NCBI GenBank assembly: GCA_029212965.1
Contig: JARGOV010000001.1
Span: 80,818 to 132,919 of the forward strand
DNA: 52,102 nt
Origin: Porticoccaceae bacterium
GTDB lineage: Bacteria; Pseudomonadota; Gammaproteobacteria; Pseudomonadales; Porticoccaceae
Direction of reading: 5' to 3'
Shown here: piece after piece, positions 1-52,102 of the stretch
Layout of the letters: the number at the start of each line of letters is the position of its first letter
Numbering within the stretch: position 1 is the stretch's first letter
Notes under the pieces: model-generated
The model's input: the letters and a program-made list of their open reading frames with translations, nothing else
Database searches by the model: none
Told to the model about the DNA's origin: nothing
Made by a program: the position numbers and the translations under genes

Positions 1-867
1 GGTCTTGGTGAGGAAAATTTCCTTAAACTTTTCTTTCATGGCAGGCCAGCTTTCACGCTCCATCTGTGGTGGGAGTGAGTCGGGATCAAGACCTAATTTC
101 TCAAGTAACAGAGCGTAAAATTTGGTTTCAATAGAACCAATGGAGACGTATTTGCCGTCGCGAGTTTCGTAGGTGTTATAGAAATGCGCACCACTGTCGA
201 GAATGTTTGAGGCCCGTTCGTCACTTTGGGTGCCCCCGGCGTGCATTCCATAGATGGAGGTCATTAACGATAACGCGCCGTCGACCATGCCTGCATCAAC
301 CACCTGCCCCTTGCCTGAATTTTTCACTTCATGCAGGGCAGCGAGTATACCCACGACGATAAACATCGTGCCACCGCCGAAATCGCCAACCAGGTTGAGT
401 GGTGGTGTCGGTGGCTCGTCATTACTTCTGCCGATAGCGTGTAGTGCACCCGACAGGGCGATGTAGTTGAGATCGTGGCCAGCACTTTTAGACAGTGGGC
501 CTTCCTGACCCCAGCCGGTAACGCGACCGAAAACGAGCTTAGGATTGCGTTCGAGACAGACCTCTGGCCCCATGCCCAAGCGCTCCATCACTCCGGGGCG
601 AAAGCCTTCAATGAGGATGTCGGCTTTATCAATGAGTTCAAGTAAGGCTTCAATACCCTCGGGGTTTTTCAGATCAACGGCGATAGACTTACGGCCACGG
701 CCGAGAAAGTTGAATTTGTTTGGCATGGGAATGCCTAGGCCCGACGCCGTTAGTCGGTCAACTCTAATGACCTCTGCCCCCATGTCAGATAGCATCATTG
801 CCGCCATTGGTGCGGGGCCAATGCCCGCAAGCTCGATCACTTTTAGACCCGTTAATGGACCACTCAT
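1..867 (-). CDS. Alpha-methylacyl-CoA racemase / CoA-transferase family III (3' end cut by window edge)
   Basis: The frame stays open from ATG at 867 down to base 1 without a stop, giving the first 289 residues of a protein usually about 350-380 long. The N-terminus (GLKVIELAGIGPAP) is typical of the CaiB/BaiF CoA-transferase III family. The racemase set of catalytic residues can be placed: Arg90 in EGFRPG, His131 and Asp162 in GHDLNY and GDFGGG, and Glu247 in GSIETKFY. That pattern separates alpha-methylacyl-CoA racemases from formyl-CoA transferases of the same fold. Members of this subfamily epimerise 2-methyl-branched acyl-CoAs so that the (S)-isomer can enter beta-oxidation, in the cytoplasm. 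It is divergent from the acyl-CoA dehydrogenase at 1175, which fits branched-chain, isoprenoid or steroid side-chain catabolism (inference). Confidence 0.9.
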   Translation of the reverse strand, partial: MSGPLTGLKVIELAGIGPAPMAAMMLSDMGAEVIRVDRLTASGLGIPMPNKFNFLGRGRKSIAVDLKNPEGIEALLELIDKADILIEGFRPGVMERLGMGPEVCLERNPKLVFGRVTGWGQEGPLSKSAGHDLNYIALSGALHAIGRSNDEPPTPPLNLVGDFGGGTMFIVVGILAALHEVKNSGKGQVVDAGMVDGALSLMTSIYGMHAGGTQSDERASNILDSGAHFYNTYETRDGKYVSIGSIETKFYALLLEKLGLDPDSLPPQMERESWPAMKEKFKEIFLTKT

Positions 868-1174
868 TGGTTTTTCTCCTATTGCTGGCGAGTCACTAGA
901 CTCAATTGTTGTGGTGATAAACAGTTATTCAGCCCACAAGGTATAGCGAAAAACCGAGTGTTGCAATCATGTCTGTAGAATTGGCTGTATGTGCTTTCAT
1001 AACAGTCCTGAAATCGACTATTTAGCATGTCGCCATTACTCTATGACGGCTTGTTCAGTAAAACCTGTAACAGAGGGGTTGAGCAAATAGGCGGGACTTT
1101 TTAGCGTCTTGAATGTAAAGTAAGCGACTGTTTTTTGTGCACACTAACACTTACAGCAATAACTGGAGACTATT
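868..1174. other. Divergent intergenic region between racemase and acyl-CoA dehydrogenase
   Basis: About 300 bases with no convincing gene. It must hold the promoters of the two divergent acyl-CoA genes. A GGAG ribosome binding site lies just before the ATG at 1175. I could not pick out a clear operator palindrome or a -10/-35 pair. Confidence 0.5.
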
Positions 1175-2377
1175 ATGGATTTCGATTATTCCGACAAAGT
1201 ACGGGATCTGCAGCTGCGGGTTCAGGACTTTATGGATCGCGTTATCTACCCCAACGAAGCACTTTTTTATCAACAGCTTGATGACGGTGGCCGCTGGTGC
1301 AAACCGGCTGTACTTGAAGAAATGAAAGATCAAGCGAAAAAAGAGGGGCTGTGGAATCTGTTTTTGCCTGAGAGTGATCGTGGTGCTGGTCTTACTAACC
1401 TTGAGTATGCCCCCCTTTGTGAAATTATGGGTAAAAGCAAGTTTGCCTCAGAGGTGTTTAACTGTTCGGCACCCGATACCGGAAACATGGAAACCATCGA
1501 GCGCTATGGCAGTGACGAGCACAAAGATAAATGGTTAGAGCCTTTGCTGAAGGGTGAAATCCGCTCGGCGTTCTGCATGACTGAACCCCTGGTTGCCTCG
1601 TCTGATGCCACCAATATTGAAACCAGCATCGTGCGCGACGGAGATGAGTACGTTATTAATGGTCGCAAATGGTTCGCCTCCGGTGTCCACGAGCCCGATT
1701 GTAAAATCTGGATTGTGATGGGCAAAACCGATCCCACCGCCGCCAAGCATGTGCAGCAGTCAATGATTTTGGTCGAGCCTGATAGCCCTGGCATTACCGT
1801 TGAGCGTTGGTTGCCAGTGTTCGGCTATGACGATGCCCCACACGGTCACGCCGAAGTGGTTTTTAAAGATGTCAGAGTACCCGCATCCAATATTCTCCTC
1901 GGTGAAGGCCGGGGTTTTGAAATCGCCCAGGGACGTCTTGGCCCAGGCCGTATTCACCATTGTATGCGTGTCATTGGCGTCGCTGAACGCGCCCTTGAGT
2001 TAATGTGCAAGCGGGCGATGGATCGCGTTGCCTTTGGTAAGAAAATTTCTGAGCAGAGTGTCTGGTTAGAACGCATTGCCGATGCTCGCATTAATATTGA
2101 AATGACGCGTCTGCTAACATTAAAAGCCGCTCACATGATGGACACTGTGGGTAATAAAGTTGCCCGCGCTGAAATCGCCATGATTAAAGTCGCAGCACCC
2201 ATTGCCGCACTGAAAATTATTGATGATGCAATTCAAGTCTATGGTGGTTGTGGTGTGACTGAAGATGTCGGTTTGGCGCGCGCCTACGCACACACACGTA
2301 TCCTGCGTATTGCCGACGGCCCTGATGAAGTTCATCGTAATCAAATTGCCCGACTTGAGCTTAAAAAGCATATGTAA
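1175..2377 (+). CDS. Acyl-CoA dehydrogenase (ACAD10/11-like)
   Basis: A 400-residue flavoenzyme that introduces the alpha,beta double bond into an acyl-CoA and passes electrons to ETF. The family order is visible: an N-terminal helical domain (1-125), the FAD/substrate beta-barrel starting at FCMTEP (about 133-138) with NGRKWFASG, and a C-terminal helical domain with YGGCGVTED and the late motif [17 protein letters not shown]. The ADGPDEVH ending resembles ACAD10/ACAD11-type enzymes rather than short-chain dehydrogenases, so long or branched acyl-CoA is the likelier substrate. A GGAG precedes the ATG. EtfAB and ETF-QO encoded at 15-19 kb supply the electron path. The exact substrate cannot be read from the sequence. 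Confidence 0.93.
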
Positions 2378-2427
2378 TTCTGCGTCTTTAAATTGCATCT
2401 GTCAGCGTTGAGAATTTTTCACGCGCT

Positions 2428-2467
2428 AAAAAAGGCCTGTCTTTACTTGTAAGACAGGCCTTTTTAT
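2428..2467 (+). terminator. Rho-independent terminator after the acyl-CoA dehydrogenase
   Basis: A 13-bp stem, AAAGGCCTGTCTT at 2431-2443 pairing with AAGACAGGCCTTT at 2451-2463, with a 7-nt loop and flanking A and T runs. The rest of the gap up to 2724 shows no gene. Confidence 0.9.
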
Positions 2468-2724
2468 TTATCTTCCGTTAAAGATCGGACGCAAGGCTAC
2501 TTACTTTTAGCGTAATCAGCACTCAGTGAATATATGTGGAACAAGTGACCTAACTACAATATTGTCAACAGGGGTATATAAGCCATAAAACTCGTATTAC
2601 CGGATAAGAAGAAGAACGAGAAAAATTCTCAGTACTCCAGCGCACTTAACCTCAGCACTAAAGCCCCGATGCCTTTATAAATATCGATCTCTACAAAAAT
2701 CTAATTTCGTACTATGATAAAAGT

Positions 2725-3396
2725 ATGAAAAGAGTAGTTATAGTACCTCAGTTTTTGGGTTTAAGAATATATAAACGGCAGTGGAAAAGCTTTAGCTTGC
2801 TGATGGCCTTGACGACGTCCCTGTTTATTTTCGCTGAAGACAGCATCGATACTGGTAATAGCGCAAAGCAAATAGACGCTATAGAAAACAATTTGATTTA
2901 TAAAACCGTTGACGCTCAGGGTCGTGTCAGTTTTGGTGATCAACCAGGGCCCGATGCTGTTGAGCTTGAAACGCTAGAGCGCCCCAGATACGAACAAAAC
3001 GTCTCGACACAAGAGTTACAACTCCGTCTCGAGCAAATGGCTGCTACCACCAAACGTTTGCAAGAGGACCGTAAATTGCGATCACAACTGCGTCAGCAAG
3101 AGGGCGAGGCTAAAAAAGCGCAATATCAAGCACCTACCGTTGTAGTCGAAAAGCGAGTTTACCGCTCTAGGTCTTACCCTTACCTTTATAACCCCCACCG
3201 TCGCAAAGGTGAGAAGATACACCGTTCAAGTTCTTCCCTCGGGCTTCACCTTGGTGGTAGTCGTTCGAATTTTCACTATGGCTTTTCTTTCGGCAGTCGG
3301 CAAAGGCATAGCAAAAGTAGAGACCTTCAAACTCCTTATCGCCATGAACAAGACAATATTCGGCAACCAGGTCTGCTTAAGCGTCCTCAGAACTAA
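2725..3396 (+). CDS. Exported DUF4124-like protein with a basic C-terminal half
   Basis: A 223-residue protein. After a long basic N-terminus (1-22) comes a hydrophobic stretch (SFSLLMALTTSLFIFAED), probably a signal peptide. A DUF4124-like segment follows (YKTVDAQGRVSFGDQPG, about 60-76), matching the family pattern Y-K-x-V-D-x-x-G-x-x-x-F-x-D-x-P. Next is a charged coiled-coil-like region rich in Q, R and E (about 98-135). The tail is strongly basic with Ser, Arg and His (about 145-223). DUF4124 proteins are envelope proteins of unknown function in gammaproteobacteria. No strong ribosome binding site precedes the ATG, so the start is uncertain; an internal ATG at 2803 would leave almost no n-region. 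The gene stands alone. Confidence 0.7.
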   Translation: MKRVVIVPQFLGLRIYKRQWKSFSLLMALTTSLFIFAEDSIDTGNSAKQIDAIENNLIYKTVDAQGRVSFGDQPGPDAVELETLERPRYEQNVSTQELQLRLEQMAATTKRLQEDRKLRSQLRQQEGEAKKAQYQAPTVVVEKRVYRSRSYPYLYNPHRRKGEKIHRSSSSLGLHLGGSRSNFHYGFSFGSRQRHSKSRDLQTPYRHEQDNIRQPGLLKRPQN

Positions 3397-3869
3397 ACAA
3401 GTCGGCCATGGCCATGTATCTCATGTGCGATAGACAGGCTGAAGGTAACAGGCATTATTGGGCAGTGTCAGCTTGGCTTGTATGGCACATCTTGCCGATA
3501 AAATTTTCAGAAGAGGCTCTTATCAGAGATTAAGTTGGTGGTGAAAAATTGAAGACTAACTCAAGACTGCAATGAGATTTTATAAGCTAGTGCACACCAC
3601 GAAGTACAACACCCAGTCGTAAAATAGATCAGGATCTTGGCTCAACTTGGGTCCTAAAAAGTCCTTATGCGTTGAATTTGCCTTTATTTCTTAAATTTAT
3701 GAAATCAAATTCATTATTGGGTTGCCCCACGCAGAAATAGGTTTAAAATTAGCCCCCCATTTTTGGCTCACTCGACAACTTCTTTGTCAGCGCGTCATTT
3801 CTTTGTTAGGGCATAAATCAGTAGGCATGGCTTAAGCCCTTAAATTATTGAGGCCGAGTATTCACTAGG
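3397..3869. other. Long intergenic region upstream of nhaD
   Basis: No supported gene. An imperfect nested inverted repeat lies at 3673-3723: TGAATTTG and ATTTC on the left against GAAAT and CAAATTCA on the right, around an AT-rich centre. It could be an operator or a weak hairpin. With the adjacent element at 3870-3927 it suggests a long regulated leader for nhaD (inference). Confidence 0.4.
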
Positions 3870-3927
3870 TGCCTCCCTAATCTTATATGCAGATTTGTAA
3901 ACCAAAGTAACTTGTAATCTGGAGGCA
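3870..3927 (+). promoter_or_regulatory. Possible Shine-Dalgarno-masking element in the nhaD leader
   Basis: The nhaD ribosome binding site GGAGG (3921-3925) lies within GGAGGCA (3921-3927), which is perfectly complementary to TGCCTCC at 3870-3876. Pairing would give a 7-bp helix that hides the site. A competing helix is possible: CAGATT (3890-3895) with AATCTG (3916-3921). Two mutually exclusive helices next to a ribosome binding site is the layout of a translational switch. Both helices are short and I have not calculated their stability, so this is a hypothesis. Confidence 0.4.
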
Positions 3928-3931
3928 ACAA

Positions 3932-5335
3932 TTGATTAAACAGTACACGGCTCTTGCCCTTGGCTTGTTAATGGCCACCCCTTTATGGGCATCCGTTGAA
4001 GGCAGTGGTGTCAAGCTTGAACTGACCCATACCTGGGTGGGCTATCTGGCTATAGGAATTTTTGTTTTCGCTTATATTTTTGTCATTCTTGAAGAAAAAA
4101 TTCATTTGCGAAAATCGAAGCCTGTGCTCCTCGCTGCCGGCCTGATCTGGATTTTAATAGCGCTAGTCTATAACTCACATAATATGCCGCATGAGGTTGA
4201 GTCGGCGATTCGGCACAATTTTCTTGAATATGGTGAGTTGTTTTTCTTCCTGCTTGTTGCAATGACTTACATCAACGCGATGCTTGAGAGGGGTGTTTTC
4301 GATGCCTTACGCAATTGGTTAGTTGATAAAGGTTTTAGCTATCGCAGCTTATTTTGGCTGACGGGCATTCTGGCTTTCTTTATTTCACCCGTTGCCGACA
4401 ACCTGACTACTGCCTTAATTATGTGCGCTGTAGTTTTGGCCGTTGGTACAGGTAAACCAGGGTTCGTCTCTATTGCCTGTATTAATATTGTTGTTGGTGC
4501 TAATGCTGGTGGTGCCTTTAGCCCCTTTGGTGATATCACGACCTTAATGGTCTGGCAAAAGGGTATGGTCGATTTTAGTGAGTTTTTTGTGCTGTTTATT
4601 CCTTCAGCCGTCAATTTCCTAATACCAGCGTTCGTTATGCAATTCGCCCTGCCATCTGGTAAACCTGCGAAAGTTCAGGGTGATCAAGAAGAGCTCAAGT
4701 TCGGAGGTATAACTATTGTAGGCCTGTTTTTATTGACCATAGTTACTGCCGTTTGTTTTCACAATTTCCTGCATATCCCCCCCGTGTTTGGCATGATGCT
4801 TGGCTTGGCCTACCTTAAATTTTACGGTTACTACCTTCTCCAACGCTCAAAGTCATGGACGGCCGCAACAGAAGCCCCCCCTGGTTCAGCATCTGACCCC
4901 TATGATTTTGATGTGTTTTCAAAGATTGCCCAGGCAGAGTGGGATACCTTGTTTTTCTTCTACGGTGTTATCTTAGCTGTTGGAGGTCTCGGCTTTATTG
5001 GTTATTTGGGTATGGCCTCAGAGTTCGTTTACGGCGAGCTTGGAGCTACCACAGCGAATGTACTGGTAGGTATTTTGTCGGCCATTGTTGATAATATTCC
5101 CGTTATGTTTGCGGTGCTGACAATGAACCCTGAAATGTCTCACTTTCAGTGGCTATTGGTAACGTTGACAGCGGGAGTGGGTGGTAGTTTGCTGTCAGTA
5201 GGCTCTGCGGCTGGTGTGGCCCTTATGGGACAGGCCCGGGGGCAGTACACGTTCTTTGGCCATTTGAAGTGGACACCAGTTATAGCCCTAGGTTACGGAG
5301 CTAGCATTTGGGCTCACTTTTTAGTCAACGGTTAA
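3932..5335 (+). CDS. nhaD: Na+/H+ antiporter NhaD
   Basis: A 467-residue polytopic membrane protein of the NhaD/ion-transporter superfamily, which expels Na+ (and Li+) in exchange for H+. Supporting segments are ISPVADNLTTALIM (151-164), VGANAGGAFSPFGDITT (188-204) and the later AIVDNIPVMFAVLTM, all characteristic of NhaD; the N-terminus looks like a cleavable signal or first membrane helix (LALGLLMATPLWAS). The start is a TTG at 3932, chosen because a near-perfect GGAGG at 3921-3925 sits 6 bases upstream. NhaD is typical of marine, halophilic and alkaliphilic gammaproteobacteria. It is transcribed alone and ends at a strong terminator. The leader may be regulated (3870-3927). Confidence 0.95.
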   Translation: MIKQYTALALGLLMATPLWASVEGSGVKLELTHTWVGYLAIGIFVFAYIFVILEEKIHLRKSKPVLLAAGLIWILIALVYNSHNMPHEVESAIRHNFLEYGELFFFLLVAMTYINAMLERGVFDALRNWLVDKGFSYRSLFWLTGILAFFISPVADNLTTALIMCAVVLAVGTGKPGFVSIACINIVVGANAGGAFSPFGDITTLMVWQKGMVDFSEFFVLFIPSAVNFLIPAFVMQFALPSGKPAKVQGDQEELKFGGITIVGLFLLTIVTAVCFHNFLHIPPVFGMMLGLAYLKFYGYYLLQRSKSWTAATEAPPGSASDPYDFDVFSKIAQAEWDTLFFFYGVILAVGGLGFIGYLGMASEFVYGELGATTANVLVGILSAIVDNIPVMFAVLTMNPEMSHFQWLLVTLTAGVGGSLLSVGSAAGVALMGQARGQYTFFGHLKWTPVIALGYGASIWAHFLVNG

Positions 5336-5375
5336 TAGCTAATGAATTGGTCTAGCAGACCATTGTTTTCCACTC

Positions 5376-5416
5376 AAAAAAGCCCGCTTACAGTATTGTA
5401 AACGGGCTTTTTTTTA
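5376..5416. terminator. Bidirectional terminator between nhaD and the aldehyde dehydrogenase
   Basis: AAAAAAGCCCG and CGGGCTTTTTTTT arms with an imperfect TTACA/TGTAA extension around a short loop. Runs of A and T on the two sides allow it to end transcription from both convergent genes. Confidence 0.88.
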
Positions 5417-5450
5417 TACTTTTTTGAAGTGATCACTACGTGGTGTGCAT

Positions 5451-6884
5451 CTACAATTTTAAGCGGTTCAGTAGCCCATACAATCTTTCGTGGGCCTTAG
5501 TATAAGGCGGATAAAACAACTCAGGTTTGCCGACCTTGGGGAAGGTAAAGCGCGGGCGTAACTTACTCATCTCCATAAAGCCTTCATAGCCATGGTAGTG
5601 CCCCATACCACTGGCACCGACACCACCGAAAGGGATACTGTGTTGTAGCACATGAAAAATACAGTTGTTGACCGTGACCCCGCCTGACAAGGTCCCATAA
5701 AATAATTTTTCCTGAGTGGCTTTATCGTTACTGAAAAAATACAGGGCTAGCGGTTTATCACGGGTGTTGATGTACTCGAGAACCTCATCCAGCGAGTCAT
5801 AGCTAATCACGGTGAAAAGAGGACCAAATATTTCTTCTTGGGCAATTCGCATATCCTCATTAACATCCAGCACAAGGTGTGGTGGGAATTTACGCCACTC
5901 ATCATTAAACCCCCCGGTGGTTAACTGCACGGCTTCAGCGCCCTTGGCGACGGCATCATTCAGGGTTTCTTTCAGTCGCGTGTAAGAGCGTTCATCAATA
6001 ATCGATGTGTAATCATCCTTATCAGTATCGGGATAGCGTTCACGCATAATTTTACTGGCGATGCGCACAAAATCATCACGCTTATGCCGGGGTACAAAAA
6101 CGTAGTCTGGTGCAACGCAAGTTTGCCCCGCATTGACATATTTTCCATACATAATACGGCTCACAGCTTCCTGCAAATCATAGTCATCACAAATAATGGT
6201 TGGCGACTTGCCACCAAGTTCCAACGTCACTGGACAAAGATTTTGTGCGGCTGCCGTCATCACATTGATGCCACTTTCTGCAGACCCGGTATAAACAATA
6301 TGATCGAAGGGCAAGCTGGAAAATTCTGAACCGCTAAGACCGGGTAAATAGGCCGCGGTATCGTCACCGAAAGTCTCACGGAACAATTCCTGTAACAACC
6401 GACAAAGGTTTTGCGAGTTAGTAGCAAGTTTGACCATGCAGCGGTTGCCGGATGCCAATGCATTAATAACTGGCCCAATAGATAAATAGAGAGGGTAGTT
6501 CCAGGGGGTTCCAATGCCAATAACCCCTTTAGGCTGGGGAATAACCTCGTTTTTGCCTGTAAAGAACATAATGGAAGTGTGACGGCGCTGGGCTTTCATC
6601 CATTTTTTGAGGTTTTTTCGAGTGTCGCGAGAAGCAGTTAGGCAGCCAAAAATTTCAACCATCTTGGTTTCAGTGGGGTTACGGTGACCAAAGTCCGCAG
6701 AAATGGCAGAGGTAATCGCATCGGTGTTTTTTGTCAGCAGATTTTCAAGTTTAACGAGGTTGTCGAGTCGTTCTTGAAGGGAAGGGTAGGGGTTTTGGAA
6801 ATGAGCATCTTTTTGTGCCTTTAGAATGATCTCTGCTTCAGTTTGTGGGTTTTCACTTATCGGTGATTGACGACCTTGTCCCAT
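5451..6884 (-). CDS. Coniferyl-aldehyde-type aldehyde dehydrogenase
   Basis: A 477-residue NAD(P)-dependent aldehyde dehydrogenase, full length. The catalytic features are in place: PWNYP with Asn129, LELGGKSP with Glu222, and nucleophile Cys256 in GQTCVAPDY. Details such as the late motif IPFGGVGASGMGHYHG and the C-terminus reaching NRLKL resemble the coniferyl aldehyde dehydrogenase/fatty aldehyde dehydrogenase group, which lacks the long oligomerisation tail of other families. Enzymes so named are often broad and also oxidise aliphatic aldehydes, so the physiological substrate is open. AAGGATAAAG precedes the ATG. The neighbouring Baeyer-Villiger-type enzyme makes a role in alcohol or aldehyde breakdown plausible (inference). 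Confidence 0.9.
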   Translation of the reverse strand: MGQGRQSPISENPQTEAEIILKAQKDAHFQNPYPSLQERLDNLVKLENLLTKNTDAITSAISADFGHRNPTETKMVEIFGCLTASRDTRKNLKKWMKAQRRHTSIMFFTGKNEVIPQPKGVIGIGTPWNYPLYLSIGPVINALASGNRCMVKLATNSQNLCRLLQELFRETFGDDTAAYLPGLSGSEFSSLPFDHIVYTGSAESGINVMTAAAQNLCPVTLELGGKSPTIICDDYDLQEAVSRIMYGKYVNAGQTCVAPDYVFVPRHKRDDFVRIASKIMRERYPDTDKDDYTSIIDERSYTRLKETLNDAVAKGAEAVQLTTGGFNDEWRKFPPHLVLDVNEDMRIAQEEIFGPLFTVISYDSLDEVLEYINTRDKPLALYFFSNDKATQEKLFYGTLSGGVTVNNCIFHVLQHSIPFGGVGASGMGHYHGYEGFMEMSKLRPRFTFPKVGKPELFYPPYTKAHERLYGLLNRLKL

Positions 6885-7539
6885 AATTCTTTATCCTTCT
6901 TGCTCTTAAATAAATAACTTGATCGTTTAGAAAGGGTGGCAGTTTCACATGGTGTCAGCAATTTAAGTCAGTGACACTCCCATACTAGCAGTGCTCGTGC
7001 GTGGTTGCTTTTAAAGTGTCAAAAGACATTAAGTGGCGTGACGCAATATGCGACTTCAATATTACTTCATCTTGCCAGCTTGGATGCTGTGACTTGCTCG
7101 TTGAGGTGAATTCATACTATCGGCGATAACGTTAATGTTGGTGGATAATTGAGCTAATGGACGTGTACTACAATCGGCACTCAGTCTTATTTGTCGACAA
7201 GAAATGGAAGTGCCCAAACTGTTGGCACTGACGAGAGAGCAGAGGGCATATCGTTCTCTGCAGCACACTCATGGGTTGCGAGTGTCAAGCTCAATGATCC
7301 GACTAAAAACGTGCGTTTATATCTACCTTGGTGGTTACGTACAGCGTGCGATAGGCTCGCTGAGAGCAGCTACGGTGGGTATTCTTAATATAGATGACGG
7401 CTCTGTTTTAGTGTATTGTAGTTTTAGAAGGGCTGCTGTAATAGGTGGCCTTTTCTTATGTCTGCCATTTTCTTATAGCGATTAAGATGCGTATTTGTCG
7501 CATTTTTTTGATGTCGCTCCACACAAATGAGGTCTAAGC
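6885..7539. other. Long intergenic region between two divergent oxidation genes
   Basis: About 650 bases without a gene I can support. Two overlapping open stretches run on the + strand at 7191-7388 and 7204-7485. The frame before them reads KKWKCPNCWH just before a stop at about 7243, which looks zinc-ribbon-like. This may be a remnant of a broken gene, but I recognise no family and no good ribosome binding site. Confidence 0.3.
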
Positions 7540-9156
7540 ATGTCTAATCAATATGATGCCATTGTCATGGGAGCCGGTATTGCCGGTATGTACCAGTTAA
7601 TCAAACTGCGTGAATTGGGACTCAAGGTTAGAGTCTATGAAACAGGTGATGGCGTCGGCGGTGTCTGGCATTGGAATAATTACCCGGGCTGTCGTTTCGA
7701 TTCTGAAAGTCACACATACGGTTACTCTTTTTCAGACGAGTTACTTCAGGAGTGGAATTGGACCGAGCGTTTTGCACCACAGCCAGAAACCAAGCGCTAC
7801 CTGAATCACGTTGCCGATAAATTTGATCTTCGCAAGGACATACAGTTTAACAGCCGCGTGACCAAGGCGACTTATGATGAAGCCAACACGCAGTGGCAAG
7901 TTGAATTAGAAGACGGTAGTACCGCCAGTGCTCGCTTTTTAATTTCAGCTACTGGCCCGCTATCGGCCTATACCATGCCACGGATTCCCGGTATCGACAG
8001 CTTTAAAGGCGATTACACCCATACAGCGCGCTGGCCCGAAGGGGATACTGGTTGGAAAGGTAATGATTTTAGCGGCCTACGGGTTGGTGTTATTGGCACA
8101 GGTGCCACGGGTACACAAGTAATTCAAGAAGTCGCGAAAACTGCTAAAGAGCTAACAGTTTTTCAGCTGGCTCCCAATTGGTGTGCACCACTGCATAATG
8201 GGCCCATTGAACAAGCTGAAATGGACGATATTAAGGCTAACTATAAAGAAACTTTCGAGTTTCTTAGCACTACCTTTGGCGCTTTTGCACACAAGTTTGT
8301 TGAAACTTCAGCACTTGATGTGTCTGAAGAAGAACGTGAAGCCTTTTTTGAAAAGCTTTATGCCGAGCCTGGTTTTGGGATTTGGTTGGCCAACTACAGC
8401 GATATTATGACTAGCCCAGAGGCAAACGCCCTGATTACTGAATTTATTGCTAAGAAAATTCGACAACGTGTCGATGACCCAGCCGTTGCCGAATTACTCA
8501 TTCCGAAAGATCACGGTTTTGGCACTCGCCGTGTACCGATGGAAACCAGGTACTTCGAAGCCTTTAACCAACCTAATGTACATCTCATTGATCTCAACAA
8601 AACGCCGATTGAAGAAATTATGCCCGAGGGTGTTCGCTGCAGCGACAAACTTTATGAACTCGACTTAATTATCTACGCCACAGGTTTTGATGCCGTAACG
8701 GGTGCACTTAAACGTATCGATATTAGCGGTAAAGGCGGGCAGAAGTTGATTGACAAGTGGGAAGATGGCCCTCGTACTTACTTGGGTATGCAGACAGTCG
8801 GCTTCCCCAATCTCTTTACCCTGGTTGGCCCACATAATGGCGCTACATTCTGTAATATCCCGCGCTGCATTGAGCAGAATGTTGAATGGGTTTCTGATCT
8901 GGTTGGCTATATGAACAATAAGGACCTAGTTGAAGTAGAGCCCACGCTGGCGGCAGAAGATGAGTGGACTCAACATGTCGACGAAATTGCCCAGCATACT
9001 CTGTTTCCCACTGCCGATTCCTGGTTTATGGGTGTAAACCCCAATAACCCTGATGCCAAGCGCACCTTTATGCTGTATGCAGGTGGAGCACCTAATTACA
9101 AGGCAAAATGTGATGATGTGGCTGCGCACGACTACGAGGGCTTTGCCCTTAAATAA
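7540..9156 (+). CDS. Type I Baeyer-Villiger / flavin-containing monooxygenase
   Basis: A 538-residue FAD- and NADPH-dependent monooxygenase. The N-terminal FAD Rossmann motif is GAGIAG (11-16). The Baeyer-Villiger fingerprint FxGxxxHxxxWP is exact at 155-166 (FKGDYTHTARWP). The NADPH-binding Rossmann motif is GTGATG (186-191), and the C-terminal ATGFD motif is present. Type I enzymes insert oxygen next to a ketone, giving esters or lactones; known members act on cyclic ketones, steroids and long-chain ketones. The length and the GGVWHWNNYPGCRFD block match the cyclohexanone-monooxygenase-like group. Opening of such products would need an esterase; three are encoded at 21.6-24.5 kb, but no operon links them. 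The gene is monocistronic with a strong terminator. Confidence 0.92.
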   Translation: MSNQYDAIVMGAGIAGMYQLIKLRELGLKVRVYETGDGVGGVWHWNNYPGCRFDSESHTYGYSFSDELLQEWNWTERFAPQPETKRYLNHVADKFDLRKDIQFNSRVTKATYDEANTQWQVELEDGSTASARFLISATGPLSAYTMPRIPGIDSFKGDYTHTARWPEGDTGWKGNDFSGLRVGVIGTGATGTQVIQEVAKTAKELTVFQLAPNWCAPLHNGPIEQAEMDDIKANYKETFEFLSTTFGAFAHKFVETSALDVSEEEREAFFEKLYAEPGFGIWLANYSDIMTSPEANALITEFIAKKIRQRVDDPAVAELLIPKDHGFGTRRVPMETRYFEAFNQPNVHLIDLNKTPIEEIMPEGVRCSDKLYELDLIIYATGFDAVTGALKRIDISGKGGQKLIDKWEDGPRTYLGMQTVGFPNLFTLVGPHNGATFCNIPRCIEQNVEWVSDLVGYMNNKDLVEVEPTLAAEDEWTQHVDEIAQHTLFPTADSWFMGVNPNNPDAKRTFMLYAGGAPNYKAKCDDVAAHDYEGFALK

Positions 9157-9230
9157 CGACTACTCTATTGATAATCCCTAATAAAGTAGCAGCTAAAACC
9201 AAATGTTTTTAGCGTTAAAAAGCACTAGAA

Positions 9231-9275
9231 CTAAGCCGGGGCTAACGATTACATTGTTAGCCCCGGCTTAGTTTT
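9231..9275 (+). terminator. Terminator with a perfect 16-bp stem after the monooxygenase
   Basis: CTAAGCCGGGGCTAAC (9231-9246) pairs without mismatch with 9256-9271 around a 9-nt loop and is followed by a short T run. Unusually long and GC-rich for this window. Confidence 0.85.
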
Positions 9276-9339
9276 GATCACCATAAAACATACAACTCAT
9301 TATCATAATCCTACGAGAACGTTCTTTATGAGTATTGCT

Positions 9340-9503
9340 TAAACGCATCTGTTGTACCTTCCGGTGCGACATTCGATCCATGGCCGTAGAGGAGAGTATT
9401 GCTCTTGCCGATTAGAGAGAAGCCCTTTAGGCTTGCCCCTAGAACAACAGTTAGTCTATATAGGGCTAGTCGATCTGGAAGAGCGTAAATTAAGGGAAGT
9501 GTT
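9340..9503 (+). promoter_or_regulatory. Structured leader of nhaA (candidate ion-responsive RNA)
   Basis: The roughly 160 bases before nhaA hold several short pairing elements: AAGCC/GGCTT around 9420-9435, CCCTA/TAGGG linking about 9437 and 9463, and TTGCC repeated. Li+- and Na+-sensing riboswitches (nhaA-I, nhaA-II and DUF1646 motifs) are known upstream of Na+/H+ antiporter genes. I cannot match a consensus by eye, so this only flags the region for a covariance-model search. Confidence 0.25.
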
Positions 9504-10919
9504 ATGGCAAAGTCTAAACAATCAATAATCGGACGAGGTATGAAGGGGGTTTTCCACGCACCTCTGGAGAGAGCCTTTGATAAAATCCTAACACCTTTCG
9601 AAGAATTTATTCACCGCCAAACAACCAGTAGTATGTTGTTAATGGGTACGGCAGCTGTGGCCTTGATTATCGCCAATGGCCCCTGGGCTGCGGCTTATGC
9701 ACATATTATGCATGCCCCAGTTGGTATCAGTATTGGGAGCTGGTCACTCAATATGAGCCTTCACCACTGGATTAACGACGGCCTTATGGCGATGTTCTTT
9801 TTCATTGTTGGTCTAGAATTAAAGCGAGAAGTGCTGGTAGGGGAGCTGGCCGACCTGCGCAATGCGGCCCTGCCAATTGGTGCCGCTATTGGTGGTATGG
9901 TGGTGCCGGCAATGGTGTATTTCCTATTTAACCCAGACGGCGAAGCCGCTTTGGGTTGGGGCATTCCAATGGCTACTGATATCGCTTTTGCTATCGGCGC
10001 CTTAGCACTGCTTGCGAGTCGTGTCCCAAAAGCTTTAATTACTTTTTTAGTAGCTCTGGCAATAGTCGATGACCTGGGTGCGGTGCTTGTTATTGCAGTC
10101 TTCTACACAGACAGTATTGCTCTGGGACCTCTATTTGTAGCGATAGGGCTCTTTGCATTAATGCTTGCCTTTAATCTTGTTGGTATTCGTAAGCCTTTAC
10201 CTTATTTTATTGTTTCATTAGTTTTTTGGTACGCAGTGTTACTGTCGGGCGTTCATGCAACTCTGGCCGGGGTCCTCGGGGCTTTGTGTGTGCCGACAAA
10301 CCCTAAATATGAACCTGAACGCTTCAGTATTCTGGTTAAGGGTCTAATGAAACGGTTTGATAAAAGTTATCAAACGGGCGAAGGTATTTTAGTCAATGAC
10401 GATCTACGTGCCGTAGTACAGAGCCTGGAGAACGGCGTGCAAAGCGTGCAAGCACCTTTGCAACGCCTCGAGCACGCCTGGCACATGCCCGTTGCTTACA
10501 TAGTTATTCCAATTTTTGCTCTGGCTAATGCTGGTATTCCACTCGAAATTGCCTCCATGGGTGAAACACTGAACCATCAGGTTTTTATTGGTGTATCACT
10601 GGGCTTGATACTGGGCAAATTTATCGGCATAACTGGCGTTAGCTGGTTGATGCTCAAACTTGGCCTTGCGGTATTGCCTAAAGACACACGGTTCACACAG
10701 ATTGCCGGCGTATCTCTATTGGCAGGTATTGGTTTTACCATGTCAATATTTGTCGCTCAACTAGGCTTTAATGGACGCGATGATCTATTACTTATTGCCA
10801 AAACAGCCATTCTTCTAACGTCTCTTATTGCAGGTGTTGCGGGTATTCTATGGCTTTATCTTGTAAGCACACCTGATCCTGTCGATCCTGGCCCTGTAGA
10901 TAACGATGACAATGAATAG
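9504..10919 (+). CDS. nhaA: Na+/H+ antiporter NhaA
   Basis: A 471-residue inner-membrane antiporter that exchanges 2 H+ for 1 Na+ or Li+. It carries the NhaA ion-site residues: Asp159 in MATDIAFA (Asp133 of E. coli) and the Asp189-Asp190 pair in IVDDLGAVLVIAVFYT (Asp163-164). The loop with LEHAWHMPVAY and FALANAGIPL is also diagnostic. It is about 80 residues longer than E. coli NhaA, with an extended cytoplasmic N-terminus, an enlarged central loop (about 270-330) and an acidic tail ending in DNDDNE. GGGAAG precedes the ATG. A second antiporter family within 6 kb of nhaD points to a salty or alkaline habitat. Confidence 0.96.
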   Translation: MAKSKQSIIGRGMKGVFHAPLERAFDKILTPFEEFIHRQTTSSMLLMGTAAVALIIANGPWAAAYAHIMHAPVGISIGSWSLNMSLHHWINDGLMAMFFFIVGLELKREVLVGELADLRNAALPIGAAIGGMVVPAMVYFLFNPDGEAALGWGIPMATDIAFAIGALALLASRVPKALITFLVALAIVDDLGAVLVIAVFYTDSIALGPLFVAIGLFALMLAFNLVGIRKPLPYFIVSLVFWYAVLLSGVHATLAGVLGALCVPTNPKYEPERFSILVKGLMKRFDKSYQTGEGILVNDDLRAVVQSLENGVQSVQAPLQRLEHAWHMPVAYIVIPIFALANAGIPLEIASMGETLNHQVFIGVSLGLILGKFIGITGVSWLMLKLGLAVLPKDTRFTQIAGVSLLAGIGFTMSIFVAQLGFNGRDDLLLIAKTAILLTSLIAGVAGILWLYLVSTPDPVDPGPVDNDDNE

Positions 10920-11199
10920 ATTTATGTTGTCGTTATCCATAACGATGTAAGTGTTACGTCATTTGAGCCCACCAGGTTTTCCTCTTGTCTAAGTCCGTGG
11001 GCTGTATAGCCAAACACGACTATCTTGATTGCGTATAATGTATATTATGTTAAATTGATATTTTATAAACTGCTATCCACAAATTGGGGGTGTCGCCACT
11101 TATAATGTCATACAACATAATGCCTTACGGACCGCCCTCATCTTACTAAACCCTATTAGTGCTACACTTCCAACCTACTACTTTAAAGATTGAACCCCT

Positions 11200-13263
11200 A
11201 TGAAGTTACTGTCACTGACAATCACATTGCTTTTGCTAGCTACCACCACTTACGGCAAAACAGAGTCATTGGTATTTACTAAAGAGCATTCGCAAACGGC
11301 GATAGAAATCATTAATACGCTGAGTAGCAAGCACTACAAAAAACAACCTGTCGATGACAATTTTTCCAGCCTTTTACTCGACAGTTACTTCGACGCGCTC
11401 GACCCTGCTAAAGCCTATTTGTTGAAATCCGATGTAACGGCATTTGAAGGAACCCGATACCGTTTTGATGATGACTTGACAGAGGGTGATTTGACGGATG
11501 GCTTTGCGATTTTCAATGTATTCCGTGAACGTATAAGCGCGCGTTTGGAGAGTAATATTCGATTGCTAGAGAGTGATTTCAACTTCGATTTTAGCCAGGA
11601 TGAGAGTATCAATCTCGATAATGATAGCCGCCGCTGGATGACGAGTCAGGCAGAAGCTGATGAATATTGGCGTAAACGTATGAAGGACAGTTTGCTGCGG
11701 CTACTTCTATCGGGCAAGGAACTTGGAGATGCACGTGAGCTATTACGTAAACGTTATGCCAACCAACTGCAACAACTGGCTCGTCAAGATGCCGACGATA
11801 CAGTACAAGGTTTTATCAATGTGCTGGCTGGGCTTTACGACCCGCACACCAGCTATCTTGCCCCTCGCACCCTTGAGAACTTCAACATCTCCATGTCGCT
11901 ATCTCTCGAAGGTATTGGTGCGGTTTTACAGTTAGAAGATGAATTTACTAAGATTGTGCGCATCGTTCCTGGCGGTCCTGCTGATAAGCAAGGGACCTTA
12001 GCCGCTGAAGACAAAATTATCGGCGTTGCTCAGGATGATGGCCCGATGATCGATGTTATTGGTTGGCGCCTGGATGAAGTCGTCGAGCTCATTCGCGGTA
12101 AAAAAGATAGCCGGGTACGACTGGAAATTATTCCTGGCACCTTGGAGGGTGGTGATGAAACGACGATTGTGGCGATTACCAGGGACAAGGTAAAGCTTGA
12201 AGAACAAGCGGCGAAAAGCCACATTATCGAGTTACAGCAAGATGATGAAAGCTTTCGAGCTGGCGTTATCGCGATCCCCGCCTTTTATATGGATTTCGAA
12301 GCTTATCGTCAGCGAGACCCCGATTTCAAGAGCACGTCCCGTGATGTCTTGAAGCTTATCATCGATTTAAAAAATGACGATGTTGACGGCATTGTTCTTG
12401 ATTTACGTAACAATGGTGGCGGTTCTCTTTATGAGGCAACAGCGCTGACAGATTTGTTTATTCATCCCGGTCCCGTAGTGCAAATTCGTCATGCCGACCA
12501 GCGAGTTTCTCGTGAGCAACGTGCCCGGCAGCGGCCCTTTTATGACGGCCCGTTGATCGTTTTAATTAACCGTCTTAGCGCCTCGGCCTCAGAAATTTTT
12601 GCCGGTGCTATTCAAGACTACGGACGTGGTTTAATCGCGGGCACAACCAGTTTTGGTAAAGGTACGGTTCAGGTGCTCGCCCCGCTAAAACAGGGCCGTC
12701 TCAAATTAACAGAGTCGAAATTCTATCGAGTGTCCGGACAAAGCACTCAACACCGTGGAGTTGTTCCCGACATCGCGTTCCCCTCCTATTTCGACCTCGA
12801 AGAAGTCGGAGAGAGCAGTCGTGACAACGCACTCCCCTGGGATAGCATTCGTGAAGTTCGGCATCGCATGTATGAAGATTTCAGCCCCTTGTTATCAATA
12901 CTAAAGGCCCGACACCAACAGCGTATTCAAACCGATCCCGATTGGCAGTTTATGCTTGATGAAATCAACCTTATTGAAGAACAGCGTGCACGTCAAACCG
13001 TGACCTTGAATAAAGCTCTTCGCGAACAATTGAAAGCCCAACGCGAAGAAAAATGGTTGTCCATTGAGAATAAACGACGTCACAAGCGCCAGGAACCTGT
13101 TTTTGAATCTACTGACGCGGTCGAAGCGTTCCGCAAACAGCAAGAAGAAGATGACAAGACGCCTGACCCTATTTTACAAGAGACCGCAAACCTATTGGCT
13201 GATTACACTGCGTCTGCGGCTTTATTGGATACTCGAGTGGTAAGAAAAGAGAGCGTTCAATAA
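11200..13263 (+). CDS. prc: Tail-specific protease Prc (C-terminal processing peptidase, S41)
   Basis: A 687-residue periplasmic protease with an N-terminal signal peptide (about 1-19, ending TTTYG). It contains the Prc N-terminal region, a PDZ domain (about 230-325, with GIGAVLQ and VPGGPADKQG) and the S41 catalytic core. The Ser/Lys dyad is Ser462 in SASASEIFAG and Lys487 in FGKGTVQ, with Asp473 in QDYGRG; these spacings equal those of Ser452, Asp463 and Lys477 in E. coli Tsp. It trims C-termini of envelope proteins such as penicillin-binding proteins and peptidoglycan hydrolase regulators, and removes SsrA-tagged exported proteins. A TATAAT box occurs at 11034-11039, but no good -35 accompanies it, and the ribosome binding site is weak. 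Confidence 0.96.
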   Translation: MKLLSLTITLLLLATTTYGKTESLVFTKEHSQTAIEIINTLSSKHYKKQPVDDNFSSLLLDSYFDALDPAKAYLLKSDVTAFEGTRYRFDDDLTEGDLTDGFAIFNVFRERISARLESNIRLLESDFNFDFSQDESINLDNDSRRWMTSQAEADEYWRKRMKDSLLRLLLSGKELGDARELLRKRYANQLQQLARQDADDTVQGFINVLAGLYDPHTSYLAPRTLENFNISMSLSLEGIGAVLQLEDEFTKIVRIVPGGPADKQGTLAAEDKIIGVAQDDGPMIDVIGWRLDEVVELIRGKKDSRVRLEIIPGTLEGGDETTIVAITRDKVKLEEQAAKSHIIELQQDDESFRAGVIAIPAFYMDFEAYRQRDPDFKSTSRDVLKLIIDLKNDDVDGIVLDLRNNGGGSLYEATALTDLFIHPGPVVQIRHADQRVSREQRARQRPFYDGPLIVLINRLSASASEIFAGAIQDYGRGLIAGTTSFGKGTVQVLAPLKQGRLKLTESKFYRVSGQSTQHRGVVPDIAFPSYFDLEEVGESSRDNALPWDSIREVRHRMYEDFSPLLSILKARHQQRIQTDPDWQFMLDEINLIEEQRARQTVTLNKALREQLKAQREEKWLSIENKRRHKRQEPVFESTDAVEAFRKQQEEDDKTPDPILQETANLLADYTASAALLDTRVVRKESVQ

Positions 13264-13346
13264 TAATTATTCTTGCTGTCAACCAATTGAGCACGGAGGC
13301 GTTAGTGTTTATATCTACGTAAAAAGCTGACGATTGGGGAATTAAA

Positions 13347-13760
13347 ATGCTTACATTAAAGTTGATATTGACAGGACTATTAGTACTAATATTTGCTTCG
13401 ACTGCCTTTGCCGAACATAAGCATAATGCTCGGCAAAAAAAACAGCACTATCATCAATATCAACATAAAAACGCACACCAGCAGGTTAAAAATCAGCATC
13501 GCAAGCATGAGACTACACATCATTACCGCTCCCATCGCGAGCCCGTAAAGCATTTCCAGCATACGCGGAACCATTATCGTTACCCGCTGGGGCGAACTGC
13601 TTATCGTGCCGCCAAACACGCCTCTGTGCATCGTGACATTCATCGCCACGACCATCGTTATGAACATCGACTTTCCTACAAGGAGCAGCGACGCGATACC
13701 TATCGTTTAATTGCCGGAGCGATCGTGCTCAATGAGGTGTTGCATCATCACCGTCACTAG
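13347..13760 (+). CDS. Small exported histidine-rich protein
   Basis: A 137-residue protein with a clear signal peptide (LILTGLLVLIFASTAFA, cleavage near residue 22) and a mature part with about two dozen His plus many Arg, Lys and Tyr. The C-terminus holds a non-basic, possibly membrane-inserting segment (LIAGAIVLNEVL) followed by HHHRH. GGGGA precedes the ATG. It lies only 20 bases before the sigma-factor gene, so the two are probably cotranscribed. His-rich exported proteins often bind Ni, Cu, Zn or Co, so metal binding or sensing upstream of the sigma factor is a reasonable guess, not a demonstrated function. I recognise no named family with certainty. Confidence 0.72.
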   Translation: MLTLKLILTGLLVLIFASTAFAEHKHNARQKKQHYHQYQHKNAHQQVKNQHRKHETTHHYRSHREPVKHFQHTRNHYRYPLGRTAYRAAKHASVHRDIHRHDHRYEHRLSYKEQRRDTYRLIAGAIVLNEVLHHHRH

Positions 13761-13780
13761 CTCTTTAGCATGGTCTGTCC

Positions 13781-14395
13781 ATGAATATTCCAGTACTCAA
13801 AAGTGAGTTAAACATCGAGACTTCAGCATCACAGTTGGAGATGGATGGTTTTTTAGCCTCGGTGCAGCGCCGTGCCTTTGCCATGGCCCGAGCAGCCACT
13901 GGCAATACTGACGATGCTATGGATGTGGTGCAGGACAGTATGTTGCAACTGGTCAAATCCTATGCTGATCGAGATACTGACGAATGGCGCAAGCTCTTTT
14001 ACCGCATTCTCAATAACAAAATTAACGACCTATTTCGACGCCGCAAGCTACAACAACGCTTTGGTGGCTTACTTCCGGGGCTTTCAAATTTGGCCACGAA
14101 TGAACAAAATACTGCGCCAGATCCCTTTGACAAAATCCCTGCTGCCAATAGTGACCCCGCCATCCACCTACAGCGTCGGCGTACGATTGAAAACCTTTAT
14201 GTCCAGATCAGTCACCTTCCCCGCCGTCAACGCGAAACCTTCATGCTACGTTGTTGGGAAGGCTTTTCGACACGGGAAACCGCTCAAACGATGGGCTGCA
14301 GTGAAGGTAGTGTGAAAACTCATTATTCGAGAGCTATTAGCGCTCTACGTACACATCTTGACCAGCCCTGTGAGGAAAACTCCGATGAGCACTAA
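13781..14395 (+). CDS. ECF-type RNA polymerase sigma factor
   Basis: A 204-residue sigma-70-family protein with only regions 2 and 4. Region 2 covers about 27-85 (MARAATGNTDDAMDVVQDS, then WRKLFYRILNNKINDLFRRRK). Region 4 covers about 140-195 (LPRRQRETFMLRCWEGFSTRETAQTMGCSEGSVKTHYSRA, shown here only as landmarks of the helix-turn-helix). The linker of about 50 residues is long and proline-rich. The start at 13781 lacks a good ribosome binding site, but the alternative ATG at 13841 sits directly on a GGAG with no spacing. It is followed at once by a small membrane protein and a DUF3106 protein, an arrangement seen for sigma/anti-sigma operons in beta- and gammaproteobacteria. Confidence 0.9.
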   Translation: MNIPVLKSELNIETSASQLEMDGFLASVQRRAFAMARAATGNTDDAMDVVQDSMLQLVKSYADRDTDEWRKLFYRILNNKINDLFRRRKLQQRFGGLLPGLSNLATNEQNTAPDPFDKIPAANSDPAIHLQRRRTIENLYVQISHLPRRQRETFMLRCWEGFSTRETAQTMGCSEGSVKTHYSRAISALRTHLDQPCEENSDEH

Positions 14396-14714
14396 ATTTG
14401 AGCAACGCTTACAAACCGAGTTGCGCTACAGCGAGCAGACTATTGATGCTAAACATCTACAGCGGTTATCAGACTATCGACAACAAGCTTTTGATAATGC
14501 AGCGCTAGCCCCTAGCCGTTTGCGACGTTTGTTATGGCCGAGCGCAGGCATGGCTCTAGCATCAATATTGGTGTTTGTTCTAGCGATAATAGTGCCCTTG
14601 TCGCCATTGGGGCCAACAGTAACGAATGAGTATGTGAGTGACAATCAGGAGCTCTATGATGATCTCGAGTTTTATTACTGGCTTGCCGACAGCGAGCAAG
14701 ATCTAAGAGGTTGA
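14385..14714 (+). CDS. Small single-pass membrane protein, probable anti-sigma factor (DUF3619-like)
   Basis: 109 residues: a charged cytoplasmic N-terminus (1-47), one transmembrane helix (about 54-75, MALASILVFVLAIIVPL) and a short acidic tail with YDDLEFYYWLADSEQD. The start is ATG 14385, chosen for the GAGGA at 14372-14376 eight bases upstream; it overlaps the end of the sigma gene by 11 bases, implying translational coupling. The size, the topology and the D/E-rich tail resemble DUF3619 proteins that sit between an ECF sigma gene and a DUF3106 gene. The anti-sigma role is inferred from position; there is no classical zinc-binding anti-sigma motif. Confidence 0.75.
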   Translation: MSTKFEQRLQTELRYSEQTIDAKHLQRLSDYRQQAFDNAALAPSRLRRLLWPSAGMALASILVFVLAIIVPLSPLGPTVTNEYVSDNQELYDDLEFYYWLADSEQDLRG

Positions 14715-14715
14715 G

Positions 14716-15141
14716 ATGGCACACTCATTATCCATAGCTGTTGTGCTCAGTCTGTCGTTTATCGCTCTATCCGCCGAGGCTTCAGTCCGCCGAGGCCCTG
14801 TAGATACTGATTTAATTGTTAATATTTATCAATCGATTACGGGTAAATTATCGAATCCATATGAAGTTATTCTTGAACCCGAAAAGTCTTTAATTACAGG
14901 CCGAGTAGACAATGTAGAACATCGCAAAAATTTAACCTCGGAGCAACGCGAACATCTTAAAGAACGTCGTAAACACTTTGAGTCTCTGCCATCAGAAGAA
15001 AAGAAGAGACTTAGGGACGCGCGAAAAAAATTCAAACAACTGCCTCTAGAGGAAAGAAAAAGGCTGAGACAGAAATGGAGAGATTTATCGCCCGAAGAAC
15101 GGGATAAAGTCATTAGGAAAAAAAAGGGGAAAGGAGACTAG
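14716..15141 (+). CDS. Exported DUF3106 protein
   Basis: 141 residues with a signal peptide (1-22, LSIAVVLSLSFIALSAEA) and a highly charged C-terminal half built of about three degenerate repeats: SEQREHLKERRKHFESLP, then SEEKKRLRDARKKFKQLP, then LEERKRLRQKWRDLSP. These give the L-P-x-E-x-R-x-x-L pattern of DUF3106. The repeats should form extended helices and recall periplasmic stress proteins of the CpxP/Spy type, a comparison based on character only. AAGAGG at 14705-14710 precedes the ATG, one base after the previous stop codon. It is the last gene of the sigma-factor operon and could be the periplasmic input or output of the pathway. Confidence 0.82.
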   Translation: MAHSLSIAVVLSLSFIALSAEASVRRGPVDTDLIVNIYQSITGKLSNPYEVILEPEKSLITGRVDNVEHRKNLTSEQREHLKERRKHFESLPSEEKKRLRDARKKFKQLPLEERKRLRQKWRDLSPEERDKVIRKKKGKGD

Positions 15142-15173
15142 GCTCTCATTAAGCCCCTTTAAAATTCGCAGGC

Positions 15174-15203
15174 AAAAAAAACCGGCTTAACGCCGGTTTT
15201 TTT
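15174..15203. terminator. Bidirectional terminator between the DUF3106 gene and etfA
   Basis: AAAACCGGC paired with GCCGGTTTT around TTAAC, with a run of A on one side and seven T on the other. It serves two convergent operons. Confidence 0.9.
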
Positions 15204-15221
15204 ATCAGGCTGAAGAGCCTA

Positions 15222-16151
15222 TTACAGAGCTTCATCCAGTTCTGGCAAGGCCTTAAACAAATCGGCAACCAGACCATAATCGGCCACCTGAAAAATAGGT
15301 GCGTCCTCGTCTTTATTGATTGCAACAATGACTTTAGAGTCTTTCATACCTGCCAGATGCTGGATGGCACCAGAGATGCCTACGGCGATATAGAGGCCAG
15401 GAGCAACGATTTTACCCGTTTGACCAACCTGCATTTCGTTGGGGACAAAACCTGCATCAACGGCAGCGCGTGAGGCACCAACCGCAGCACCGAGTTTGTC
15501 TGCCACTTTGTAAAGCAGCTCAAAGTTCTCGCCGTTTTGCATGCCTCGGCCACCGGAAACGATAACATCTGCAGCAGTCAGCTCAGGGCGATCAGACTTG
15601 GCGACTTCTTCGCCTTTGTACTCAGAAACACCAGCATCGTGAACAGCGCTAACAGCTTCGATAGTGGCACTGCCACCCTCTTCTGCGACGGGATCAAATG
15701 CAGTGGTACGAACCGTCATCACCTTGATGCTGTCGCTGCTCTGAACAGTAGCGACAATGTTACCGGCGTAGAAAGGACGTTGGAACGTATCTTCACTAAT
15801 GACAGCGCTGATATCCGAAATCGGCTGCACATCGAGTAGTGCGCCAACACGAGGAATGACATTTTTGCCGTTAGTTGTCGCAGGAACAAGAACATGACCG
15901 TAGTTAGCAGCTAATTCGGCAACCAGAGGTGCAACGTTTTCAGCTAGCATAAATTCGTACGCTGCGTTATCGGCAACAAGTACTTTATTAATACCGGGAA
16001 TTTTTGCAGCGGCATCAGCTGCTGCGCTGCAGTTGGCACCGGCGATAAGAATATCGACATCGCTGCCAATAGCCTGAGCCGCAGCAACAGCATTCAGTGT
16101 TGCACCCTTGATTTCGTTGTTATCGTGTTCCGCAATTACCAGAATACTCAT
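15222..16151 (-). CDS. etfA: Electron transfer flavoprotein alpha subunit
   Basis: A 309-residue FAD-binding subunit of the ETF heterodimer. The N-terminal domain starts [16 protein letters not shown]. The C-terminal FAD domain includes [35 protein letters not shown], and [10 protein letters not shown]. It accepts electrons from acyl-CoA dehydrogenases and hands them to ETF-ubiquinone oxidoreductase. It overlaps etfB by 4 bases (ATGA type, 16148-16151), so the two are translationally coupled. The operon is divergent from the ETF-QO gene at 17150, so this locus holds all parts of the pathway. Confidence 0.97.
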
Positions 16152-16900
16152 GAGATCACCTTGGCTTCGTTTTTCAGTTTATCAACCAGCTGTGCAACAT
16201 CTTCTACTTTAATGCCCGCCTGGCGCTCGGCTGGTGGCTCGGCCTTGAGTAAGGTAGTTCGAGGCGCAACATCAACACCCAAATCAGCTGGGGTGGTGCT
16301 ATCGATGGTCTTTTTCTTGGCTTTCATAATGTTAGGCAGTGATGCATAACGAGGCTCATTTAAGCGCAAATCGGCAGTAACAATAGCTGGCAGTTTAATT
16401 TGAATGGTCTGAAGGCCGGCATCAACCTCACGTACAACCGTAGCGCTATCGCCATCGATGCTCAATTCTGAAGCGAAAGTCGCTTGAGCCCAACCCGTTA
16501 ACGCACCGAGCATTTGGCCCGTGTGATTGTTGTCGCCATCAATTGCCTGCTTACCCAATAAAACAATGTCAGGATTTTCATTATCGCAAACAGCTTTCAG
16601 ACATTTGGCAACGGCAAGTGACTCAAGATCAGTATCCGTGGTGACAAGAATACCGCGGTCAGCACCCAGTGCCAGAGCGGTACGTACCTGTTCCTGAGCA
16701 GTCTGTGGCCCAATGGAAACAACAACAATCTCTGTTGCAATGCCTTTTTCCTTCAATCGAACAGCTTCTTCGACTGCGATTTCGCAGAACGGGTTGATGG
16801 CCATTTTAACATTGGCCAGATCGGGGCCAGTATTATCTGACTTAGCCCTTACCTTTACGTTGTAGTCGGCAACGCGCTTAACAGCGACAAGAATCTTCAT
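16148..16900 (-). CDS. etfB: Electron transfer flavoprotein beta subunit
   Basis: A 250-residue AMP-binding subunit of ETF. Landmarks are [18 protein letters not shown] at the start, the [18 protein letters not shown] block (about 37-54) and the recognition-loop region [20 protein letters not shown] (about 179-198), the conserved segment that docks ETF on acyl-CoA dehydrogenases. An AAGGGTGG ribosome binding site precedes the ATG. First gene of the etfBA operon; its promoter must lie in the 249-base gap shared with the ETF-QO gene. Confidence 0.97.
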
Positions 16901-17149
16901 GAACCACCCTTGGTATGTTGTGGAGTGTGACGAATAAACTCGGTGCGATTACACTGCAGCACCTTATTTAGGGGGCGTCATAATGCCGATTTCACAATCA
17001 AAAATCAAATTTTACCCTTCGAGATAACTCTTGTGTCTATTCGGCCCTCAGGGAAACCCAATCGTCACAGTTTCTCCGTCGAGAGCATAGTTTTGTTCAC
17101 TAACAGTAGGTTAAAATGGACGATTGTCTTAGTTGCCTGAGGAAGAGTG

Positions 17150-18790
17150 ATGGAAAGAGAATATATGGAGTACGACGTTGTGATCGTTGGCGCCGGCCCT
17201 GCTGGTTTGTCAGCGGCCTGTCGTTTGCGTCAATTGAACCCAGAAACCACAGTCTGTGTTGTTGAGAAAGGCTCAGAAGTCGGCGCACATATTCTCTCTG
17301 GTGCGGTATTTGAACCCACTGCTCTTAATGAGCTATTTCCCGATTGGAAAGAAAAGGGTGCGCCACTAAACACCCCGGTTGATGGTGACGACATTTATGT
17401 ACTCACCAGCCAGGAGAAAAGTATCAAAGTGCCTGGATTGTTTGTGCCCAAAACCATGCACAACGAAGGCAACTACATTATTAGTCTCGGCAACCTGTGT
17501 CGCTGGCTTGCAGAGCAGGCCGAAGCCCTGGGCGTTGAGATCTTCCCCGGTTTCGCTGCCGCTGAAATTGTGTATCACGACGACGGCAGTGTAAAAGGCA
17601 TTGCCACCGGTGATATGGGTCTCGATGTTAACGGAGAGAAGAAAGATAGCTATATGCCGGGTATGGAGCTACATGGCAAGTACACTCTGTTTTCCGAGGG
17701 CTGTCGGGGCAGTCTCGGCAAGCAATTGATCAAGAAGTTTAATCTCGACGCTGGCAAAGACCCCCAGCACTATGGCATTGGTATTAAAGAAATCTGGAAG
17801 GTCAGCGACGAGCAACACCAGCAAGGGTTAGTCGTACATAGCGCTGGCTGGCCACTGGATGAAAGCAAATCGGCGGGCGGAGCCTTTCTCTACCACTTTG
17901 AAGACAATCAGGTAGCACTGGGTCTAATCACCGACCTCTCCTATTCCAACCCTCATCTCAGCCCTTTTGACGAGTTTCAACGCTTCAAGCACCACCCGGT
18001 GATCAAACAGTATATTGAAGGTGGCGAGCGCATCGCTTACGGCGCACGCGCACTCACCAAAGGAGGCTTACAGTCACAACCGCGTATGAGCTTTCCTGGT
18101 GGACTGTTGATTGGCGACGATGCTGGTACCTTGAATTTCGCCAAAATCAAAGGTAATCACACGGCCATGAAGTCCGGCATGATTGGTGCTGAAGTCGTTA
18201 GTGCGGCATTGGCTAAAGAACAATCAGGCACTGAACTCACCGAGTACGCGGCAGCCTACGAAAACTCATGGGCGTATAAAGAACTTCACGCACAGCGTAA
18301 CTTTGGCCCGGCTCAACATAAATGGGGCAATATTATTGGTTCCGCTTTTGCGTTTATCGATATCAATATTTTTAACGGCAAACTACCCTTCACGTTGAAA
18401 GATCCAAAGCCCGATTATGCACAGATGAAACTGGCTAGTGAGTGCAAGAAAATTGACTATCCAAAGCCTGACGGCAAACTCAGTTTTGATAAGCCTTCGT
18501 CGGTATTTTTGTCGAATACTAATCATGAAGAAGACCAGCCTTGCCATCTGAAGTTAACGGATGACAGCATTCCTCTGGCCAAGAACCTTCCCTTGTACGA
18601 TGAACCCGCGCAGCGCTACTGCCCTGTTGGTGTTTACGAAGTACTGGAGAATGATGCCGGTGAAAAAACATTCCAGATTAACGGCCAAAACTGTGTACAT
18701 TGTAAAACTTGTGATATTAAAGACCCTGCACAAAATATTACTTGGGTTACACCTGAAGGTACTGGCGGCCCTAATTATCCTAATATGTAA
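17150..18790 (+). CDS. Electron transfer flavoprotein-ubiquinone oxidoreductase
   Basis: A 546-residue membrane-associated flavoprotein with a 4Fe-4S cluster that passes electrons from ETF to ubiquinone. The FAD motif GAGPAGLSAACRLRQL is near the N-terminus, followed by GAHILSGAVFEP. The C-terminal ferredoxin-like domain has the cluster cysteines in RYCPVGVYEV and NCVHCKTCDIKDP and ends in the conserved GTGGPNYPNM. I chose ATG 17150 because the purine-rich site at 17139-17145 is well spaced for it; GTG 17147 and ATG 17165 are alternatives. Divergent from etfBA. Dehydrogenases such as that at 1175 would depend on it. Confidence 0.97.
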   Translation: MEREYMEYDVVIVGAGPAGLSAACRLRQLNPETTVCVVEKGSEVGAHILSGAVFEPTALNELFPDWKEKGAPLNTPVDGDDIYVLTSQEKSIKVPGLFVPKTMHNEGNYIISLGNLCRWLAEQAEALGVEIFPGFAAAEIVYHDDGSVKGIATGDMGLDVNGEKKDSYMPGMELHGKYTLFSEGCRGSLGKQLIKKFNLDAGKDPQHYGIGIKEIWKVSDEQHQQGLVVHSAGWPLDESKSAGGAFLYHFEDNQVALGLITDLSYSNPHLSPFDEFQRFKHHPVIKQYIEGGERIAYGARALTKGGLQSQPRMSFPGGLLIGDDAGTLNFAKIKGNHTAMKSGMIGAEVVSAALAKEQSGTELTEYAAAYENSWAYKELHAQRNFGPAQHKWGNIIGSAFAFIDINIFNGKLPFTLKDPKPDYAQMKLASECKKIDYPKPDGKLSFDKPSSVFLSNTNHEEDQPCHLKLTDDSIPLAKNLPLYDEPAQRYCPVGVYEVLENDAGEKTFQINGQNCVHCKTCDIKDPAQNITWVTPEGTGGPNYPNM

Positions 18791-18809
18791 ATTTTGCAGC
18801 CGTTACTAC

Positions 18810-18846
18810 GAGCCTGAACAGGTATTTATTGCCTTGTTCGGGCTTT
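18810..18846 (+). terminator. Imperfect terminator after the ETF-QO gene
   Basis: AGCCTGAACA pairs with TGTTCGGGCT (one G-T pair) plus GG/CC within the loop, followed by a weak T run. Plausible but not strong. Confidence 0.5.
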
Positions 18847-18926
18847 GTATACTGACAAAATGAAAGCATTAATGCACTAAAATTTCAGCCTGGAAAAGGG
18901 CTTCGCCTTTCATCATGATAAATAGC

Positions 18927-19339
18927 ATGAGTAAGTACTGGAAGCAGACATCACCAGGCTTGAGGTAGATGTTATCGTCAACGCAGCGAATAGCTCTATA
19001 CTCGGCCGCGGCGGTGTTGATGGCACTATTCACGCTGTTGCCTAATATTGCTTGAAATCTGCAAAATCTTAAATGATTGTGACACGGGCATGACGAAAGT
19101 CAGCCCAGATTTTGCGCTACCAGCAACATATATTTTTCACACCGTGGGGCCTGTTTAGGGCGGTGGCCTCCATTAGCTGCGGGATTTACGGTTATCCGAT
19201 AAGTGAGGCCTGCCAAATTGTCATGAGTGAAATTAGCAATTTTCTGGCGCAGAGTAATACACTCAAGGAATGGTTATTTCTTGCTTTAATGATTCTGCCA
19301 AACAAGCTTTGTGAGAAGCAGTTTGAAAAAGATAATTAA
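18927..19339 (+). pseudogene. Decayed macro-domain gene (YmdB-like ADP-ribose hydrolase)
   Basis: No single frame is open, but consecutive pieces in different frames match the macro-domain fold in order. [17 protein letters not shown], then [17 protein letters not shown], ends at a stop near 19048. CLKSAKS, then CDTGMTKVSPDFALPATYIF, HTVGPV, ends at a TAG near 19157. AVASISCGIYGYPISEACQI continues, and a shifted frame reads VISCFNDSAKQAL near 19272-19311. E. coli YmdB has the equivalents [33 protein letters not shown] and STGVYGYP. Between HTVGPV and SCGIYGYP about 35 residues are missing, and a frameshift lies just after the probable start ATGAGTAAG. At least three frame changes, two stops and one deletion make this a pseudogene. 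The intact enzyme would deacetylate O-acetyl-ADP-ribose or remove ADP-ribose. Confidence 0.85.
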
Positions 19340-19346
19340 GCCTTTA

Positions 19347-19769
19347 TTAAGGATTTTTAGCGTTATTCGTTTCGATAGCACTTTGCTTATTCAAGCAGAG
19401 ATAAGCATTTCTTAGCGTTCGTAATACTGGATAGACAGCAAGCGAAAAAAGTCTATAGCGCAACAATTTATGGTGTAAGCCCATGAATCCCCCAGAAGCC
19501 CCGTATTGTTTTGCAAGTAGTGTCAAAGCGCTAGCATCTTGAAATGCTGTCCCATCTTTAATCACAACAAGACCGGTATTAATATCAATGCCCTTATCGG
19601 CAAGCTGCTTGACGAGCTCAGGCGCGTTTCGCGCATTAGCTTTTTTTAACTCTGGATAGTTCTGCCCATTCTTGCTGTCAAGGCTGGCGACATAGGCACG
19701 ACAAAATGGACATTGTCCATCGAAGACAATACAGGTCGTCTTCTCTTTTAGCCCATTTTCGCTTCTCAC
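19347..19769 (-). CDS. DCC-family thiol-disulfide protein (DUF393)
   Basis: A 140-residue member of the DCC1-like thiol-disulfide oxidoreductase family. The defining motif is DGQCPFC (17-23) with Cys20 and Cys23, preceded by a hydrophobic strand. The C-terminal part contains GGFMGLHHKLLRYRLFSLAVYPVLRTLR, typical of this family. The redox partner is unknown. It starts only 3 bases after the stop of msrA on the same strand, so the two form an operon; the pairing with methionine sulfoxide reductase suggests a role in thiol redox balance or oxidative damage (inference). The downstream end lies against the macro-domain pseudogene. Confidence 0.85.
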   Translation of the reverse strand: MRSENGLKEKTTCIVFDGQCPFCRAYVASLDSKNGQNYPELKKANARNAPELVKQLADKGIDINTGLVVIKDGTAFQDASALTLLAKQYGASGGFMGLHHKLLRYRLFSLAVYPVLRTLRNAYLCLNKQSAIETNNAKNP

Positions 19770-19772
19770 CCT

Positions 19773-20396
<624 letters not shown>

Positions 20397-20648
20397 AGTC
20401 TCTTACCTTTTATAGCTATCTTAATATTGAATGCCGCTAAATATAGCATTATCTGAGTGCTCTTGGGGCAGTGTTGGCGGTGGTTTGTAGGGACAGTTTA
20501 TCTCTTCTTTGCTATTCCCTGCGTTGAAAAATCACAGCCCTACACCTATGATGTGGAATCGACCTTCACTCACAGTAAGGCTCTGTTTCAGCCTTCTGGC
20601 AGGCTTGCATAACCTCTTTCTTATTGACGACGACTCAGCGCAGGGCCT

Positions 20649-21149
20649 ATGACCAATAAAGCATTAATGGAGCGCATTGTGCGCTTTCGCACCAAACCTG
20701 AAAACCAATCCCCTTTTGGCCTTTATTTAGGCTTGGAGATTATTGACATTGATCAAGGTGAAGCCACCCTTGCCGTACCTTATGCCAAGCATCTCGCCGG
20801 GAATTCTCTGACCGGGGTTCTTCACGGCGGCATTATTACCACGTCTCTTGACTCCGCCTGTGGTTTGTCCGTAATTGCGGCATTAGGTGAACCGACCACT
20901 ATCGCTACTCTCGACTTGCGCATTGACTATTTAAAACCAGCGATTCCCGAGGAAACGGTATTCGCTTACGGTCATTGCTACAAGGTAACCAAAAACGTCT
21001 GTTTTGTTCGCGGTCTTGCCTATCAGAAAGATAAAGCCAAGCCTATTGCTAATGCGACAGCGACATTTATGATTACCGCAAAAGGCACCGGCAGGCAGGT
21101 ACAAAAAAATGCGCAGCCATTGCCTGGCGAGGGAGAGTCAACACAATGA
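20649..21149 (+). CDS. PaaI-type hotdog-fold acyl-CoA thioesterase
   Basis: A 166-residue hotdog-domain protein. The family core is GNSLTGVLHGGIITTSLDSACGL (about 58-80), with the HGG motif at the start of the long hotdog helix, then TIATLDLRIDYLKPA. PaaI/4HBT-like enzymes hydrolyse acyl- or aryl-CoA thioesters, releasing CoA from dead-end intermediates; the substrate is unknown. It overlaps the next hotdog gene by 4 bases, so the pair is translationally coupled and may act as a heteromer. First gene of the run leading to three esterases. Confidence 0.88.
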   Translation: MTNKALMERIVRFRTKPENQSPFGLYLGLEIIDIDQGEATLAVPYAKHLAGNSLTGVLHGGIITTSLDSACGLSVIAALGEPTTIATLDLRIDYLKPAIPEETVFAYGHCYKVTKNVCFVRGLAYQKDKAKPIANATATFMITAKGTGRQVQKNAQPLPGEGESTQ

Positions 21150-21577
21150 GCTTTATGGAATTGATTAAAAGGGCAAAAGAAACCGAAGATTTTTCTATTC
21201 TCTCTCAGAATATTCCCTACATGAAGTCCTTGGGTATTGAGGTCCACCAATACGGCGGGTTGTTAATCACCACACTCAAAGCCGACCCAAAACTGACCGG
21301 AAACCCGTGGATTCCAGCCCTACACGGCGGCAATATTGGCGGCTTATTGGAAATGGCAGCCATTGTGCAATTGGCTCATGACCAGGAGAGCGATGACTTG
21401 CCACGCACCATTAACATCACCGTCGAGTATTTGCGCACTGGCTTTATCAAAGACTTACACGCCAAGGCACTGGTCACTAAGCGAGGGCGCCGCGTAGCTA
21501 ATGTGCAAGTACAGTGCTGGCAAGACGACCCTGATAAGCCTGTTGCTTCTATGCACGGCCACTTCCTCATGAGCTAA
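21146..21577 (+). CDS. Second PaaI-type hotdog thioesterase
   Basis: 143 residues with the same fold: NPWIPALHGGNIGGLLEMAAIV (about 51-72) and TINITVEYLRTGFIKDLHAKA. Here the helix start is LHGGNIGG, so the motif differs from its neighbour, consistent with an old duplication and divergence. GGGAG in the upstream gene serves as the ribosome binding site for ATG 21146. An ATG three codons later is a possible alternative. Pairs of unequal hotdog proteins encoded by overlapping genes often form one enzyme, so a heterodimer or mixed tetramer is possible (inference). Confidence 0.85.
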   Translation: MSFMELIKRAKETEDFSILSQNIPYMKSLGIEVHQYGGLLITTLKADPKLTGNPWIPALHGGNIGGLLEMAAIVQLAHDQESDDLPRTINITVEYLRTGFIKDLHAKALVTKRGRRVANVQVQCWQDDPDKPVASMHGHFLMS

Positions 21578-21633
21578 TAAATCTGATCTACCCTTCAAAA
21601 TACAATAAATTGTTATAACAAAAGGAATATTCC

Positions 21634-22575
21634 ATGGCATTAAATAGTCAAGCTGAAGAACTACTAAAACGCGCTGCAGAAAGCGGTACACCAGGGCTTG
21701 GTGAAGGTACCCCGCAAGAAGGCCGCGCTATTTTTGCCGGGACAACGCAACTACTCGGTCTACCAGCCCCTCAAGTAAAAGATACTCAAGAGATTCAAAT
21801 CAGTGGCCCTAATGGTCCTATTCGCACACTGGTGATCACACCCGAGGGTGTTGAAACTAACAATCTGCCTCTCTTTATTTACTACCACGGTGGCGGTTGG
21901 GTGATCGGCAGTCCCGAGACCCACTACGAAGAGTGCTGTCACTATGCCAACGAAGCCCAATGTATTGTTTTGGTGCCAGACTACCGCCTTGCCCCCGAGC
22001 ACCCCTTCCCTGCAGCACCAGAGGATTGTTATGCCGTACTGCAATGGGCGGCAGATAATGCCGAAAAAATGGGTGGTGATAAAAGTCGCATCGCCGTGGG
22101 TGGTGACAGCGCTGGGGGTAATCTCTCTGCCGTCGTTGCACAAATGACCAAGCAACGCAGCGGCCCTGAGCTCGCCCTGCAATTGCTGATCTATCCCGCC
22201 ACCCGCATGGGAGCAGAAACCCAGTCGTACAAAGATTTTGATGACGGCTATTTCCTTACAGCGAAAGCCATGAACTGGTTTTTCGACCACTATTTAAAGA
22301 AGGCTGAAGACTGGGACAACCCCATGGCTTCCCCGCTTTTAAGTGATGACCTTACAGGGCTTGCCCCAGCCTACGTGATGACCGCAGGCTTTGACCCCCT
22401 TCGCGATGAGGGGCACGCCTATGCCGACAAGCTAAAAGCCGCTGGTGTACCGGTAGAGTATGTCTGCTATGAAGGACAAATTCACGGTTTTGCCTCGATG
22501 GCTGGGGCTCTCGATGAAGCTCGAAGCTTCCTCGATGAAGCCGTTAGCGTATTGCGCAAAGCCTTTAATAAATAA
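21634..22575 (+). CDS. Alpha/beta hydrolase, hormone-sensitive-lipase (HSL) family, first of three
   Basis: A 313-residue carboxylesterase. The oxyanion-hole motif HGGGW is at 85-89, followed by the HSL landmark DYRLAPEHPFPAA. The nucleophile Ser159 is in GDSAGG, the acid is Asp254 in DPLRDEG, and His284 lies in IHGF. Such esterases cleave short to medium acyl esters, including lactones and phenyl esters. AAAGGAA precedes the ATG. It is 57 bases after the hotdog pair. It belongs to a different HSL subgroup from the next two, judged by its DPLRDEG and IHGF motifs against E-x-L-x-DDA and HVWH in the others, so it was probably not produced by the same tandem duplication. Confidence 0.93.
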   Translation: MALNSQAEELLKRAAESGTPGLGEGTPQEGRAIFAGTTQLLGLPAPQVKDTQEIQISGPNGPIRTLVITPEGVETNNLPLFIYYHGGGWVIGSPETHYEECCHYANEAQCIVLVPDYRLAPEHPFPAAPEDCYAVLQWAADNAEKMGGDKSRIAVGGDSAGGNLSAVVAQMTKQRSGPELALQLLIYPATRMGAETQSYKDFDDGYFLTAKAMNWFFDHYLKKAEDWDNPMASPLLSDDLTGLAPAYVMTAGFDPLRDEGHAYADKLKAAGVPVEYVCYEGQIHGFASMAGALDEARSFLDEAVSVLRKAFNK

Positions 22576-22657
22576 GTACTCAAAACCTTATAAAATTATA
22601 GGAAAAACTCATAAGCTTTTAGATTTAAAGATTAATAATGACAGGAGATATCACTAT

Positions 22658-23548
22658 ATGTCACAAGCTCAACTCGATAAATTACTGACTATTTTTGAAA
22701 AAATGCCGACTCTAGGGTCCATGTCTCTAGAACAGGAGAGAGCCAATCTCGATGAAGGTGGTGCGCGCTTTTTAGTGCCCGATGATGTCACTCGGGAAGT
22801 GATCGATGCTGACGGTGTCCCGGCTGAATATCTGGTCGCCCCCGGTGCTGCCGATGACAAGGTTGTGCTCTACCTCCACGGTGGCGGTTATGTGATTGGC
22901 TCTATTAAAAGCCACCGCTATTTGATGCAAAACATATCACGTCACTCGGGTGCCAGAACCCTCGGCATTGACTATCGACTGGCTCCGGAAAACCCTTTCC
23001 CCGCGGCCGTGGAAGATGCCACCAAAGCGTATTGCTGGTTACTGGCTCAAGGCTATCAAGCCAAAAATATCGCCATTGCAGGGGATTCTGCAGGTGGTGG
23101 GCTAACGCTGGCGACCTTGGTTAATTTACGCGACAAAGGCATTGACCTGCCCGCCGCCGGCGTATTGATTTCACCTTGGGCAGATCTTAGTGGTGAAGCG
23201 GAATCAGTCAAAGCCCGCGCCGATATTGACCCCATGGTTAAACCCGAGGGACTGTATTCATTAGGTGGGCAGTACCTCAATGGCACAGACGCAAAAAACC
23301 CACTAGCATCGCCAGTTTTTGCCGATATGGCAGGCTTACCGCCACTGTGTATCCATGTAGGCGGCAAAGAAATTCTCTATGACGATGCCATTACCGTTGC
23401 CGACAAGGCTCGCGCTGCGGGGGTTACGGTTGAACTTCTGGATGAACCGGAGCTTTTCCATGTTTGGCACGCCTTTGCCCCGATGTTGGATGAAGGGCAG
23501 GAAGCTGTTGAAAAAATTGGTGCTTTTTTGCAGAAACAGTTTAGCTAA
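22658..23548 (+). CDS. HSL-family esterase, second of three
   Basis: 296 residues from ATG 22658, chosen because AGGAG lies at 22643-22647; the longer open frame reaching back to 22460 overlaps the previous gene and lacks a start signal. HGGG is at 74-77 (LHGGGYVIGS), DYRLAPENPFPAA follows, Ser144 is in GDSAGGG, the acid is Glu238 in GGKEILYDDA, and His268 is in FHVWH. It is clearly a paralogue of the next gene: SPWADLSG, DPMVKPEGL and the HVWHAFAPMLDEGQEA tail align block by block. Substrate unknown; related enzymes act on short-chain esters. Confidence 0.92.
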   Translation: MSQAQLDKLLTIFEKMPTLGSMSLEQERANLDEGGARFLVPDDVTREVIDADGVPAEYLVAPGAADDKVVLYLHGGGYVIGSIKSHRYLMQNISRHSGARTLGIDYRLAPENPFPAAVEDATKAYCWLLAQGYQAKNIAIAGDSAGGGLTLATLVNLRDKGIDLPAAGVLISPWADLSGEAESVKARADIDPMVKPEGLYSLGGQYLNGTDAKNPLASPVFADMAGLPPLCIHVGGKEILYDDAITVADKARAAGVTVELLDEPELFHVWHAFAPMLDEGQEAVEKIGAFLQKQFS

Positions 23549-23570
23549 AAATTTTATAAGGAAAGTGCCA

Positions 23571-24482
23571 ATGGCCAGCCCAGAGAGCAAAAAGTTACTT
23601 GAGCTGCTGTGGAAAAACTACCCCGGCCCCTCAAATTACGACATGATGAAAAACAAAGTGGACAAAATGCGCGCTAATTTTGTCCAAGCCACGGCGAATT
23701 TTGCCACACCACCGAGCGATGTCACTGTTACCCCAGTGGATGTCGATGGCACACCGGGCGAATGGCTCGATGCGCCCGGTGTCGATACCGATCGGGTACT
23801 ACTCTACCTCCATGGAGGCGGCTATGTGATTGGCTCCACAGCAACACACCGGGGCTTGACTGCAGCGCTATCGAAGGCGGCCAATTGCCGAGTGTTGTCA
23901 CTCGACTACCGCTTGGCCCCAGAGCATATCTACCCCGCTGCTGTGGATGACGCCACCAAGGCCTATCGCTGGCTACTCAACGAGGGCATTGCGGCCCATA
24001 AAATCACCATTGCGGGAGATTCAGCCGGTGGTGGTTTAACCCTTGCCACACTCGTTGCACTTCGGGATGCTGGCGACACTCTGCCTGCTGCTGCAATCCC
24101 CATTTCACCTTGGACAGATATGGAAGGCACAGGGGAGTCGATGAAAACCAAGGTTGATCTAGACCCCATGGTAGAGCCCGGTGGTTTAATGGGTATGGGG
24201 AAAATCTACATGGGGGATGGTGACCCGAAGCAAGCGACGGCCTCGCCACTGTACGCCGATTTTACTGGCCTACCCCCGTTGCTGATACAGGTTGGCGATT
24301 TGGAGACCCTGCTCGATGATGCCACGCGTGTCGCTGCAAGTGCTGAGGCCGCTGGTGTTGACACTACGCTAGAAATTTGGCCTGGGATGGTTCACGTATG
24401 GCATTTATTCGCACCTATGGTGCCAGAGGGTCGCGAAGCGATTGAACGTATTGGGCAGTTTATTCAGCAGAAGACAGCTTAA
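23571..24482 (+). CDS. HSL-family esterase, third of three
   Basis: 303 residues from ATG 23571, which has AAGGA about 8 bases upstream; upstream in-frame extension lies inside the preceding gene. HGGG is at 81-84, Ser151 is in GDSAGGG, the acid is in GDLETLLDDA, and His275 is in VHVWH. It starts 22 bases after its closest relative, so it looks like a recent tandem duplicate that has since diverged, mainly in the N-terminal cap (1-60), the region that shapes substrate choice in HSL esterases. The operon ends at the hairpin at 24488. Confidence 0.92.
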   Translation: MASPESKKLLELLWKNYPGPSNYDMMKNKVDKMRANFVQATANFATPPSDVTVTPVDVDGTPGEWLDAPGVDTDRVLLYLHGGGYVIGSTATHRGLTAALSKAANCRVLSLDYRLAPEHIYPAAVDDATKAYRWLLNEGIAAHKITIAGDSAGGGLTLATLVALRDAGDTLPAAAIPISPWTDMEGTGESMKTKVDLDPMVEPGGLMGMGKIYMGDGDPKQATASPLYADFTGLPPLLIQVGDLETLLDDATRVAASAEAAGVDTTLEIWPGMVHVWHLFAPMVPEGREAIERIGQFIQQKTA

Positions 24483-24487
24483 TCCTC

Positions 24488-24549
24488 AAACCCCGCTGCA
24501 AGTAATCTGGATTTAAATCTGAATTGCATAACTGCTGCGGGGTTTTTTT
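24488..24549 (+). terminator. Terminator after the esterase operon
   Basis: AAACCCCGC (24488-24496) pairs with GCGGGGTTT (24537-24545) before a T run. The long loop holds a second helix, TGCAA/TTGCA, giving a branched hairpin. Confidence 0.8.
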
Positions 24550-24691
24550 AAATGAAATACCCAATAAACCGAAACGAAAGCGCCTACAGTGCTTATCTAA
24601 TTTACTTGCAATCTGGGTAGCTATCCTTTCAACTGATCACTATAGAAAAATATAAATCAATAATTCATTCTATAAATTGAGGTTGCCCCAC

Positions 24692-25831
24692 ATGAAAACA
24701 CCTGTCGTTTCAGCAGATTCACATATTGTCGAACCCCCCGAGGCTTACTCTAAATATATTGACCCCAAGTACCGTGACCGGGTGCCCCGCATCGTCGACG
24801 ACGGTAAGGGTGGTGATGGTTATTTATGGGAAGGTATCAAACGCCCATTAGATCTAGGCCTGATGTCGGCCGCGGGTATCCCCGACGAGATTATGCCTAG
24901 AGAGGCACCCCACCGTCGATTTTATGACATGCACAAAAGTGGCTGGGACCCCAAATACCGCGCCGAGGATCAACGACGGGACGGCGTTGACGCTGAAATC
25001 ATTTACGCCTCAGTCGGTATGGTTTTGTGCAACGCTAAAGACCCCCTGTATAAAGACGCCCTGTTTCGTTCCTATAACCGGTGGTTAGAAGCCTACTGCG
25101 GCGAAGTGCCTGACCGCATCTTTGGCCTGGGTCAAACGGCCATTCTCAGTGTCGACTCAGCTATTGAGGATTTTCGCCGCATTAAAGCCGCCGGCTTTGT
25201 TGGCGTTATGATGCCCGGCACACCTATTGAAGAAGACTACGACCACCCAATGTACGATGCTCTCTGGGAGTGTGCCGTCGATCTCGAACTACCCATTTGT
25301 TTTCACATCCTCACCTCGAAAGAAAGTGCGGCAAGTATCAGTCAGTTCCGTGGCCATAAGCTCAATGGCTTTATGAAACTGATCCGAGCCATTCAGGATC
25401 TAATCGGCCTGTTTACTCTGGGCGGTGTTTTTGAGCGCCATCCCAAGCTGCGCTTTGTCGGTGCTGAGGGTGATGCCGGTTGGCTGCCCCACTACATGGC
25501 CCGTATGGATCATGCCATGACCCGCCACGGGCACGGTAAAAGCGGCCCTTTACTACCGCGCCTGCCCAGTGAATATATCCGCGAAAATGTCTGGCTGACC
25601 TTTCAAGATGACTGGGAAGCCTTCGGCTGCTCTCATCGCATGAATCCTGAGCGCCTACTATGGGCCAACGACTTTCCCCACAGCGATTCAACTTGGCCCC
25701 ATTCAATGGATTTGGTCAATAAACATGCCCAGTGTGTTACCCAAGACGTAAAAGAACAAATTCTAGGCCTTAATTGCGTCAATTTGTTTAATTTACCCTT
25801 GGGCGCTAATTCGGCTGCAAAATCTGCTTAA
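24692..25831 (+). CDS. Amidohydrolase-family metal-dependent hydrolase or decarboxylase (ACMSD-like)
   Basis: 379 residues of the Amidohydro_2 (PF04909-type) TIM-barrel family. Metal-ligand candidates are Asp9 and His11 in SADSHIVEP, His205 in CFHI and Asp327 in WANDFPHSDSTWP; GAEGDAGWLP (258-267) is another family block. The usual N-terminal HxH is DxH here, as in many members related to ACMS decarboxylase. Known relatives split C-C bonds or hydrolyse cyclic substrates, including steps in aromatic and steroid ring breakdown. The start is ATG 24692, with TGAGG at 24678-24682. It is convergent with the luciferase-like gene and has its own promoter region. Confidence 0.88.
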   Translation: MKTPVVSADSHIVEPPEAYSKYIDPKYRDRVPRIVDDGKGGDGYLWEGIKRPLDLGLMSAAGIPDEIMPREAPHRRFYDMHKSGWDPKYRAEDQRRDGVDAEIIYASVGMVLCNAKDPLYKDALFRSYNRWLEAYCGEVPDRIFGLGQTAILSVDSAIEDFRRIKAAGFVGVMMPGTPIEEDYDHPMYDALWECAVDLELPICFHILTSKESAASISQFRGHKLNGFMKLIRAIQDLIGLFTLGGVFERHPKLRFVGAEGDAGWLPHYMARMDHAMTRHGHGKSGPLLPRLPSEYIRENVWLTFQDDWEAFGCSHRMNPERLLWANDFPHSDSTWPHSMDLVNKHAQCVTQDVKEQILGLNCVNLFNLPLGANSAAKSA

Positions 25832-25860
25832 GTATTCGCCAAGATTACATTCTAAATATA

Positions 25861-25894
25861 AAAAAGCCGAATCATTATTGATTCGGCTTTTTTA
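25861..25894. terminator. Bidirectional terminator between amidohydrolase and luciferase-like gene
   Basis: AAAAAGCCGAATCA (25861-25874) pairs with TGATTCGGCTTTTT around TTAT, with A and T runs on either side. Perfect 14-bp stem shared by two convergent genes. Confidence 0.92.
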
Positions 25895-25924
25895 TACACG
25901 TAAAAATTCGTTGGATAAAACGAA

Positions 25925-26983
25925 TTACAGCTTATGCAGCTCGGGTATACACTTCTCAGCGAACAAAGTCATACTTTTAGTGGCGTAGTCGTAGGGCATG
26001 CCAGCAAAGCTAAAGCAGCCGCTCATTTTAAAGTCACCCAATGTTTTCTTACGGGCCTCGGCTTTTTCGATTATCTGCTCGGGGGTACCCCAAATTTGAA
26101 AATCGACAAAAGCCTGAGCGACAGCATCGACACCCACATCGTTTAGCATTTTTGAAGCTTCGGCATAAGAATTGTAACCACTGGTGCCATCGAAGTGATC
26201 TCCGGCCATTTCATAGTGATTAGCAGCAGTATGAAAGTAGTCTGCAGCGTATTTACGGGCCATCTCTTCAGCACGCTCAGCGTTATCATCACAGACAACA
26301 AAATCAATACACATGACGGGGGGCGCTGTTGCATTGTGCTTTTCTTTGAAAAGGTCACGATAACGGTTGACTTCAACAGCCATGGTTTCCAGCGGCTTCT
26401 GCATAAATAACATGATAGTCGTGCCCATGTTGGCGCCGGCATCGACCGAGTCTGGTGACATCGCGACGGAGTGAATACGGCCGTCGAAGCTATAAGGGGG
26501 GCGCGGACGAATTTCAACGCGGGGCTGCTTAATTACCTCACCGTCGTATTCAGCGAAACCAGTTTTCAGCGCGTTGATAATCATTTCAGCACTTTCGTCA
26601 AACTGTACCCGGCTCTTGCTCATGTCCAATCGGAAATTATCGTATTCAATGCGGGCTAGACCACGACCCATACCGAAAATAGTACGGCCTTTAGAATAAT
26701 AGTCTAGCAATGCGATTTCTTCGGCGACACGTAGTGGGTCGTGCCAGGGCAAAATAACAGCGCCGGTGCCGAGTTTGATTCGGCTGGTTTGCCCAGCCAT
26801 ATAGCTAAGGAACTGTGTAACATCGGGGCACATGGTGTAATCGGTGAAATGATGCTCTACGCACCAGAGTGAATCGAAGCCTAAAGGCTCAGCCAACTTG
26901 GCAATTTCTAATTCAGCGTCATAGACGGCGAGGTCTGTCATATTGCCCGGGTTTTGAAAAAGCATGTGAATGCCAACGTCCAT
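25925..26983 (-). CDS. LLM-class (luciferase-like) flavin-dependent oxidoreductase
   Basis: A 352-residue TIM-barrel flavoprotein of the bacterial luciferase superfamily. Landmarks are GFDSLWCVEHHFTDYTMCPDV (shown as LWCVEHHF, about 39-46), KLGTGAVILPWHDPLRVAEE and GRTIFGMGRGLARIEYD. Two-component monooxygenases of this class use reduced flavin from a separate reductase; some act on alkanes, ketones or sulfonates, and others use F420. Nothing in the sequence fixes the substrate. CAGGAG precedes the ATG. No flavin reductase gene is nearby. Confidence 0.92.
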   Translation of the reverse strand: MDVGIHMLFQNPGNMTDLAVYDAELEIAKLAEPLGFDSLWCVEHHFTDYTMCPDVTQFLSYMAGQTSRIKLGTGAVILPWHDPLRVAEEIALLDYYSKGRTIFGMGRGLARIEYDNFRLDMSKSRVQFDESAEMIINALKTGFAEYDGEVIKQPRVEIRPRPPYSFDGRIHSVAMSPDSVDAGANMGTTIMLFMQKPLETMAVEVNRYRDLFKEKHNATAPPVMCIDFVVCDDNAERAEEMARKYAADYFHTAANHYEMAGDHFDGTSGYNSYAEASKMLNDVGVDAVAQAFVDFQIWGTPEQIIEKAEARKKTLGDFKMSGCFSFAGMPYDYATKSMTLFAEKCIPELHKL

Positions 26984-27414
26984 AGGAGTCTCCTGTATTG
27001 ATAGTGGTTATTTGAGCCAAACATGACAGGCCTCTTACTGGGCTTTCGTGTCAGAAATAGCTCTATTGAAGAAGAATTTTCATGTATAACTTACCGCAGA
27101 ATCGAAGATATTACCAGTGGGTAGCTCAGTAGTTAACGCTAACATGCTAAATGTCTATATAGCTATGTAACACTGCTATTGACATTTGAGGGGTAGGCTA
27201 ATAAAAACCTCATAATCAAACGAATAAGGGAAAGGAGTGACACTTAACAGGCCGAGCAAAAATTCGTACTAGTGCTAAGGGAAGGTCAGCTTGTTTAATC
27301 AAGGGCTAACACAAGGGGCTCTAGGCTCGCTGCAGGCATCGCTGTCCATCTGGTTCTCGCTGAGATGAAGCATTACAATGCTAACTCCTAAATAACCCTT
27401 TAAACACAGTCACT
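26984..27414. other. Intergenic region, divergent promoters
   Basis: About 430 bases between the luciferase-like gene and arsC. AT-rich in the middle. I see no gene, RNA or clear repeat. Confidence 0.5.
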
Positions 27415-27759
27415 ATGATTAGTATTTATCACAATCCGCGTTGCTCTAAATCTCGCCAAACTCTACAGATACTTGAAGACAACGGCATTAGCCCGGAAGT
27501 CATCCTCTACCTAGAAACGCCTCCAGATAAAGCCACCCTGCTGGACTTACTCGATAAGTTGGCCATCAGCCCACGGCAGCTACTGCGTAAAAGCGAGGCG
27601 GACTACAAAGAAAATAACCTCAAAGATACAGCCCTTTCCGATGCGCAACTGATCGACTTTATGGTCAAATACCCGAAGTTGATTGAACGCCCTATTGTCA
27701 TTAATGGTGATAAAGCTGCCCTCGGCCGCCCTCCGGAATCCGTGCTTGAGATCCTCTAG
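27415..27759 (+). CDS. arsC: Arsenate reductase ArsC (glutaredoxin-dependent type)
   Basis: 114 residues of the ArsC/Spx thioredoxin-fold family. The catalytic motif is NPRCSKSR with Cys10; LRKSEADYKENNL provides one Arg of the active site, and LIERPIVINGDKAALGRPPE supplies the others. True ArsC enzymes reduce arsenate to arsenite with glutaredoxin. The gene is not in an ars operon (no ArsR or ArsB nearby); it lies in a housekeeping block next to a DUF2069 gene, as in pseudomonads. The product may therefore have a general thiol-redox role instead. Confidence 0.88.
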   Translation: MISIYHNPRCSKSRQTLQILEDNGISPEVILYLETPPDKATLLDLLDKLAISPRQLLRKSEADYKENNLKDTALSDAQLIDFMVKYPKLIERPIVINGDKAALGRPPESVLEIL

Positions 27760-27829
27760 TCGATGCGAATATTGACATGTTCACTACTAGAATCAAACGT
27801 AAGCAAAATAGTCGTGGGGCTTTAATCTT

Positions 27830-28207
27830 TTGAAAAACCTTAGCGAACTGATCAAAAAGGCGCGAATCATTACGTGGCTTAGTTATGGCCTTCTCATCGT
27901 CAGCCTTATCGTCGGCGGTCTGGTTAGTGGTACACCAGGTATATTATTAGTCTTTGCAATCGTACCTTTATTGATTTTTATCCCCGGTCTGTACAAAGAG
28001 AACTATCGCTCCATCAGTATGCTGTGTTTTGTCAGCCTGCTCTATTTTACGGCGATAGTGGCGAATTTGTTTGAACCAGACAGTTCTCTGTTCGATATCA
28101 GCGCAGTTATTGCCGTCGTGACTCTCTTTATCGTTTCTATGATGTACAGTCGCTGGCTGCAACGAGAAAAGGCTAGACCAACCATTGACTATAGTAACGA
28201 GTGCTAA
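27830..28207 (+). CDS. DUF2069 inner-membrane protein
   Basis: 125 residues with four predicted membrane helices (about 15-33, 37-55, 62-80 and 88-108), matching DUF2069. The start is TTG 27830 (LEKNL-type start read as MKNLSELIKKAR), with GGGG about 10 bases upstream; no ATG lies nearby. Function unknown. The family is commonly encoded next to arsC/wrbA and hda in gammaproteobacteria, and the order here agrees. Confidence 0.85.
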   Translation: MKNLSELIKKARIITWLSYGLLIVSLIVGGLVSGTPGILLVFAIVPLLIFIPGLYKENYRSISMLCFVSLLYFTAIVANLFEPDSSLFDISAVIAVVTLFIVSMMYSRWLQREKARPTIDYSNEC

Positions 28208-28280
28208 ACCATACCGCTCAGCAATGCCGCATCAACGTAAATACCGGTGTCAAGATAGCGTATAACCAGAGGTTTCAAGT

Positions 28281-30155
28281 GTGACAGGAAGTACGAAGGA
28301 CAAAAAAGAACAGGGCTTTTTCAGGAAGATATTTTCCCTGATTAGCACCACAGTTAAATTCCTACGTTCAGCCATTAACCTGATCGTGCTCCTCTTTATT
28401 ATCAGCATCATTGCCAGTTTGTTCGCAGGTAACGTCAAACCGCTTCCTGAACAAGCGTTTCTCCGGTTAATGCCCAGTGGTATTTTGGTCGAACAATTAA
28501 CCTATACCGACCCTCTCTCACAAATTATTGGTCAGGGCGCTCAGCGCCCTGCAGAAACGCTGGTCTCTGACATTACCGATGCGTTGCAAAACGCCAAGGA
28601 CGACCCGCGAATTACTGGGCTTATACTCGAACTAGACTTTTTAGCCGGTGGTGGCATTAGCAAGCTGCAAACCATCGGTGCAGCCATTAGCGATTTTAAA
28701 AGCAGTGGTAAACCGGTGATTGCCATTGGTAATAACTTTACCCAAGAACAATACTTTCTCGCCAGCTTTGCCGATGAAATTCACCTCAACCCAATGGGTA
28801 CCATCGTTCTTAACGGTTATGGTAACTATCATTCTTTTTTTAAAGATGCCTTCGATAACTTAAAGATAAATTTCCATGTGTTTCGCGTTGGCAAATATAA
28901 AGATGCCATAGAACCTTTTGTTCGCAATGATATGTCCACAGCGTCAAAGGCCCAGGCATCACTCTGGCTCAATGAACTTTGGCAAGCTTATAGCAGTGGT
29001 GTTGAAAACAACCGTCAATTGCCCACCGGCAGTATCGACAACTACGTTAATAATATGAGCCAGAATCTCAACTTAGCCTCTGGTAATGGCGCTCATCTCG
29101 CCCTACAACACGGCCTGGTGGATCACCTCAGTCCCCTGCCAGCGGTACGAAAACGACTGGCGTCGATGGCTGGGCAGAACGAAAAAAAAGATGACTATCT
29201 GCACGTAGGTATGCATGAATACCTATTCCATCAAAATCTCCAACTCTCTGAGACACCGAGCAAAGACAAAATTGCCCTGATTGTTGCTAAGGGCACCATC
29301 TACGACGGTGAGCAACCCGAGGGTGATATCGGCAGTAAAAGCTTCAGCAATTTAATTGCCAAAGTACGTGAAAATAAAGATGTTCGTGCCCTGGTACTGC
29401 GTATTGACAGCCCTGGGGGCAGCGCTTTTGCCTCCGAAGTGATACGCCGTGAAATTGAGCAAATCCAAGACAGCGGTATTCCCGTTGTAGTGTCCATGGG
29501 CTCCCTCGCCGCATCCGGTGGCTATTGGGTCGCAGCGGGTGCAGACCAAATATGGGCCTTACCCACTACGATCACTGGTTCTATTGGCGTCTTTGGAGTT
29601 GTTCCTACCTTTGAAAACACACTGGCAACATTGGGTATTTACAACGACGGCGTTGGCACCTCACCTATCGCTGATATTTATCATCTCGACCGCCCGATGA
29701 GCCCTCAAGCGAAACAGTTGATCCAACTGAGTGTCAATAACATCTATCAGCAATTTCTTGACCTAGTGGCCAATGGGCGAAACAGTACCCCAGCAAAAAT
29801 TCATGAAATAGCTCAGGGTCGTGTGTGGACGGGCCGCAAAGCTAAAGAGCTGGGGCTTGTCGATGAGCTGGGTGGTCTGGATGATGCCATTGCGGCTGCG
29901 GCCACTCTGGCCGCACTGGATGACTATGAGCTGATCGATATCAAACCGACCCTCAATTTCCAGCAACAGCTATTAAAACAGCTGTCTAGAGGGGTGCAAA
30001 AAGCCACACAAAACCTTGGTCTCAAATCCGTACAAAGCCCTTTACTGAGCCCCGCCCTGAGCCAGTATGCTAAACAATTATTGACACAAAGCTACCTCGG
30101 CGAAAAAGCACCTGGGCATCTGTATTTACAATGTATGCAATGTCGTGTTGATTAA
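28281..30155 (+). CDS. sppA: Signal peptide peptidase SppA (67K type)
   Basis: A 624-residue inner-membrane serine protease that degrades cleaved signal peptides. After a basic N-terminus comes one membrane helix (about 32-52, INLIVLLFIISIIASLF). The duplicated S49 domains follow: the N-terminal one carries the catalytic Lys in FRVGKYKDAIEPF, and the C-terminal one carries RIDSPGGSAFASEVI and the nucleophile Ser in GSLAASGGYWVAAGAD. The start is GTG 28281, with AGAGG at 28268-28272. The length equals the long E. coli form. The C-terminus ends with two Cys in CMQC, a feature I cannot explain. Convergent with hda. Confidence 0.95.
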   Translation: MTGSTKDKKEQGFFRKIFSLISTTVKFLRSAINLIVLLFIISIIASLFAGNVKPLPEQAFLRLMPSGILVEQLTYTDPLSQIIGQGAQRPAETLVSDITDALQNAKDDPRITGLILELDFLAGGGISKLQTIGAAISDFKSSGKPVIAIGNNFTQEQYFLASFADEIHLNPMGTIVLNGYGNYHSFFKDAFDNLKINFHVFRVGKYKDAIEPFVRNDMSTASKAQASLWLNELWQAYSSGVENNRQLPTGSIDNYVNNMSQNLNLASGNGAHLALQHGLVDHLSPLPAVRKRLASMAGQNEKKDDYLHVGMHEYLFHQNLQLSETPSKDKIALIVAKGTIYDGEQPEGDIGSKSFSNLIAKVRENKDVRALVLRIDSPGGSAFASEVIRREIEQIQDSGIPVVVSMGSLAASGGYWVAAGADQIWALPTTITGSIGVFGVVPTFENTLATLGIYNDGVGTSPIADIYHLDRPMSPQAKQLIQLSVNNIYQQFLDLVANGRNSTPAKIHEIAQGRVWTGRKAKELGLVDELGGLDDAIAAAATLAALDDYELIDIKPTLNFQQQLLKQLSRGVQKATQNLGLKSVQSPLLSPALSQYAKQLLTQSYLGEKAPGHLYLQCMQCRVD

Positions 30156-30200
30156 TACTGCCTTACATTAATTAACTAACGGTTAAAAAATAATTTGCAC

Positions 30201-30923
30201 CTACCAATTGAAGGCTTTTTTCATTAAAGGAATTGTTGCCTTACTTTGATATTGTAAGGCGAAACTATCTAGCCTGTGTAAGTGATCGATGAGTGAATGA
30301 AGATCACGAGGGGCTCTGTTCATTAAAAAACCCAATGCCTCTTCACTCATAATTAGACCCAGGCGCATAGCGCGAAAGGAGACGATGGCAGCTTTCTCTT
30401 CTTCGCTATAGACCGGTAGCTGAAACACCGTACTCGCAGCTAGTCGCGACTCTAGATCGGCTAATTCAATCGATAGTGCACGGGGTGCCGCGTTGCCACA
30501 CATTAATAGTCTACCCCCAGCAGTCGCTAACCCATTCAACAGGTAAAACAGTTCTTCTTCCCAGTCGGGCAAACCGACTACACTTTGTATATTGTCCAGA
30601 CATACAAGCTGGCAGACCTCTAAACCCTGTAACACGTCTTGTGCAGGATAATTTAGCATATTCTCCAGGGGTAAATATTGAACACTTTGACCAGAGGCTA
30701 CAGCCTCGTGACAGGCCGCCTGTAACAAATGAGTACGGCCACTACCATTGCCACCCCATAGCAATATATTACCTTGTGACGGACCGACCCTCCCTTTGGG
30801 CTTAAACAGTCCTTTAAGAATGCCCAGTGCTTGTTGACGAGAGCTTAGTGGTGTACTCAGAAAGTTGTCAAAGAGCGTATCGTCAGCGAGAGAGACGGGT
30901 AAATTAAGTTGTTGTCCTGGCAT
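30201..30923 (-). CDS. hda: DnaA regulatory inactivator Hda
   Basis: 240 residues of the DnaA-like AAA+ family. Hda with the beta clamp stimulates ATP hydrolysis by DnaA and prevents over-initiation. The N-terminal clamp-binding motif lies in MPGQQLNLPVSL (QLNLPVSL). The nucleotide loop is GGNGSGRTHLLQA, where Arg replaces the usual Walker A Lys, as in E. coli Hda. LVCLDNIQSV is Walker B-like. I use ATG 30923; a TTG directly before it (30926) is possible. It starts 5 bases after the DUF2066 gene, with which it forms an operon. Confidence 0.95.
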   Translation of the reverse strand: MPGQQLNLPVSLADDTLFDNFLSTPLSSRQQALGILKGLFKPKGRVGPSQGNILLWGGNGSGRTHLLQAACHEAVASGQSVQYLPLENMLNYPAQDVLQGLEVCQLVCLDNIQSVVGLPDWEEELFYLLNGLATAGGRLLMCGNAAPRALSIELADLESRLAASTVFQLPVYSEEEKAAIVSFRAMRLGLIMSEEALGFLMNRAPRDLHSLIDHLHRLDSFALQYQSKATIPLMKKAFNW

Positions 30924-30927
30924 CAAT

Positions 30928-32106
30928 TTAGCGTGCTGCCTGCCAACGAAAATGGTGAAGGCTGGTGCCCGGTATTGAGGGTGAGGACAATGGGCTCATT
31001 GCTGATGGCTCAACAGCATCATCTCCCACTTGTACCACGCGCGATAAACGCGACTCTTTATTTAACGCTCGCAATAAAACCCGCGACTCCCCTTCGGTGG
31101 CCAGATCGAGGACCAGTGTATCGCCATCAATGCTGCGTACTTTGACAGCATTGACGATTTCTAATCCTTCAAGAAAATTATTGAGTTGTGTAAAAGCCGT
31201 AAAATTGCCGATATTCTCTACCACAAGGCGAAACAAGCTCGCTTCGGCATTAGCGAAATAAGACATTTGTCGAGCAAAGCGATCGACAATTTGGTCAACG
31301 CAAGCACTCAAAAATTCTTCATTTGTAGCTGCTTGCAGTGTATTGAGTAACGCGCGATCCCCAGCAAAATCTTTTTTGCGTCCGCTGAGATACCAGGAAC
31401 CCCTGACGCCACCACCGGAAAGCTGGCTGTAACGCAACACCACCCAGTGGTCAACGCCATAGCGTTGTGCAGCTTCTCGTAGTTGTTGCTGATTGAGGGA
31501 CCAAGCAGCGAGTGGATTCAACGCTAACTGATCATCTAGATCGTACAAAGGCAATTGAAAGGGTAAGCCGCGATATTCAAAGCTAGATTCTAAACTCTCG
31601 GGGCGGTCATCTGTCTCAACAAACCGGTAACCCGAGGCGGTTTGCTCAACCACCCATACTAGAATTTGAGGACGATTCGACGGCCAAATGGGCAAACCCA
31701 GAGTACGTATTAATTCATCAACAGATGCCTTTGCGAACTGTACAGACAAAAGAACACCCTGTGGCATTTGAGCAGCTGTAACTCGCGTACTATGAGAAGC
31801 TTCACTGGCGTGTTGTTTCTCAAAAGATGAAACAGAAGGGACCGTTAAATAAGCATACTTAACCATGTAATTGTTCGCTTGAGCCAAAGCCTGACTCACT
31901 CCGGGGTGAGCCATAATATCTTTTTTGCCGGTGGTTTTAATTAACACTTTAGCCAAAGCCCTGGAAAAGCTCTTTTGACGTTGAGTACTACTCTGGTCTG
32001 AGACCTGGACCGCTGCCGAATACAAATCCCCAACACCGGCGGCAAGTGTGAGTTGCGATAGACTTACTATGAAAGTGATGAGCAGAGTTTTTCGGATAAG
32101 TTTCAT
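30928..32106 (-). CDS. Exported DUF2066 protein
   Basis: 392 residues with a signal peptide (LLITFIVSLSQLTLAAG, about 7-24). The DUF2066 region follows (VGDLYSAAVQVSDQSSTQR, then FSRALAKVLIKTTGKKD). The function is unknown. Its place, directly upstream of hda and divergent from purM, is conserved in Pseudomonas and relatives, which supports the call. The C-terminal 40 residues are Ser/Pro-rich and probably disordered. Confidence 0.88.
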   Translation of the reverse strand: MKLIRKTLLITFIVSLSQLTLAAGVGDLYSAAVQVSDQSSTQRQKSFSRALAKVLIKTTGKKDIMAHPGVSQALAQANNYMVKYAYLTVPSVSSFEKQHASEASHSTRVTAAQMPQGVLLSVQFAKASVDELIRTLGLPIWPSNRPQILVWVVEQTASGYRFVETDDRPESLESSFEYRGLPFQLPLYDLDDQLALNPLAAWSLNQQQLREAAQRYGVDHWVVLRYSQLSGGGVRGSWYLSGRKKDFAGDRALLNTLQAATNEEFLSACVDQIVDRFARQMSYFANAEASLFRLVVENIGNFTAFTQLNNFLEGLEIVNAVKVRSIDGDTLVLDLATEGESRVLLRALNKESRLSRVVQVGDDAVEPSAMSPLSSPSIPGTSLHHFRWQAAR

Positions 32107-32353
32107 GGCGCAATTGTACCAGTACAGGGACGATCAAGGCAGCCACAAGCTTAAGAACAAACGCGCTAACAGTCACTTTTTACGAACTGAAATAACAGTC
32201 CAACCCAGCTGAAGAGTATTGATACCTTAACAGGGGTTAGTTTATAAACTAGCCGGATTAGTTTTAACGAAAAAATTCTGCTTCAAAGTAAAGTTGCACC
32301 TGCTTTTCTTGGCCAGTCCCTATAAAATGCGCGCTTTAATCAGGATAGTTCCC

Positions 32354-33400
32354 ATGAGCCAGAAGCAGCCCCCATCAATTACCTATAAAGACGCCGGCGT
32401 TGACATTGAGGCGGGCAATGCTCTAGTCGAACGCATTAAGCAAGTGGCGTTACGTACTCGACGTCCTGAAGTTATGGCGGGACTCGGAGGCTTTGGTGCC
32501 CTGTGCAAAATCCCCGCCGGTTATAAGGAGCCGGTACTAGTTTCTGGCACCGATGGTGTTGGCACTAAGCTACGCCTTGCCATTGATCTGAAAAAGCACG
32601 ATACCGTGGGTATAGACTTGGTGGCAATGTGTGTCAACGACCTCATTGTTTGCGGAGCCGAGCCTCTATTTTTTCTTGACTACTATGCAACTGGCAAGCT
32701 CGATATCGACATCGCCGCTGCTGTTGTCACCGGGATTGGCAAAGGCTGCGAGTTGTCAGACTGTTCACTGGTCGGTGGCGAAACTGCCGAAATGCCCGGC
32801 ATGTATGAAGGTGAAGATTATGATCTAGCCGGTTTTTGTGTCGGCGTGGTCGAAAACGATGAAATTATCGACGGCCAAGAAGTCGCAGCCGGCGACGTGC
32901 TTATTGGCCTTGCATCCAGTGGCCCTCACTCCAATGGTTATTCACTGATTCGCAAAATACTTGACGTCAATGATATTGATCCAGCATCGGTTGAACTCGA
33001 TGGAAAAAATTTGGCCGACACTCTGCTGACACCAACACGCATTTATGTGCAGTCACTGCTCCACTTGATTCGTGAAAGCAAAGTGCATGCCCTGGCCCAC
33101 ATTACTGGTGGCGGTTTATTGGAAAATATACCCCGCGTGCTGCCTAAACATACCAAAGCGTTGATTGATAGTAGCACTTGGAGCGTACCTCCTGTTTTTC
33201 AGTGGCTACAGGAAAAAGGCAATATTCCCCCCACTGAAATGTATCGCACGTTTAATTGTGGCATTGGCATGGTAGTCTGTGTCCCCGAATCTGAGACAGA
33301 TACGGCGCTAGGCTTATTAACGGCGGCAGGTGAAACGGCTATGGTAATTGGTACTATTGCTGCAGCTAAAGCCGGTGAAGAGGCTGTCGAATTGAACTAA
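32354..33400 (+). CDS. purM: Phosphoribosylformylglycinamidine cyclo-ligase (AIR synthetase)
   Basis: 348 residues, the usual PurM length, from ATG 32354; AGGAT lies 8 bases upstream, and an upstream in-frame ATG at 32294 would add 20 residues absent from the family. Motifs: [13 protein letters not shown]-like start ([14 protein letters not shown]), [23 protein letters not shown] and [11 protein letters not shown]. It makes AIR, the fifth step of purine synthesis, in the cytoplasm. In many gammaproteobacteria purN follows directly; here the next gene is a DUF3108 protein after a 98-base gap, so purN is not in its usual place. Confidence 0.97.
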
Positions 33401-33498
33401 ATTAAGCGGGGGAACTCGAACCTTCGTAGCGATTAAAAAAATCGGTAGAGGGTGTTGAATCTTCACTCTGCCGCTGGTTCCTACTGCGACGATTACCT

Positions 33499-34227
33499 AT
33501 GCGTGCTCCCTTTACCAAAGCGTGTCAAACTGCTAGTACATTCTTTGTTCTCTGCCTTCTCAATACGCCGCTTCTCGCCACCGAAGTATCTCCGACCTCA
33601 CTACAACTCTATCAGGCAAATTACAGCGCCACATTTAACGGCATTCCCATTGAAGCTGAGCGCCAGTTAGTCAAGCTTGAGCACGGTTATCGCCTTGAAA
33701 CCTCAGCGAGTAATTTAATTGGAAAGGTGCAAGAAACAGAACGGCTTCACCTCAACCTCGAGGGCGCCATTATCATTGATGGTTATACCTCAAAACGCTC
33801 TTTTTTTGGTAGCAAGCGCAAAGAACAACTAGTCATCGACCATGAGCACAACAAGGCCATTTATACCCGTAAAAATAAAAGGCGCGAAACAGAATTGCAT
33901 CCAAACTACTTTGGCCCAATCAGCTATCAGATTCAATTACGACGTGACCTTGCCAAAGCTAATACACCACTTGAATACACGGTCATTTCCCACGGCAAAA
34001 TCAAACATTATCAATTTGAACGACTTGGTGAAGAAATAATTACTACCGGGCTCGGTGATATTAACGCGGAAAAGATACGCCGTGTTCGAGACAAGCAGGA
34101 GCGAGAAACAATTTTCTGGATGGCTAAAAAATACGACTATCTTCCAGTTAAAGTCTGGCAGCGAGAAGAGGATGGTGAAAGCTACGAAATGCTATTAAAG
34201 TCACTAACGCTAGGAGACCGAGAGTAA
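33499..34227 (+). CDS. Exported DUF3108 protein
   Basis: 242 residues with a signal peptide (about 1-27, ASTFFVLCLLNTPLLAT). Mature part of beta-rich DUF3108 type: YQANYSATFNGIPIEAERQL at the start, YLPVKVWQREEDGESYEMLL near the end. The function is unknown; these proteins are placed in the periplasm. Genes of this family commonly follow purMN, which fits the position. The ribosome binding site is weak. Confidence 0.85.
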   Translation: MRAPFTKACQTASTFFVLCLLNTPLLATEVSPTSLQLYQANYSATFNGIPIEAERQLVKLEHGYRLETSASNLIGKVQETERLHLNLEGAIIIDGYTSKRSFFGSKRKEQLVIDHEHNKAIYTRKNKRRETELHPNYFGPISYQIQLRRDLAKANTPLEYTVISHGKIKHYQFERLGEEIITTGLGDINAEKIRRVRDKQERETIFWMAKKYDYLPVKVWQREEDGESYEMLLKSLTLGDRE

Positions 34228-34277
34228 TTGTTACCGAAACCTTGGGTATAGAAACAAGCACTAAAAAAGGAATAACT

Positions 34278-35180
34278 ATGTCACTTACACCAAATGACCC
34301 TCTTTCTGGAAATCTCCGTCAGCCGACTTCTACTTCCAAAAGCCGAAGAGGTTTACTTATTATCGCTTTTTCCCTCCTCGGGGCGACAATTTTTTTCTTT
34401 TACAACAACGAGTTATCAAGGGAAAAGCAAAATTCTAGGCAACACAATGCACCGCTTGAACACACGTTTATGGAGGATTCTTTAGTTACTGGTATTGGCC
34501 CACAGCCGACAACCAAGATTCCATCTTTAAATGTTGACGTGGAACTCGCCCAAACGGTGACACAACCTCTTCCTCCTCTACCACCCTACGATCAAACGAA
34601 TGACTTTCTTAACCAGCAACTTCAGCTTGAGAATTGGCAGGCACTCAATATAAATTCGGAGAGCTTTCCCGCGCTTAACAAAGACTTTTTGCTACAACGC
34701 AGTGTCGCATTTCTCGATGGCTTGGCTAAAGGCGTAGTGCGGTATAAATTCATGCCATTTGCTCGCCCTCAACGAGCTTTTATAGCTGATAGTCAGGACC
34801 AAGCTCTCTTTATGGGCAGCGCTAACTTCAGCCGCTACGATGCCTTCACCAAGCGCATCGTAGCCATAGATAGCCAGCAAGCTGCGGTCTTTTTTCACTG
34901 GACCCGCCCTCTGTTGGAAATGGGTTATAGTGAGCTTGGCTATCCAGGTGAAGACTTGGGCACAGCTTTAATTACTGCTATAGACACCCTCCTTGCTACC
35001 CCCACCATCGAGGGCCCCATCGCCCTCAAACGTGAATCGGTACTGTATCAGTACGCTGACCCCACACTGGAAACGCTACCTGCGGCGCAGAAGCAATTAC
35101 TGAGAACCGGGACAAAGAACGCCAAACTGATTAAATCCTGGTTAAGGGAATTGCGCACGGCGCTGCTAGCTTCTGGCTAA
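34278..35180 (+). CDS. DUF3014 single-pass membrane protein
   Basis: 300 residues from ATG 34278 with AAGGA 7 bases upstream; a longer in-frame reading from TTG 34242 has no start signal. One membrane helix (about 27-44, LLIIAFSLLGATIFFFY) with a short cytoplasmic N-terminus, a Pro-rich linker (about 88-100) and a DUF3014 domain containing SVAFLDGLAKGVVRYKFMP, YSELGYPGEDLGTALI and YQYADPTLETLPAAQKQLLR. Function unknown. It follows the DUF3108 gene by 50 bases and is likely cotranscribed. Confidence 0.85.
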   Translation: MSLTPNDPLSGNLRQPTSTSKSRRGLLIIAFSLLGATIFFFYNNELSREKQNSRQHNAPLEHTFMEDSLVTGIGPQPTTKIPSLNVDVELAQTVTQPLPPLPPYDQTNDFLNQQLQLENWQALNINSESFPALNKDFLLQRSVAFLDGLAKGVVRYKFMPFARPQRAFIADSQDQALFMGSANFSRYDAFTKRIVAIDSQQAAVFFHWTRPLLEMGYSELGYPGEDLGTALITAIDTLLATPTIEGPIALKRESVLYQYADPTLETLPAAQKQLLRTGTKNAKLIKSWLRELRTALLASG

Positions 35181-35301
35181 AAAGAAGAAACAAGGCACTA
35201 AACCCCTAAGGATAAAAGTCACTTGATCTGTACTGTGATGCTCGTTACATTGTGCCCCGCCTTGTAGGCACTGCCCTTACCAAAACTGGAAGTAAACGAC
35301 T

Positions 35302-36909
35302 GTGACACAAAAAGAGCAACCACCAACTAGCCCTTCAAGTACTGTTTTCTTTGAAGCGGATGGGCCATCGACCACCACCATGACAGAAGCGCTGCAGCCC
35401 TTTCTCGACAAAAAGAAAGCGCTTGATAACATCGATTACAGTAAACGTCACGCCAAAGGTATGTTGTCGGCGCGTGAGCGAGTTGACCTCTTATTTGATA
35501 AAGACGCCTTTACCGAAATCGCCCCGTTGGCCAGAGAGTGTGACTTGGCAGCCGCGACTAAGCCGGGTGAAACACCGCGTGATGCTATCGTCGTCGGCTA
35601 CGGTAAAGTCAATGGCCGCATGGTGGGTGTCGCCGCCTATGATATGCAGTATCGGGCTGGGTCCATGGGTAAAACCTGCGAGTGGAAGTTTACCCGCCTC
35701 AAACGGCTTATTCTGGAACAAGGCTTTCCTCTGGTGATTCTTACCGAAGGCACCGGTGCTCGATTAGAGGAAGAAGTTAGCTCGCAAGGGGCCTACGACA
35801 ACCCCCAGTTTGCCAATCTGGCTTGCTTAAGCGGTTATGTACCCATTGTCGTTGCCGTGATGGGTCTCTGCATCGGTGGACACGCTAATCTCACGGCCAT
35901 TGGCGACTTTGTGCCAATGACCGAAAACTCAGCGATGATGATTGCCGGTCCACCCCTGTTGAAAAGTAAAATGGGTATTGATACTACCCTCGAAGAACTT
36001 GGTGGAGCCCGTAAGCATGTAGAGGAAAGCGGCATGGGAGATCTACTCGTTACCGATGAAGAAACATGCATCGACAAAATTAAAGAGTTCCTTAGCTATC
36101 TTCCGAACAACTGTAACGAGTCCCCTCCGCAACGACCCACCCGCGATGATCCCGAGCGCCTGTGCAGTGAGTTGCGTGATATCGTGCCCACCGATTTACG
36201 CTTTGCCTACGATATTAAAAAGATTATCCACGGGCTCGTCGATGATGGGAAGTTTTTTGAGTTTAAACCCTACTTTGCTCAAAATATTGTTACCTGCATG
36301 GCTCATATGGACGGCCGCGTCGTTGGCTTTATCGCCAATCAACCCGCCTATATGTCCGGCACTCTCGATATTAAAGCCTGCCAAAAAATCAGTCGGTTTA
36401 TCAATTTCTGCGATTGTTTTGGTATTGCTCTGATTTTTCTGCAGGATATTCCCGGCTACTATCCCGGGCCACAATCAGAGCTTGACGGTATTATTCGCTG
36501 GTCGACCCGCCTGCTCTATGAAATCGAGCATGCCACCGTGCCTCGTTTTACTGTCATGCTACGTAAGGCTTTTGGTTTAGCCCACTATGGGATGAACAGT
36601 CTTGGCATGCAGCCGAACATGCTGGTCGCTTGGCCATTGGCCTCCTTTAGTGCTATTTCACCAGACGATGCTGTCGATATTCTTTTTGGTCGCGTCTTGG
36701 CTGAAATGGAAAATGGAGAGGAGCGTAGACAAGAATTGGTTGCGGAATTTAAAGCCAAAACAACTATTTTACCCGCAGCCGAAGCGGCTCTCGTTGACGA
36801 TGTTATTGATCCCGCTGATACTCGAAAAGTATTGATCAGGGCTCTGGAAATGGCCAAAAATCGTCGCCCAGGACACCCCTTTAAACGTCGAGGTATAACG
36901 CCGATTTAA
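35302..36909 (+). CDS. Acyl-CoA carboxyltransferase (PCC/MCC beta-like)
   Basis: 535 residues of the biotin-dependent carboxyl transferase family. The N-terminal half has GMLSARERVDLLFDKDAFTE and GGHANLTAIGDFVPMT; the C-terminal half has QPAYMSGTLDIKACQKISRF, FLQDIPGYYPGPQSE and KAFGLAHYGMNS. These correspond to the two crotonase-like halves. It would transfer carbon dioxide from biotin to propionyl-, methylcrotonyl- or another acyl-CoA. The start is GTG 35302 with GGAAG at 35288-35292. No biotin-carrying alpha subunit is encoded in this window, so the partner must be elsewhere; the substrate is therefore open. It could also act as a decarboxylase. Confidence 0.88.
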   Translation: MTQKEQPPTSPSSTVFFEADGPSTTTMTEALQPFLDKKKALDNIDYSKRHAKGMLSARERVDLLFDKDAFTEIAPLARECDLAAATKPGETPRDAIVVGYGKVNGRMVGVAAYDMQYRAGSMGKTCEWKFTRLKRLILEQGFPLVILTEGTGARLEEEVSSQGAYDNPQFANLACLSGYVPIVVAVMGLCIGGHANLTAIGDFVPMTENSAMMIAGPPLLKSKMGIDTTLEELGGARKHVEESGMGDLLVTDEETCIDKIKEFLSYLPNNCNESPPQRPTRDDPERLCSELRDIVPTDLRFAYDIKKIIHGLVDDGKFFEFKPYFAQNIVTCMAHMDGRVVGFIANQPAYMSGTLDIKACQKISRFINFCDCFGIALIFLQDIPGYYPGPQSELDGIIRWSTRLLYEIEHATVPRFTVMLRKAFGLAHYGMNSLGMQPNMLVAWPLASFSAISPDDAVDILFGRVLAEMENGEERRQELVAEFKAKTTILPAAEAALVDDVIDPADTRKVLIRALEMAKNRRPGHPFKRRGITPI

Positions 36910-36977
36910 AGGGCATTGATGCGTCCTCAGCCAATCGCCCCATCAGATAACACGTTTTACGATGACTTGAATAGCTC

Positions 36978-38138
36978 TTAGTCTCGACCAATCGCTTTAG
37001 CCACTTCCCTTTGAAAGTGAATCAGCGCTGGTTCATTGCGACCAAAGGTGCTATGGCTAATTGCGCCACTGCTTAAACCTCTTTGAATACCCTCGACTCC
37101 GGGAATATCTTCTTCCAACACGGTACGTACCGCTAGGTCCATATTTCGCTCCCAGTGGTCTTTAGCCGAAGCTGTTTCAGCGGGTTCGGGAATATAGTAA
37201 TCCATCTGTACGATGCATTCGTTCGGCTTACCGTCAAGCGGGTAAGAGCGCCATAACTCAACGTGATCTCTTTGCATCACTAAACCTGAGTTGGGAAAGA
37301 GTAAATACACAAGCGCTGAGTCGGGCACAATATCCCAACTCTCTTTGGGTTGATCACGCTGTTTATCGATCGATTTGCGAATTACCGCCTCGCGCAGATT
37401 TTGCCCATAAGTATCAAGTAAGCACAGATTATGATGGAGCAATGGACCTACTGTAGTAGCGTGCAGTGGTGCAAAGTGATAGGCCTCGAGGAAAGTATCG
37501 AGCATTAGCTTCCAGTTCATTTTGCAATGTAATCGGCGTTGAGCATAAGGGTGGTAATTTTCAAACTGATAGCTCTGTAAATCTTCGACAAAGCCGTTAT
37601 TCAGCCCACCCAGTTGCGCGTCAATATCAAAGTCCTCACCAGCTGTCGGACACACCCAGATCATGCCGTATTTCTCTATCACCGGCAGCTTTATCAAACC
37701 ATGCTCCGCTTTATCAACGCCGGGGAAACTCACCTGATCAGGCACGATTTTAAGTGCACCAGTGAAGTCATAGGTCCAAGCATGGTAGGGGCAAGTCAGC
37801 CCTGATTGAGCACGACCACAACCCTTGGCTAATTGAGCACCACGATGTCGGCATGTGTTATAAAAAGCATTAATACCGCCCGTCCTGTCTCTTACTAACA
37901 GTATGGGGACACCAGTATCATCGTTGGTAAGAAAGTCGCCGACTCTGGGCAAATCACAGGAAAAAGCCACTAGTAAAGGGTATTTTTTAAAAAGTATATC
38001 TTTTTCTTGAGCGAGCCAGTCTTTGCAGGTATATGAAGCAACTGGGCTTAAATATATATTCTCAACCCGTGTTGTCTGTTTGTTATCGAGCAGCTCAAAG
38101 GCTCGCTCAACCATAGTAATACGCGTCTCTTTTTTCAT
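36978..38138 (-). CDS. Rieske non-heme iron oxygenase, alpha subunit
   Basis: 386 residues. The Rieske cluster ligands are Cys96 and His98 in CRHRG and Cys116 and His119 in CPYHAW. The mononuclear iron site is in DTFLEAYHFAPLH, with His221 and His226 and a bridging Asp/Glu nearby; the third ligand Asp would be in the region EEDIPGVEGIQRGL. The family hydroxylates or demethylates aromatic or alicyclic compounds using electrons from a reductase/ferredoxin. No beta subunit, ferredoxin or reductase gene is adjacent, so this is an orphan alpha subunit. No strong ribosome binding site is seen at 38138; an internal ATG nine codons in is possible. Confidence 0.9.
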   Translation of the reverse strand: MKKETRITMVERAFELLDNKQTTRVENIYLSPVASYTCKDWLAQEKDILFKKYPLLVAFSCDLPRVGDFLTNDDTGVPILLVRDRTGGINAFYNTCRHRGAQLAKGCGRAQSGLTCPYHAWTYDFTGALKIVPDQVSFPGVDKAEHGLIKLPVIEKYGMIWVCPTAGEDFDIDAQLGGLNNGFVEDLQSYQFENYHPYAQRRLHCKMNWKLMLDTFLEAYHFAPLHATTVGPLLHHNLCLLDTYGQNLREAVIRKSIDKQRDQPKESWDIVPDSALVYLLFPNSGLVMQRDHVELWRSYPLDGKPNECIVQMDYYIPEPAETASAKDHWERNMDLAVRTVLEEDIPGVEGIQRGLSSGAISHSTFGRNEPALIHFQREVAKAIGRD

Positions 38139-38342
38139 AGGCTGTTTTTATAAGTCCTTTTCCTGGCGCCTTTCTCAGAGGCTTTACGTGATTGTTATTC
38201 TAATACTGACTAGGCTGGGTAATGCGTAAGTTATTATCGAAGTCCTTAGTTAGAAAAGCAATTGGGAGAAAAGAAGTTCTTTCAAGCAAGGTCCACACGG
38301 GCCACTATGTGGCCATCCTTAACTGAAAAGGGGAATCTTCGT

Positions 38343-39929
38343 TTAATGTTCGCGAGTCGAAAAGAACTCAATCTCTGGATAGCGCTCAATAGCCAAACTT
38401 AAATTGACTCGAGTCGGAGCAAGGTAAGTGAGGTGACCACCACCATCTATCGCCAGGTTATCAGCTGCTTTGCGTTTAAAAGCATCGAGGCTCTTTTCAT
38501 CATCGCTATCTACCCAGCGGGCAGTGTAGATATTGACCGGTTCGTAAATGGCTTCTACGCCGTATTCATCTTTCAGGCGATAGGCGACCACTTCATATTG
38601 CAGTTGGCCAACGGCACCAACTACAATATTGTTGTTCTGTTTGGGATAAAAAACTTGAGTCGACCCCTCTTCTGAAAGCTGTTTCAAACCCTTATGTAAC
38701 TGCTTCATTTTTAAAGGATCTTTTAGCCGTATCGTACGAAATAATTCCGGCGCGAAATGGGGAATGCCGGTAAATTTAAGTGCCTCTCCCTCAGTAAAGG
38801 TATCGCCTATTTGTATGCTGCCATGATTGTGTAAACCTATAATATCGCCGGCAATGGCCTCCGATACGCTACTACGTTCACCGGCTAAAAAACTCACAGC
38901 ATCCGCAATCTTAATGTCTTTGTTAATACGGGCATGACGCATCTTCATACCTTGCCGGTATTTTCCCGAACAAATACGCATAAAAGCGATGCGGTCACGG
39001 TGGCGGGGGTCCATATTAGCCTGAATTTTAAACACAAAGCCTGTTAAGGGTTCCTCGGTCGCTTCTACATGACGCTCGATGGTTTCTCGACCCATCGGTG
39101 GCGGCGCCCATTGCACGAAGTGATTTAGCATCTCACGTACACCAAAATTACCTAATGCAGTGCCAAAAAACACCGGCGTCAAGGTGCCGTTTAGGTAGGC
39201 CTCTATATCAAAAATATTCGTTGCCCCACGAACCAGCTCGATCTCCTCACAAATACGTTCGTATTCGAAACCTAGTAATTCCCGGGCTCCCTCTGAATCG
39301 AGCCCATCAATTTGCACGTCGTCGGAAACCTGACTGCCCTTCCCCTGTTGGTAGACGTGGATTTTGTCCTGATAGAGGTCATAAACCCCTTTAAAGGCCT
39401 TACCCATGCCCAGCGGCCAGTTAATAGGCGCAGCATTAATTTGCAAGACCGTTTCGACCTCATCGAGCACATCGACAGGCTCTCGCACCTCTCTATCCAT
39501 TTTGTTTATGAAGGTCAAGATTGGTGTATCGCGCAGACGGCATACATCCATTAGTTTTATGGTCCGATCTTCTACACCCTTAGCGCCGTCAATCATCATC
39601 AAAACCGAATCTACGGCTGTTAATGTACGGTAGGTGTCTTCAGAAAAGTCGCCATGACCCGGCGTATCAAGTAAATTAACAGTACGGCCATTGTAGGGAA
39701 ACTGCATGACCGAAGAGGTCACTGAAATACCTCTCTCCTTCTCCATCGCCATCCAGTCTGAGGTGGCGTGGCGGTCACTCTTCTTGCCCTTTACAGTTCC
39801 GGCGACCTGAATAGCATTACCAAACAGCAACATCTTTTCAGTCATGGTGGTCTTACCCGCATCCGGGTGCGAAATAATGGCGAAGGTTCTGCGCTTATTT
39901 ACTTCATTGATAAAACTGGCATCGGCCAT
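38343..39929 (-). CDS. prfC: Peptide chain release factor 3
   Basis: A 528-residue translational GTPase that recycles RF1 and RF2 from the ribosome. GTPase motifs: [13 protein letters not shown] (G1), [14 protein letters not shown] (G3) and NKMDRE (G4). The domain order G, II and III and the length match E. coli RF3 (529 residues). It is a single-gene unit. The 377-base gap upstream contains no gene. Confidence 0.98.
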
Positions 39930-40306
39930 GGAGGGCTTCCCACATAAAATAGAGGCTGAAATAAATTTTTACATGCACGAGCTTGTACTAGACAAAGTGA
40001 CAGTTCGAGGACTGGCAAAATGGACGCGATTATACAGCCCAGCAACAGGCGAGAACAGGCTGCGTCGAGATACGCACAGAAAGATAGCGTACGCAATGTC
40101 GCTGATGAGTTCTTAATTTAGCGACGAAGGGGGGAGATGATGCTGCTAGGTCAGTATTTAAGTAACGCTGGACGCAACCTGAAGCTAGATGAAACGACAG
40201 GTCAGCCGGTCGAATACAGATGTCTAGGCTCACAACCAACATGGAACCGGCTCTAATAAATTATTATAAGAGCAGCACCTAGAAGAATACCCGGGCTAAG
40301 GGCTTA
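39930..40306. other. Intergenic region upstream of prfC
   Basis: About 380 bases between two genes transcribed to the left. It holds the prfC promoter and the 3' end region of the secreted-protein gene. No hairpin, RNA or open frame stands out. Confidence 0.5.
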
Positions 40307-40948
40307 TTAAGCCTGTCGTCTTCCGGACACATACCGAATGAATAATAGCCCGAAGAGCATTAAATACAGTACCTGTGGCACTGGCACTTGGGCAGTTGCC
40401 GTTAAAAATGGATCTACTTTATCTATGCGCACAGAATAGGCACCGCTGTTATCATTAAAAAAGCCGTCGTTGGTAGCCATAAACAGGTAGAGGGCTGAAG
40501 TAAAATCAGGCACCACCAGGTTGAGTAAATCAGCAATTAAAAAGGCGGGGGTGACACTAGTTGTATCAAGAGTAACTATCTCAGCGGCACTGGTACTCCA
40601 AAGACCAATTAATGAATAAACAGGCAAACCGCGGAAATCCCCTCCCTGATAACCAGGCTTCGTGCAGGTCGAACCCATATCCACTGTACAACCACTGGCA
40701 CTAACATTGAGTAGATCGCCGGGAGTAAAGCCATAGGCTAGATTATTTACCTCAAAGGCTCGTGCAGGATCACCTCGTCCTAGGGCATTAAATTCATTGC
40801 CAGTACCCGTATTATAAAGGTGCCCCCAATCGGTGGCATATAAGCTGTTACGACCATCGACAGTATCAATACCGATTAGGGCTGCATTACTAATTTGACT
40901 CGTAGAGGCAAGGCAAAAAAACATTAATAACAGGGTAATTTTCATCAT
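40307..40948 (-). CDS. Secreted protein with VPxP C-terminal sorting tail (PEP-CTERM-like)
   Basis: 213 residues from ATG 40948 (a second ATG follows at once); a longer reading from 41092 has a non-secretory start. A signal peptide comes first (about 1-23, MKITLLLMFFCLASTSQISN). The middle has no known catalytic motif but includes NDGFFNDNSGAYSVRIDKV, a beta-strand pattern common in extracellular adhesion-like domains. The C-terminus is VPVPQVLYLMLFGLLFIRYVSGRRQA in outline: VPVP, a hydrophobic helix and a basic end, the layout of the PEP-CTERM variant recognised by exosortases in gammaproteobacteria. No exosortase gene is present here. Confidence 0.75.
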   Translation of the reverse strand: MMKITLLLMFFCLASTSQISNAALIGIDTVDGRNSLYATDWGHLYNTGTGNEFNALGRGDPARAFEVNNLAYGFTPGDLLNVSASGCTVDMGSTCTKPGYQGGDFRGLPVYSLIGLWSTSAAEIVTLDTTSVTPAFLIADLLNLVVPDFTSALYLFMATNDGFFNDNSGAYSVRIDKVDPFLTATAQVPVPQVLYLMLFGLLFIRYVSGRRQA

Positions 40949-41200
40949 TTTTCTCAATGGAAAGAGTCTGGAAGTCGTTGGGCGTGATTGTAGAGAAGTT
41001 AGACTTATTTGGTCTTTATTTACGATATTCTGCTGTGTGAGACGATGAGCGGTTGAAAAGTATTTAATCTTCGCCTTTTTAAAAGACACCACATGCTAAA
41101 GAATGTGGCGTAAAGTGCTAGCACAGTTAATCAGAATGTCATCGCAACTCGGCAAAGCCTAAGGTAAAATCGCTGCCATTTCACCCGATGCCATCCTAGT

Positions 41201-42178
41201 ATGAAAATATATCTCGCCCCCATGGAAGGCGTTATCGACCACCACATGCGATATCTACTCAACCAACTGGGCGGTATAGACGTCTGTGTGACTGAGTTTA
41301 TCCGGGTCAGTAAAACGGTGTTACCAAATCATGTTTTTCTTAAAGTATGTCCGGAACTTACCCCACTCAGTGCGCGCATAGCTACAGAGAAATCACAATA
41401 CGGCTCTTCTAATAACACGAGACTCCAACTGCTTGGTAGTGAGCCCGAACTGGTCGCCCTTAATGCACAGAAAGCCGCAAACCTCGGAGCCACAGCGATT
41501 GACTTGAACTTTGGCTGCCCCGCTAAAACGGTCAATCGTAGTTACGGTGGTGCTCGGTTGCTCGATGAAACTACCCTCCTCTACGAAATCGTAAAAGCCA
41601 CGCGGGAACATGTACCTATAGAGACGCTAGTGACTGCCAAAATTCGCCTTGGATACGACGACCGTAGCAGTTATTTACGCAATGCTACTGTTATTGCTGA
41701 GGCTGGTGCTGATGAACTGATTGTCCATGCTCGCTCTAAGGCCGATGGTTACCAACCCCCTGCTTACTGGAGGTATATTCATGAAATACAACGCCATCTC
41801 GATATACCTGTAATTGCTAATGGAGAGATTTGGACGCTTAAAGACTACATCAACTGCCGTGAGCAATCAGGTTGTGACAACGTTATGCTGGGACGCGGCT
41901 TACTGGCACGCCCTGATTTAGCCCTGGCAATCAAGGCTTATCTAGGAGGTGATGAGTATGAATATATGACCTGGCCCCAGATCGCAGCATTAGCCTTGAG
42001 TTTATTTCGCTCAACACAAGCCTATTATTTGCCAAAGCACACCGGCAACCGAATTAAACAGTGGCTGTTTTATTTAATGCGTAGTTATCCCGAAGCGGGT
42101 ATATTATTTGAACACATTAAACGGTCTAGAGATTTTGAATTTATTGAACAAGCGCTAGTAAAACAAACGCTTGCCTAA
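41201..42178 (+). CDS. dusC: tRNA-dihydrouridine(16) synthase DusC
   Basis: 325 residues, a flavoenzyme that reduces U16 in tRNA. The N-terminus KIYLAPMEGVIDHHMRYLL is typical of DusC. LDLNFGCPAKTVNRSYGGA-like sequence (IDLNFGCPAKTVNRSYGGA) holds the catalytic Cys in GCPAKTV. The later blocks VHARSKADGYQPPAYW and GEIWTLKDY distinguish DusC from DusA and DusB. The gene is alone. Confidence 0.95.
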   Translation: MKIYLAPMEGVIDHHMRYLLNQLGGIDVCVTEFIRVSKTVLPNHVFLKVCPELTPLSARIATEKSQYGSSNNTRLQLLGSEPELVALNAQKAANLGATAIDLNFGCPAKTVNRSYGGARLLDETTLLYEIVKATREHVPIETLVTAKIRLGYDDRSSYLRNATVIAEAGADELIVHARSKADGYQPPAYWRYIHEIQRHLDIPVIANGEIWTLKDYINCREQSGCDNVMLGRGLLARPDLALAIKAYLGGDEYEYMTWPQIAALALSLFRSTQAYYLPKHTGNRIKQWLFYLMRSYPEAGILFEHIKRSRDFEFIEQALVKQTLA

Positions 42179-42447
42179 TACTAAACTGTGCGGGCAATGC
42201 CACGCTCAACCGTTTCTCAGCAAAAAATGGCGCTGAATTGTCAATTTTACCAACTTGTACTATTTAAGTTCTTTGCAGTAATTAATATTATTGTTATATG
42301 CTGTGTATTTAATGATATTGAAGTTTGTTAGCTCCGCAGAAATTTCTTAATTAGTCACAATTTTAAACGTTGGGCAGCCAGACTATTGCCTCGACGTTGC
42401 CGGTACTAGACTCTTCGTTTAGCTATTGGCAGTGAAAGAGGCACTGT

Positions 42448-42780
42448 ATGCATCAAAAAATACCTCCAGACTGGAAAATTCAGCGTTCCACACCTTTCTT
42501 CACTCGAAAAAACGTGCCACCGGCTTTACTCAACCATCATAATACGGCAGAGGGTGTCTTTGGTCAGCTCTGTGTAATGGCTGGCACAGTGACATTTTAT
42601 GGTTTTAAAGATAAACAGACATGCGAACCTGAATTGAGCATCATCGTTAGTGCTGGTGAATTTACCACTATTGCACCCCAATATTGGCACCGGGTTGAAC
42701 TCAGTGAGGACGCACAGTTTAATATTAATTTCTGGTCTAAAAAAAACAAAATTGAAAAGCCTCTCATTAATACGCAATAG
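42448..42780 (+). CDS. DUF1971 cupin-like protein (TehB N-terminal domain type)
   Basis: 110 residues that match the DUF1971 domain found alone or fused to TehB: TPFFTRKNVPPALLNHHNTAEGVFGQLCVMAG (landmarks PPALLNHHNT and GVFGQLCV) and IAPQYWHRVELS. It is a small beta-barrel of the cupin type; function unknown, sometimes linked with tellurite resistance, which cannot be assumed here. AGAGGCACTGT precedes the ATG. Convergent with the DUF3047 gene. Confidence 0.85.
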   Translation: MHQKIPPDWKIQRSTPFFTRKNVPPALLNHHNTAEGVFGQLCVMAGTVTFYGFKDKQTCEPELSIIVSAGEFTTIAPQYWHRVELSEDAQFNINFWSKKNKIEKPLINTQ

Positions 42781-42826
42781 CCTTAGTAATTGCATCATTG
42801 ATAAGAGCCCGAGGAAAGAGAGAAGC

Positions 42827-43468
42827 CTAATCGCTAGAAAAAAATAAATCTCCATAATAACTAAAGGCTTTCCCATGGCTATTGTCTGTATCGGTCATCA
42901 CCGCAATGCCATCGATATACCACAAGTCTTCACCAAACTGTTGACGCAGGTCATCACGAACATTTCTTTTCTCTGTCCGCCATTGGCCAATAAAGTCACT
43001 GCCTGATTGAAGAGCTATCATTCGCGCATTATTGGTGTAAGCATTAGGCCAGATACTACCTGCAGGCTGATTACTTGACCAAACATAATTGAGCACTCTT
43101 GTTTTCCACAAGAAAGTGCCTCCACTGATAAGTACATAAATTCGGGCCGGATAGTCGTCACCTTCTTTTTGACGTTCATTTATATCGCCCAGATGTTTCA
43201 GAACTAGCCAGCTCCAGTTTAAATAAGGTGTTTTTTTTAAGTTGATGCGTGTTTTTTTATAAAGAGCCGATGCAGAATTATTGCTTTCTGCTAATAACAC
43301 CTTGTCACCATTGAGCTCGGTAATAGAGTATTGCGTTTGTCCATAAAATCTTTTTTCAGTCCAACCAGAAAGTCCGTCTATGGCAAATTGACTGAGCGCA
43401 GTCGTCTCTGCCTGCAATGGCAAACTCAGTAGCAATAAGCCACATAAAACGCTATAAAATTTAATCAT
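42827..43468 (-). CDS. Exported DUF3047 protein
   Basis: 213 residues with a signal peptide (about 1-20, VLCGLLLLSLPLQA). The mature part is the DUF3047 domain: LSGWTEKRFYGQTQY, PYLNWSWLVLKHLGD, DDYPARIYVLISGG and a late DGIAVMTDTDNS. Function unknown. It ends 30 bases upstream of the next gene region and follows the spermidine-synthase-like gene on the same strand, so they may be cotranscribed. Confidence 0.85.
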   Translation of the reverse strand: MIKFYSVLCGLLLLSLPLQAETTALSQFAIDGLSGWTEKRFYGQTQYSITELNGDKVLLAESNNSASALYKKTRINLKKTPYLNWSWLVLKHLGDINERQKEGDDYPARIYVLISGGTFLWKTRVLNYVWSSNQPAGSIWPNAYTNNARMIALQSGSDFIGQWRTEKRNVRDDLRQQFGEDLWYIDGIAVMTDTDNSHGKAFSYYGDLFFSSD

Positions 43469-43498
43469 GATCGTTATTGGATGCGTTTTATTGACAGC

Positions 43499-44230
43499 TC
43501 ACTTTACTGTTGCCACATAGACTGAATTGCTCGACGTTTCCCCAGTATAGGGGTTGGGAAAAGTAATCGTATGGGCTTCACAATTAAAAAATATGCGGCT
43601 CAATAATTCGCTAAAGGCCTCATCTGGTAATTCATTGGACCACAGCGCAAAGACACCGCCAGAATAAATTTTTTCGGCTAAACGCGTTAAAGACACTTCG
43701 GTATAAAAATTCTGATTGGTATTATTCAACCAGTGACTCGGTGAGTGGTCAATATCGAGTAATACGGCGTGTGTCTTTTTCTGTGGTTGGTTTTTATCAA
43801 CGCGCTCAGTAGCAGTAGCCCATGTAAAAAAATCACCCCATACTAATTCACTACGCACATTCGTAGCAAGAACATCGCCAAGCGGCAGCAAGCTGCGCTG
43901 GTGCCAACTAATAACCGGTTGCATAATTTCTATCACCCGCATCAATTTAATGTCCGGGTCTTTTAAGGCTTCTGCCGCGGTATAGCCAAGACCAAGCCCG
44001 CCGACAACAATTTCTAGGTCTTTTCGATGGCCATTGCGTTTTAAGGCTGCCAGCCCCAGTTTCGATAGTTGTTTTTCAGCCTCAACAAAAAGGCTCGACA
44101 TTAAAAACTCATCGTCCAGCTTTACCTCGAAAATAATTTGATTATTCAGGCGAGGTTCAGAGCGTCGTCTCAAGCTGATATCGCCAATTGGGCTGGGTTG
44201 GCAATCGAGTTCTTCAAATATAAATGACAT
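43499..44230 (-). CDS. Spermidine-synthase-like SAM-dependent protein
   Basis: 243 residues from ATG 44230; a GTG at 44239 is an alternative start. It has a Rossmann-type SAM-binding core: VVGGLGLGYTAAEAL (about 75-90, the glycine motif), MRVIEIMQPVISWH (the acidic residue after strand 2) and LLDIDHSPSHWL (equivalent of the D-x-x-D substrate site region). It resembles spermidine synthases but lacks the usual N-terminal beta-barrel and gate motif, so it may not make polyamine. Substrate unknown. Confidence 0.75.
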   Translation of the reverse strand: MSFIFEELDCQPSPIGDISLRRRSEPRLNNQIIFEVKLDDEFLMSSLFVEAEKQLSKLGLAALKRNGHRKDLEIVVGGLGLGYTAAEALKDPDIKLMRVIEIMQPVISWHQRSLLPLGDVLATNVRSELVWGDFFTWATATERVDKNQPQKKTHAVLLDIDHSPSHWLNNTNQNFYTEVSLTRLAEKIYSGGVFALWSNELPDEAFSELLSRIFFNCEAHTITFPNPYTGETSSNSVYVATVK

Positions 44231-44320
44231 GACTAACACCGTCGTTTTTCTTCAGCCTACTACAATAGTTATTTTTTTACTCCGGATATTTACTACCCCT
44301 GTGATACACGTAGAACGAAT

Positions 44321-44683
44321 TTATGCAAAAACCCTGAATGGACTCAGTTTTCTGGTGAAAAGGGGAATGCCATAAACACTAACCACCAGGGCTAGATGAT
44401 TTAAATTCATTGCCATAAACGGAGCTAATCTGGCAACCGATAAAGTTTTTATCGTCAGTTTTGGAATCAATACCGTGATCGACAAGATAAATATTTTGAC
44501 TTTCACTAGTAATGACGAATTTTCAATGTTTAAGTTTTTAGTCACTCTCACGCTGTCATCGTCGCTCAACGCGTTACCGTTGCTATCTTTAAATACAGCG
44601 GTTGTGGCGCTGCTTTCCTCAATTACAACTTGCGATCTCATGTTGAGCACATTCAGCGCGAACATATTGCTCTCGATCTTCAT
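44321..44683 (-). pseudogene. Hypothetical gene, possibly frameshifted
   Basis: An ATG at 44683 opens a 120-residue frame with a hydrophilic first half (SQVVIEESSATTAVFKDSNG to VTKNLNIENSS). After about residue 60 it turns into a hydrophobic, Leu-rich, unconvincing sequence. In the neighbouring frame, just where the quality drops, the reading becomes ITSESQNIYLVDHGIDSK, then TDDKNFIGCQISSVYGNEF, ending at a stop at 44379-44381. The second version looks more protein-like, so the simplest explanation is one frameshift in a gene of about 105 residues. I do not recognise the product. It could also be an intact short membrane protein or not a gene. Confidence 0.35.
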
Positions 44684-44953
44684 AAGTATATTTGATTAAC
44701 CCTGGCGGCAGCAGGGTAGCCACTCATAAAGGGTGCTAATGGCAAATTGGTGAGGTTGCGAGTTCTAATTAAAAGCATGCTTAGATAAGTGTATTTTTTA
44801 TGCTAACGATGAATCGAGTCAAGGATTGTCTATATCAACTGCAGGCTCTAACCATCGTATTCGCCATAAATTATTGTGAGTATAGACGGTTGCAAAAATG
44901 CTAATATCAAACTTCGCATACTGCGCGCACAAGACTAACAACAAGAGGTAAGT

Positions 44954-45604
44954 ATGAAACTCATTAATTCATTTGGCCCCAACCCCCGCATGGTTCGTAT
45001 GTTTATGGATGAGCGGAATATCGAACTGGCAACAGAGGAAGTTGATTTATTAGCCGGCGAAAATCGCCAGGCACCCTATACAACACGTAATCCAGGTGCC
45101 CAAATGCCAGCGCTTGAGCTCGACGATGGTTCAGTGCTGGCCGAAACCACTGTCATATGCGAATACTTGGATGATAAATACCCCGGTCAATCCATGCTCG
45201 GTGATACATCAGAAGAGCGAGCCAAAAACCGGATGTGGACACGCCGCGTAGAATTAAATATTACGGAGAATATTTACAACGCTTTTCGTTACGCCGAGGG
45301 GCTTGAGTTGTTCAAAGACCGCTTACATTGCCTGCCCGAAGCTGCCGATGGACTGAAAGCAAAGGCGCAGGGTCAATTGGCATGGCTCGATGGTTTGATG
45401 GCCAACAGTGAATACGTCGGCGGCGACTCGCTAGGTATTGCTGATTTGGTGCTCTACTGCTGCCTGGATTTCGCACAAGACATTGGTCAACCATTGAACC
45501 CTGAGTTTAAAAACCTCAGTGCCTGGTATCTACGTATGGGGCAACGACCCAGTGCTAAAAGTAGCCTCCATCCAAGTAGTGCAGCGGTTGGAATGAAAGG
45601 CTAA
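44954..45604 (+). CDS. Glutathione S-transferase
   Basis: 216 residues with the thioredoxin-like N-terminal domain (MKLINSFGPNPRMVRMFMDE; catalytic-region Ser or Asn near 6-11; ETTVICEYLDDKYPG, the glutathione-binding loop with Glu-Thr or Glu-Ser pair) and the all-helical C-terminal domain (VGGDSLGIADLVLYCCLDF). GSTs conjugate glutathione to electrophiles or isomerise them; the substrate is unknown. GAGG precedes the ATG. It is the first gene of the cluster with CMD-domain proteins, but points the other way. Confidence 0.88.
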   Translation: MKLINSFGPNPRMVRMFMDERNIELATEEVDLLAGENRQAPYTTRNPGAQMPALELDDGSVLAETTVICEYLDDKYPGQSMLGDTSEERAKNRMWTRRVELNITENIYNAFRYAEGLELFKDRLHCLPEAADGLKAKAQGQLAWLDGLMANSEYVGGDSLGIADLVLYCCLDFAQDIGQPLNPEFKNLSAWYLRMGQRPSAKSSLHPSSAAVGMKG

Positions 45605-45624
45605 AATTTTTACTATTGTATTAA

Positions 45625-45664
45625 CAATCGGGGCAGGCTCAAGTGATAATGCCTGCCCCGATTG
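45625..45664. repeat. Perfect 14-bp hairpin between GST and CMD-domain gene
   Basis: CAATCGGGGCAGGC (45625-45638) pairs with 45651-45664 around a 12-base loop, between convergent genes. It has no T run on either strand, so if it terminates transcription it does so in a Rho-assisted or other way. Confidence 0.7.
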
Positions 45665-45714
45665 ACTAAGCAAGTCCGAGACTGATAAAAGCCGAGTTTA
45701 TATTTAGCTTAGAT

Positions 45715-46590
45715 TTACTTCAGCTCCTGTACAACGTGCATACCTTCTACAGCCAAAGGCGCACCGGCATAGGCAAAGGCTGTCAGCATTAGTTCCTCTA
45801 GCTCTGCTTTGATTACTCCATGGCGTATAGCCGCTGGCACATGAATATGTAACTCTTCTGTTCTACCAAGGGCGGTCAAAACTGAGACAACCAGTAAACT
45901 TCGATCACGTCGCGATAATTCTGAGCGCGCCCAAACCTCTCCGAAGGCGAAATCAATTCCATAGGCGCCCAGGGGTCCGAGTTTACCAGCCATTGCGGTA
46001 ATGACTTTATCAGGGTCCGAGGCTGGATTACCTGACAGTTTAGCCATCACCGCTGCTCCGCGCTCACGTCGTTGAGCATTGGAGAACTTCTCTGCGGGGG
46101 ACAGTTTCCCATTTTCTGGAGCATGGCCAAGTTTAGAGAGTATTCGATTGGTTTCAGCCATGGCATCGAGTGCTCGGGGGAAGCCCGCATAAGCGGCGAC
46201 ATGGGTCATTATTTCTCGGATCTCGGTCGCTGTCAGCCCATGATTCAAACCACCAGGCACGTAATAACTGAGTTGGTTTGTTTGATGTAGCGTTGCGAGT
46301 ATGGTCAGCACAATCAGGTTTCGGTCGCGCTTACTTAAGCCGGGACGATTCCAGATATCACCCAGTACAAAATCTAGAGCAAAAGAACCCAGCGCGCCAT
46401 TTTCAGCCTCAAATTTTGCGGCCATTTTAGTAGCATCAGCCTGCCCAGTGAGCGAACCAAGAATGGCTATACCACGTGCTCGACGTTCTTCAAAATCTGT
46501 TGTGTCAGCATTAGACACTCCTGCACCCATTGCAATAGAAAGGTAAAAAATAGTAGAAAACAGAAATGTACACTTTAATTTATTAATCAC
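45715..46590 (-). CDS. Exported double carboxymuconolactone-decarboxylase-like protein
   Basis: 291 residues from GTG 46590 (AAGGTGG 5 bases upstream). The N-terminus is a signal peptide (about 5-28, CTFLFSTIFYLSIAMGAGVSN, probable cleavage before ADTTDFEERR). Two CMD domains follow: about 38-145 (RRARGIAILGSLTG, then LDFVLGDIWNRPGLSKRDRNL and EIREIMTHVAAYAGFP) and about 170-288 (RRERGAAVMAKLSG, FAFGEVWARSELSRRDRSL and ELEELMLTAFAYAG). Neither has the CxxC of AhpD peroxidases, so a decarboxylase- or lactone-type reaction or a binding role is likelier. CMD-family enzymes are normally cytoplasmic; an exported one is unusual. Confidence 0.82.
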   Translation of the reverse strand: MINKLKCTFLFSTIFYLSIAMGAGVSNADTTDFEERRARGIAILGSLTGQADATKMAAKFEAENGALGSFALDFVLGDIWNRPGLSKRDRNLIVLTILATLHQTNQLSYYVPGGLNHGLTATEIREIMTHVAAYAGFPRALDAMAETNRILSKLGHAPENGKLSPAEKFSNAQRRERGAAVMAKLSGNPASDPDKVITAMAGKLGPLGAYGIDFAFGEVWARSELSRRDRSLLVVSVLTALGRTEELHIHVPAAIRHGVIKAELEELMLTAFAYAGAPLAVEGMHVVQELK

Positions 46591-46636
46591 TTAAACCACC
46601 TTTTTTGTATTTTATTTAATCGTGTTAAAGTTGTTG

Positions 46637-47452
46637 CTAACGTGCAACGCGTAATTTAGCTGTCTGCCGCGAGAGGGCAACCAGATTGTCGGCACTATCC
46701 CAAATCATACCATCTTCATTTACCACGCCTTCAGTAATATAACTGGTTTTAAATTGACAGCGCAATGGTCCTGCACAGGGGCTGCGATGGATTTGCACTG
46801 ACATCTCTATAGTCGGCACTCTGCCTTTTGCTCCGTAAATAGCAAAGGCCGGCGGTGGCAAAGCATCACAAAACATCAGTACGCCAAACAAGTCAATATC
46901 TGCTTTGTCTTTAAATTCTTGCCAGCCTTTCCAAGTGGAATTACCGTCGGGGTTATTAATGAGTGCATCAATATTTTGGGGAGACAGGCGCTGAATCAGT
47001 CTGTCCCGAAGCTTAAGGTTCGGGGCATGTGGCATATCAACACAGTCGTCATAATTGGGCATGTCGGGAACACCCTTCTTCGTCAAAGTCTCACCATGGA
47101 GATCTTCAATATGTTGAAAGACACCAACCAATTGTATTTTTACCTCTCCGTTTTGAATCAGCTTGACCATTCCGTTGGACGTTGATTTACCGACCCGTAA
47201 GGGTTCAAACTCACAACGCACTGGTCCTGGTTCTGTCCGCGCCAGATAATAAGCCGTGACATTCAGTGGGTCACTGTGAGGCAAGGCTTCACCTAGTACT
47301 TTGGCGCCCAACGCCAAAGTGTAGCCACCATTGGGCACCTTGCCGATGCACCAGTCGGCCGAGAAGTCACTCTCCCACACACGATCATCAATTCTACGCA
47401 GTACCGTACTACGCGCAAATTCACTACCATTACTTTGTAAGCTGCCACTCAA
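46637..47452 (-). CDS. Double-hotdog acyl-CoA thioesterase family protein
   Basis: 271 residues from TTG 47452, with AGAGG 7 bases upstream. N-terminal hotdog: FSADWCIGKVPNGGYTLALGAKVL, where the GGY region forms the helix start; C-terminal hotdog near MSVQIHRSPCAGPLRCQF. It resembles the TesB-like thioesterase superfamily found in fatty-acid and sterol catabolism clusters. It could free CoA from ring-cleavage or beta-oxidation products (inference). Same strand and close spacing with the CMD protein downstream and the SDR upstream suggest an operon of three. Confidence 0.8.
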   Translation of the reverse strand: MSGSLQSNGSEFARSTVLRRIDDRVWESDFSADWCIGKVPNGGYTLALGAKVLGEALPHSDPLNVTAYYLARTEPGPVRCEFEPLRVGKSTSNGMVKLIQNGEVKIQLVGVFQHIEDLHGETLTKKGVPDMPNYDDCVDMPHAPNLKLRDRLIQRLSPQNIDALINNPDGNSTWKGWQEFKDKADIDLFGVLMFCDALPPPAFAIYGAKGRVPTIEMSVQIHRSPCAGPLRCQFKTSYITEGVVNEDGMIWDSADNLVALSRQTAKLRVAR

Positions 47453-47506
47453 GTGTTTACCTCTCTTAATAAGTTTTATATGGATATATTGTCATTGTTA
47501 ATAATT

Positions 47507-48289
47507 TTAGTCGTAGACGAGGCCACCATCGACATTCCATGACTGGCCGGTGATATTTCTTGCTTCACTCGATGCGAGAAATATTGCCAAATCAGCAATA
47601 TCTTCTGGTTCATTAGAGCGTTTGATGGGAATAGTGCCATCAAATAGTTCGATAATTTCTGCCTCAGATTTACCCAATGTATGCATTTTCCCCTTTACCA
47701 CTTCATGGTAAAGCTCGGTGCGCGTGACCCCCGGGCAAATAGCATTAACATTGATATTTTCTGCGGCTAGGGTCGAGGCGGCTATCCGCGTCATTGCTAT
47801 AACTGCGCCCTTGGCTCCAGCATAAGCAATGTTGGAAGTGGATGGATAACCTTTGCCGGCGATCGAAGCGATATTGACGATACGCCCATGGCCCTGCTCT
47901 TTCATCACCCGGGCAACACTTTGCATGCAGAAGAACAAGCCTCTGGAACTTACCCCGTGTATCCAGTCCCAGTCTGCTTCACTCACTTCAAAAAAATCAA
48001 GGCTTCTCGTCACTGCTGCGTTGTTGACAAGAATGTCAATACTGCCAAAATGCTCTTTTGCAGTATTGGTTAGTGCTTCAATATCTGCAATTTGGTTGAT
48101 ATCCGTTTTGACAAATAAAGCGTCAGCCCCAGTGCTTGTTAACGCTTGTACTAATTGTTCACCACGTTGCTCATCGAGTTCTGCAACCACCACTTTTGCG
48201 CCCTCACGGGCATAGTGGCTAGCTACCGCCTTACCAATACCCCGCCCTGCTCCGGTGACGATAGCCACTTGCTGATTTAGCCTTTTCAT
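47507..48289 (-). CDS. Short-chain dehydrogenase/reductase (classical SDR)
   Basis: 260 residues. Cofactor motif TGAGRGIG (12-19); NNAA (89-92); catalytic Ser142, Tyr156 and Lys160 (YxxxK). NAD is suggested by the acidic Glu37-Leu-Asp in strand 2. The conserved Asn of the tetrad (usually V-N-x-x-G) reads VSSRG (113-117), so Asn is replaced by Ser, which may alter proton relay. C-terminus NITGQSWNVDGGLVYD is typical. It is divergent from the CMD gene at 48397 and upstream of the thioesterase and CMD genes. Confidence 0.92.
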   Translation of the reverse strand: MKRLNQQVAIVTGAGRGIGKAVASHYAREGAKVVVAELDEQRGEQLVQALTSTGADALFVKTDINQIADIEALTNTAKEHFGSIDILVNNAAVTRSLDFFEVSEADWDWIHGVSSRGLFFCMQSVARVMKEQGHGRIVNIASIAGKGYPSTSNIAYAGAKGAVIAMTRIAASTLAAENINVNAICPGVTRTELYHEVVKGKMHTLGKSEAEIIELFDGTIPIKRSNEPEDIADLAIFLASSEARNITGQSWNVDGGLVYD

Positions 48290-48312
48290 TATTCCCGCTG
48301 TCCTGTTCGTTT

Positions 48313-48382
48313 ATTATTGTTAATATCGCACTATCGTAAACTATTTTTACTATAGGCCCCACAATAACCACTTAACAATAAT
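48313..48382. promoter_or_regulatory. 11-bp inverted repeat in a divergent promoter
   Basis: ATTATTGTTAA (48313-48323) and TTAACAATAAT (48372-48382) are perfect reverse complements, centred in the 107-base gap between the SDR operon and the CMD gene. The right arm ends directly before the AGGAG ribosome binding site. A related TTGTTAA occurs at 47495-47501. It could be a pair of operator half-sites for a regulator of both operons; AT-rich DNA also makes chance repeats likely. Confidence 0.4.
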
Positions 48383-48396
48383 TAGGAGTCATCACC

Positions 48397-48771
48397 ATGC
48401 CAGATTCAGAAAAAAGAGAAAAGGGAATCGCATTCTTTAAAAAACTTACGGAAGGTGCTGCTAATCCACCATCCTTAAACAAAGGCGCAATGCCAGAGAA
48501 GTTTATTGATTACACACTTGAGCACCTGTTTGGTGATGTCTGGCAGGGTGAGGAATTAAACCTGACACAGCGCTCCTTGATCACCTGCACCATTCTTGTT
48601 GCACTAAACCGTGAAGCAGAGCAACGCATTCATTTTCCTGGCGCGAAGAATTTGGGTGTAACACGAGAACAGCTTGAAGCAATGATTACCCATGCAGCCC
48701 ACTATGCCGGATGGCCAGTCGCGGCCAGTGCTCTTCGCGTGCTGGCAGAGGTTTGGCCTGCGGAAGAATAA
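48397..48771 (+). CDS. Single-domain carboxymuconolactone-decarboxylase-like protein
   Basis: 124 residues with one CMD domain: KREKGIAFFKKLTEG, LEHLFGDVWQGEELNLTQRS, then EQLEAMITHAAHYAGWPVA. No CxxC peroxidase motif and no signal peptide, unlike the exported relative at 45715. AGGAG at 48383-48387 precedes the ATG. It is divergent from the SDR. Related small proteins act in aromatic and alicyclic acid breakdown, but the substrate is unknown. Confidence 0.85.
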   Translation: MPDSEKREKGIAFFKKLTEGAANPPSLNKGAMPEKFIDYTLEHLFGDVWQGEELNLTQRSLITCTILVALNREAEQRIHFPGAKNLGVTREQLEAMITHAAHYAGWPVAASALRVLAEVWPAEE

Positions 48772-48887
48772 AAGGCCCTCTCTTCTTCCAAGGTTGTCTG
48801 TTTAAAACCGTTAAGCTTTAACAGAGCACGTCACTCTCTAAAGACTAAACGATTCAACGTACTTGAAACGATTTGAAAATTCGACAC

Positions 48888-50627
48888 CTAGCGTAAAAGA
48901 GAAAGACAAAGGGCTAAAAACAATAACCCTGATAAGGCTTGCCAAAACAATAACGGGTTAGCTTCAAGTAGTGCAGCACGCTGAGCCTCTTTATATTTTG
49001 GATTAGGCTTTTGAAGTTCATGTAGAAACTCAGAAACATCTTCATAGCGCAGCTCTGGGTTAAAGCGCAGGCCTTTCTTTACCGCACCATCTATCCAGAT
49101 GGGAATTAAGGGATTAATGTCGTAACAAGGAATATATTTGGTTTTTAAATAGGCTTTTGATGTACGACACGCCTCAAGTTTGCCACCAAAAGGAGGTACC
49201 CCAGTCAACATTTCGTAAACGATAACGGCCAGTGAGAAAATATCAGACTGCACGGTGCTTTTTGCCTTAAGCACCACCTCTGGAGCCGAATAAGCGGCAG
49301 TACCTAGTATACCTTGACTCTCTAAGGGCGTGGCAATTTCAGCAATTCCTTGGATATAACAGGAGCCAAAATCAATAATTTTAACCTGGCCATTGCGGTC
49401 AATAAGAATATTGCCTGGCTTGATATCTTGATGCAATGTTTCGCGGTTGTGGAAGGCTCTTATTCCCTTGACTATTTGTTGAACTAATAAAATAACATCT
49501 TGCACAGCAGGTTTAGGGTTTTCTTTTATCCAACGTTCCAGCGTAATTCCATCGATATACTCAGTGAGATAATACAAACACGATTTTGACTTATCGCTAC
49601 CGACCACTTTGGCGACATGGGGGTTGTTGATGCGGTTACCTATCCAGCTTTCCATCACAAAACGGTCAATATAAGCTAGATCGTCGTCAAAATTAACCGA
49701 GGGCGTTTTCATGCAATAGCGTTGGTTGTTGTCGACGTCAAAAACCAGGTATACCTGGCTGCGATTACTCGCGTGTAATTCGCGCTCGATACGATAGCCA
49801 TCAAGAATCATTCCCACTTCAAGAGTGGGAGGGAACGGTAAGGACGATAACTTTCGACTAATGTCATCAATACTTTGCTTGGGAAAACTCTCAACGCGCA
49901 AGATCTGGCAGCTTAAGTTGTCGCGGCTATTATTTTCGAGAGCGATTTCGACTAGGTTTGTACAACAAGCTTCGAAGGCTTGTTCTGCCGGTTCGCCAAC
50001 AAGCGCACCTAAAACGAAACGTAAGTCTCTATCTTTAACAAAGTCATGAATACCATCGGTGCTTAGAAAAAAGATGTCACCAATTTCAAGATCAACATTG
50101 CGATAATCGACATCGAGCTTTACGTCTAAACCCATAGCTCGAGCTAAATAAGACTGCTCTTCACTGATAAAAGTGGTGTGATCGCGGGTCAATTGTTCGA
50201 GATCATTGCCGCGTAAGCGATAAATACGAGAATCGCCAACATGAAAAATATGAGCAGTTTGTGACTTAAATATCACACTGCTGAAGGTACTAACATAACC
50301 TTTTTGAACGTCGCTAAAACTACGTCCCTGGCCGAATAGCCAGCGATTGAGGGCAGTCAAAACTTGGGTTGTGGATTTTTTCACACCCCAGCTATCGGGT
50401 GTCGAGTAATAGTCAGAGAGAAAATTATGCACGCAGGTTTCACTGGCTTCCTTGCCTGCTTCTGCGGCACTTACACCATCCGCAATTACGGCCACAGCAC
50501 CTTTATTTGCTAACGTCAGCCCTTGGGGAATACGGATGCCAATCGCATCTTCATTTTGTGGTTTAAGGCCGGCTACCGAGTGCTGAGCTACAGTAAAACT
50601 TAAGTGTTCTAGCGGTTGTTTTGACAT
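48888..50627 (-). CDS. PP2C phosphatase / Ser-Thr kinase fusion with C-terminal membrane anchor
   Basis: 579 residues from ATG 50627 (GAGG just upstream; a longer start at 50642 is possible). N-terminal PP2C domain about 15-260: ADGVSAAEAGKEASE, GDSRIYRL, STDGIHDFV, and DNLSC metal-site Asp residues. Kinase domain about 280-545: the start is LHASNRSQVYLVFD instead of a Gly-rich loop, Lys in YCMKTPSV, HQDIKPGNILI catalytic loop, IIDFGSCY for the metal-binding Asp, APEVV for the activation-segment end. A final helix, LLFWQALSGLLFLALCLSLLR, should anchor it in the inner membrane. Both active sites look complete, so it may phosphorylate and dephosphorylate the same target. Such fusions are often beside nitrate-uptake genes; none is here. 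Confidence 0.9.
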   Translation of the reverse strand: MSKQPLEHLSFTVAQHSVAGLKPQNEDAIGIRIPQGLTLANKGAVAVIADGVSAAEAGKEASETCVHNFLSDYYSTPDSWGVKKSTTQVLTALNRWLFGQGRSFSDVQKGYVSTFSSVIFKSQTAHIFHVGDSRIYRLRGNDLEQLTRDHTTFISEEQSYLARAMGLDVKLDVDYRNVDLEIGDIFFLSTDGIHDFVKDRDLRFVLGALVGEPAEQAFEACCTNLVEIALENNSRDNLSCQILRVESFPKQSIDDISRKLSSLPFPPTLEVGMILDGYRIERELHASNRSQVYLVFDVDNNQRYCMKTPSVNFDDDLAYIDRFVMESWIGNRINNPHVAKVVGSDKSKSCLYYLTEYIDGITLERWIKENPKPAVQDVILLVQQIVKGIRAFHNRETLHQDIKPGNILIDRNGQVKIIDFGSCYIQGIAEIATPLESQGILGTAAYSAPEVVLKAKSTVQSDIFSLAVIVYEMLTGVPPFGGKLEACRTSKAYLKTKYIPCYDINPLIPIWIDGAVKKGLRFNPELRYEDVSEFLHELQKPNPKYKEAQRAALLEANPLLFWQALSGLLFLALCLSLLR

Positions 50628-50643
50628 ATAACCTCGGCACATT

Positions 50644-50892
50644 CTATGACTGTCTAGTCTTTAATGATTGCATTTTAACCAGCAGTACGGCACTAACAAG
50701 CAATATGACATTACTTGAAGCTAAATTATTAAACTTACTGTAGCAATTACCAGATAGAGCAATTATCAGACCATCTAGTAAGGTTAATACAATAAATTCT
50801 ATAAGAATAAACTCTATATATTTGTTGCGGCGCTTAGTAATAGCTCGACATCGACTTCGTGGAGACGTAATAAGGAGTTCAATGGTTCCCAT
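50644..50892 (-). CDS. Hypothetical small membrane protein
   Basis: 82 residues with two possible membrane helices (EFILIEFIVLTLLDGLIIAL and SSNVILLVSAVLLVK) and a basic N-terminus. It ends 17 bases before the kinase-fusion start. No good ribosome binding site, no known relative, and a codon pattern I cannot judge, so it may not be real. Confidence 0.3.
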   Translation of the reverse strand: MGTIELLITSPRSRCRAITKRRNKYIEFILIEFIVLTLLDGLIIALSGNCYSKFNNLASSNVILLVSAVLLVKMQSLKTRQS

Positions 50893-51269
50893 ACATGCCC
50901 TTTGGCAGTCACTAACTACCCTTTAAAGTTATGCACCAAAGACGCACACAACAAACCCAAATTGCAGTGCGCATAAGCACGGTTCACAGAAATCACAAGG
51001 CCTTGCTTTCGGCAATTTAAACCATCTATCGTGTGAATAACTCAGTGAGCACTAGAGCTCGGCTAGAAACTATGGTGCCTGCTGCCTAATGGCTATGAGA
51101 AACTTAACCACTTCTTGGACTCAGCTTGTTATGCCCTCTGAACATCAACAAAACTTGCCATACTGTGCCGTTTACTGGTCAAATCCCTCTGCAAATTTAT
51201 CACTGCCCACAGTCAATCAGGGCAAATAATTCACTTTAATCGACCATACATACCTAACTGGAGAACACT
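50893..51269. other. Intergenic region upstream of the last SDR
   Basis: About 380 bases with no gene. It separates two divergent units, and a purine-rich GGAGAA precedes the ATG at 51270. No other structure stands out. Confidence 0.45.
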
Positions 51270-52031
51270 ATGAGTAATACCTTAAACAGGGGACACGCAC
51301 TGGTAACCGGCGCAATTGGCGGTCTGGGTACAGCGATCGTTAAGCGGCTGATTGCAGCCGGTATTCCCGTGATCGGCACCGATCGTCGCGTCACAGATAT
51401 AGACCCCTGGATAGAAGCTGAACTTAACGACGAGCAGAAAGCTATGTTTACCGGCTATCCCCTTGATGTGGTCAAGGAAGAACAAGCCACTACTCTGGCC
51501 GATAAATTGTCAGAGGATGGCATCCATATCGCCTACCTTATCAACAACGCTGGTATTCAGGGCAACGCCAAACCTTGGGAGCTAGACTCAAAAACCTGGG
51601 ATCGTGTAATGGCAGTCAACGCCAACGGCACCTTTTATTTAACCCGTGCTTTCAGTAAGGCCATGGTTGATAAAGGTTTTGGTCGGGTCGTTAACTTTGC
51701 ATCGATGTATGCCTACCATCCCGGTGTCGGTCAGTCGCCTTATGCTGCTGCAAAAGCTGCTGTCACCGGCTACACCCGCTCAGTGGCACTGGATCTCGCT
51801 AAACATGGCGTAACCGTCAATGCCATTGCGCCGGGTATCATTTGGCACGAACGCCTGCGCGGCGTTCTGCCTCAGGACGAATTCGATAAAATGGAAGCTC
51901 GCGTACCTGCCGAGCGAGTTGGAAAACCAGAGGAAATCGCTGGGGTAGTGAACTTCTTCTGCTCCGAAGAATCCTCCTATGTCACTGGGCAAACCCTCCA
52001 TGTAAATGGTGGTCTTTACTTACCTGGCTAA
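51270..52031 (+). CDS. Short-chain dehydrogenase/reductase
   Basis: 253 residues. Cofactor motif TGAIGGLG (13-20); NNAG (92-95); the full tetrad Asn117, Ser145, Tyr158 and Lys162. Asp38-Arg39-Arg40 after strand 2 leaves NAD or NADP use open. The C-terminus ends YVTGQTLHVNGGLYLPG. It is only distantly similar to the SDR at 47507, so it probably has its own substrate; relatives include 3-oxoacyl reductases and alcohol or steroid dehydrogenases. Transcribed alone up to the window end. Confidence 0.93.
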   Translation: MSNTLNRGHALVTGAIGGLGTAIVKRLIAAGIPVIGTDRRVTDIDPWIEAELNDEQKAMFTGYPLDVVKEEQATTLADKLSEDGIHIAYLINNAGIQGNAKPWELDSKTWDRVMAVNANGTFYLTRAFSKAMVDKGFGRVVNFASMYAYHPGVGQSPYAAAKAAVTGYTRSVALDLAKHGVTVNAIAPGIIWHERLRGVLPQDEFDKMEARVPAERVGKPEEIAGVVNFFCSEESSYVTGQTLHVNGGLYLPG

Positions 52032-52102
52032 GATATACGAAGGCTTTTAAAACAGTGCTCACTTGTCAACGTAAAGAAGCCCCGTACTTGAATTCCCATG
52101 TA

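Follow-up and report, generated by a model that had tools for sequence, protein, structure and literature searches.

A two-domain CMD-family protein with a predicted signal peptide in Porticoccaceae and its rhizobial counterparts

The window, the whole stretch of 52,102 nucleotides analysed from a Porticoccaceae bacterium (GCA_029212965.1, contig JARGOV010000001.1), encodes a two-domain CMD-family protein, here CMD2, whose export is well supported by its sequence and by those of its relatives. Most members of the widespread CMD family lack a tested function, and the exported two-domain protein is a real, conserved and fairly ordinary variant within it. The CMD2 gene and its parts are as follows, domain positions being contig coordinates less 80817.

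45715–46590, minus strand: CMD2, two-domain CMD-family protein of 291 aa with a GTG start (open reading frame, Pfam, orthologs)
46507–46590, minus strand: signal-peptide region, residues 1–28, predicted cleavage between SNA and D (by eye, small-x-small rule)
46596–46602, minus strand: Shine-Dalgarno-like AAGGTGG, 5 bases 5' of the GTG start (sequence)
46150–46377, minus strand: CMD domain 1, with Tyr110 at the PcaC histidine position (Pfam match)
45724–45954, minus strand: CMD domain 2, with His250 kept as in PcaC (Pfam match)

The leader of CMD2 (MINKLKCTFLFSTIFYLSIAMGAGVSNA, followed by D) had two lysines, an uncharged run of 22 residues and an end conforming to the small-x-small rule for signal-peptide cleavage sites. 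These features, together with leaders in 13 other loci, support the exported form proposed in the sequence-only reading.

PF02627 matched CMD2 twice, with a whole-protein E of 2.3e-31, and the score of 108.1 bits, against a gathering score of 23, places the protein in the CMD superfamily. An AlphaFold model built with 13 rows had a mean pLDDT of 79.2 and a pTM of 0.75; residues 1–28 were below 50, and confidence was lower in domain 2 and the linker than in domain 1, with averages of 55–78 over residues 161–220. Foldseek returned 4G9Q as the top solved structure (E 4e-9), followed by 2AF7 chains, and VIA-align gave Z 23.4 for 4G9Q (rmsd 3.3 over 224 residues) and Z 11.6 for 2AF7, consistent with the all-helical CMD/AhpD fold. 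The two domains first read from the letters were thus confirmed by the double PF02627 match and by a predicted structure like that of two-domain 4G9Q. The claimed absence of the peroxidase cysteines also held, as the sole cysteine of CMD2 is residue 7, within the leader.

Within the Porticoccaceae, 19 relatives were found at E <= 1e-30, in 15 of 112 genomes and 3 of 14 genera. Fourteen carried a leader (13 analysed in detail, one read by sequence), and a leader-bearing copy was present in 14 of the 15 genomes with a relative; G021 had two relatives only, both leaderless. The five leaderless relatives were L002, L020, L039, L078 and L079, one of them in the genome of CMD2 itself, and genus member G006 had no match at this threshold. 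The best 12-residue hydropathy was 1.50–2.97 in 13 leader-bearing rows versus 0.08–0.98 in four leaderless rows. Among the six genus members, mean identity was 26% over residues 1–28 and 87% over the remainder, the pattern expected of signal peptides. No hidden or broken leader was found in three frames of the 150 bases upstream of L020. At the same threshold, CMD2's own genome was the only match among 369 genomes of the class sample, and two further genomes matched among 398 of the phylum sample, one of them with a protein (L061) without clear start; with up to 6 candidates scored per genome, both counts are lower bounds. The own-genome paralogue (L055:8580-9395, contig C22) resembles CMD2 in having two CMD domains (48% identity), but has no leader and adjoins a Cupin_7 gene and, by eye, DsbA-like, luciferase-like and hydrolase-like genes. 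At L079, a 350-aa frame contained the start of a two-domain CMD protein, unknown bases and a further copy, either a tandem or an assembly gap.

Leaders were scored with a lipobox pattern of the PROSITE type. None of the six genus members had a lipobox, while five of the seven loci analysed in two other genera matched (L044, L046, L047, L048, and L049) and the leaders of L045 and L019 did not fit. The lipobox-like cysteine was at position 21 in all five matching loci, was followed by a linker in the alignment, and was the sole cysteine of the protein in L047, L048, and L049. From these sequences, we infer that the Cys21 proteins are probably membrane-anchored lipoproteins, and that the leader in the window's genus is a soluble-periplasm signal whose protein would be soluble.

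Export had been regarded as unusual for a CMD protein, a view that the comparison with 4G9Q did not bear out. The 4G9Q chain is that of Sinorhizobium meliloti pSymA (100% over the 99 residues queried); its gene in strain M162 (L093:2036-2815) has the annotated start MKRLIAPLMGVMMMTTSNAGAQQ, and the same frame is found in strain 1021. Like CMD2, this gene, named '4-carboxymuconolactone decarboxylase', encodes an N-terminal signal peptide (MKRLIAPLMGVMMMTTSNAGA, followed by Q) and two CMD domains (predicted-model fold match Z 23.4) without CxxC, the first with Tyr and the second with His at the PcaC histidine position. The solved construct comprises residues 12–259 and therefore begins inside the leader. 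The two proteins are only about 25% identical, however, and the neighbours of the 4G9Q gene differ (quinol monooxygenase-like, DUF2255, and aldo/keto reductase). Leaders were also present in four of eight other two-domain plasmid relatives (L080, a cupin fusion, L081, L084, and L087), the leaderless ones being L082, L083, L085, and L086; these eight were hand-picked from 60 listed of 676 matching records, so the proportion is not a rate. Export unique to the Porticoccaceae family was rejected on these grounds. A literature search, mostly at the level of result lists, yielded no paper recognised as describing an exported two-domain CMD protein. The excerpted text of PMC7699398 concerns a CMD-family AhpD in the biofilm matrix of Burkholderia multivorans that is marked cytoplasmic, and so does not help with CMD export; the protein in the excerpted part of PMC6180224 has CxxC and is hence not of the CMD2 type.

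In a 28-row tree with an arbitrary root and with long branches flagged by the software, the window's family, both leader-bearing and leaderless, formed one 20-row branch (98/99), and the other leader-bearing rows together with one leaderless row formed a separate 5-row branch (98/96). Within the window's family, 14 leader-bearing rows plus the leaderless L020 branched together at 98/98, L020 lying inside that branch; without L020 the support fell to only 51/26. Given this branching and the arbitrary root, the leader of the window's family may possibly have been gained independently of the rhizobial types, and repeated loss is likewise possible. A single small family holding two-domain forms that are exported, probably lipid-anchored or not exported would offer a direct way to ask why a CMD enzyme is moved to the periplasm. 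It also follows for annotation that the name '4-carboxymuconolactone decarboxylase' should not, in rhizobia or in this bacterium, be taken to denote a cytoplasmic pca-pathway enzyme.

The genes around CMD2 in the window are:

46637–47452, minus strand: acyl-CoA thioesterase-like protein, 4HBT_3 and 4HBT_3C, 46 bases 5' of CMD2 (Pfam)
47507–48289, minus strand: SDR1, SDR-family reductase, 54 bases 5' of the thioesterase gene (Pfam, NCBIfam)
48397–48771, plus strand: single-domain CMD-family protein, 124 aa, no leader, divergent (PF02627, 1.3e-18)
51270–52031, plus strand: SDR2, second SDR-family reductase, adjoining SDR1/CMD2 in several relatives (Pfam)

SDR1, the thioesterase gene and CMD2 share a strand and are separated by 54 and 46 bases, CMD2 ending the operon-like run. 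The thioesterase gene was directly upstream of CMD2 in 11 of 14 leader-bearing loci (not in L047, L019, and L076). SDR1 lay 5' of CMD2 on its strand in 10 of 13, all but L042, L050, and L047; this count leaves out L046, cut by a contig end. An enoyl-CoA hydratase-family gene was read on the opposite strand in L044, L047, and L049, and L047 additionally had an OYE-family gene, a TetR regulator, a MaoC-like pair and an acyl-CoA dehydrogenase. This neighbourhood suggests a CoA-type catabolic cluster of which the CMD2 gene is the steady member. The single-domain CMD protein is 36% identical to CMD2 residues 171–289, and its gene lies 1.8 kb from CMD2 on the other strand, and so is not in the CMD2 operon. 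It was full length and divergent in three of the five other genus members (L041, L042, and L043); L050 had a fragment, and near CMD2 in L040 none was seen. The leaderless single-domain relative described about 2 kb away is therefore real, but its designation as a partner is weak, the gene being divergent and full length in only those three members. At L050:4650-4763, only residues 87–124 of the single-domain protein were present and SDR1 was missing, the appearance of a decaying cluster end.

Alignment with an annotated PcaC (L088, Acinetobacter indicus) placed the PcaC histidine (ELRMH) at Tyr110 in domain 1 and at His250 in domain 2 of CMD2. His250 was invariant in 17 aligned rows, as were His257 and an R-R-D-R block, among proteins 40–85% identical to CMD2. 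Of 13 rows, at least 90% kept Tyr110, and the domain-1 residue differed among paralogues, being His in L039 and Asn in the own-genome paralogue L002; the rhizobial two-domain proteins read mostly had the same Tyr/His split, L080 having His in both domains. PcaC (TIGR02425) has the CMD fold, and its conserved histidine and W-R-...-R-S-L block recur in domain 2 of CMD2, but it is a one-domain protein without leader encoded in a pca cluster, whereas CMD2 has two domains and a leader. The NCBIfam PcaC model TIGR02425 matched CMD2 over two stretches with 130.8 bits, below its cut-off of 155.7, and CMD2 was not accepted as a true PcaC; the PcaDC and PcaCD models also matched below cut-off. No pca genes were seen beside CMD2 in the neighbourhood read in the window and relatives, where SDR, thioesterase, GST and enoyl-CoA hydratase genes were found instead.

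We tentatively propose, with confidence a little short of even, that CMD2 is a Sec-exported, periplasmic two-domain CMD enzyme whose substrate would be a small lactone or keto acid, converted by cysteine-free acid/base chemistry. The leader would be cleaved and the protein would sit in the periplasm, while homologues in most analysed loci of the two other genera would be membrane-anchored lipoproteins. Domain 2, with its PcaC-type histidine, would be the chief catalytic domain, with a PcaC-like reaction, either lactone isomerisation or decarboxylation, and domain 1, with Tyr at the histidine position, would have a structural or changed role; since the excerpted part of PMC3141380 describes the active site of carboxymuconolactone decarboxylase as not determined, catalysis by His250 is inferential. 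The substrate may be tied to the adjoining CoA-type catabolic genes, but three loci without the thioesterase gene and three without SDR1 speak against a cluster-linked enzyme, and the SDR, thioesterase and enoyl-CoA hydratase neighbours would be expected to depend on CoA and to work in the cytoplasm, a poor fit with a periplasmic step. Also counting against the proposal are the PcaC, PcaDC and PcaCD matches below cut-off, the varying domain-1 residue in paralogues, the leaderless L020 within the branch and the lower model confidence of domain 2 and the linker. The fuller scenario, in which a cytoplasmic two-domain CMD enzyme of the Porticoccaceae acquired its leader independently of the 4G9Q types, the protein is soluble or a lipoprotein according to genus, and a periplasmic lactone or keto-acid step supplies or clears the CoA cluster across the inner membrane, appears decidedly unlikely to hold as a whole.

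A serious rival, on balance unlikely, is that CMD2 is a non-catalytic periplasmic protein with a binding, stress or structural role, binding a hydrophobic or aromatic ligand. The mature chain without cysteine, the PcaC models under cut-off, the Tyr for His in domain 1 and the neighbours expected to act in the cytoplasm are all compatible with such a role; against it, the invariance of His250, His257 and the R-R-D-R block in 17 rows at 40–85% identity suggests an active site that has been kept.

That CMD2 is cytoplasmic in practice, through a start at the in-frame ATG21 or a leader that remains as an uncleaved anchor, is highly improbable. The annotated start is GTG, leaderless paralogues exist, and the signal peptide was judged from sequence features rather than by a predictor. 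However, AAGGTGG precedes the GTG, and no Shine-Dalgarno-like motif lies within 20 bases upstream of ATG21; since leaders occur in 13 other loci as well, a restart at ATG21, the later cytoplasmic start that had been named as refuting export, is unlikely. AAGGT was also found 5' of the start in four of the five other genus members, the exception being L041. In addition, the 14 loci carry leaders of the same character in many different sequences, and five have the lipobox-like Cys21.

AhpD shares the superfamily fold with CMD2 (1GU9, Z 12.5), but, according to excerpts from PMC3141380, it requires Cys-X-X-Cys. This motif with its proton relay was not found in CMD2; because the only cysteine, Cys7, lies in the leader and the mature chain has none, AhpD-type peroxidase chemistry is excluded. 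A periplasmic AhpD-like peroxidase or thiol-redox adaptor thus has an almost negligible probability, despite the common superfamily, the alignment of AhpD structures at Z about 12 and the response of two other Burkholderia cenocepacia CMD-family genes to H2O2 or NaOCl in the excerpted text of PMC2830190, as AhpD needs Cys-X-X-Cys (PMC3141380, same excerpts), mature CMD2 is cysteine-free, and, the leader or lipobox position apart, no Cys occurs in 11 of the 13 leader-bearing rows analysed (L043 has one at 202).

Elsewhere in the window, positions 48888–50642 (minus strand) encode a protein that combines PP2C phosphatase and Ser/Thr kinase parts and whose C-terminal tail is hydrophobic; copies of it, 86–90% identical, were present in L050 and, truncated where the locus ends, in L042. 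Positions 36978–38138 (minus strand) hold a gene for a Rieske ring-hydroxylating oxygenase alpha subunit-like protein of 386 aa.
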